36,859 nucleotides of DNA from a virus, in IMG/VR virus record IMGVR_UViG_3300009786_002507, positions 1 to 36,859 of that record. One strand, written 5' to 3'. Of this stretch, positions 1-36,859 are shown piece after piece. The notes beneath the pieces were generated by a model. The model made no database searches. It was not told where the DNA came from and worked only from the letters and a program-made list of their open reading frames with translations. Numbering within the stretch: the stretch's first letter is position 1; each line of letters opens with the position of its first letter. Both the position numbers and the translations under genes were made by a program.

Positions 1-3000
1 GGCACAGTAATGAACGAAGAAAGATACTGTGAATTAGAAGTTTGGAATGATAGTATTAATATGTTTATAACAACATATTTCTTCTGGGTTAAAGATAAAA
101 CAGATATACCAGGAGTCGACTTTAGATCGCGCAGTGCAATTGATGTTAGAAATTATATTACTAATCCAACAAAACAAGGATTATCTTGGTATGCACCAAT
201 TAGTCATAATTATGAATGGACTGAAGAAATTGCAATTACTAATACAAATACAACACAAACAATTGGACTTACAGTGTTGGCAACCGAAATTGCTTCTGTA
301 ACAATAAATGGTGTTAAAGTTAACTGGGCCATGGGTATGGCAAACACAGATGGTAAAATAAACACAATTATCTTAATGTCTGCACCAACAATTAATGATT
401 CGTTGCGTATTGGTTACAAGCGAAGTGGCGGGGCAATGATTGTTAATAATATTGATCATTTGCTAACCATTGAAGATTCGGTATTACAATTACGATATAA
501 TACAAAACCAACCGAAGGCAATGTTCATAAACAATGGACCTTAATTAGGCCTGGTGATCCTCGTAGTTCTGTTCCACCACAATTTATTAATAAGTTTATT
601 GATAGTATAACTGGTTATGATATTACAGGATTAGTAATACCAGATTCAACTATTTTAAATGATATTGAAAAATATGGTACTTTAACAAGGCCTAGACAAA
701 CGTGGTTTAAAGATGTTAAAAAGGCTAGAAAAGAACTAGTAACATTTCTTAATATAAAACTAGCACCATTAGCGTTAGACGATGAAAGAATAGCATGGGA
801 TGCTAGTATTAGTTCATCTTTAATTACAACAGAAGACTGGTATGGAGTAAAAGAAAGCGTTACTAGTGACGAAGGCATTACTACAAATACACATTGGAAT
901 ACTGACACTGCCGTTGTTAAATATACTGTTAATACAGTTACAGAACGCAATGCATTAACAAATATGGTTATGGGCGATATTGTAAAAGTAATTAATGCAG
1001 GTAGTAATAGATGGAAATTATATCAGTTTGCTGGTTGGGGTATTTTAACTTCTTGGATAGCAATTGCCTCAGAAAAAGCAACAAGACAATTTGCAACAAC
1101 TATATACACAGATGATTTAACAATAACACAATCAACTGAATTGCGTACTATTATTAATGCATTATTCAATAACGTGTTTATTGCCGATTGGTATGTTTAT
1201 AAAAATGAAACTATTTTTAATATGATTAATTATGTTCTTTCAGAACAATCCGAAATTGATTGGATATTTAAATCAACCTATGCAACAACAACTGTTACTG
1301 AAAATGATATAGCACAAAAAGATAAATGGAAGGTTGACTTATTACCAAATACACAAGAATATATTAATGAGGTAAAACCTTATTCATCGAAGATTCGATC
1401 ACTTACTGGTGTAAAAAGTATTAAGTTGGATCCAGCAAAGACTCATTCAACAGACTTTGACAATCCACCATATAAAGATATATTGGGTATTTTTGGAACT
1501 GCTAATACTGTTATACCATTACAAACAAGTATTATTGATCATTTGCCTACATTACAATCTGGTATATATTCAGATTATTTTGCAAATAAAAATAATACAA
1601 ATAAAATTCGTGCAACAACTATTAAAATGCATTTTGATAGAATTCATCCAACTATGGAAGAACCTAAAACATATACTTCTGGTGTTGGTACAATTGCTGG
1701 TGTTGATTCTCGTCCAGTGCGCCGTACATTTATAAAAACAGAACGAGAAAGAGAAGTTGACCTATTACAATCAATTGTTAGTGCTTCGGGTGTTGGTGTA
1801 TCAAGTGCTACACAAATTGGCGGCGCTTTACATCGAATTCTTAAATATTCCTTAAACAGAGGCGATGGCGCCGGCGGAATTAGCGGTATTATAAAAACAT
1901 TAGTTAATTTTAAATTAACAGTTGATACTGATATTGCAAACCATTATATTATTGTAAGCAATGGATTGAACTCATTAGCATCATTAACATATGAACATTT
2001 AACAAGCAAAATTGAACAAACTGATACGTATTATACAGGAATGAATCTTACAATTAGCGAGGCTGTTGCAAGATATGATTATGATCAAAACTCAGTATTG
2101 CGTGCAGGCCCGGATGATATTGCGCCTTTTGGTACAGAACCAGCACCAGGCAAAGCGAGCGAAGCACAAAATAAAATTAATATCTTTATCAACAGATATG
2201 AGAATGGGTTAACCGCAATAAGAGAAAAATTATATGATGTTAATGGCAGTTTAAATAGTGATTTAAAACTTCAAATAGAAGATTCATCACGGTTCACCAC
2301 TGCAATTGTTGGTCCTGAAGCAGATACCTGGGGATGGGACAGCGACGTTTGGGATCATCATGAACATGACGCCAAAACAGGCCAAGATGTTCCTGTTCGA
2401 TCCTGGGACGAAGGCGGCAACTTAGATATAAATTACAGTGAGTTTAATAATTATAGTTCAGAAAAATTAATATCTGGGGATAAAGTAGGCTGGCATATAT
2501 TTGATTTAGCAACCCGTGCAGGTATTGAAACAGTTAAGTATAGTACAAAATACATTTATGTCCAGGCCAGCGGCCTGCCAGATCACAAATATGGACCGTT
2601 CCCAAATGCAAATAATCCAAACACAGTAAAAAATCAAAATGCACTTTGGAAAATTCCATTAGAAGTTGTAGTACCAATTACAGCAGATAAAGAAGTAGTG
2701 CCGATGGGTGCAATAGCGATCGCACGAAATGGTGTTGTATTTTTTAATCCAAAAAGTACTAGTACATATTTAAATGAAGACATATGGCATGAGAATGCAG
2801 TTACAACCGAAACTGGTATTGATGACGAATACGGTCATGCCGATGAAACTAATCGATATCATTATCATCAAAATCCAAAAGCAATGTATGATGATTCATC
2901 ATATGCACATAGTCCATTACTAGGATATGCGTTTGACGGTGTTCCAATTTATGGGCCACGTAGTTTTACAAATACCAACGGTACTGGCGAAATACAACGT

Positions 3001-4176
3001 ATGCGATCTAGTTATAGATTAAAATCTGGTACAAGAACTGCTATTGGTAGTGAATCTGTTCCATCAGGTAACTATGATGGAAAGTATATAGAAGATTATG
3101 AATACGTAAATGGCTTAGGCAATTTAGATCAGTATAATGGTCGTAGTGCAATTACACCAGAATATCCAAGCGGTGTATATGCATATTATATTACAGTTGA
3201 TGATTTGGGTGCTAGTGCATATCCATATATTATAGGTACAAAATATTATGGAAGACCACTTATCGAAAATTATCTAACAGAAGCACCACCAACAATTACT
3301 GAGGATATTCCAGTACAAGATAGGTACTTATCAAATGTATCAACAGATAGAAACGACCGGGATAGTAAAGGATTTCAACGGCCACAATACGAACAACATC
3401 CAGAAGAGTTTATCCCAATTGCTCCTAAGGAAGGATTACAAATTACTACGCAGACTCATGCTGTTTCTGTAAAATTTGCTGGTACATTTACTAGATCAGC
3501 AAGCGGTTATGCTACAGTCTCTGGCGGCGGAGTTACAGGAATTACTATAACCGATCCTGGTGCAGGATATACTAGTGTTAATGTTGTAATAAGCGGATCT
3601 TATGCTACATCAGTAAGCCCATTGCCAAGCGGTTGTACTGCAACTGCTACAATTGGTACTGGTGCTGATGCTGGTAAGATTACATCAGCAACAGTTACAG
3701 CGCCTGGTACAAACTACTTTGATTTAGCACTTAGTTGGAGACAATATTATGATGCTAATGCAGAAAAGAGAATTTATGCTCTTGGCGACGAAACAAGTAC
3801 AACACTTACAAGTAATTTAACTAAAGGTGGCACAGAAATACAAGTTACCGATGTAACAAAATTACCAATGCCGGTTGCAGATTCATACAACAAAGGTTTT
3901 GCTACTCCGGGAGTGGTGTTTATTGGCACCGAAAGAATTGAATATTTTGATGTTGATGTAGCAAATAATAAACTATTAGACTGCCGCCGCGGCACAGTAA
4001 CTACATCAGATGAATCACACACAACTGGCACAAATATATATGGCATTACAAGTATTAATACAATGACTGGCAATTACGAAACTATGTGGGCACCACATAA
4101 TACATACGGGTTAACCAATTCGGGAAGTTCCGAAGCAAGATTTTTGCGGGACAATAAAGGTACTGCATTAACATAA
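1..4176 (+). CDS. Large virion structural protein with YHYH domain (5' end probably missing)
   Basis: The reading frame is open from the first base of the window. The first ATG is at 10, with only nine open bases before it, so this is probably the C-terminal part of a longer protein (about 1390 residues seen). It contains a YHYH domain: counting from the ATG at 10, the YHYH motif is residues 950-953, followed by GYAFDGVPIYGP near 973-983, inside a domain spanning about 885-990. Near residues 1165-1230 there are Gly/Ser/Thr-rich beta-type units (ITDPGAGYTS and similar). No signal peptide or membrane segment is evident. YHYH domains occur in large phage and bacterial surface proteins; their exact activity is not settled. 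The next genes are tail-type proteins on the same strand, so I infer a tail, baseplate or fibre component. The family beyond YHYH is not recognised. Confidence 0.72.
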   Translation, partial: GTVMNEERYCELEVWNDSINMFITTYFFWVKDKTDIPGVDFRSRSAIDVRNYITNPTKQGLSWYAPISHNYEWTEEIAITNTNTTQTIGLTVLATEIASVTINGVKVNWAMGMANTDGKINTIILMSAPTINDSLRIGYKRSGGAMIVNNIDHLLTIEDSVLQLRYNTKPTEGNVHKQWTLIRPGDPRSSVPPQFINKFIDSITGYDITGLVIPDSTILNDIEKYGTLTRPRQTWFKDVKKARKELVTFLNIKLAPLALDDERIAWDASISSSLITTEDWYGVKESVTSDEGITTNTHWNTDTAVVKYTVNTVTERNALTNMVMGDIVKVINAGSNRWKLYQFAGWGILTSWIAIASEKATRQFATTIYTDDLTITQSTELRTIINALFNNVFIADWYVYKNETIFNMINYVLSEQSEIDWIFKSTYATTTVTENDIAQKDKWKVDLLPNTQEYINEVKPYSSKIRSLTGVKSIKLDPAKTHSTDFDNPPYKDILGIFGTANTVIPLQTSIIDHLPTLQSGIYSDYFANKNNTNKIRATTIKMHFDRIHPTMEEPKTYTSGVGTIAGVDSRPVRRTFIKTEREREVDLLQSIVSASGVGVSSATQIGGALHRILKYSLNRGDGAGGISGIIKTLVNFKLTVDTDIANHYIIVSNGLNSLASLTYEHLTSKIEQTDTYYTGMNLTISEAVARYDYDQNSVLRAGPDDIAPFGTEPAPGKASEAQNKINIFINRYENGLTAIREKLYDVNGSLNSDLKLQIEDSSRFTTAIVGPEADTWGWDSDVWDHHEHDAKTGQDVPVRSWDEGGNLDINYSEFNNYSSEKLISGDKVGWHIFDLATRAGIETVKYSTKYIYVQASGLPDHKYGPFPNANNPNTVKNQNALWKIPLEVVVPITADKEVVPMGAIAIARNGVVFFNPKSTSTYLNEDIWHENAVTTETGIDDEYGHADETNRYHYHQNPKAMYDDSSYAHSPLLGYAFDGVPIYGPRSFTNTNGTGEIQRMRSSYRLKSGTRTAIGSESVPSGNYDGKYIEDYEYVNGLGNLDQYNGRSAITPEYPSGVYAYYITVDDLGASAYPYIIGTKYYGRPLIENYLTEAPPTITEDIPVQDRYLSNVSTDRNDRDSKGFQRPQYEQHPEEFIPIAPKEGLQITTQTHAVSVKFAGTFTRSASGYATVSGGGVTGITITDPGAGYTSVNVVISGSYATSVSPLPSGCTATATIGTGADAGKITSATVTAPGTNYFDLALSWRQYYDANAEKRIYALGDETSTTLTSNLTKGGTEIQVTDVTKLPMPVADSYNKGFATPGVVFIGTERIEYFDVDVANNKLLDCRRGTVTTSDESHTTGTNIYGITSINTMTGNYETMWAPHNTYGLTNSGSSEARFLRDNKGTALT

Positions 4177-4197
4177 TATACTAATATAATTATCGTT

Positions 4198-4205
4198 GAT
4201 AAATA
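4198..4205 (+). promoter_or_regulatory. T4-type late promoter GATAAATA
   Basis: GATAAATA lies in the short gap after the first structural gene. T4 late promoters have a TATAAATA box at about -13 to -6, which predicts transcription start at 4211, three bases before the ATG at 4214. No ribosome binding site precedes that ATG. Inferred from the match and its position. Confidence 0.6.
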
Positions 4206-4213
4206 CTTATAGA

Positions 4214-4933
4214 ATGAGCGACATGATGGAAAAAGAAATTAAAAAAACAGAACAAGAGCAACCAATTGATGATATTGGCGGAGTTCAAATGCAGGGGCAC
4301 ATCTTAATACGTGATATTACAGATGAAGAGAAGCCTATTGAACTGGTTAACAAGCGTAATGCAATTCATTACGGTAATATGGCGCACTTTCTTGCACAAA
4401 GTTTAGCAGGAAAAGCCAATTATGATATCCATTATATGGGATTTGGCACCGGTGGTTCAAGTGTCAATGCTTTAGGAACAATTACATATAAAACAACAAA
4501 TGTTTCTGAAGCACCAGATGTTACTCCTGTGTCAAGTTTACATACTTTAAAATATTTTAAAGTTGTTGATGATTTGGCACCAAGTAATATTGCTACCTCA
4601 ACAAACAAAATTGAAGTAACAAAAAGTACAACAAGTTATACAGATATTAAAGTAACTTGTACATTAGATTTTGGCGAGCCAAGTACACAACAAGATTTTG
4701 ATAATAGTGCTGGCAATGCTGATGATACTGATTTTGTGTTTGATGAATTAGGATTGTTTAGTTTAGATCCATCAACAGGTAATGAAATAGTAGGTGATGC
4801 AACAGCCTCAGCCACTCATACTGACTTTGCATCGAAGTGTTTTATGTTAACACACGTAATTTTTCATCCTGTACAAAAATCATTAAATAGAATAATTGAA
4901 GTAGTGTATACACTACGAATACAAATGAGTTAA
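4214..4933 (+). CDS. Phage tail-associated structural protein, unknown family
   Basis: Predicted protein of 239 residues. An upstream TTG at 4196 would extend it by six codons, but that TTG overlaps the late promoter box, so the ATG at 4214 (MSDMMEKE) is preferred; ATGs at 4223 and 4226 are also possible. The N-terminus is charged. The body is Thr/Ser/Asp-rich with predicted beta character (MGFGTGGSSVNALG, VFDELGLFSLDPSTG), resembling small tail or fibre-associated proteins of marine T4-like phages. It follows a huge structural protein and precedes a tail fibre gene by 10 bases, so it is probably co-expressed with the fibre. I cannot assign a specific virion role. No catalytic motif was seen. 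Confidence 0.7.
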   Translation: MSDMMEKEIKKTEQEQPIDDIGGVQMQGHILIRDITDEEKPIELVNKRNAIHYGNMAHFLAQSLAGKANYDIHYMGFGTGGSSVNALGTITYKTTNVSEAPDVTPVSSLHTLKYFKVVDDLAPSNIATSTNKIEVTKSTTSYTDIKVTCTLDFGEPSTQQDFDNSAGNADDTDFVFDELGLFSLDPSTGNEIVGDATASATHTDFASKCFMLTHVIFHPVQKSLNRIIEVVYTLRIQMS

Positions 4934-4943
4934 GAGAGGAAAA

Positions 4944-6818
4944 ATGACATATACAATTAATACATTCGATGGAAACTTTTTAACAAATGTTTCCCCGGGT
5001 ACTGTAGATACAACTGCAAGTTCTCTTACTCTTCTAGGTAAAAACTATAGCGGCTATGGTGCGTTAGTTGCGAGCAATTTTGTATATTTAACTGAAAATT
5101 TTGCAAAAACATCTGCTCCTGCAAACCCACTTAAAGGCCAATTATGGTACGACAAGAGTGAGAATATGCTTAAAGTTTGCGGTACAGCAGGCGATGCAAA
5201 TTCGTTTAAAAGATTAGGAGTGACGGTGTCAGCAAGTGAGCCAGCATCTTCACTAGAGGGAGACTTGTTCTTTGATACAGGTCAAAAACAATTAAAAGTT
5301 AAAAGTGGATCAGCGTTTATTAACGCAACTACACCAGGTGATTACGGTGCAAAACTAGAGTTTGTTAAAGTAACATCAACTACTGATATTACAAGTACAG
5401 ATTCAACTGATATTAAAACAGTTGTAGCAATGGTTGTTAGAGATCCAGCATTACCAACTGCAACTATTACAGCAGATATGATTATTGCTGTTTGGGCACA
5501 AGAAACATTTTGGTTTAAAGCAACAGAACCGTCAGGGCAAGGCGAACAAGATCTTGTTACAGCGGTTCATGGAGCAACTGACACTGATGCAAGTCTTGCT
5601 AATAATAGTAAACTTACAAGAGGTATGAATGTTAATACAGCATATACAGATGCTACTGTTAACCAATCGTCTGATTCAATTAAATTAGGCGGACAATTAC
5701 CAAGTTATTACTTAGATTATGCAAACTTTACTAATTCAGCAGTTGCAACATTTGTTAAAACTGATGGTAATTCATTACCTAATTCCGATAACTCGCACAA
5801 TATCGGTTCAGGTAGCGCACGTTTTGCAAATATTTACAGTACAACCTTTATAGGTGATTTAACTGGTAATGCTTCAACTGCAACAAATTCAACGCAACTA
5901 AATGGTAACGCCTCGACGTTCTATACTAATGCTGGTAACTTAGCATCAGGCACAGTTCCATCAGGAAGATTAACTGGTACTTACGCCATTAGTATTAGTG
6001 GTACAGCCGCTAATGCAACTGACTCCGCTTCTTTAGGTGGTGTTAGTGCGGCAGGTTATGTTTCTACTTCAGGCAATCAAACAGTTGCTGGTATTAAAAC
6101 ATTTAGTAACGATGTTATAATGTCAGGTAATTTAACAATTAATGGTACTACAACAACTGTTAATACAACAACTGTTTCAATTGAAGATAACATTATGCAA
6201 CTAGCATCGGGTAACTCCGGCGCTTCAGCAACATACATCGGCATACAGGCAGAGCGTGGTGCTACAGATGCATACTTTGTTTGGGAAGAATCATCGGACA
6301 AGTGGAGAGCAACAACTTCAGCAGATGGTACAACTCACACAGATGCAGACTTTCAATGTGCTACATTAACTGCCTCAACAGGCATGACAGCGGTATATGC
6401 TGATATTGCAGAACGTTTCCATACTGATGAGGTATTAGAAGCAGGTACATTGGTTGAAATCGGCGGAGTAAACGAAGTTACAAAAACTAAAACTTTTTGC
6501 TCAACAAATGTTTTTGGTGTTGTTTCAAAAGATCCAGCACTTAAAATGAATTCTACAGCAGGTACAAGTACTACACACCCATACGTTGCTTTGAGTGGTA
6601 GATTAGATGTTAAAGTTGTAGGTAGGGTTAATAAAGGCGATCGTTTAATTGCAAGCGAAGTTGAAGGCGTTGCACAAGCATTACGTCAAGATTTTATTAG
6701 GCATTGCAAAGACACAAATAGTGACGCATACATGTGGGGCGTCGTTGGTCGTGCTTTAGAAACTAAAGAGACAGACGGAATAGGTTTAGTAGAAGCGTAT
6801 ATCCAAGCGCGAGCATAA
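4944..6818 (+). CDS. Tail-fibre-like protein
   Basis: Predicted protein of 624 residues with a good Shine-Dalgarno sequence (AGAGGA) just upstream of the ATG. The N-terminal 120 residues hold two short units of the type PLKGQLWYDKSENMLKV and LEGDLFFDTGQKQLKV, common in marine T4-like fibre proteins. The middle (about 265-420) has the low-complexity collar of fibre shafts, with NIGSGSARFANIYS, GDLTGNASTAT and repeated GNAST / SGTAANAT units. The C-terminal domain (from ADIAERF at 486 to the end) ends with VALSGRLDVKVVG, KGDRLIAS and VVGRALETKE, a fibre-tip type domain often described as peptidase G2-like. It probably forms a trimeric fibre that binds the host; host range cannot be read from the sequence. 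It is followed by an intrinsic terminator. Confidence 0.82.
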   Translation: MTYTINTFDGNFLTNVSPGTVDTTASSLTLLGKNYSGYGALVASNFVYLTENFAKTSAPANPLKGQLWYDKSENMLKVCGTAGDANSFKRLGVTVSASEPASSLEGDLFFDTGQKQLKVKSGSAFINATTPGDYGAKLEFVKVTSTTDITSTDSTDIKTVVAMVVRDPALPTATITADMIIAVWAQETFWFKATEPSGQGEQDLVTAVHGATDTDASLANNSKLTRGMNVNTAYTDATVNQSSDSIKLGGQLPSYYLDYANFTNSAVATFVKTDGNSLPNSDNSHNIGSGSARFANIYSTTFIGDLTGNASTATNSTQLNGNASTFYTNAGNLASGTVPSGRLTGTYAISISGTAANATDSASLGGVSAAGYVSTSGNQTVAGIKTFSNDVIMSGNLTINGTTTTVNTTTVSIEDNIMQLASGNSGASATYIGIQAERGATDAYFVWEESSDKWRATTSADGTTHTDADFQCATLTASTGMTAVYADIAERFHTDEVLEAGTLVEIGGVNEVTKTKTFCSTNVFGVVSKDPALKMNSTAGTSTTHPYVALSGRLDVKVVGRVNKGDRLIASEVEGVAQALRQDFIRHCKDTNSDAYMWGVVGRALETKETDGIGLVEAYIQARA

Positions 6819-6830
6819 AACTTTTATGCT
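6812..6830. repeat. Inverted repeat overlapping the fibre stop codon
   Basis: AGCATAAAA and TTTTATGCT flank a single C, a near-perfect palindrome that includes the TAA stop of the fibre gene (6816-6818). It sits just before the terminator hairpin and could protect the mRNA 3' end. The function is inferred. Confidence 0.45.
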
Positions 6831-6837
6831 AGAAAAG

Positions 6838-6863
6838 AGTCGGCATTTATGTCGGCTTTTTTT
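6838..6863 (+). terminator. Intrinsic terminator after the fibre gene
   Basis: AGUCGGC (6838-6844) pairs with GUCGGCU (6851-6857) in a seven-pair stem containing two G-U pairs, with the six-base loop AUUUAU. Seven T residues follow (6857-6863). The location, 20 bases after a stop codon, fits rho-independent termination. Confidence 0.75.
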
Positions 6864-6881
6864 GTGACTACACTATATATT

Positions 6882-6889
6882 GATAAATA
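6882..6889 (+). promoter_or_regulatory. T4-type late promoter GATAAATA
   Basis: GATAAATA lies 18 bases after the T-run of the previous terminator. By late promoter geometry transcription would start at 6895, giving a 118-base leader before the ATG at 7013. This is the same box found before gene starts elsewhere in the window. Confidence 0.65.
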
Positions 6890-6894
6890 TTACT

Positions 6895-7012
6895 ATAACA
6901 AGTGTGGAACCTCAGACACTATAATAAACGTGGGTAATCGTACCAGTTACTGGTGCGTAATCGAGTGACGGTTATCCCCGCGTCGAAATGGGGGTAGTCC
7001 AGGAGAAAAAAT
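6895..7012 (+). ncRNA. Structured 5' leader RNA
   Basis: This leader of about 118 bases precedes the structural gene at 7013 and has clear pairing. Hairpin 1: AGUGU 6901-6905 with ACACU 6916-6920. Long helix: GGGUAAUCGU (6932-6941) with ACGGUUA-U-CCC (6968-6978), one bulged U and one G-U pair. Inside it is the hairpin ACCAG-UUA-CUGGU (6942-6954). A competing hairpin pairs CCCC (6976-6979) with GGGG (6990-6994), so the CCC tract can join either the long helix or this hairpin just before AGGAG (7001-7005). I do not recognise a known riboswitch or phage RNA family. It may control translation or mRNA stability of an abundant virion protein. Confidence 0.55.
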
Positions 7013-7927
7013 ATGACGTACTCTGCCGGTAATACGATTTTAGCAGCCGATTTTAATACATTTCATAATGATGTCGAAGACATCTTTGAAGATAACTACT
7101 CAGGTAGTGTCACTGCTGGAACGTTAATTTTCGGATATGGCGAAACTTTGCTACAAGCAGAAGTTTCAGCCGGTAATTCAATTACTGCCGCTCAATGGAA
7201 TAACTTATACATGATGATCCACAGATGTGCTGGTCATCAGGGTTCAAGTATTACATTAGGTGGTAGTGTTAGTGCAGGCCCGCGAACAGCAGGCGATACA
7301 GTTACAGCGGATGGCCAATTGGCGGCCGCCATTACTGAAATTAGAAATAATAAATTACTTGCTGATGCAAGTAACATGACACTAGCCGCAGTTAATAATA
7401 AATCTGGTTCAGCAACATGGACCGCATCAACTACACAGAGTTTTACACAAACTTTTGCAAGTTATGACGCCGCAAGGTTTTTCTTTAACCAAGGTGGTGA
7501 AATGAGATTTGACTTTAGTCGTTCAGGCGGCTCGTCTAACTCTCAAAATACAGCATGGACCGCATTAGGTACTGCTGTTGGAGTTGTTGCAGTAAAAGTT
7601 AACACTACTACTCAAACAGGTAGTGGTGGTACTACTGGTGACAGTTTTGATGACGTTGTAGTTAATGCTGGTACAACAAGGACTATGTTTACACAAGCAA
7701 GTCCCTCTGGTTCGTATTCAGCCAATAACTATAAAGTTCAATGTGCATCAAATGCCGCTAAGACAATTTATACTTGGACAATAACCTGGACTGATGGCCA
7801 CTCAAATGGTTTCTTCGATTCAGTTGATGGTACTTTGACTTCAGGTGTCGATTCGTTCAGAGCGACTGGTACTTACATTAATAGTGACGCACCATCATAC
7901 AGTGCTGGATCATTTAGTCAATCATAA
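7013..7927 (+). CDS. Virion structural protein, unknown family
   Basis: Predicted protein of 304 residues with a strong ribosome binding site (AGGAG seven bases before the ATG). It is rich in Gly, Ser, Thr and Ala, with an N-terminal region (AGNTILAADFNTFHNDVEDIF, then GNSITAAQWNNLYMMI) resembling small structural proteins of marine myoviruses. The C-terminal half looks like a beta-sandwich (MRFDFSRSGG, YTWTITWTDGHSNGFF). It has its own late promoter, a long folded leader and a terminator, so it is a single-gene unit, which fits high expression of a virion component. The exact role (fibre accessory, tail decoration or capsid decoration) is unknown. No catalytic motif was seen. Confidence 0.75.
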   Translation: MTYSAGNTILAADFNTFHNDVEDIFEDNYSGSVTAGTLIFGYGETLLQAEVSAGNSITAAQWNNLYMMIHRCAGHQGSSITLGGSVSAGPRTAGDTVTADGQLAAAITEIRNNKLLADASNMTLAAVNNKSGSATWTASTTQSFTQTFASYDAARFFFNQGGEMRFDFSRSGGSSNSQNTAWTALGTAVGVVAVKVNTTTQTGSGGTTGDSFDDVVVNAGTTRTMFTQASPSGSYSANNYKVQCASNAAKTIYTWTITWTDGHSNGFFDSVDGTLTSGVDSFRATGTYINSDAPSYSAGSFSQS

Positions 7928-7943
7928 TTTTAATTAAAATTAT
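7924..7943. repeat. Perfect AT-only palindrome after the structural gene
   Basis: A perfect 20-bp palindrome (ATAATTTTAA then TTAAAATTAT) overlaps the TAA stop at 7925-7927. It lies just upstream of the stronger terminator. It could be a second 3'-end hairpin; the function is inferred. Confidence 0.45.
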
Positions 7944-7955
7944 AAACCATAATTG

Positions 7956-7991
7956 ACCCCCTGGATAAGTAATTATACCAGGGGGTTTTTT
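7956..7991 (+). terminator. Intrinsic terminator merged with the next gene's start signals
   Basis: ACCCCCTGG (7956-7964) pairs perfectly with CCAGGGGGT (7978-7986) over nine bases, with a 13-base loop, followed by six T residues (7986-7991). The T-run ends directly at the ATG at 7992. The 3' arm supplies AGGGGG, usable as a ribosome binding site once transcription starts inside the loop. Confidence 0.85.
7964..7971 (+). promoter_or_regulatory. Late promoter variant GATAAGTA inside the terminator loop
   Basis: GATAAGTA matches the late box with one change (A to G). The predicted start is 7977, so the transcript begins ACCAGGGGG and lacks the 5' arm of the terminator. The same GATAAGTA variant precedes the gene at 35456. 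It would drive the twelve-gene operon to 18236. Confidence 0.5.
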
Positions 7992-8336
7992 ATGTCTGAT
8001 TTAGAAAAAGCATATGACTTTATTAATTTTAGAACAACAATTGTAAATCAAAAACATTTATTAATAGCACAAATCGAAGAGCGCCTGACCTGTCATTTAA
8101 ACGGCGGCACGTTTACAGCCGACCACGGACTTATTGCATTTATTGGCGACTTAATCGATTCAGGTTACGAACAATCACCTATACTAGATATTCATAATAA
8201 TCCAATTCTTATTGAAAACTTACAAGAGTTTAAAAATATGTTACTGTCATGTTATATTGAAACAGTACAAGATTATTGGAATGACTGGCAAAAAATTAGA
8301 AATGAGCGGGATTTAAAAAAGATAGCAGATGTCTAA
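7992..8336 (+). CDS. Small hypothetical protein opening the modification operon
   Basis: Predicted protein of 114 residues. A longer reading from 7953 would run through the terminator hairpin, so the ATG at 7992 is preferred; AGGGGG sits six bases upstream. It is mostly alpha-helical and charged (MSDLEKAYDFINFR, KIRNERDLKKIADV at the end). I see no known motif. It is the first gene of the twelve-gene operon and overlaps the following glycosyltransferase-like gene by eight bases, so translation is probably coupled. The function is unknown. Confidence 0.65.
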   Translation: MSDLEKAYDFINFRTTIVNQKHLLIAQIEERLTCHLNGGTFTADHGLIAFIGDLIDSGYEQSPILDIHNNPILIENLQEFKNMLLSCYIETVQDYWNDWQKIRNERDLKKIADV

Positions 8337-9126
8337 AGGAATATTAATCTTTGCATTTAACAACGAAAAGATCGATTACGAAAAAATTGCAAATGCAAAT
8401 AAATTAATGATCGAATATAATATGGATGTTCCTGTGCATATTATTTCTAAAACAACTGAAACTGTATCCTCTACTACACGACATTACAGAGATTACAATG
8501 AAACGTTATCATTCAATAACGGGTTACGTTGGGATGCTTTTCATTTATCACCATTTGACGAAACATTAGTTCTTGATGCAGATTATTTAATAATGAATAA
8601 CCGGTTAAATGCTATTTGGGGAAATGTAAACTCATTAATGATGAATACACAAATACAACCATTATATGCTAACGAATTTATTGAAAACGATCGTCTTAAT
8701 GCTGGTGGTATTAATATGGCATGGGCAACTGCAATTTATTTTAAAAAAACAAAACTGGCCGAAACATTCTTTACATTAATGAAACACGTTCACGACAACT
8801 ACCTTTATTATAGACAAGTGTATGAACTTGAAGGTAATTTATATCGTAATGATTTTTCGGCTAGTATTGCTCGGCATATGTTAAACGGCTTTACCGAAAA
8901 CACAACAGCCGACATTCCGTCATTACCAACTAAAAAAATTGTTACAGCAAAAGCAGAAGATGAAATCATTCAATTTAACGGCATTAATAAAGTTAAAGTT
9001 AAAATTTCAAAACCTGAACGGTTAAATGAGTACATAGTTAATTCAGTAAAACATACTAATATACATTTTTTAAACAAAAAAACAATACTAGATAATTATG
9101 ATTCAATTGTAGATTTATACTCATGA
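8329..9126 (+). CDS. Glycosyltransferase-like protein (GT-A fold type)
   Basis: Predicted protein of 265 residues. The key signature is LVLDADYLIMN at about residues 80-90, a DxD-type motif (D83, D85) after a hydrophobic strand, as in GT-A nucleotide-sugar transferases where it binds metal and sugar nucleotide. The later block LNAGGINMAWATAIYFKK (about 124-141) fits the region after the acceptor loop in GT8-like enzymes. It overlaps both neighbours (eight bases upstream, ATGA downstream) and is followed by a second DAD protein. It probably transfers a sugar to a virion or host-surface target. Assignment to a GT family is uncertain and the sugar is unknown. Confidence 0.62.
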   Translation: MSKGILIFAFNNEKIDYEKIANANKLMIEYNMDVPVHIISKTTETVSSTTRHYRDYNETLSFNNGLRWDAFHLSPFDETLVLDADYLIMNNRLNAIWGNVNSLMMNTQIQPLYANEFIENDRLNAGGINMAWATAIYFKKTKLAETFFTLMKHVHDNYLYYRQVYELEGNLYRNDFSASIARHMLNGFTENTTADIPSLPTKKIVTAKAEDEIIQFNGINKVKVKISKPERLNEYIVNSVKHTNIHFLNKKTILDNYDSIVDLYS

Positions 9127-9983
9127 ACGATCGCGGCTATTTTATAATAACACAAAATAATAACAAGTATGATTATATACGTATGGCATATGCTCTTGCG
9201 TTAAGTATTAAATTAACACAGAAAAAAATTAATAATGTTAGCATTGCATTACCAGGGGCCGAAGAACATTTAGTTACAGAGAAACAAAGATGGATATTTG
9301 ACCATGTTATTGAATTGCCATGGGGTGACGATGCTGATGAAAATGAATGGAAAATTAATAACAAATGGAAGTATGTGTATTGCACCCCATATAAAGAAAC
9401 TATAATATTAGATGCTGATATGCTATTTTTAAGTGATTATAGTAATTGGTGGGAGTTATTAAAACATAAGCCTGTTTGGGCAACAACGCAAGTACGTACA
9501 TTTCGCAATGAACTTATAACATCCAATTATTATAGAAAAACGTTTGTTAGTAATAACTTGCCAAACATTTATACAGCATTTATGTATTTTAAAACAGGCG
9601 AAAAAGAAATGTGGGATTTAGCAAAACTAACACACATTATTATGAAAGACTGGAAACAGTATTATGGAAAATATTTAGACGCAACTCGTCCTACTTGGTT
9701 AAGTGCTGATGTTGCTTATGCATTAGCAATGAAAATTTTAGACATAACAACAGATTGTACATCACCATTAGAAGTACCAACATTTATACATATGAAATCT
9801 CGTATACAAAATTTTAATAATTTAATTGATGAAGATTGGACAAAATATATTCCTACACATTTTACTAACGATTGTAAATTAAAAATTGGCAACTATCAAC
9901 AGTATTATCCATTCCATTATCATATTAAAGAATGGCTAACAGATGACATTGTAAATAAATTGGAGAATGCTTATAATGGCTGA
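9123..9983 (+). CDS. Glycosyltransferase-like protein (GT-A fold type)
   Basis: Predicted protein of 286 residues that starts in an ATGA overlap with the previous gene. The N-terminus (GYFIITQNNNKYDYIRMAYAL) looks like the first strand and helix of a GT-A fold. IILDADMLFLSDYSNWWELL at about 94-113 carries the DxD motif (D97, D99). IYTAFMYFKTGEKEMWDLA and WLSADVAYALAMKI resemble acceptor-side blocks of glycogenin-like enzymes. It is related in layout to the gene before it, and the two may act in sequence. Late expression next to tail genes suggests modification of virion or surface glycans; donor and acceptor are unknown. Confidence 0.65.
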   Translation: MNDRGYFIITQNNNKYDYIRMAYALALSIKLTQKKINNVSIALPGAEEHLVTEKQRWIFDHVIELPWGDDADENEWKINNKWKYVYCTPYKETIILDADMLFLSDYSNWWELLKHKPVWATTQVRTFRNELITSNYYRKTFVSNNLPNIYTAFMYFKTGEKEMWDLAKLTHIIMKDWKQYYGKYLDATRPTWLSADVAYALAMKILDITTDCTSPLEVPTFIHMKSRIQNFNNLIDEDWTKYIPTHFTNDCKLKIGNYQQYYPFHYHIKEWLTDDIVNKLENAYNG

Positions 9984-10533
9984 TTTTTATATATATTTTG
10001 ATAATCAGAAACAAATTGTATCCGTCTCTGGCAGAAAAGATCCAACCTCACCTTATCGTTATACAGTTTTTTCTAGAGAAGATGCTATTGGTTTTATGGA
10101 TGGAAGTATGAGAACTTCCGAATATCAAATTGTAGAAAATCGAAAAACAGGAAAGATTGCAATAGAAAAAAAGAAAACTAGTGTAATTTCTATACAAACG
10201 CTTGATGATAAATTATACAAAATTGAACCATTGACAACAGGCCAGTTTGATGTTAAAATTATACATAAGAATAATTCTTTGCATTTTAAATTAAATGCAG
10301 AAAAGAGAGAAAATCTGTTAGGCGATGCATCTGATATAACAATCAATGGAGTAAATACATTAGAATTTTTTATTACTTCAAAAGATGATCCACATTTTTT
10401 AAAGAAGCATATTAGTATCAATGTTGCAGATTTTATTAAACAAGATATTAAAGTTGAGTACGAACAAGATCTAGATATTAGTATCTATACAAAAAGAGTT
10501 TATGAGGACTATTGCTATGAAGATAGAAGATAA
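9976..10533 (+). CDS. Hypothetical protein
   Basis: Predicted protein of 185 residues. ATGs exist at 9967 and 9976. The GGAG at 9962-9965 is too close to the first and correctly spaced for the second, so MADFYIYFDNQ is taken as the start. The sequence alternates beta-strands and charged loops (YIYFDNQKQIVSVSGRKD, YQIVENRKTGKIAIEKKK), with no transmembrane segment, signal peptide or cysteine cluster. It overlaps the glycosyltransferase-like gene before it and the ureohydrolase after it by 17 bases. I do not recognise it. Its place in the operon suggests an accessory or substrate role in the same process. Confidence 0.6.
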   Translation: MADFYIYFDNQKQIVSVSGRKDPTSPYRYTVFSREDAIGFMDGSMRTSEYQIVENRKTGKIAIEKKKTSVISIQTLDDKLYKIEPLTTGQFDVKIIHKNNSLHFKLNAEKRENLLGDASDITINGVNTLEFFITSKDDPHFLKKHISINVADFIKQDIKVEYEQDLDISIYTKRVYEDYCYEDRR

Positions 10534-11470
10534 AATTTCGCAACCAAGATTTCTTGATATTGCTACATTTATGCGAGCGCCGTATAAAGACGACTACAAC
10601 GATGTCGACATTGGTCTAGTAGGTATACCATATGACGGCGCCGTTACAAACCGACCAGGTGCTAGACACGGGCCAAGGGCCGTTAGAGATGCATCATCAT
10701 TGATGCGTATGGTTAATACAACTACCGGTGTTAATCCATTTAACGATTTACGAATTTATGATATTGGAGACGTATGGCCTGACAAGCCATTTGATATCGA
10801 AGAAGCATTAAATATAATGTCCAAAAAATTTACAGAAATTCATCACTCGGGCATTATTCCAGTATCGTGCGGTGGCGATCATAGTGTTTCGTTGCCAGTA
10901 TTACGGGGCATTGCTAGTCATAGACCAGTTGGTATGGTACACATTGATGCACATTGTGATACAAGCGAAGGCCATTTAGGAAGCAAATTTCATCACGGTG
11001 CACCTTTTAGTAATGCAGTTAATGAAGGGCTACTCGATCCAAAACGCTGTATACAAATTGGTATACGCGGCGCTCTTAATGACCCTGACTTATGGAAGTT
11101 TAGTTATGACGTTGGTATGCGAGTTATAACTATGGATGAATTTGAGGAGAAAGGATTAGATTATGTTAAATATGAGATAGACAGAGTAATTGGTACTGGT
11201 CCAACATATGTAACATTCGATGTTGACGGATTAGATCCTGTTTATGCTCCGGGTACTGGAACACCAGAAATAGGTGGACTAACTACACGCGAAGCGTTAA
11301 ATATAATTAGACACCTAAGCGGAAAGAATTTAATAGGTGGCGATGTTGTTGAAGTTTCTCCACCATGGGATCAAACCGGTAACACAGCAATGGTTGGAGC
11401 AACATTTATGTATGAGATATTATGTGTTATCGCGCAAGGATTACAAAATGGCACAACAAAGTCTAAATGA
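10517..11470 (+). CDS. Agmatinase/arginase-family ureohydrolase
   Basis: Predicted protein of 317 residues, the usual length for agmatinases. All six manganese ligands of the family are present: H122 in GGDHS, D144, H146 and D148 in DAHCD, D235 and D237 in DVDGLDP. FHHGAPFSNAV, YAPGTGTPEIGGLT and GGDVVEVSPP are also family blocks. The enzyme should hydrolyse a guanidino group to an amine plus urea: agmatine to putrescine, or arginine-type substrates. The ATG at 10517 is preferred over 10502 because GAGG lies nine bases upstream. It is unusual between glycosyltransferase-like and radical SAM genes. Some RiPP clusters use a family member as a peptide arginase (arginine to ornithine), so a macromolecular substrate is possible. 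Free-agmatine hydrolysis remains the simplest reading. Confidence 0.9.
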   Translation: MKIEDKISQPRFLDIATFMRAPYKDDYNDVDIGLVGIPYDGAVTNRPGARHGPRAVRDASSLMRMVNTTTGVNPFNDLRIYDIGDVWPDKPFDIEEALNIMSKKFTEIHHSGIIPVSCGGDHSVSLPVLRGIASHRPVGMVHIDAHCDTSEGHLGSKFHHGAPFSNAVNEGLLDPKRCIQIGIRGALNDPDLWKFSYDVGMRVITMDEFEEKGLDYVKYEIDRVIGTGPTYVTFDVDGLDPVYAPGTGTPEIGGLTTREALNIIRHLSGKNLIGGDVVEVSPPWDQTGNTAMVGATFMYEILCVIAQGLQNGTTKSK

Positions 11471-12362
11471 ATTTGATGTTTTTTATATTAGTTTTGATGA
11501 ACCTAATGCTGAAAAAAACTATGCAGATCTAGTTAATAAAATTCCGTGGGCGCGACGCACACACGGAGTTAAAGGATTTGATAGTGCTCACAAGGCGTGT
11601 GCAAAGGCAAGTAAAACAGATAGATTTATTACTATAGACGGCGACAATATTGTTAACGAAAAGTTTTGGGATCAAACATTAGAAATAGATCCTGATTTAC
11701 ACAAAAAAGCAATTTGGAGTTGGAGTAGTGAAAATATTATTAATGGTCTAGTGTATGGTAATGGAGGAATAAAACTTTGGCCGAAAGCACCAACACTAGT
11801 AATGAAAACACATGAGAATGCAGAAGCAGAAACATCTGCTATTGATTTTTGTTGGGATTTAGATTATAAACAAATGAATGATATCTACTCAACAAATTAT
11901 CCCAACGGCAGTCCGTATCAAGCATTTAGAGCAGGCTTCCGCGAAGGTGTTAAAATGTCACTAGCAGAAGGAAAAAAAGTAAAGCCAGAGCCGGGTGCGT
12001 TTGAAAGAATGATTTGGCATAAAAATTATACACGATTACTTATATGGTGTTGTATTGGAGCAGATGTAAAAAATGGTAACTGGGCAATATACGGAACAAG
12101 GCTTGGTTGCAAACTTACTAATTTAGATACAACATTTGATATACATAATGTTCGAGATTATGAATGGTTTAAAAAATACTTTGATGAAGAAATAGAACCA
12201 AACATTAATGAAGATAATATTAATGAAAAAATTATTGAGGTTGGTAATATATTAAGAAACGATATTGGAATGCAATTAGGCGAAATTAATGCTGATGCAA
12301 GTAAGTTTTTTAAACGTGTTTATATTAATCCTCCACGAGTAGAAGGATTGTTAGTGCGATGA
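11448..12362 (+). CDS. Glycosyltransferase-like protein, paralogue of the gene at 13711
   Basis: Predicted protein of 304 residues. The frame is open much further upstream inside the ureohydrolase, but AAGGA seven bases before the ATG at 11448 (MAQQSLNEFDVFY) fixes the start. FITIDGDNIVN at about 60-70 is a DxD-like motif (D64, D66). It shares blocks in order with the gene at 13711: IPWARR/FPWAKR, KGFDSAHKACAKA/KGIFNGHKECARQA, SENIINGLVYGNGGIKLWP/CENPINGLVYGYGGVKLFP, and a FRAGFREG/YKSGFREC block. The pair brackets a radical SAM gene. A GT-A-type nucleotide-sugar fold is likely but not proven; substrate unknown. Confidence 0.6.
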   Translation: MAQQSLNEFDVFYISFDEPNAEKNYADLVNKIPWARRTHGVKGFDSAHKACAKASKTDRFITIDGDNIVNEKFWDQTLEIDPDLHKKAIWSWSSENIINGLVYGNGGIKLWPKAPTLVMKTHENAEAETSAIDFCWDLDYKQMNDIYSTNYPNGSPYQAFRAGFREGVKMSLAEGKKVKPEPGAFERMIWHKNYTRLLIWCCIGADVKNGNWAIYGTRLGCKLTNLDTTFDIHNVRDYEWFKKYFDEEIEPNINEDNINEKIIEVGNILRNDIGMQLGEINADASKFFKRVYINPPRVEGLLVR

Positions 12363-13717
12363 CAACTGAAGAAGTAAGAGAAAAACTTAATTCGGTTAGC
12401 AATAGTTTTTGCTTAGCCAAATGGTATCAAGTTACAGTACATTTACAAAATGGACATACACATAGTTGCCATCATCCTGGAACACATAAAATACCATTGG
12501 AAGAATTAAAAACTAATCCATCAGCATTACATAATACAAACTTTAAAAAAGAACGTAGAAGAGAAATGCTTGATGGTAAACGCCCGGAAGAATGTGGATA
12601 TTGTTGGAATATTGAAGACAGCGATGGCGACCATTTTAGTGATCGCCATTTTAAAAGTGAAGCAGATTGGGCAATGCCTGGATTTGATGATGCCGTAAAC
12701 AAACCTTGGGATTACGATCACTATCCAAGGTATATGGAAATTAGTTTTGGAAATGTTTGTAACTTTAAATGCATGTATTGTTATCCTAATATTAGTAGTC
12801 AATGGATGGAAGAATCCGAAACATATGGGCCTTATCCTACTTCATTAAAGTTTGGTAATTTAGAACATCTCGATGTCAAGGGTACTCGACCAATTCCAGA
12901 ACGAGAGCATAATCCTTACGTTGAAGCATTTTGGAAATGGTGGCCTGACTTATATCAAAATTTACATACTTTTCGAATTACAGGTGGCGAACCATTATTA
13001 AACAAAAATACATTTAAAGTTTTAAAAGAAATTAATAACAACCCGCGGCGCGATTTAGAATTAGCAATTAATTCAAACCTGTGTGTTCCAGATAAAAATT
13101 TTAATGAATATATTAACCTTATAAAACAAACCTGTGAAAAACTCGATGACGTAAGATTATATACAAGTTTAGAGGCCGTTGGATCTAAAGCAGAATATAT
13201 ACGATTTGGATTAAACTATAATAAATTTTGGAGCAATATTGATAGGCTTTTACATGAAATTCCTAAACTTAAAATTACATTTATGTGTACATATAATGCA
13301 TTAAGCGTCACAAGTTTTACTGATTTTTTAAAGGAAGTAGACCGACGTCGATTTGAATTACCATGGGAAGACGGATTTCCTCAACTTCAAATTAGTACGC
13401 CATATTTGCGCCATCCTGAATTTTTAAGTATTAAAACTTTGGATAATTCGTTTAGAAGCAAAATCGAGGAAAGTATTAACTATATGGAAGAAAATGCAGG
13501 CGCCCGAGGCGCACCTGGATTTACAGCATTTGAGCGAAGCGGATTTAAACGAATCTTAAGTTGGTTTGATAGATCAACACCAACAGAAGTATTAAGAGTA
13601 CAAAGGATGGATTTTGTAAAATACTTTGACGAATACGATAAAAGAAAAGGAACTAATTTCTTAAAAACATTTCCTGAATATACAGAGTTTTATAATATGT
13701 GCAAAAAATTATGTTAG
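12359..13717 (+). CDS. Radical SAM protein with N-terminal Cys-rich (twitch-like) domain
   Basis: Predicted protein of 452 residues. The radical SAM cluster motif CNFKCMYC is at C134, C138 and C141, preceded by ISFGNV, and the GGEP motif is in FRITGGEPLLN. The N-terminal region carries FCLAKWYQVTVHLQNG, SCHHPG and PEECGYCWNIEDSDGD, the layout of the twitch-type auxiliary domain at the front of this family, although the usual paired CC is SCHH here. The C-terminus ends like other members (KYFDEYDKRKGTNFLKTFPEY). The enzyme should reductively cleave SAM to make a 5'-deoxyadenosyl radical; the substrate is unknown. It starts in an ATGA overlap and is bracketed by two paralogous glycosyltransferase-like genes, which suggests a shared substrate. 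Confidence 0.85.
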   Translation: MTTEEVREKLNSVSNSFCLAKWYQVTVHLQNGHTHSCHHPGTHKIPLEELKTNPSALHNTNFKKERRREMLDGKRPEECGYCWNIEDSDGDHFSDRHFKSEADWAMPGFDDAVNKPWDYDHYPRYMEISFGNVCNFKCMYCYPNISSQWMEESETYGPYPTSLKFGNLEHLDVKGTRPIPEREHNPYVEAFWKWWPDLYQNLHTFRITGGEPLLNKNTFKVLKEINNNPRRDLELAINSNLCVPDKNFNEYINLIKQTCEKLDDVRLYTSLEAVGSKAEYIRFGLNYNKFWSNIDRLLHEIPKLKITFMCTYNALSVTSFTDFLKEVDRRRFELPWEDGFPQLQISTPYLRHPEFLSIKTLDNSFRSKIEESINYMEENAGARGAPGFTAFERSGFKRILSWFDRSTPTEVLRVQRMDFVKYFDEYDKRKGTNFLKTFPEYTEFYNMCKKLC

Positions 13718-14454
13718 ATATTTTTCATTTAAGTTATTACGAACCATTTGCCAACGAGACATTTAAAAAACTACAAGAAAGATTTCCGTGGGCAAAGCGT
13801 GTACAAAATATTAAAGGTATTTTTAATGGACATAAAGAGTGTGCTAGGCAAGCATTAACAACAATGTTTTATGTTGTCGATGCCGACGCAATACTTAAAG
13901 ATGATTTTGACTTTTCATATCGTCCTAGTCCAAAGTTAGAATATTGGGATGGTGTAAAACAAACGGAATGCGTACACGTTTGGCGTTGTGAGAATCCAAT
14001 TAATGGATTAGTATATGGATACGGCGGAGTAAAATTATTTCCACGTGGGCCATTACGTGCCGCAATAGACTGGCATATTGATTTTACTACTAGTGTATCA
14101 GGTAAGTTTAAAGCGATGCCCGAAACTAGTAATTCAACATACATAAATGCTGATGCTTTCACAGCATATAAAAGCGGATTTAGAGAGTGTGCAAAGTTAG
14201 CATCTAAGACAATTAAAGATCCAGAAGGTTATTATGATAGTGCTAATGACCCTAAGGTATTAGAGCATTTAGAAATTTGGTGTACTAAAGGCGAAGGACC
14301 ATTTGGTGCTTGGGCGGTACTAGGCGCAAAAGACGGAAGGAAACACGGAGAGAAAAGTCAAGGAGACACTGAGGCATTAGATAAAATTAATGACTTTAAA
14401 TGGTTAGAAGAAAAATTTAATATGAGGAACGAAGAAGCAAATGCATACACATGA
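13711..14454 (+). CDS. Glycosyltransferase-like protein, paralogue of the gene at 11448
   Basis: Predicted protein of 247 residues from ATG 13711 (MLDIFHLSYYEPF); a GTG at 13699 would add four residues. It overlaps the end of the radical SAM gene by seven bases. FYVVDADAILK at about 53-63 gives the DxD motif (D57, D59). INGLVYGYGGVKLFPRGP and YKSGFRECAKLA are shared with the gene at 11448, showing duplication followed by insertion or retention of a radical SAM gene between the copies. It is shorter than its paralogue at the C-terminus. Probable nucleotide-sugar transferase fold; the acceptor is unknown. Confidence 0.6.
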   Translation: MLDIFHLSYYEPFANETFKKLQERFPWAKRVQNIKGIFNGHKECARQALTTMFYVVDADAILKDDFDFSYRPSPKLEYWDGVKQTECVHVWRCENPINGLVYGYGGVKLFPRGPLRAAIDWHIDFTTSVSGKFKAMPETSNSTYINADAFTAYKSGFRECAKLASKTIKDPEGYYDSANDPKVLEHLEIWCTKGEGPFGAWAVLGAKDGRKHGEKSQGDTEALDKINDFKWLEEKFNMRNEEANAYT

Positions 14455-15823
14455 ACTATTAGACAGATTTGAATTATTATATGCAGACAAGGAACCTGTA
14501 TTAGCAGACTTACGCCGGGCAACTCTTGATGACGATTTAAGTAGTATTTTTAGAGTTGCTGATGCTATTGCAATACAACATGAAAATATTGACGACTTTC
14601 GTAAAGCAGTTATGGAAAAGAATTTACATTCTGTATTTCGTGTGTTTAATATTTTTGACCAAACTGCTTCGGAAGAAGATTCTCACATTGAAAATTTTAG
14701 AAAAGCAATTACAGAAAAAAATCATCGAGCAATATTTCGTGTTTTTACACAATGCGGTATTACTAACGAACTAACTGATTTGCGTAAAGCAAAGATTGAA
14801 AAACTTGCAGAAATCGAAGACATACGTAAAACTATTCTTGAAGACAATTTACATTCGTTATTTAGATTACTTGAACATTACGAAATGGATGTTCCTTTAG
14901 AAGATTTACGCAAAGCAATTGTTGAAGACAATTTACATTCTATATTTCGTGTAATTGAAATGTATCAAGAAAAGGAATTAATTCCACTATCAGTGCCACT
15001 TGAGGATTTGCGTAAATCAATTACAGAAGAAAATATACATTCTATATTTAGAGTACTACCTCGAATTGATCCAGAAAATAGAACATTACCGTTAATAAGA
15101 AAATTTGTTATTAACAAAGGTGAAGACGCCGACGCACATATTAGATTAAAAAACACGTTTGACGTAATTGGACTATTTGTTGACTCCGTATTATTGGATA
15201 CATTACGTAGAGTAATTAATACATTTCCGGATGCAAACATTCAAGATGCTTACTCTCGTGGACAAATTTTAAGTAAGAAATGGCTTATAAAAGAATTAGA
15301 AAACTTACCAGTAGACTTGGGTACTGTTTTTCTATGTGCTGGATGGTACGGAACGTTATCGTTAATGCTTTTTGAAGCAGGTATGAAAATTACAAAAATA
15401 AGATCGTTTGATATTGATGACGAGGTGTGGCCGATTGCTGAAACTATTAATCGGCCGATGGTAATGAGCGACTGGCAATTTAAAGCACAAACAGAAGATA
15501 TTCATAATATTAATTATAAAGACGGCCACACGTATGATACATATAGACGAGACGGCAAGGCAAGAGAATTATATGACAAACCTGATACAGTTATTAATAC
15601 CAGTTGTGAACATATAGAAAACTTTAGCGAATGGTATAACAAAATTAGTAAAGGTACATTAGTTATTTTACAAACTAATAATTACTATGAAATCGATGAC
15701 CATGTAAACTGTGTTGACAACATTGAGCAATTTAAAGAAATGGCACCGATGACCGATTGTATGTATGATGGTATATTAAACTTAGATAAGTATAATAGAT
15801 TTATGTTAATTGGATATCGTTGA
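14441..15823 (+). CDS. Tandem-repeat protein fused to a class I SAM methyltransferase domain
   Basis: Predicted protein of 460 residues with two parts. Residues about 20-206 contain six copies of a 16-residue unit near consensus LRKAIxEDNLHSIFRV, beginning at 24, 53, 86, 128, 156 and 190, with a half copy at 114 (LRKAKIEKL). Residues about 265-460 look like a class I methyltransferase: a glycine-type loop FLCAGWYGTLSLMLFEAG at 297-314, an acidic strand end SFDIDDEVW at 322-330, VMSDW near 341-345 and VINTSCEHIENFSEW near 384-398. The repeats have no cysteine in the core and are probably helical. They could be a docking scaffold or a substrate array. The gene overlaps the previous one by 14 bases, and the TGATG at its end couples to the next. 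Confidence 0.75.
   Translation: MHTHELLDRFELLYADKEPVLADLRRATLDDDLSSIFRVADAIAIQHENIDDFRKAVMEKNLHSVFRVFNIFDQTASEEDSHIENFRKAITEKNHRAIFRVFTQCGITNELTDLRKAKIEKLAEIEDIRKTILEDNLHSLFRLLEHYEMDVPLEDLRKAIVEDNLHSIFRVIEMYQEKELIPLSVPLEDLRKSITEENIHSIFRVLPRIDPENRTLPLIRKFVINKGEDADAHIRLKNTFDVIGLFVDSVLLDTLRRVINTFPDANIQDAYSRGQILSKKWLIKELENLPVDLGTVFLCAGWYGTLSLMLFEAGMKITKIRSFDIDDEVWPIAETINRPMVMSDWQFKAQTEDIHNINYKDGHTYDTYRRDGKARELYDKPDTVINTSCEHIENFSEWYNKISKGTLVILQTNNYYEIDDHVNCVDNIEQFKEMAPMTDCMYDGILNLDKYNRFMLIGYR
14510..15055 (+). repeat. Six in-frame repeats encoding LRKAIxEDNLHSIFRV
   Basis: Six protein-level repeats with period 28-42 residues plus one half unit. The DNA copies differ widely at third codon positions, so the duplication is old and the protein motif has been kept by selection. 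Most conserved positions: R, K, E/D, N, L/I-H-S, I/V-F-R-V. Confidence 0.85.
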
Positions 15824-16185
15824 TGCTATCTTTTACAACACCTTTAAAAATTTACTTGTTTAAAGATCGTAATATTGTAAATTTTAATATTAAAGTTACT
15901 AATAATATGGTCAATGCATACACATTTACTATTGCAGATTTTGAAAATCTTCTTAAAAATTGGCAAGTGGCCGGCGGCATTGAATTAAAAATTAATAGTA
16001 ACCACTGGCATGTACAATGGAAAAAACGAGGGCCGAGGCCTCGATGTGAAGTAGCAGACTATGTTAAAATAAGTGTTTCAGTAAATACTGGACAAACATT
16101 TCATTATCGTGTAGATTTTACAGATATGTATGAGATGCAACAGGAATACTTTTATCAAAAAAATAATAAAATGTATTGGGATTAA
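15823..16185 (+). CDS. Hypothetical protein
   Basis: Predicted protein of 120 residues. Its ATG overlaps the stop of the methyltransferase gene as TGATG, so 15823 is chosen over the TTG at 15820. It is beta-rich and basic in the middle (HWHVQWKKRGPRPRCEVADYVKISVSVNTGQ) with an aromatic C-terminus (YEMQQEYFYQKNNKMYWD). No family recognised, no signal peptide. It lies between the repeat-methyltransferase and a SPASM-type radical SAM enzyme in the same operon. Its small size makes it one of few candidates here for a carrier or substrate protein, but nothing in the sequence proves that. Confidence 0.6.
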   Translation: MLSFTTPLKIYLFKDRNIVNFNIKVTNNMVNAYTFTIADFENLLKNWQVAGGIELKINSNHWHVQWKKRGPRPRCEVADYVKISVSVNTGQTFHYRVDFTDMYEMQQEYFYQKNNKMYWD

Positions 16186-16188
16186 AAT

Positions 16189-17280
16189 ATGTATACGTAT
16201 GATGAAATTAATACAGTTCATTTAGAAATTACACAACGTTGCCAAGCGGCATGTCCTATGTGCGATCGCAATATGAATGGCGGAAATGATAACCCGCATA
16301 TGACTGATGCTGAACTTAGTTTAGAAGATTGTAAAAAGATTTTTAGTGTTCCGTTTATTAAACAATTAAAAACAATGTATATGTGCGGCAACCTAGGAGA
16401 TCCAATTGTTGCTAAAGATACGTTAGAAGTATTTGAATATTTTAGAGAACACAATCCTAAAATGTGGTTGAGCATGAATACAAATGCCGGAGCACAAAAA
16501 GAAGAATGGTGGCAACGTCTTGCTAAAATATATGGACGCATGGGCACAGTTATTTTTAGTGTTGATGGATTAGAAGATACAAATCATTTATATAGACAAA
16601 ATGTAAATTGGGAAATAGTCGAACACAGTATGCGATCATTTATTAATGCTGGCGGTAGAGCACGTTGGGATTTCTTAATCTTTGAACACAACCAACATCA
16701 AGTAGAACAAGCAGAAGCATTTGCAAATGAAATTGGTTTTGAGAAATTTACTAAAAAGAAGTCCGGCCGTTTTATTAGCAGTATGACAAATAAAGCAAAA
16801 CAAGAACACCAAGCAGTAAATCGCAAAGGCGAGGAAACACAAACCTTAACAAAACCAACAGAAGAAAAATATACAAATAGAGCATTAGCAAAACAAGAAC
16901 AACTAGTTAAACAATACGGTAGTATGATGGACTACTATAACGACGCAAAAATCTCTTGCAAAGTAGCAACCAAAGAAGAAAAAAGTATTTTTATAACTGC
17001 TGAAGGATTACTTATGCCTTGTTGTTGGACTGCTGGACGTATGTATAAGTGGTGGCATAAGGATTATAAAGTTGAACAAGTTTGGGATTTTATTGACCGT
17101 GCCGGAGGAAAAGAAGGTATTAACGTAATTAATAATCGTTTAGAAGATGTTACACACGGCGGCCTATTACAAGATATAGAAGGCAGTTGGTCGTTAAATA
17201 GTATAGAGGAAGGCAAGTTTGGTGTCTGTGCGGCGAAATGTGGTACAGAGTTTGACCCATTTGCTAGCCAATTTGAATAA
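16189..17280 (+). CDS. Radical SAM protein with SPASM-like C-terminus
   Basis: Predicted protein of 363 residues. CQAACPMC at C18, C22 and C25 binds the radical SAM cluster. YMCGNLGDPIV (about 64-74) replaces GGEP with GDP, as in SPASM enzymes such as those that mature peptides. C-terminal cysteines C257, C278, C279, C347 and C351 form an auxiliary-cluster pattern (C-x20-CC ... C-x3-C). It shares FSVDGLEDTNHLYRQNVNW and INAGG with the minus-strand gene at 33538-34605, so the two are paralogues. The ATG has GGGA eight bases upstream. Likely acts on a protein, peptide or carbohydrate; the exact reaction is unknown. Confidence 0.88.
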   Translation: MYTYDEINTVHLEITQRCQAACPMCDRNMNGGNDNPHMTDAELSLEDCKKIFSVPFIKQLKTMYMCGNLGDPIVAKDTLEVFEYFREHNPKMWLSMNTNAGAQKEEWWQRLAKIYGRMGTVIFSVDGLEDTNHLYRQNVNWEIVEHSMRSFINAGGRARWDFLIFEHNQHQVEQAEAFANEIGFEKFTKKKSGRFISSMTNKAKQEHQAVNRKGEETQTLTKPTEEKYTNRALAKQEQLVKQYGSMMDYYNDAKISCKVATKEEKSIFITAEGLLMPCCWTAGRMYKWWHKDYKVEQVWDFIDRAGGKEGINVINNRLEDVTHGGLLQDIEGSWSLNSIEEGKFGVCAAKCGTEFDPFASQFE

Positions 17281-18236
17281 TGATAGCACCAATATACGAT
17301 CAGTTTGTTTTTGAACCTGGCCCTGATTATATTTTTATAGACTGGGACCTTGGAAATACTTGTAATTTTTCGTGTAGTTATTGTGATCCTGCTGTACACG
17401 ATGGTACAGTTCCATGGGCAAATATTAATAAGATTGATAATATTGTTCTACAAATCAAAGACAATTATAAATTAAAAGATTTTCGTTTATATAATTTACT
17501 TGGCGGCGAACCTACAGCCTGGCCAAAGTTACCACAATTCATTAAAAAAATTAAAACACTCGACTCTAATACTATAATTCGTATTCATACCAATGGCAGC
17601 CGAACTCCTCGATATTGGAAAGAAAATTGTAAACATATGGATGAAGTTTTAATAAGTTGTCATCCTGAATCGATAAATTTAGAAACAACTTGTAAAAATA
17701 TTAACATATTAATAGAGCATAATATTGCTGTCTCGGTTATGGTTGCAATGTATACTACTTTGTGGGACAAGTGTATAGAGATAGCAAATTATTTAAATGA
17801 CAAATGCGATGTTCCAGTCTCAATGAAGCCTTTACAAAAAAAGCTCGGATATCCTGAACGTATGTCATATTCGAGTGTCCAAGAAAGTATAATGACAAAT
17901 TGGAACTATAATATAAAACATACAAATAGTAACTTTATTTCTCGTACAATGAAATGGAAAAATTCAACAACAAACCAAGAAACACTTGTAAAAAATATAA
18001 ATCAGTTAATAGTTGATAATACAAATCATTGGAGAGACTGGGACTGTTATATTGGTTTAGACAGTTTGTTTATACGAGCAAACGGTGATATTAAAGTTGG
18101 ATCGGATTGTAACCCGGATTACATTATTGGTAATTATACAAAACCTGGTGAGATATCTTGGCCTACAAAGCCAATTAGATGTGCTTATTATTCTTGTTTT
18201 TGTGGTGCCGATATGGCAACTAGAAAACTTAAATAA
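17280..18236 (+). CDS. Radical SAM protein, short type with C-terminal Cys motif
   Basis: Predicted protein of 318 residues starting in a TAATG overlap. CNFSCSYC at C28, C32 and C35 and LLGGEPTAWP define the radical SAM core. There is no N-terminal twitch region. The C-terminus has WDCYIGLDSLFIRANGDI, then C277, and C301-C306-C308 (C-x4-C-x-C), likely a single auxiliary cluster. It is a tandem paralogue of the next gene, which carries the same C-terminal pattern. It closes the long operon; the next gene has its own promoter. No target is evident. Confidence 0.85.
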   Translation: MIAPIYDQFVFEPGPDYIFIDWDLGNTCNFSCSYCDPAVHDGTVPWANINKIDNIVLQIKDNYKLKDFRLYNLLGGEPTAWPKLPQFIKKIKTLDSNTIIRIHTNGSRTPRYWKENCKHMDEVLISCHPESINLETTCKNINILIEHNIAVSVMVAMYTTLWDKCIEIANYLNDKCDVPVSMKPLQKKLGYPERMSYSSVQESIMTNWNYNIKHTNSNFISRTMKWKNSTTNQETLVKNINQLIVDNTNHWRDWDCYIGLDSLFIRANGDIKVGSDCNPDYIIGNYTKPGEISWPTKPIRCAYYSCFCGADMATRKLK

Positions 18237-18239
18237 ATA
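18232..18239 (+). promoter_or_regulatory. Leaderless late promoter AATAAATA-N5-ATG
   Basis: AATAAATA overlaps the TAA stop of the preceding gene and ends exactly five bases before ATG 18245. By T4 late geometry (last A at -6) transcription starts on the A of the ATG. There is no ribosome binding site. Confidence 0.65.
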
Positions 18240-18244
18240 TCTAT

Positions 18245-19258
18245 ATGACTGTAAAATATATTGGGATTGAAACCAATTATAAACGATTAATACAAATTGA
18301 TCTTGACTTATCAAATCATTGTAATTATGCTTGTACATATTGCGGGCCACAATTTAATGGCGCAACATCTAACTGGTGCGACTATAAAAAACTTATATTG
18401 TTTCTAGAAGCAGTAATAATACAATATCCTGATGTAAATATATTTTTGCAACTCAAAGGAGGAGAGCCGACTCAATGGCCACCTTTGAAAATATTTCTAA
18501 AAACTATAACAAAATATGATAACATATACGTGGGTATTATTACTAATCTATCTCGTACTAAAAGATTTTGGAAGGAATTAAATCTTACAAGAGTAAACAG
18601 AGTGTTGGCTAGTTTTCATGCCAAACAAGCAAATATAAAACAATTTATAGAAAATGCAAAAATATTATATGATCATAGAGATACTATAAATTTTGCGTTA
18701 TTGCTTCTAATGGATAAACCTTTTTTTAATAAAATTATTACTTTAAGAAAACAAATAGAACAATTGCCATCGCCATATAATAATTTAGAAGGCTATTTTT
18801 CCCCGATAAGGGTATTACTTAGAGACGATTCCGTTACACAATATAACGATGCCGAGGAAGAAATAATTAAAGAATTACAGTCGAGGCCGACGCCGCACCG
18901 TCGCGGCGTAGACTGTTGGGCGGCATTTTCAGATACACATCCTAAAACAGGCATACCAATAGGACTTGAGTACTTATTACAAAAAGATCAATTAGATTAT
19001 CGAGGATGGAAATGTTTTGCCGGCATAAGAAAATTTATGATTGATTCAAACGGAGATATTTACGGAGCCCAATGTAAAGTTATGAAACTTGGAAATATTA
19101 ATACAACGTGGAAATTTAATATAAATCCAGTAAATTGCACTATAAGGCATTGTGCGTGTCTGTCTGATATACAAATTCCAAAGTATAATCCTAAATATAA
19201 TCTGTCTGATATTAATCATATTATATCTTTAGAAAAACTCGAAAGGATACTACCATGA
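18245..19258 (+). CDS. Radical SAM protein, short type with C-terminal Cys motif
   Basis: Predicted protein of 337 residues. CNYACTYC at C26, C30 and C33, with LKGGEPTQWPP as the GGEP motif. The C-terminal block WKCFAGIRKFMIDSNGDI, C277 and C298-C303-C305 repeats the C-x4-C-x-C pattern of the gene before it, so this is a tandem duplicate, strongly diverged. A GC-rich hairpin lies in the coding sequence at 18890-18909. Expression is probably from a leaderless late transcript. The last bases overlap the next gene as ATGA. Substrate unknown. Confidence 0.85.
   Translation: MTVKYIGIETNYKRLIQIDLDLSNHCNYACTYCGPQFNGATSNWCDYKKLILFLEAVIIQYPDVNIFLQLKGGEPTQWPPLKIFLKTITKYDNIYVGIITNLSRTKRFWKELNLTRVNRVLASFHAKQANIKQFIENAKILYDHRDTINFALLLLMDKPFFNKIITLRKQIEQLPSPYNNLEGYFSPIRVLLRDDSVTQYNDAEEEIIKELQSRPTPHRRGVDCWAAFSDTHPKTGIPIGLEYLLQKDQLDYRGWKCFAGIRKFMIDSNGDIYGAQCKVMKLGNINTTWKFNINPVNCTIRHCACLSDIQIPKYNPKYNLSDINHIISLEKLERILP
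18890..18909 (+). repeat. GC-rich hairpin inside a radical SAM gene
   Basis: ACGCCGC (18890-18896) and GCGGCGT (18903-18909) flank a six-base loop, a seven-pair GC-rich stem in very AT-rich coding DNA. It could affect mRNA decay or translation, or be only a consequence of the Arg/Pro-rich codons. Confidence 0.4.
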
Positions 19259-20193
19259 TGACTGTTTATATAAAATTAGAAAGGCCGACCGAATTACAAA
19301 CATTCTGGGTAAATTATCTACGAGACGATGATACATATATTATAAATCACTGTCCTGGCAATATGAATAAAACATTCGATGATATACCAGATGTACACAA
19401 ATCTAACTGCAAAAGGATTTTATTGGGTAATAATATTTTTCCAATTAATAAAGAATTTTTTACGTATGCAAAACGTCGGCCAAAAGAAAATCAGCGATAT
19501 ATAGAACATTTTGTTGATCCAGAAACCGGCCGGGATTTATTAATTCATGATCCCGATTTAACGACAATTAAAAAAATATCATATAAAAAATTTACGTGGT
19601 TTTTTAATAGTGAACCATATGACGAGATAGAACTTGATTACAGAGTGTTAGATGAATTACATTGTATGCCGACTGGTTTCAAAGCAAATTGGATACTTTC
19701 GAGATCATACACGCGAAATACTACAATATATTATTATGATTTTAATAATTATATGTTAAAATTTAAACGAAAACTTATCGAAACTTGGGACGGATATGAT
19801 TACCCTGCATTCATTAATAATTATGGTTTTAAACAAGACTTATTACCAGATAATTTTAACAAAGAACTATTAGAAGCAGAATGGCAATTAGAATTGGCTC
19901 GATGGGGTGGCGCAAATCCTTTTGCTCGTCTATGGAATTATCAACGACAACTTAATTATAAATTTATAGAACTTGATCTTTTTAATGATTTTGAAAAAAT
20001 TAAAATTACAGGTAATGCTACTTGTTGGTTTAGTAATGTATTCTTCTATCCGACTTTATTTTTAAAACATGATCACCAATATATATGGAATAAATTTAAT
20101 AACTTTATGCATCATCTTACTCATAGATTTCCTCTTCCAATAATATATACCAAAGATCCATTTGGTTGGAGTCATCTAAATGAAAAAAGATGA
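19255..20193 (+). CDS. Hypothetical protein within the radical SAM cluster
   Basis: Predicted protein of 312 residues. AAGGA seven bases upstream and the ATGA overlap support ATG 19255. It is aromatic-rich (FWVNYLRDDDTYIINH, KFTWFFNSEPYDEIELDYR, ATCWFSNVFFYPTLF). It has few cysteines and no CxxxCxxC, so it is not a radical SAM enzyme. I do not recognise the family. The arrangement between two radical SAM genes in one three-gene cassette suggests a partner, for example a second-step enzyme or a binding protein. Confidence 0.6.
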   Translation: MMTVYIKLERPTELQTFWVNYLRDDDTYIINHCPGNMNKTFDDIPDVHKSNCKRILLGNNIFPINKEFFTYAKRRPKENQRYIEHFVDPETGRDLLIHDPDLTTIKKISYKKFTWFFNSEPYDEIELDYRVLDELHCMPTGFKANWILSRSYTRNTTIYYYDFNNYMLKFKRKLIETWDGYDYPAFINNYGFKQDLLPDNFNKELLEAEWQLELARWGGANPFARLWNYQRQLNYKFIELDLFNDFEKIKITGNATCWFSNVFFYPTLFLKHDHQYIWNKFNNFMHHLTHRFPLPIIYTKDPFGWSHLNEKR

Positions 20194-21424
20194 TAATAAA
20201 TTTTTCTGTGTTCTTCCTTTTATACACTTTGCAACTAGTGTAAATGGAAAGGTTAGATTGTGTTGTAAAGTACCAGTGTCTGATTCGATTAGAATAGATA
20301 ATAAAGAAGCGTCTTTAGAAACACATAGTATTAGAGATTTTTGGTATAGCGATTATATGAACGGCGTTCGTGAACAAATGATACTCGGCCAGGCTGTGAA
20401 AGATTGTAAGCAATGTTATTATGAGGATTCAATAAATTTAAAAAGTAAACGAATAAATGAAAACGAATATTATTATGACCGCTATGGTGCCGATCTTCAA
20501 AATAAAATATCGTTAACACCAGACATGCCGATCTATTTAGATTTACGTTTAGGTAATTTATGTAACTTAAAATGTAGAATGTGTGGAACTCAATATAGTT
20601 CACAGCACGTTAAAGAATACACAGATCTTATTAAAGATTATCCAACACTTGGTAAAGATTTTAAAGAAACATATTTTGGTACACAGCAAGATGACAATTG
20701 GTTTGAAAATCCTGAATTTTGGAAAGACATAGACAAATTAGCACACAATGTTGATCATCTTATATTTGCTGGAGGTGAGCCCACGTTACATCCTGGAGTG
20801 TTTCGATTATTAGAAAAATGTGTAGAACTAGGAAAAGCAAAAGATATTCGTGTACGGTTAACAACTAATATGACAAATATACCACAAAAATTTGTTGACA
20901 TTGTCGATGAATTTAAACAATTTACATTTGAATGTAGTATTGATGGCACTGAAAATATTTTTAACTATATAAGACATCCAGGCAATTGGAATGCTATAAA
21001 AGAAAACTTTGAAAAGATACTTCCGACTAATGCTTGGATCATGGTAACGTCTACTATTCAATTTTATAACTTTCACGATGTTGTTCGATTATGGTCCTGG
21101 GTTAATTCATATGAGCGCAAAAGATTAAAATTTTATCCTACACTTTTATATACACCATCATATTTTCAACCTGGATTAATTAAAGAAAAAGAAAAAGAAA
21201 CATTAATTAATCATATTGAAAATTACATGAACCATTTGCCTGAGACTGATGTTAATACGCAAATTAAGGAAAGAATGAAAGGTATATTAGAACACGTTGC
21301 ATTACCTATTAAGGATAGAGAAAAGCATATTCGGTCTTTAATAAAAATTACAAAAGTGATGGATAATTACAGAAATGAAGATGTGTATAATATCATTCCT
21401 GGTTGGGACTGCTGGATAAGTTAG
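20180..21424 (+). CDS. Radical SAM protein with N-terminal twitch domain
   Basis: Predicted protein of 414 residues. The N-terminus has FCVLPFIHF, LCCK and DCKQCYYEDS (C10, C28, C29, C76, C79), the twitch-type auxiliary iron-sulfur region. The core motif CNLKCRMC is at C128, C132 and C135. FAGGEPTLHP and FECSIDGTENIFNYIRHP follow, typical of the twitch-domain radical SAM family. A Shine-Dalgarno GGAG lies eight bases before the ATG. The last 32 bases overlap, tail to tail, the oxygenase gene on the other strand. The reaction is unknown. Confidence 0.88.
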   Translation: MKKDDNKFFCVLPFIHFATSVNGKVRLCCKVPVSDSIRIDNKEASLETHSIRDFWYSDYMNGVREQMILGQAVKDCKQCYYEDSINLKSKRINENEYYYDRYGADLQNKISLTPDMPIYLDLRLGNLCNLKCRMCGTQYSSQHVKEYTDLIKDYPTLGKDFKETYFGTQQDDNWFENPEFWKDIDKLAHNVDHLIFAGGEPTLHPGVFRLLEKCVELGKAKDIRVRLTTNMTNIPQKFVDIVDEFKQFTFECSIDGTENIFNYIRHPGNWNAIKENFEKILPTNAWIMVTSTIQFYNFHDVVRLWSWVNSYERKRLKFYPTLLYTPSYFQPGLIKEKEKETLINHIENYMNHLPETDVNTQIKERMKGILEHVALPIKDREKHIRSLIKITKVMDNYRNEDVYNIIPGWDCWIS

Positions 21425-22289
21425 GAACCATTCGGTTTGTCATTATAGTTAGTCCTGCTTTAGATTTTGTTCCATATTTAGTAAAATCAGTTCCACTATG
21501 TAAACAGCACCTATCAAACACAATAACACTTCGTCTGTCCCAATTATAAAAACCTTCTACGTTTAGCCCTGCCAAACTTTCATATGGAACATTTGTTAAC
21601 CAATCATCATATACTTCTTTGTCAAATACTTTTTCTAAATCTGTTATAGGGCTACCATCAACATTAAACAAAGGTACTATACTATAATCTTTAACACTAC
21701 GCCAAACATCTGTGCGGAACTCTTTTTTAAATCCCCTTACAAAATTTGTACCATAACTAATTGCTCTCTGTTTATAAACTGCGGTAGCACTCATACCTCC
21801 CATTGGCGAAACCCATAAAGGTATAATAATTTGCTTGTATGGTACATAATTTGGATCATGGTCTCTATAATGCCTACTTCCAGTATCGATATGTACGTTA
21901 TATGGATTAGTACTAAAAACAAAATTGCCTGTATGAGACATATCGCCTTTTTGTAATTCTGGCATTATTTCTTGGAACTTATCAAAGAAATGATCAACTA
22001 TCTCTCCCATATTGTCAAAGAAATGTAAAGTGCCACTGTCCTTAATACGTCTATCGGTATGATGTCTAAACATCCTGTCTGTAAACCATTCAACTTCATC
22101 CTCAGTAAAAAAGTCTTGTATTTGAAAAGACTCCTGCCACGTTTGTTTCCAATGTGGATATTCGTGTAAACCAACTTCAGGCCATGTTTCATCATTAGGA
22201 ATAGTATCGTGTTTCGCTTTTGCTATACTATGCGAACCGGTATCTGCTCTATTTTTATATTCAACGTGTTTAGGTTTTTCAAAGGACAT
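21393..22289 (-). CDS. 2-oxoglutarate/Fe(II)-dependent oxygenase
   Basis: Predicted protein of 298 residues. The iron-binding facial triad is visible: HxD at H133 and D135 (NPYNVHIDTGSRHYRDHD), and a distal histidine H264 in DRCCLHSGTDFTKYGTKSKAGL, where the following basic residues (R286 in TIMTNRM, or K277) could bind 2-oxoglutarate. The fold fits prolyl-hydroxylase-like phage oxygenases. It probably hydroxylates a protein, peptide or sugar. It starts on a palindromic, two-way, leaderless late promoter shared with the radical SAM gene at 22302, and its 3' end overlaps the convergent gene. Confidence 0.78.
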   Translation of the reverse strand: MSFEKPKHVEYKNRADTGSHSIAKAKHDTIPNDETWPEVGLHEYPHWKQTWQESFQIQDFFTEDEVEWFTDRMFRHHTDRRIKDSGTLHFFDNMGEIVDHFFDKFQEIMPELQKGDMSHTGNFVFSTNPYNVHIDTGSRHYRDHDPNYVPYKQIIIPLWVSPMGGMSATAVYKQRAISYGTNFVRGFKKEFRTDVWRSVKDYSIVPLFNVDGSPITDLEKVFDKEVYDDWLTNVPYESLAGLNVEGFYNWDRRSVIVFDRCCLHSGTDFTKYGTKSKAGLTIMTNRMVPNLSSSPNQE

Positions 22290-22304
22290 ATAAATATTTA
22301 TATG
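22287..22304. promoter_or_regulatory. Bidirectional palindromic leaderless late promoter
   Basis: CATATAAATATTTATATG is a perfect 18-bp palindrome. On each strand TATAAATA is followed by exactly five bases and an ATG: + box 22289-22296 with ATG 22302, - box 22302-22295 with ATG 22289. The two boxes and both start codons share the same 18 bases. No ribosome binding site on either side. Confidence 0.75.
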
Positions 22305-23591
22305 TCAACAGATTATTATAATGAAAACCTTGATTTTTTAAAAAGTCATTCTTCCTTTTGCATATATCCATACATTCATTTAGAAATATATAACTCTCCA
22401 AATGGCGGTCTACAAGGTAGTCCATTGTGTTGTTCAGCAAATGGATTAGATAAATGGGCCATGACAAAATTTAATAATAATGATACCGATGCCCGCGGCA
22501 CCAACATCACTGGTAATTTTCATATGCCTAAATTTAACTCTATTAGAGATAAAATAGGAAAACAAAATATCCTTCCTGACAATTGTATTCAACAATGTCC
22601 GTTAGATAAGAAAAAAACAATCCGGACAGGTATAAACAATGATTATTTAAACCATATATCATTTAAAGAGATGGTCGACTCTCCTACATTAATAAGAATA
22701 AATTGGAAATTTGGAAATATATGTAATTTGGCATGCCGAATGTGTCAACCAACTGTTAGTAGCCATTTTAATAAAGTACTTTCAGCAAGTAATCATATTA
22801 ATAATTTAAAAAAGTTTCAAATATCTGTAAGCAACGAAACAACAAAAACAAATCCAAATGATTTAGAAAAATTAAAACTCTTACTTCCAAATTTACAAGT
22901 ATTACAAACATCGGGCGGCGAGCCGTTCTTAAGCGATGACTTAGATGAACTTCTCAAAACAGCAATTAAAACTAAAGACTGCGAACACATTGAGTTAATA
23001 ATAACTACCAACGGTACAAAATTTATTAAAGAAAAACTTGATATTATTTCAAAATTTAAGAAGATAACATTGTTAATTAGTATTGATGGAACCGATGATG
23101 TTTATAATTACATACGTTATCCTTTTAGTTTCAAAATTTTAAAAAGGCGATTATAATATTTAAAAAAATACATACAAGAAAGACAACTAGAAAACAAAAT
23201 TGTAATTCAATTTAATCCTATGGGTATGCTTTATAATTTATTTAATTATGCAAAATTACAAGAACTATATAATGAGTTATTGCCTCGAGGCGGCGGCTTC
23301 AATATAGATTTTAATCTTACTGGATTCTTTACTCTTAATAATAAAAATCATCATTATCATATTCTTCATTTAAAATTTGCACCAGAGTTATTGATCGGCC
23401 AAGCATTAGCGTTTTATCACAATCATCAAGAAACACAATGGTACAAAGATTTAGAATACATATACAATCAAAAACAGGATAATTCCTATCATTCATTAAT
23501 AAAAGAATATACTGATATATTTGATGACATGTACGGTCAAAAATACTATAATCACTTACCGCAAGAAATAATAAAATTCTTAAACGAATAA
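22302..23591 (+). pseudogene. Twitch-type radical SAM gene interrupted by an in-frame stop
   Basis: Radical SAM gene of 430 codons, the normal length of its family, split by TAA at 23154-23156. The first part has FCIYPYIHLEIY (C20), LCCS (C43, C44), DNCIQQCP (C95, C99), CNLACRMC (C141, C145, C148), SGGEPF and ISIDGTDDVYNYIRYP. The second part continues in the same frame (KKYIQERQLENKIVIQFNP and on), with no ribosome binding site before its first ATG at 23220. Adding one A to the A5 at 23141-23145 and removing one from the A7 at 23162-23168 gives FKILKKAIIIFKKYIQERQ with no stop, so two compensating homopolymer errors or mutations explain the break as well as a single nonsense change. Confidence 0.75.
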
Positions 23592-23594
23592 ATA
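23587..23594 (+). promoter_or_regulatory. Leaderless late promoter AATAAATA-N5-ATG
   Basis: AATAAATA overlaps the stop codon of the preceding gene and ends five bases before ATG 23600, so the predicted transcript starts on the ATG. No Shine-Dalgarno sequence is present. Confidence 0.65.
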
Positions 23595-23599
23595 TTAAC

Positions 23600-24997
23600 A
23601 TGAGTAAACACCCTTCAGAAACATTCTGTATTCTACCATGGATGCATTTAAGTACACGCCCAAACGGCCATATGCGTGTATGTTGTACGGCCAATGCATC
23701 AAGTGTAGGAGCCACCAACGACAAAGAATTTGGAGGCGAAGTCGGTATACTTAAAGGTGCTGACGGTAAACCTGCTAATCTTAATACAAGTGATTTCCTT
23801 AGTAGTTGGAATAATGACTACATGAAAAATACTAGACTGCAAATGCTTAACGGCGAGAAGCCGCCTTCGTGTCTAAAATGTTATAAGGAAGAAGATGCAG
23901 GACATAATAGTAAACGCATGTGGGAAACTGCATATTGGGAGAAACGAGTAGACTTAGATACACTACTTGCAGAAACAAATGAAGATGGTAGCACACCTCC
24001 AAAGATACGTTACATTGATATGCGTTTTGGTACAAAGTGTAATCTTAAATGTGTAATGTGTTCGCCACATGATAGTTCATTATGGGTGACGGATCATCAA
24101 GCATTGTATCCAACAATTGAAAATAAAAATTTAAAACAAACAATGGAATGGAATAACAAAGGCCGGCAAAATGATGCAACATACAATTGGCATAAAGACA
24201 ATCCTGTATTTTGGGATCAATTATACGAACAAATTCCTCATATGAAACAACTGTACTTTGCAGGCGGCGAGCCATTAATTATTGACGAACATTATGAATT
24301 GCTTGAGCGTGTTATAGAAATGGGCTATGCAGATCAAATGGAAATACGTTACAATAGCAATGGTGTCGAATGGCGAGATGATTTGTTTGACTTATGGAAG
24401 CATTTTAAATTAGTACGGTTTCATTATAGTGTAGATGATATTGGCGATCGTAATGACTATATACGTTACCCAAGCGAATGGGCTCGCAATGAAGAAGTAT
24501 TTCGTATATTAGATGAACAAACCGGTGACAATACCGAAGTTACAATTGCATGTGCTGTCCAAGCATTAAACATTTTTTATATTCCAGATTTCCTAAAATG
24601 GAAACTTAACTTTGGCTTTAAGAAAATAAACATGTGGCCGTTCGGTGCTGGAGGCATTAACTATCATTTTGTTTATCATCCGCCTCACCTTAATGTTAAA
24701 ATCTTACCTGCATGGTTTAAAGATGAACTTGAACGCAAGTATGAAGATTTTATTCCATGGTGGGAAGAAAATTGGGAGAAGGGTGTTCCGTCTTGGCACA
24801 AAGGAAAAGTAACTGTTGATGACTGGCGCAGTGCAAGTTATGGCATCAGTCGCTTACGTGGCATGGTTAATTTTGCAAAGTCAGAAGACTGGTCTCAGCG
24901 TTTGCCAGAGTTCCAAGAATATATTACTAAGTTAGATCAATTACGTGGCACTGACTTCCGTAAAACGTTTCCTGAGATGTCTAAATTGTTAGATTAA
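23600..24997 (+). CDS. Radical SAM protein with N-terminal twitch domain
   Basis: Predicted protein of 465 residues and one of the best preserved members. FCILPWMHLSTRPNG (C10), RVCCTA (C28, C29) and SCLKCYKEED (C91, C94) form the twitch region. CNLKCVMC (C147, C151, C154) is the radical SAM motif, then FAGGEPLIIDEHYELLE and HYSVDDIGDRNDYIRYP. The C-terminal helix LDQLRGTDFRKTFPEM is shared by several copies here. It forms a single-gene cassette with its own leaderless promoter, and its end overlaps the convergent minus-strand gene by 17 bases. Substrate unknown. Confidence 0.9.
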   Translation: MSKHPSETFCILPWMHLSTRPNGHMRVCCTANASSVGATNDKEFGGEVGILKGADGKPANLNTSDFLSSWNNDYMKNTRLQMLNGEKPPSCLKCYKEEDAGHNSKRMWETAYWEKRVDLDTLLAETNEDGSTPPKIRYIDMRFGTKCNLKCVMCSPHDSSLWVTDHQALYPTIENKNLKQTMEWNNKGRQNDATYNWHKDNPVFWDQLYEQIPHMKQLYFAGGEPLIIDEHYELLERVIEMGYADQMEIRYNSNGVEWRDDLFDLWKHFKLVRFHYSVDDIGDRNDYIRYPSEWARNEEVFRILDEQTGDNTEVTIACAVQALNIFYIPDFLKWKLNFGFKKINMWPFGAGGINYHFVYHPPHLNVKILPAWFKDELERKYEDFIPWWEENWEKGVPSWHKGKVTVDDWRSASYGISRLRGMVNFAKSEDWSQRLPEFQEYITKLDQLRGTDFRKTFPEMSKLLD

Positions 24998-27875
24998 TAT
25001 GAGGCTCGATAACTTCAAATAACTCTGGTAAATCTTTTTCAAAGCTCTGGTTTCTTATTTTATCTAAGGCTTTACTATAATCATAAAATTCTTGTAAGGT
25101 TGAATCAACATTTTCAGATGATCTGAGACGAGTTATAAACCTAGACACATTTTGTTTTAAATCCGAAGGCATATTTTCATCAGTTGTGTAACCAATATAT
25201 TTGTCTACTAAATTTTCTAAATTTGGAAATAAAAATTTGTTTAGGTAATCCGGCTTGTCGGCAAAGTTAAATATTATTGAATAGTCTTCGTCCTGTATAG
25301 GCCTAATACTTTTTACATCATACCACCAATCAATAAGTTGATCCATATACATGACATTATACATTGTAATAGTTGGCGCTATTTGAACAATAATATTGTT
25401 ATATTTTCCCTCTATTTCGACCCAACGTCTAGCAGAGTCATCAACCTTTGACCATTGGCTTGGATAGCGAGCATATTCGTTGACAATGCCAACGCCGTCT
25501 ATGCTTAAACATAAATCAACTTGTTTAAACTCAGATAGATGTTGAGTTATTTTATTACTTGGGAAATAACTACAGTTTGTAAAAATTTCTAATTTAATGT
25601 GTTTGGCAGCATCTAATTTAACAATTCGTTCTATAAACTTTGCAAAATTAGGATGGATCATTGGTTCACCACCTGTAAATTTAATCTCTTGTAAATTTCT
25701 TAGGCCGTTGTCTGAGATTTTAATATCAGCATCTTCAACTTTTGGCGCCGCCCAGTGTCCAAATTTTCCTCCTAATGCTACATCGTCATCGTGCCAAGTT
25801 GTACTTAAATTACTACTACATGATCGGCAAGCAAGGTTACAATAATTTCCAAAACCTACTTCGAGATATGAAACCGCTTTAGGAACTTGCGGAGTCATAT
25901 GTATAAGTTGTCTATTAGACTTAGTATACTTCATATTATAATCACGCAACGAACTGAGGCGCATACTATTTCCAAAATCTTTAAATCGGGGCCCTGGTGC
26001 TATACTAACTGCATCTTCTTTATAACATTTCTCACAACCAGGAATATGCTTACCTGCTAACATATTTTTTCTTAATTTATTCCAGAAGTTACTATTAAAT
26101 GCATCGTCGACAGAAGTATTTCCGCCCTTCTCTAATAAATCTGGCATCTCATCAAACCTAACGCCCGGGTATTTGTTTTGAGTAATTTTTCCAGAATTTA
26201 ACGGCATGAGCTCTTGTAAATAAACTGTGTCTCCCCAAAACTCAGATTTATCAATTTCGTTATAATGGGTCGCATCAAGATTAAATCGACAACAAGGTTT
26301 TGGTTGCCCGTTGGGTTTATATTGTACATGCATCCATGGATAGATACAAAAGGACTTATTTTCTTTTATTAATAATGTTTCATAAAGATTACTAATCTCA
26401 TTAAACTGTGGCTGATCTTGAAAATCTTTATAATCAATTAGGACATTACTATTTGCTACATATGTAGTACCAACTAAATTAAAAAACTTCTTTTTTAAAT
26501 TATCTAAGCCATGAGATATTTCATTAGTACCTAAGAAAATATCACTAACCCAAAGTATTGCTCTTTCTGTATTTTTAGATCTAAGGTGGTTAGTTATTAT
26601 ATCCGGATCCTCAAGGAGATCCGCTCTTATAAATATATGTTCTTGTTTTTGATATTCTTGCCAACGAGATTTAAATTCTTCCTCAGAATCAAATTGTTCA
26701 ATTAACTCATTTAAATATTGCGGCCATAAAGTAACTCGAGGCCACATAACAGTTCTAATGTATTCAAAATTTTCATATGCTTTAGTGTGTTTTTCAAATG
26801 TGTTTCTATCGCCGTCCCATAATAACATATGTTTCTTTAAATTAATTGTTTCCCAATTCATATCAAAGTGTATAAATTTAATTGGGTGATCATATGTTTT
26901 ATACTTTTTATATGCTAAAACAAAATCTTTAAATCCAGATGCGGGCCCGGCAAAACAATCCATTGATCCCCAGTTATAAAACTTAAACGCCTCGGGATCA
27001 GAAATGGCATGTTCTGTATTAAACAGAAACACTGTACCAGTTATGTTGCCGTTAAAACTGGCCGCCACTCCCCATTTATATGCAAGAGTTTCTAATAGCC
27101 ATTTCTTTTGATTATCTTGATCAAGAACAGGCATATCCCATACTTGATCTATTGCTTTCATAAACTTTTTAGGCTTATCTTCAGGATATGTAAAAATTGT
27201 TTTATTTCTTAATTCCATTGGTAAATTTAGTACAGGTTTACCATTCTTTAAACTTTCGTGTATTAAGTTCCATCCAAAACTTTTAGTATTTTCTTCAGTA
27301 GTGCCGTCGGACGGATTTAAATAGAGAGGCGTATAATTGTCATGTACATTCTTTTCAGACCTGTTTGCTATCCAAAGGTGCTTACGAACTTTTCCTTGGC
27401 CTACATCAGGGCAACCATATTCTTTATAAAGATTTAAATTAATAACAACAGTAATTGGATATAAGAAATAATAAGACCCTGAATTCCAACTTCTTCCGAC
27501 GCTATGTTCTTTTCCGTCAATTATATGTCCCATTACAAGAAATTTATTTTTATCAAGTTTCTTTAAATAATTACGGAAAGCCTGTGCAATAATTGTTTGG
27601 CCTTGCATAGTTGCGCCGGTCCAATGTAAAATTACATAATCATAATCAACAGTAATATTATATTTTTTTCTATCTTTGTTGTCTTTGTTAACTAATATAT
27701 CTAATATATGATTTGGATCTGAATGTAAAATAGGGGTAGATGGGCCCGAGTTTAAATCGACATAATTAAATTCTCTATCAGGATTAAATCTACGATAAAA
27801 AATTTCGAGTGTATTAAAAAATCTTTCTAGATCATCATTAGTCGAAGTAACAAATGCGTGGAAAATCTTTGTCAT
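24981..27875 (-). CDS. Fusion: unknown N-terminal region of about 500 residues plus twitch radical SAM
   Basis: Predicted protein of 964 residues from ATG 27875; a longer reading from 28052 would cross the promoter and the neighbouring gene. Residues 1-500 have no cysteine motif and no family I recognise; visible blocks are VILHWTGATMQGQTIIAQAF, YPITVVINLNLYKEYG, VFLFNTEHAISDPEAFKFYN and WVSDIFLGTNEISHGLDNLK, a possible Rossmann- or transferase-like fold. From about 505 the twitch family begins: FCIYPWMHVQYKPNG (C510), PCCRF, GCEKCYKED, CNLACRSC (C679, C683, C686), FTGGEPMIHPNF and SIDGVGIVNEYARYP. The fusion suggests that the N-terminal region binds or processes the same substrate. A palindromic leaderless promoter drives it. 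Confidence 0.82.
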   Translation of the reverse strand: MTKIFHAFVTSTNDDLERFFNTLEIFYRRFNPDREFNYVDLNSGPSTPILHSDPNHILDILVNKDNKDRKKYNITVDYDYVILHWTGATMQGQTIIAQAFRNYLKKLDKNKFLVMGHIIDGKEHSVGRSWNSGSYYFLYPITVVINLNLYKEYGCPDVGQGKVRKHLWIANRSEKNVHDNYTPLYLNPSDGTTEENTKSFGWNLIHESLKNGKPVLNLPMELRNKTIFTYPEDKPKKFMKAIDQVWDMPVLDQDNQKKWLLETLAYKWGVAASFNGNITGTVFLFNTEHAISDPEAFKFYNWGSMDCFAGPASGFKDFVLAYKKYKTYDHPIKFIHFDMNWETINLKKHMLLWDGDRNTFEKHTKAYENFEYIRTVMWPRVTLWPQYLNELIEQFDSEEEFKSRWQEYQKQEHIFIRADLLEDPDIITNHLRSKNTERAILWVSDIFLGTNEISHGLDNLKKKFFNLVGTTYVANSNVLIDYKDFQDQPQFNEISNLYETLLIKENKSFCIYPWMHVQYKPNGQPKPCCRFNLDATHYNEIDKSEFWGDTVYLQELMPLNSGKITQNKYPGVRFDEMPDLLEKGGNTSVDDAFNSNFWNKLRKNMLAGKHIPGCEKCYKEDAVSIAPGPRFKDFGNSMRLSSLRDYNMKYTKSNRQLIHMTPQVPKAVSYLEVGFGNYCNLACRSCSSNLSTTWHDDDVALGGKFGHWAAPKVEDADIKISDNGLRNLQEIKFTGGEPMIHPNFAKFIERIVKLDAAKHIKLEIFTNCSYFPSNKITQHLSEFKQVDLCLSIDGVGIVNEYARYPSQWSKVDDSARRWVEIEGKYNNIIVQIAPTITMYNVMYMDQLIDWWYDVKSIRPIQDEDYSIIFNFADKPDYLNKFLFPNLENLVDKYIGYTTDENMPSDLKQNVSRFITRLRSSENVDSTLQEFYDYSKALDKIRNQSFEKDLPELFEVIEPHINLTI

Positions 27876-27907
27876 GCAAATATTTAGCCTCGCTAAATAT
27901 TTGCATG
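27873..27907. promoter_or_regulatory. Bidirectional palindromic leaderless late promoter
   Basis: Two 16-bp arms (CATGCAAATATTTAGC and its complement GCTAAATATTTGCATG) flank the spacer CTC. Each strand carries GCTAAATA, five bases, then ATG: + start at 27905, - start at 27875. Unlike the site at 22287, the two boxes do not overlap. No ribosome binding site on either side. Confidence 0.72.
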
Positions 27908-29260
27908 GAACGCCCAGATAAATTACCAAATTCTTTTTGTACTGCACCTTGGGTACACGCATATTACGACTCAACTGGCCAAAGATTTCCTTGCAGTATT
28001 GTCTATATTCATGAACAATCCGATCGTCACAGGTGGGATGTTCAACGCCCACTTGAAGAATGGATTAACTGTGACGAGCAAAAAAATATGCGGCGGGCCA
28101 TGCTTAAAGGTAAAATGTTAAGAGAATGCGACAACTGTAATATAAATTTTGCAGAACAGCGACGAGTAAAAAAAGTATATAAGGATTACTGGAATGATAA
28201 TTATATAGATTTTGTCGATGAGATTTATGAAAAAACATCAGAGGACGGAACAACCACATTTGAACCTATTAGTTTTGATTATAGAACAAACATTAAATGT
28301 AATTTTAAATGTCGTATGTGTACTCCATTTCAAAGTTCAGCAATTTATAATGAGGCGATCGAAAATAACATGTCGGCCGAAGGTATTGTATATTATAATA
28401 AAGATAAACTTAGCGACATTGATTGGATTTCAAAAAAGAAATATGAAGAAGAGATTCTAAATAAAGAATTTATCCAAGCGGCACAAAGTGGAAGGTTAGT
28501 GGATATAAACTTTGCAGGCGGCGAACCTTTGTTGTTGCCAATACATTGGGAAGTTCTTGACACTTTAATTAAAAGCAATAATGCAAAAAACGTAGAAATA
28601 CGATATCAATCTAATTTAAGTGTAATTGAATATCAAGGGAAAGCATTAAAAGATCTTGCAAAAAAATTCCATCGTTGTTATTTTCAAGCAAGCATTGATG
28701 CTGGTGGCCTTGCTGGCGAATATCTTCGCACAGGTCTAAAATGGAGCAAATGGAAAAGAAACTATACTACTTTACATAATGCTTGGAAAGATGATGATAA
28801 CAGAATCATCCTACCACAAATGGCCGTTTCAATTTTTAGTATATTTGGATTTGATGAGTTGTTTGAATATTTGGCACAAAAACAAATTGACACAATTGAT
28901 ATACAAATAGTCTCTGCTAGTGCAAAAATTCTTTTATTAAGTCCATACGCATTACCACCTAAAATAAAAGAAGAATGGATACAATATTATTTTAATAAGT
29001 TAAATCATTGGAAAAATTTATTACATCCAAATATTGTTGATCATTTTGATAGATTTGGGTTACACATACAAAAAACAAAACACGTTCCAGGAGGAACGGA
29101 ATATTGGAACAAATCAGCAACAACGCAAAAAAAGGTCCGGCAAGACAGTTACAAATATTTAAAAAAACTTGACGATATCCGAGGATCCGATATGAACATG
29201 TTTTTACAAAACATTCCATCATTACAAAAATGGTTTAATGAGATACAAGATGACAGATAA
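27905..29260 (+). CDS. Radical SAM protein with N-terminal twitch-like domain
   Basis: Predicted protein of 451 residues; the open frame extends upstream to 27854, but the promoter geometry fixes ATG 27905 (MERPDKLPNSF). FCTAPWVHAYYDSTG (C12), PCSIV (C30, only one Cys where most have CC), ECDNCNINFAEQRR (C75, C78), CNFKCRMC (C132, C136, C139), FAGGEPLLLP and QASIDAGGLAGEYLRTG follow the family order. The C-terminus repeats the KLDDIRGSDMNMFLQNIP helix. First gene of a four-gene operon, overlapping the next gene by 11 bases. Confidence 0.87.
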   Translation: MERPDKLPNSFCTAPWVHAYYDSTGQRFPCSIVYIHEQSDRHRWDVQRPLEEWINCDEQKNMRRAMLKGKMLRECDNCNINFAEQRRVKKVYKDYWNDNYIDFVDEIYEKTSEDGTTTFEPISFDYRTNIKCNFKCRMCTPFQSSAIYNEAIENNMSAEGIVYYNKDKLSDIDWISKKKYEEEILNKEFIQAAQSGRLVDINFAGGEPLLLPIHWEVLDTLIKSNNAKNVEIRYQSNLSVIEYQGKALKDLAKKFHRCYFQASIDAGGLAGEYLRTGLKWSKWKRNYTTLHNAWKDDDNRIILPQMAVSIFSIFGFDELFEYLAQKQIDTIDIQIVSASAKILLLSPYALPPKIKEEWIQYYFNKLNHWKNLLHPNIVDHFDRFGLHIQKTKHVPGGTEYWNKSATTQKKVRQDSYKYLKKLDDIRGSDMNMFLQNIPSLQKWFNEIQDDR

Positions 29261-30446
29261 TTTTTGCATTGCACCGTTTATACATTTAAATAATACGCCC
29301 CGCGGGAAAATTGATCCGTGTTGTGTCTGGGCCGGCGGCGAGATTGGAAACATGGAACGCGGTATTCTCGATGCGTGGGGAAGCGACGGGATGGTTAAGT
29401 TACGTAATCAGTTTCTAAATAATGAACGTCCGGCGTCCTGCATCCGATGTTGGGCGGTTGAAGATTCAGGTAGCAGTCATAGTTTTCGTATACGAGCAAA
29501 TACTGATTTTAAAAAATATTTGCATTTGAAAACACGCCTTGATGCACCTATTTGGTTACAATTAAAACTTGGTGCAAAATGTAATTTAACATGTCGAACC
29601 TGTAGTTCAGGAAGTAGTAACCAATGGCTTAAAGCAGATGCAATAACAGCAATCAAGGAAACAGAACCCAAATTACAAAAAAAGTTACAACGGGAATACG
29701 TTAAAAATAAACAACAAGAATCTTCTTTTATATATGAAGAAAAGTTTTGGCAGGAACTAAAAGACATCACACCAGAACTAGAGTATATTACATTTACAGG
29801 TGGCGAGCCTTTATTAATTGATGAGCATTATGATTATCTACAGTGGTGTGTAGAAAATAACTATGCAAAAAATATTACATTAGATTATATTACAAACGCA
29901 ACTATCGGTATAGACGATCATAAAAAAAACTTATGGAGTAATTTTAAACAGGTTGAATTAATTATTAGTATGGATGGCACCGGAAAACTTGCTGAATATA
30001 TACGGACAGGCCTCAATTGGAATGAAGCAGAAGAAAACATTATGGGATATAAAAAATATCATGACGATCAATTTTCGCTTAATAAAAAGAAGTTTTCGTT
30101 TGTCGGCATAACTTTTTTAGTAAGTATCTATAATATATTTGACATGGCAAAGACTTTAAAATTTTATGAGGACAAGGATATACTTTTATATATAAACTAT
30201 CTTCACGAGCCAGCATGGCAAAATATAAGAAACTTACCTAATACTATAAAACATAAATTAACAGATCTGCCAACTGAAATAACAAACTTTATGTATCAAC
30301 CGGCAACTGGAAGTTTTACATTTTGTGACAAAGTTAAAAAACAAGAAGAAGTATATAAACAAGCAACCCGTAAAACTTTAAATTATGAGAAATTGTTTCC
30401 GGAATGGTGGGAGATGTTAAATGAAAATAGCACTATGCGGCGATAG
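29250..30446 (+). CDS. Radical SAM protein with N-terminal twitch domain
   Basis: Predicted protein of 398 residues from ATG 29250 (MTDNFCIAPF), preferred over 29238 because the family starts just before the FC motif. FCIAPFIHLNNTPRG (C6), DPCCVW (C24, C25), SCIRCWAVEDSGS (C64, C67), CNLTCRTC (C111, C115, C118), FTGGEPLLIDEHYDYLQ and ISMDGTGKLAEYIRTG mark the twitch radical SAM family. The 5' end overlaps the previous gene and the 3' end overlaps the SGNH gene by 26 bases. Nothing identifies the substrate. Confidence 0.88.
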   Translation: MTDNFCIAPFIHLNNTPRGKIDPCCVWAGGEIGNMERGILDAWGSDGMVKLRNQFLNNERPASCIRCWAVEDSGSSHSFRIRANTDFKKYLHLKTRLDAPIWLQLKLGAKCNLTCRTCSSGSSNQWLKADAITAIKETEPKLQKKLQREYVKNKQQESSFIYEEKFWQELKDITPELEYITFTGGEPLLIDEHYDYLQWCVENNYAKNITLDYITNATIGIDDHKKNLWSNFKQVELIISMDGTGKLAEYIRTGLNWNEAEENIMGYKKYHDDQFSLNKKKFSFVGITFLVSIYNIFDMAKTLKFYEDKDILLYINYLHEPAWQNIRNLPNTIKHKLTDLPTEITNFMYQPATGSFTFCDKVKKQEEVYKQATRKTLNYEKLFPEWWEMLNENSTMRR

Positions 30447-31068
30447 TTTTTGTGCAGACCGGGGCGAACCATGGGACCCATGGAGAGGATATCCTACATG
30501 GACAGTGTTACTTCTTGAAGAATTTAATGCGACAGCCGTACAACACGGCGTTGGTGGAGATTGCTTATTTCATTCTTATCAACAATTAATCAAGTGCATT
30601 GACACTGTTGACTATATAATATTTTGTATAACCGAACCAGATAGATTAGCAAATCGACTTAATATACCAATGAATATTGGTATTGCTGAAAACGAATACA
30701 TACCAAATCCTTTGCCACCTATAACTATTCAAAAAGCATCTCAGATTTATTATCGTGAACTTATTAATTTTGATTTTCATAAAATGGCACATAGAGGAAT
30801 TCTAATGCAAATAGACCAATTAATATTAAAGAAAAAGAAAAAATGTATATGGTTTCCTTGTTTTGATACTTCCTTACAAAAATATAAAATTACAAGCGGG
30901 CCTTGCGGTACAACACCTTTAATGACTATAGCAAAACGGAACAAACCATTAATACCACATAGTAATCATTTTTCTGAAGAACAAAACAAGAATATGTTTA
31001 CACTTTTAAAAAATATAATAAGTAACAATACCTTCGGCCCGGCCGATCTTAACACGGAAATATTATGA
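30421..31068 (+). CDS. SGNH/GDSL-like hydrolase
   Basis: Predicted protein of 215 residues. CGDSFCADRG at the N-terminus (G7, D8, S9) matches block I of SGNH hydrolases with the catalytic Ser. HGVGGDCLFHSYQQL resembles block II, IIFCITEPDR is in the position of block III, and PHSNHFSEEQNKNM near the end carries the likely catalytic histidine. Such proteins are esterases or deacetylases, often on glycans. GGAG lies upstream of the ATG. It is embedded between two radical SAM genes with overlaps at both ends, so it probably works on the same product. Block III lacks the usual Asn, so activity is not certain. Confidence 0.68.
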   Translation: MKIALCGDSFCADRGEPWDPWRGYPTWTVLLLEEFNATAVQHGVGGDCLFHSYQQLIKCIDTVDYIIFCITEPDRLANRLNIPMNIGIAENEYIPNPLPPITIQKASQIYYRELINFDFHKMAHRGILMQIDQLILKKKKKCIWFPCFDTSLQKYKITSGPCGTTPLMTIAKRNKPLIPHSNHFSEEQNKNMFTLLKNIISNNTFGPADLNTEIL

Positions 31069-32330
31069 ATAAGCAAGATAGTAAAACATTTTGTATAATG
31101 CCATTTATACATCAAAATATAAAACAAGAAGGTAAGGTATCTGCTTGTTGGCGTTATCCTGATCGCATTGGTGATTATAGGACAAATACCCTACAAGAAA
31201 TATGGAATAGTAACGAAACCCGTGAATTACGTAGGGCATTATCAAACAGTGAAAAACCCGACGGATGTCGCAGTTGTTGGGACTTTGAAAATAGCGGTGT
31301 ACAAAGCACTAGAATGCGCTGTAACGAGGTTTATGCACAATCCTACGGCTTGGACTACGATCAAATATTAACCAGCGTTACAGACGACTACAGTGCGTTG
31401 TACGCACCGAAATCCATAGAGATTAGGTTCGATAATACGTGTAATCTCAGATGTAGGCATTGCAGTCCTACATATAGCAGTCAGTGGGAAAACCTGGCAT
31501 TTCATGAGGATGAAATTAAAGATTTCTTTCATACACACGGCGCCGCACGATTAGAGGAAAAACATATTTCCTTACCGGAAGAAAGGTTTCAAGATTTCTT
31601 GGAACTTATCCCACATTTATGTGAGGTACTAATTGCTGGGGGTGAGCCTCTACAACAGAAGAGACATTACATTATGTTAGAAAAAATGATGCCTTATGCT
31701 AAAGGCATACGTCTCAGTTATAATAGTAACTTAACGAGATTAAATTTAAAAAAATGGAATGTGCTAGACTACTGGCCAGCATTTAAAGAAATTGATCTAC
31801 GAGTAAGTATTGATGGCTATCCAGAGATATACGAGTATTTTCGAACAGGTGGGAATATAAATGTAGTTGAAAACAATATTAAAAAATTACAGCAAGCAAA
31901 GATTAATTTAAATTTAAACACAACTATAACAGTTTGTATATACAATATAACTCGGATGGTAGAGATTGCCAAATATATTACAAGTTTACATACTTGGTTT
32001 CATACTAGTATGGTGCAATACCCTGCCGCAATTAATCCAAAAATATTACCAAAAAAACTAAAAGACACTACAACATTAAATTGGAAGGCCTTCCTTATGC
32101 AAATTGATTCGGATCCAATGTGGGAGGGATGGAATGATAAAGAAAAGGAATTGCAAAAAGAAAAAATTAAACAACATGGTAATTTTGCTATTGACTATAT
32201 GAACAGCGAAGATCTATCGGGTAACATAGAAAATATGTGGAGTTATATTAATGTTCTCGATAAACACAATAATACAAATTTTCTAGACATTTATCCTGAA
32301 TTTAAAACTGTTGCTACCGCAGGAATATAA
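31065..32330 (+). CDS. Radical SAM protein with N-terminal twitch-like domain
   Basis: Predicted protein of 421 residues starting in an ATGA overlap. FCIMPFIHQNIKQEG (C10), SACWRYP (C28, where most copies have CC) and GCRSCWDFENSG (C68, C71) are followed by CNLRCRHC (C126, C130, C133), IAGGEPLQQK and VSIDGYPEIYEYFRTGG. The end keeps the VLDKHNNTNFLDIYPEF helix. Last gene of the operon from 27905. Its final 40 bases overlap the convergent minus-strand radical SAM gene, with coding on both strands. Confidence 0.88.
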   Translation: MNKQDSKTFCIMPFIHQNIKQEGKVSACWRYPDRIGDYRTNTLQEIWNSNETRELRRALSNSEKPDGCRSCWDFENSGVQSTRMRCNEVYAQSYGLDYDQILTSVTDDYSALYAPKSIEIRFDNTCNLRCRHCSPTYSSQWENLAFHEDEIKDFFHTHGAARLEEKHISLPEERFQDFLELIPHLCEVLIAGGEPLQQKRHYIMLEKMMPYAKGIRLSYNSNLTRLNLKKWNVLDYWPAFKEIDLRVSIDGYPEIYEYFRTGGNINVVENNIKKLQQAKINLNLNTTITVCIYNITRMVEIAKYITSLHTWFHTSMVQYPAAINPKILPKKLKDTTTLNWKAFLMQIDSDPMWEGWNDKEKELQKEKIKQHGNFAIDYMNSEDLSGNIENMWSYINVLDKHNNTNFLDIYPEFKTVATAGI

Positions 32331-33565
32331 TCTTTAACATATGCGTTTCTAATTTTATCAATAACATCTGTTCTATGTTTACAAGTTTTTACTTCGCTTG
32401 GAAATGGATATGGATCCTCTAAAAGTGTAATAATACTTTGTATTCCAATGAACCCGTTTTTATCGTTAATGTTTGGTCTATAGACATTAAACTCTTTTAA
32501 AATTTCTTGCTTGTTTTTGGTTGTTAATATATTCCTAGGATTTAAATCGTTCGGAGAATGTAAAATATAAGTATGCCAAGGAGTTATTTTCTCTACTCTA
32601 TTATATTTGTCTTTTGTTCTTAAAGACTCGACCCATTCGTGTACTTTCCAAAAATCAAAAATATTGTATATACTAATTGTCTGATGGAAACTAAGAAACC
32701 ATCGCGTATCAGTTTTTGCTTTAAATGTTAAGTACTTCTCTATATTTTCTTCTACTTGTGCCCACTTAGATGGCCAGCGTATATATTCATTAGTCTTCCC
32801 TACACCATCTATACTAAACTGTAATTGTACCTCATTGAATCTTCCTAAACTGTTTAACCATTTATCAGTTACGTTTGTTAAATTTGATGTAATGTCTAAA
32901 CGCAGATCAGTTCTTCCAATTCGTATAGCCTCATCTAAAATACGTTGTACTTGTGGATCGAGTGTTGGTTCACCACCTAATATTTTTAATCGTTTCATAT
33001 TTGGCAATGCTTCTAAAATATATGTTGCATCTTTTTCATCATAGTTAAAGTCTGGGCGAGGTTTATAATCAGGAATTACATTAGGATTATTCTCTGCTTC
33101 TTTTGCTATTTGACTACTTTCATCCTGATTACACATACGACACATTAAATTACAAAGACGCGAAAGCCTTATATCCCAATCAACTGGTTGTTTAAAATCA
33201 TTACCAGATTCAATATTAATATTGTTAATTTCTGGATGATTCAATTCAAAAAAGTTTTGGCCGTTGCGATAACTTTTTGACCCGGTATCTTCCATTTCAT
33301 AACATTTACGACATTCGTATGACTTTGCATCATTAAGCATATTTGTTCTTATACGCTGATACGTTTTGCCTTGCCATAAGTCTTTTTCAAAATCAACTTC
33401 TTCCCAAAGAATAGGTTTATTATCCTTTGCAATTGCGTCAGGATTCATACAACATAACGTTGCTGTGCCGCGCGGCTGTAATAATATATGTTTAAATGGC
33501 AGAATGCAAAATACATTACTTTCTTTCATTAATTTTTCTATTTGTTTTCTGTTAATTTTTTCCAT
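32291..33565 (-). CDS. Radical SAM protein with N-terminal twitch domain
   Basis: Predicted protein of 424 residues. FCILPFKHILLQPRG (C20), LCCMNP (C38, C39) and ECRKCYEMEDTGS (C85, C88) form the twitch region. CNLMCRMC (C138, C142, C145) is the radical SAM motif, followed by ILGGEPTLDPQVQ and FSIDGVGKTNEYIRWP. GGGGA seven bases upstream supports ATG 33565. It is the last gene of a three-gene minus-strand operon, starts inside the end of the SPASM-like gene by 28 bases, and overlaps the plus-strand gene at its 3' end by 40 bases. Confidence 0.88.
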   Translation of the reverse strand: MEKINRKQIEKLMKESNVFCILPFKHILLQPRGTATLCCMNPDAIAKDNKPILWEEVDFEKDLWQGKTYQRIRTNMLNDAKSYECRKCYEMEDTGSKSYRNGQNFFELNHPEINNINIESGNDFKQPVDWDIRLSRLCNLMCRMCNQDESSQIAKEAENNPNVIPDYKPRPDFNYDEKDATYILEALPNMKRLKILGGEPTLDPQVQRILDEAIRIGRTDLRLDITSNLTNVTDKWLNSLGRFNEVQLQFSIDGVGKTNEYIRWPSKWAQVEENIEKYLTFKAKTDTRWFLSFHQTISIYNIFDFWKVHEWVESLRTKDKYNRVEKITPWHTYILHSPNDLNPRNILTTKNKQEILKEFNVYRPNINDKNGFIGIQSIITLLEDPYPFPSEVKTCKHRTDVIDKIRNAYVKDYIPAVATVLNSG

Positions 33566-34605
33566 TTAAAATCCCCGATCGGTAAACTACCCTTCGCGCA
33601 AGTTTGTACACATCTAAATATTTTATCTTTCTTTCCGACACCCAATTCATTACTCCAACTTTCAACTAAATCAGTAGTATAAAATTCGTGTTGTAAAATT
33701 TTATCTGCACTATAATGATCCAGGCTATTAAAATCTTCCCCGTAGTTATCAAAAATCCTTTTTCTAATTTCATCTACAGTAGTTTTATCTGTTTGTAACA
33801 ATGAGTTTGGAAGAAAACAACATGGCCAAAGTTTAGCATCATAACTTATAAAATACATTCCTTTATGCATATTATTACAATAAATTGTATTATCTATTTT
33901 GTCTTTAACTTTTTGATATAATTCTTTTGACTGTGTATATTGTGTAAGTGGTTTTGTTATTTGTTTACGTAATTGTATATCATCAAATGAAAGTTTTTCT
34001 GCTTGAATAATACTACGATCATATCTTGAAACAAAATGTTTGAATCCCATTTGCGTTGCAAGTATTTTTGCATCTTCAACTTGGTGCTTGTTCCATTCAA
34101 AAATAATAAACTGCCATAATGGTTCGCCTCCTGCGTTTATAAATGCTTCAGCATTCTCCATACATTTAGACCAATTAACATTTTGTCTATATAAATGATT
34201 AGTATCTTCTAACCCATCTAAACTAAAAAGCATATCATATTTAAAAAATTTTGTTAGTATGTTTGCTAACTTTGTAAAATATTGTGGATTACGTATTCCG
34301 CCGTTTGTATGAATATGAATATCATAATTTGGATTAATTTTATATGCACCTTCTAACAATTTTAAAAACTGTGGATACACTAAGGGCTCATCAATAGTTC
34401 CACAAAATTCTAAAACTTTTACAGATGCCATTGCTTTGCTTTTTAACAAATCAAATATTGTATTAATGTCTATATAAACTTTAGATGGAATAGTAAACTT
34501 AGAATCATTGAAACTATAATCCGTACGAACGCAACCCAAGCACAGTGCATTGCAAACTGTACTAAGTTCGAATTGTATTTTTATAGGTTGTTCTAAATAA
34601 TGCAT
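33538..34605 (-). CDS. Radical SAM protein with SPASM-like C-terminus
   Basis: Predicted protein of 355 residues from ATG 34605 (MHYLEQPIKI); 34650 is open but lies inside the oxygenase gene. CNALCLGC gives C18, C22 and C25, the same positions as in the gene at 16189. FCGTIDEPLVYP replaces GGEP. FSLDGLEDTNHLYRQNVNW and INAGGEP are shared with that paralogue. C243, C262, C263, C332 and C336 give the same C ... CC ... C-x3-C auxiliary pattern. Second gene of the minus operon, overlapping the upstream oxygenase gene by 13 bases, so hydroxylation and radical chemistry may act on one target. Confidence 0.86.
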   Translation of the reverse strand: MHYLEQPIKIQFELSTVCNALCLGCVRTDYSFNDSKFTIPSKVYIDINTIFDLLKSKAMASVKVLEFCGTIDEPLVYPQFLKLLEGAYKINPNYDIHIHTNGGIRNPQYFTKLANILTKFFKYDMLFSLDGLEDTNHLYRQNVNWSKCMENAEAFINAGGEPLWQFIIFEWNKHQVEDAKILATQMGFKHFVSRYDRSIIQAEKLSFDDIQLRKQITKPLTQYTQSKELYQKVKDKIDNTIYCNNMHKGMYFISYDAKLWPCCFLPNSLLQTDKTTVDEIRKRIFDNYGEDFNSLDHYSADKILQHEFYTTDLVESWSNELGVGKKDKIFRCVQTCAKGSLPIGDFKWKKLTENK

Positions 34606-35420
34606 TGTCGTAATAACTTTTGGTAACTGCCATGAAATACCGGCCCCCAATGTTTGCCGGGCCCACCGTGTATAATCATATGATAGCGATATTCATCACT
34701 ATCATTAAAAACAATATGTTCAAATCCAATATCAAGTTTATTTGCTTGTCCCGGTTTAAATGGTACTACGCCGCGTCCCCTCATAAAAAATTTACACCCG
34801 TCAGGGTTGTTTAGTGCTAAATTAACAGGTCCGAGTTTATGCATATCCCAATCTGTATGAGGGAAAATATACCCGCCTGGTTCGAGTTGCATAATTCTTA
34901 CCCGAGCAAATGTTTCATATGTAAATGTTTCTTGAAAAAACTTTGCTATAGTAGGCATCCATTTACAAATATCAGTCCAAATATAAGGAACATCTTTATC
35001 CTCCATAGGTGAACCATCATCTTTTTTAAACCCATATCGATCATGATATTGTGTTTGCACAGCACTAAGACCATGTATGCATAAACTTTTCCAACCGCCA
35101 TGTCCTTCATACAAAGACCTGTGAGGTACATAATGTTCTTTAAAAGAATGTGCCTCTTCGTACATTTTTTCATACGGTACTTTATATGGTAATCCTAACT
35201 CTAAATAGTTTAATCCGCTACTTGGAGAAGCGTTACCAATATCTGGGAGGCCTAACATTGTCTCGTTACAAACGTCCCATCCAGTCTTTAAATCATCTCG
35301 AAACTCAAATGGTTTAGGTTGTGCATCGGTCTTAACCCAGTTAAGTAGGTCTTGTGGCAAGGCGTGTTTTGTGCCTATGTGTTCTGGAATAATATGATCA
35401 TCTGTATATTTGTATAGCAT
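34593..35420 (-). CDS. Aspartyl/asparaginyl beta-hydroxylase-like 2OG-Fe(II) oxygenase
   Basis: Predicted protein of 275 residues. The iron motif is H188-x-D190 in EPGGYIFPHTDWDMHK, with a distal H235 in FEHIVFNDSDEYRYHMIIHG, where N239 and R245 match the HxVxN....R pattern of the AspH-like family; R245 would bind 2-oxoglutarate. The start is set at 35420 rather than 35426 because the late promoter box is exactly five bases before the second ATG. The N-terminal 170 residues are not recognised. It opens the operon with the two radical SAM genes. A protein or peptide substrate is likely; small molecules are possible. Confidence 0.78.
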   Translation of the reverse strand: MLYKYTDDHIIPEHIGTKHALPQDLLNWVKTDAQPKPFEFRDDLKTGWDVCNETMLGLPDIGNASPSSGLNYLELGLPYKVPYEKMYEEAHSFKEHYVPHRSLYEGHGGWKSLCIHGLSAVQTQYHDRYGFKKDDGSPMEDKDVPYIWTDICKWMPTIAKFFQETFTYETFARVRIMQLEPGGYIFPHTDWDMHKLGPVNLALNNPDGCKFFMRGRGVVPFKPGQANKLDIGFEHIVFNDSDEYRYHMIIHGGPGKHWGPVFHGSYQKLLRQCII

Positions 35421-35425
35421 ATGCA

Positions 35426-35433
35426 TATTTATT
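35426..35433 (-). promoter_or_regulatory. Leaderless late promoter AATAAATA-N5-ATG (minus strand)
   Basis: On the minus strand AATAAATA is followed by TGCAT and then the ATG at 35420. An in-frame ATG six bases earlier would lie upstream of the predicted transcription start, so the spacing rule decides between the two candidate starts. Confidence 0.62.
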
Positions 35434-35441
35434 TCTTACAA

Positions 35442-35449
35442 GATAAGTA
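35442..35449 (+). promoter_or_regulatory. Late promoter variant GATAAGTA
   Basis: GATAAGTA, the same variant seen at 7964, predicts transcription start at 35455, one base before the ATG at 35456. Together with the minus-strand box it fills the 35-base divergent gap. Confidence 0.5.
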
Positions 35450-35455
35450 GTATAA

Positions 35456-35677
35456 ATGATAGAGAATTTTACAACTCGCCAGTTACAAAAAGAGGCCGCC
35501 AGGGTTATAGCAACAATGGATGCTACTAGCGATAACATTTGGAAATTTAATAAACTAGGTCATCATAATAGTGAGAACTGGTATAAAGGCGCTATTAATT
35601 GGTATATCGAAAAGTATGGTGATTTACCAAGCAAGGTTGGGCCGGGCAAAGATATTACATTTGTTATAGGGGATTAA
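35456..35677 (+). CDS. Small hypothetical protein
   Basis: Predicted protein of 73 residues with a helical N-terminus (FTTRQLQKEAARVIATMDA) and a Trp-rich middle (NIWKFNKLGHHNSENWYKGAINWYIEKYG). No family recognised, no signal peptide or cysteine. It is the first gene of the rightmost operon and is followed after one base by the next gene. A regulator or small binding protein is possible, but nothing in the sequence shows it. Confidence 0.6.
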   Translation: MIENFTTRQLQKEAARVIATMDATSDNIWKFNKLGHHNSENWYKGAINWYIEKYGDLPSKVGPGKDITFVIGD

Positions 35678-35678
35678 G

Positions 35679-36113
35679 ATGGCTTATACTATAAAAACCG
35701 AAGGTAATTATTTCCTTCATGATATTATTCCTGAATTTGAATTATCACATCCTAGATGGATATGGGTATTCTTTCATCCAGAACATAATCCAGAACATCA
35801 ACATGTTGCATTACATTTACGAGTTTCGCAGGTTGAGAAACAAAGTATCTATGATACATTTCATTTTGGTGTAGATAAAGCAGGACAATTTATAGGTGCA
35901 TCGTGGGCCAAGCCCGATGGGTTGAATGCTATACGATGGATCAAAACAGAAAACAAAAGATATATACTAGTTGAAAATGGAGAGGTTGGGGACGAACCAG
36001 ATGGGTGGGGTAGTTTTTATTCACAACGCTGGTATTCTTTTAGTAAGTTTGAATATAAAGATATGCAACTTGAATTTAACTTGGCTATGAAAGAGACCGG
36101 ATGGAAACGATGA
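35679..36113 (+). CDS. Hypothetical protein
   Basis: Predicted protein of 144 residues; AGGGGA just upstream is a ribosome binding site, although close to the ATG. It is beta-rich and aromatic (FELSHPRWIWVFFHPEHNPEHQH, WGSFYSQRWYSFSKFEYK), with a histidine-rich stretch near residues 33-46. The His cluster could bind metal, but there is no complete known motif. It overlaps the Cys-rich gene by four bases. No family recognised. Confidence 0.58.
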   Translation: MAYTIKTEGNYFLHDIIPEFELSHPRWIWVFFHPEHNPEHQHVALHLRVSQVEKQSIYDTFHFGVDKAGQFIGASWAKPDGLNAIRWIKTENKRYILVENGEVGDEPDGWGSFYSQRWYSFSKFEYKDMQLEFNLAMKETGWKR

Positions 36114-36391
36114 CTGTAATTTCTTTTATGGAACGAGAAAAAGAATTGCGGCAATACTTAAAAAAATTACCGTATCATAAAAGAACACGTACATCTCAGT
36201 ACCAAGACCTTAAAGCAATTGTAGACGGTCGACACACCATGCCCGGTTTATGTAAAAAGTGCGGCCATTTGCCATGTCATGCTTATGCTGGTATGGGGGA
36301 AAGAGTAACATCTCGTTGTGGTCATCCAAGTTGTAATTGTATAGGTTGTAAGTGTGATCGATGTGATTTAAATTGGGGATGGAATGACTGA
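36110..36391 (+). CDS. Small cysteine-rich protein, probable metal binder
   Basis: Predicted protein of 93 residues from ATG 36110 in an ATGA overlap; an ATG at 36101 would add three residues. The N-terminal half is basic and helical (REKELRQYLKKLPYHKR). The C-terminal half has nine cysteines: CKKCGHLPC, then RCGHPSCNCIGCKCDRCD. These spacings suggest a zinc or iron-sulfur site. It is directly upstream of a radical SAM gene and overlaps it by eight bases. A Zn-ribbon, a ferredoxin-like electron donor or a substrate are all possible; none is proven. Confidence 0.62.
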   Translation: MTVISFMEREKELRQYLKKLPYHKRTRTSQYQDLKAIVDGRHTMPGLCKKCGHLPCHAYAGMGERVTSRCGHPSCNCIGCKCDRCDLNWGWND

Positions 36392-36859
36392 TTTAAAATG
36401 GAGCGAATACGACTTTACTAAAATACCATTTGATAATTTAGTAAGAGTTGGCCAACGTAGTATGTTATATCGAGATATGTTTACAGTCTCTTGGCTACTA
36501 GGACGCTTTTGTAATTATAAATGTTCTTACTGCTGGCCGTATGCAAGGTCAGATAGAAAGGACCACAGGCCCACGGAACTGTGTTTAAAAACAGTTGATG
36601 AGATTAAACGACAAGCAAGAGGCAACGGGTTTAATAGTTTTCATTTTAGTTTGTCAGGCGGCGAACCTACATTTCATCCAGGGTATCTAGACATCTTGGA
36701 ACACCTTGCTAATGATGTTCCTAATACAAATTATACCAGCGCACACATGACATCAAATTGTTCACGTAATATGAAATGGTTTGAAACTTATGTCCAACAC
36801 GCGGCAAAGTTTCACCGTGCAAGTATTACAGCAAGCCTACACGTCGAGCATTTAAGCAC
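36384..36859 (+). CDS. Radical SAM protein, 3' end cut by the window
   Basis: The open frame runs off the right edge; 158 codons are visible. CNYKCSYC (C43, C47, C50) is the radical SAM motif, followed by WPYARSDRKDHRPTE and FSLSGGEPTFHPGYLDILE. There is no N-terminal Cys-rich region before the core, so it differs from the twitch copies and is closer to the short type at 17280 and 18245. The C-terminal domain is outside the window. The start overlaps the Cys-rich gene. It is the fourteenth radical SAM gene of the window. Confidence 0.83.
   Translation, partial: MTDLKWSEYDFTKIPFDNLVRVGQRSMLYRDMFTVSWLLGRFCNYKCSYCWPYARSDRKDHRPTELCLKTVDEIKRQARGNGFNSFHFSLSGGEPTFHPGYLDILEHLANDVPNTNYTSAHMTSNCSRNMKWFETYVQHAAKFHRASITASLHVEHLS

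Follow-up and report, generated by a model that had tools for sequence, protein, structure and literature searches.

The window analysed here, that is, the whole 36.9 kb (36,859 nucleotides) fragment of an uncultured virus, carries on its plus strand a gene with an ATG start (REPMT, 14441..15823) that encodes 460 aa. In this protein a repeat with six full units and a half unit spans aa 21-205, and a connecting stretch leads from it to a class I methyltransferase domain at about aa 269-460 (15245..15820, plus strand), which bears the motifs SRGQxxSKxW, CAGWYG, SFDID and NTSCEH. The units, all on the plus strand, are unit 1, LADLRRATLDDDLSSIFRV (aa 21-39, 14501..14557), which is of N-cap type with D at position 12 and S at position 14; units 2, IDDFRKAVMEKNLHSVFRV (aa 50-68, 14588..14644), and 3, IENFRKAITEKNHRAIFRV (aa 83-101, 14687..14743), both of inner type; the half unit, LTDLRKAKIEKLAE (aa 111-124, 14771..14812); unit 4, IEDIRKTILEDNLHSLFRL (aa 125-143, 14813..14869); unit 5, LEDLRKAIVEDNLHSIFRV (aa 153-171, 14897..14953); and unit 6, LEDLRKSITEENIHSIFRV (aa 187-205, 14999..15055), the last full one. 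The half unit is a deletion remnant that has lost 13 residues in frame, its counterpart being intact in two relatives (L031 and L064), and in comparison with L031 the window array also lacks further complete units.

The repeat array, described in an earlier note on this DNA as tandem units of 16 residues, is confirmed. A loose unit pattern has six matches in aa 1-230, whereas 10,000 shuffles average 0.003 matches and never give more than 1. The six units and the half unit ahead of the methyltransferase hold, but the conserved core spans 19 residues rather than 16, and the unit starts are spaced by 20-34 aa, which is not a strictly tandem order. The consensus of 400 units, E-D-L-R(95%)-K-A-V-x-E-x-N(86%)-L-H-S-[IL]-F(89%)-R(89%)-L, has conserved Arg, Asn, His and Phe. 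In the methyltransferase domain, AGWYG (SAM motif I) and FDID (acidic motif II) are conserved, and the class I SAM-dependent fold is evident from VIA-align Z-scores of 14-15.5 to NodS, NTMT1 and ChlM over 160-177 residues.

Distribution of the repeat and change in array length

When viral contigs were scanned with unique stretches taken from the whole protein, no relatives appeared. The repeat stretch, used as the query, recovered 28 viral loci, and alignment searches gave at least 560 viral matches as well as six from assemblies of bacterial genomes. No array was found in isolated phages among the phage records searched. The unit is confined to this methyltransferase protein among 192 sources (the loci plus the window), the exceptions being pieces truncated by a stop or at the end of a contig, and a few weak matches at chance level. 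At one locus (L043:1411-2487) an in-frame stop, or an assembly error, breaks the array gene after the first unit.

Unit counts per protein range from 0 to 14 across 120 distinct methyltransferase domains, and the most frequent count in array-bearing forms is 5; units were counted with a 19-residue profile because a 23-residue profile under-counted them. Array-less forms occur in viruses and on Bdellovibrionota chromosomes (L112 and L113), and single-unit forms have one hairpin that shares the D-L-R-[KR] and R18 residues. The simplest origin of the array is tandem multiplication of the lone N-terminal hairpin found in some members of the family. On the methyltransferase tree the array label requires 11 changes, at least 7 of which are forced by well supported branches, and several clades have long arrays of 8-14 units.

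The units of the window differ from one another at 46% of third codon positions versus 27% of first and second positions (pooled pS 0.54, pN 0.28). The differences among paralogous units thus fall mainly at synonymous sites, and the earlier claim of strong protein-level selection is right. Between relatives, pN/pS is 0.08-0.37 in the aligned array and 0.06-0.31 in the methyltransferase, and the number of gap columns is 0-140 in the array versus 0 in the methyltransferase. The sequence of the array is kept while its length is free. The methyltransferases of L010 (6236-7717) and L064 (10001-11752) are 98% identical, yet the two proteins have 8 and 11 units, respectively, and some of these units are unlike, which suggests recombination within arrays. 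Such differences in count between close relatives, together with the repeated gain and loss of arrays, are what would be expected if an easily duplicating hairpin had expanded near-neutrally and the surplus units did little beyond folding. This explanation is improbable, because the aligned residues are under purifying selection like that on the methyltransferase, with pN/pS down to 0.08, and because arrays of 8-14 units are found in several clades.

Capped arrays of predicted hairpins

AlphaFold2 predicts a helix-turn-helix of two short helices for each unit, both in the window protein and in a relative whose GT-A-like and array genes are fused (L015), with moderate confidence in the array (pLDDT about 55-73, lower locally) and high confidence in the methyltransferase. 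The core period of regular arrays is 20-24 residues. A stacked solenoid can be told from a string of independent substrate peptides by end units that differ from inner ones, and here they do. Position 12 is D in 46 of 46 first units and N in none of them, whereas N12 is found in 209 of 211 inner units; E10 is absent from all 46 first units but present in 186 of 211 inner units; and H14 occurs in 1 of 46 versus 163 of 211. These counts lack phylogenetic independence, yet the contrast is almost absolute. R5, N12, F17 and R18 are almost invariant in inner units, and last units drift to W14 (58%), W17 (46%) and P18 (37%) in place of H14, F17 and R18. As is the case in capped solenoids, first, inner and last units each obey separate rules, and an arm of stacked helical hairpins is a well supported prediction.

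The earlier statement that the repeat was not recognised is fair, since no credible match to any Pfam, PHROG or NCBIfam family was found, and in Pfam scans of five array proteins no TPR, ANK, HEAT, ARM or Sel1 profile exceeded its curated cut-off. Weak Pfam matches of the arrays to DUF5517, DUF4197 and Crinkler lie below or barely at the cut-off and differ among relatives, and no stretch passes by itself. Similarly, weak matches to designed armadillo repeats in PDB sequences, whose repeat is about twice as long, were read as repeat composition. The structure-library searches used models of whole proteins, and the VIA-align and Foldseek lists are full of methyltransferases (plus the chondroitin polymerase K4CP), so that a known fold for the array is neither supported nor excluded by them. 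The array is apparently a very short alpha-solenoid repeat that had not been catalogued before.

Neighbouring genes and the proposed role of the arm

The array gene lies among predicted glycosyltransferase and radical SAM genes, all on the plus strand. Upstream are GTA_1 (11337..12362; IDGDN motif; the real start is probably an ATG near 11448), which is GT-A-like, rSAM_a (12359..13717), a radical SAM gene with a twitch domain between the two GT-A genes, and GTA_2 (13699..14454; VDADA motif), also GT-A-like, which runs into the start of the array gene and, in L013, L015 and other relatives, forms a single gene with it. Downstream are the conserved radical SAM neighbour rSAM_b (16189..17280) and rSAM_g (23600..24997), a radical SAM gene with an N-terminal twitch domain and a member of the conserved module. 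In relatives, tail genes come first and are followed by two other proteins with GT-like DxD motifs, then GTA_1, rSAM_a, GTA_2, the array-methyltransferase gene, often a protein of 65-78 aa, rSAM_b and rSAM_g. The upstream genes encode DGDN, DGDA or DADA motifs and give a confident GT-A-like model, and their Pfam GT2 matches fall below the cut-off; the GT-A and glycan assignments are thus predictions from fold and weak family matches. No tRNA and no Rfam element was found in the window. Tail and baseplate-type genes precede the locus, an arrangement like that of the glycosyltransferase-rich host recognition cluster known from pelagimyophages (PMC7029224).

Of the members with at least 5 units, 37 of 38 have a GT-A-like gene that overlaps the array gene or is fused to it, as do 22 of 27 with 2-4 units; associations with GT copies are confounded by phylogeny and unequal flank lengths. 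GT-A genes also adjoin 16 of 20 array-less forms, indicating that the arm is not required. Long fused forms make up 15 of the 120 proteins, and those fully read have the order GT-GT-array-methyltransferase. The model of the fused L015 protein has a Foldseek match to K4CP (E 8e-5). In the Bdellovibrionota (L112 and L113) an array-less methyltransferase stands with a single GT-A gene and with two radical SAM genes, rSAM_b and rSAM_g, which counts against the arm reading favoured below; this chromosomal module (L112:3131-8744 and L113:4458-8609) also comprises a PP-loop ATPase-like protein and membrane proteins.

The window has 13 radical SAM genes within 22 kb (12359-34650), several with N-terminal twitch or SPASM-type domains, and an aspartyl/asparaginyl beta-hydroxylase family protein (PF05118, 34593-35426) adjoins them; 12 radical SAM genes have been reported from one T4-like marine genome (PMC5332604). 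The abundance of such genes, the conserved Arg, Asn, His and Phe, and a copy number that varies as in multi-core precursors are in line with the earlier proposal of a multi-site substrate, in which the cluster's radical SAM, 2OG or ureohydrolase enzymes would modify the units as core peptides. An agmatinase-type ureohydrolase gene does lie at 10502..11470 (plus strand), outside the conserved module, but none of the 68 related loci whose flanks were adequate was found to carry it, and its product passes the equivalog cut-off for agmatinase, a small-molecule enzyme; hence nothing connects it with the array's Arg residues. Moreover, the units are predicted to fold as hairpins, with cap-type first units that lack Asn and His and with altered last units; radical SAM and glycosyltransferase genes are retained beside array-less methyltransferases, the radical SAM neighbours unchanged and in bacteria as well; and no leader-like region or cleavage site was seen on inspection by eye. 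A multi-core RiPP precursor has unstructured cores with modifiers nearby, whereas the units here are predicted to be folded and capped, and the modifying enzymes persist where the array is missing. Taken together, the retained radical SAM genes, the predicted capped fold and the ureohydrolase result make a substrate role very unlikely.

A docking scaffold, the other option raised in the earlier note, is still possible and lies near the reading favoured below. As a docking platform the inner units would show the same Arg/Asn/His face to radical SAM proteins, the 65-78 aa protein, the GT-A enzymes or an acidic ligand, more units holding more partners, and spacing would be secondary. The near invariance of R5, N12, F17 and R18 in inner units and the high constraint on array sequence agree with this. 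The small protein (LTLRQLQTESARALSTMQATNNNIHQFNKQAHHNSQNWY..YGDLPSKVGPGKDVKL), conserved directly after the array-methyltransferase gene in L011-L030 and others, is present in 123 of 192 sources and has no Pfam or PHROG match; its probable TTG start overlaps the methyltransferase stop, and an example lies in L017 from about 8900. It accompanies 38 of 47 array loci versus 5 of 13 viral array-less loci, a difference confounded by phylogeny and flank length. However, the clade of the window (L003-L010) has arrays and no small protein was found downstream of its array genes, so the small protein was dropped as an obligate partner. The persistence of radical SAM neighbours without arrays also speaks against a platform, and the conserved polar residues may serve just hairpin caps and stacking. 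A platform of this kind is plausible, although we consider it doubtful as the main role.

We favour, as the probable explanation, a variable-length arm for spacing or docking between the GT-A and methyltransferase modules of a surface-glycan pathway. In the array, short alpha-helical hairpins would stack into a capped solenoid, an arm of rapidly evolving length, which would hold the methyltransferase apart from the two GT-A-like domains encoded directly upstream, sometimes in the same chain, while probably tethering it to both. These enzymes most likely build and methylate a glycan of the host surface or the virion, and we infer that, between the extension of the glycan and its methylation, the arm serves for spacing, measuring or docking. 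The conservation of charged residues in every inner unit exceeds what a passive spacer would need, which favours a binding role. A phage molecular ruler, in which a solenoid of hairpins of about 22 residues would set glycan length, with the GT-A enzymes extending the chain, the methyltransferase capping it and the number of units tuning its length, is a more speculative and rather unlikely form of the idea; if it is true, phages would remodel host or virion surface glycans by this means.

The array is an enzyme-attached repeat with distinct cap and inner units, and its natural variants of 0-14 copies are a ready test of the effect of arm length on glycosyltransferase-methyltransferase assembly and possibly on glycan chain length. 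It is also an anchor for decoding the big radical SAM/glycosyltransferase islands of uncultured marine T4-like phages.

Comparison with known systems

The putative methyltransferase Mosig_00090 of Pelagibacter phage Mosig EXVC030M is a homologue (24.8% identity) in a region annotated with molybdenum cofactor (MoaA-type) enzymes and tail fibres; it has neither the array nor a GT-A fusion. The fused relatives share with K4CP two tandem GT-A-like domains (Foldseek E 8e-5), but sequence identity is about 10% and the TM-score is low, and K4CP itself has no array or methyltransferase. The array resembles alpha-solenoids (TPR, Sel1, HEAT/ARM and ankyrin) in its tandem helical hairpins, predicted here, its cap and inner repeats and its variable copy number. 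The repeat period of those families is about 33-42 residues, whereas that of the array is 20-24 residues, and the array has no Pfam match.

In layout, the phage protein resembles the WbdD/WbbB rulers of O-antigen length, a family to which it does not belong. In WbdD and its relatives a spacer sets the polymerase apart from the terminator, and a chain must exceed a minimum length before it is capped; the Klebsiella O12 system has its polymerase, coiled-coil spacer and terminator in one polypeptide (PMC11231755, PMC5082667). The phage system is like E. coli O9a WbdD, where the methyltransferase is the terminating enzyme, in combining a methyltransferase with a predicted elongated helical spacer and putative glycosyltransferase modules, and the GT-GT-array-methyltransferase order is like the fused spacer, glycosyltransferase and terminator of the O12 system. 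In contrast to WbdD, the phage spacer is predicted to consist of hairpins broken around N12 rather than a coiled coil or continuous helices, and no kinase domain is seen in the phage protein; no ABC transporter was recognised among the scanned ORFs of the 36.9 kb window. The coiled coils of WbdD-type spacers are described as divergent in sequence and conserved in length (PMC5082667). The array is the reverse, with its sequence kept and its length varying, which argues for a binding role of the arm as well.
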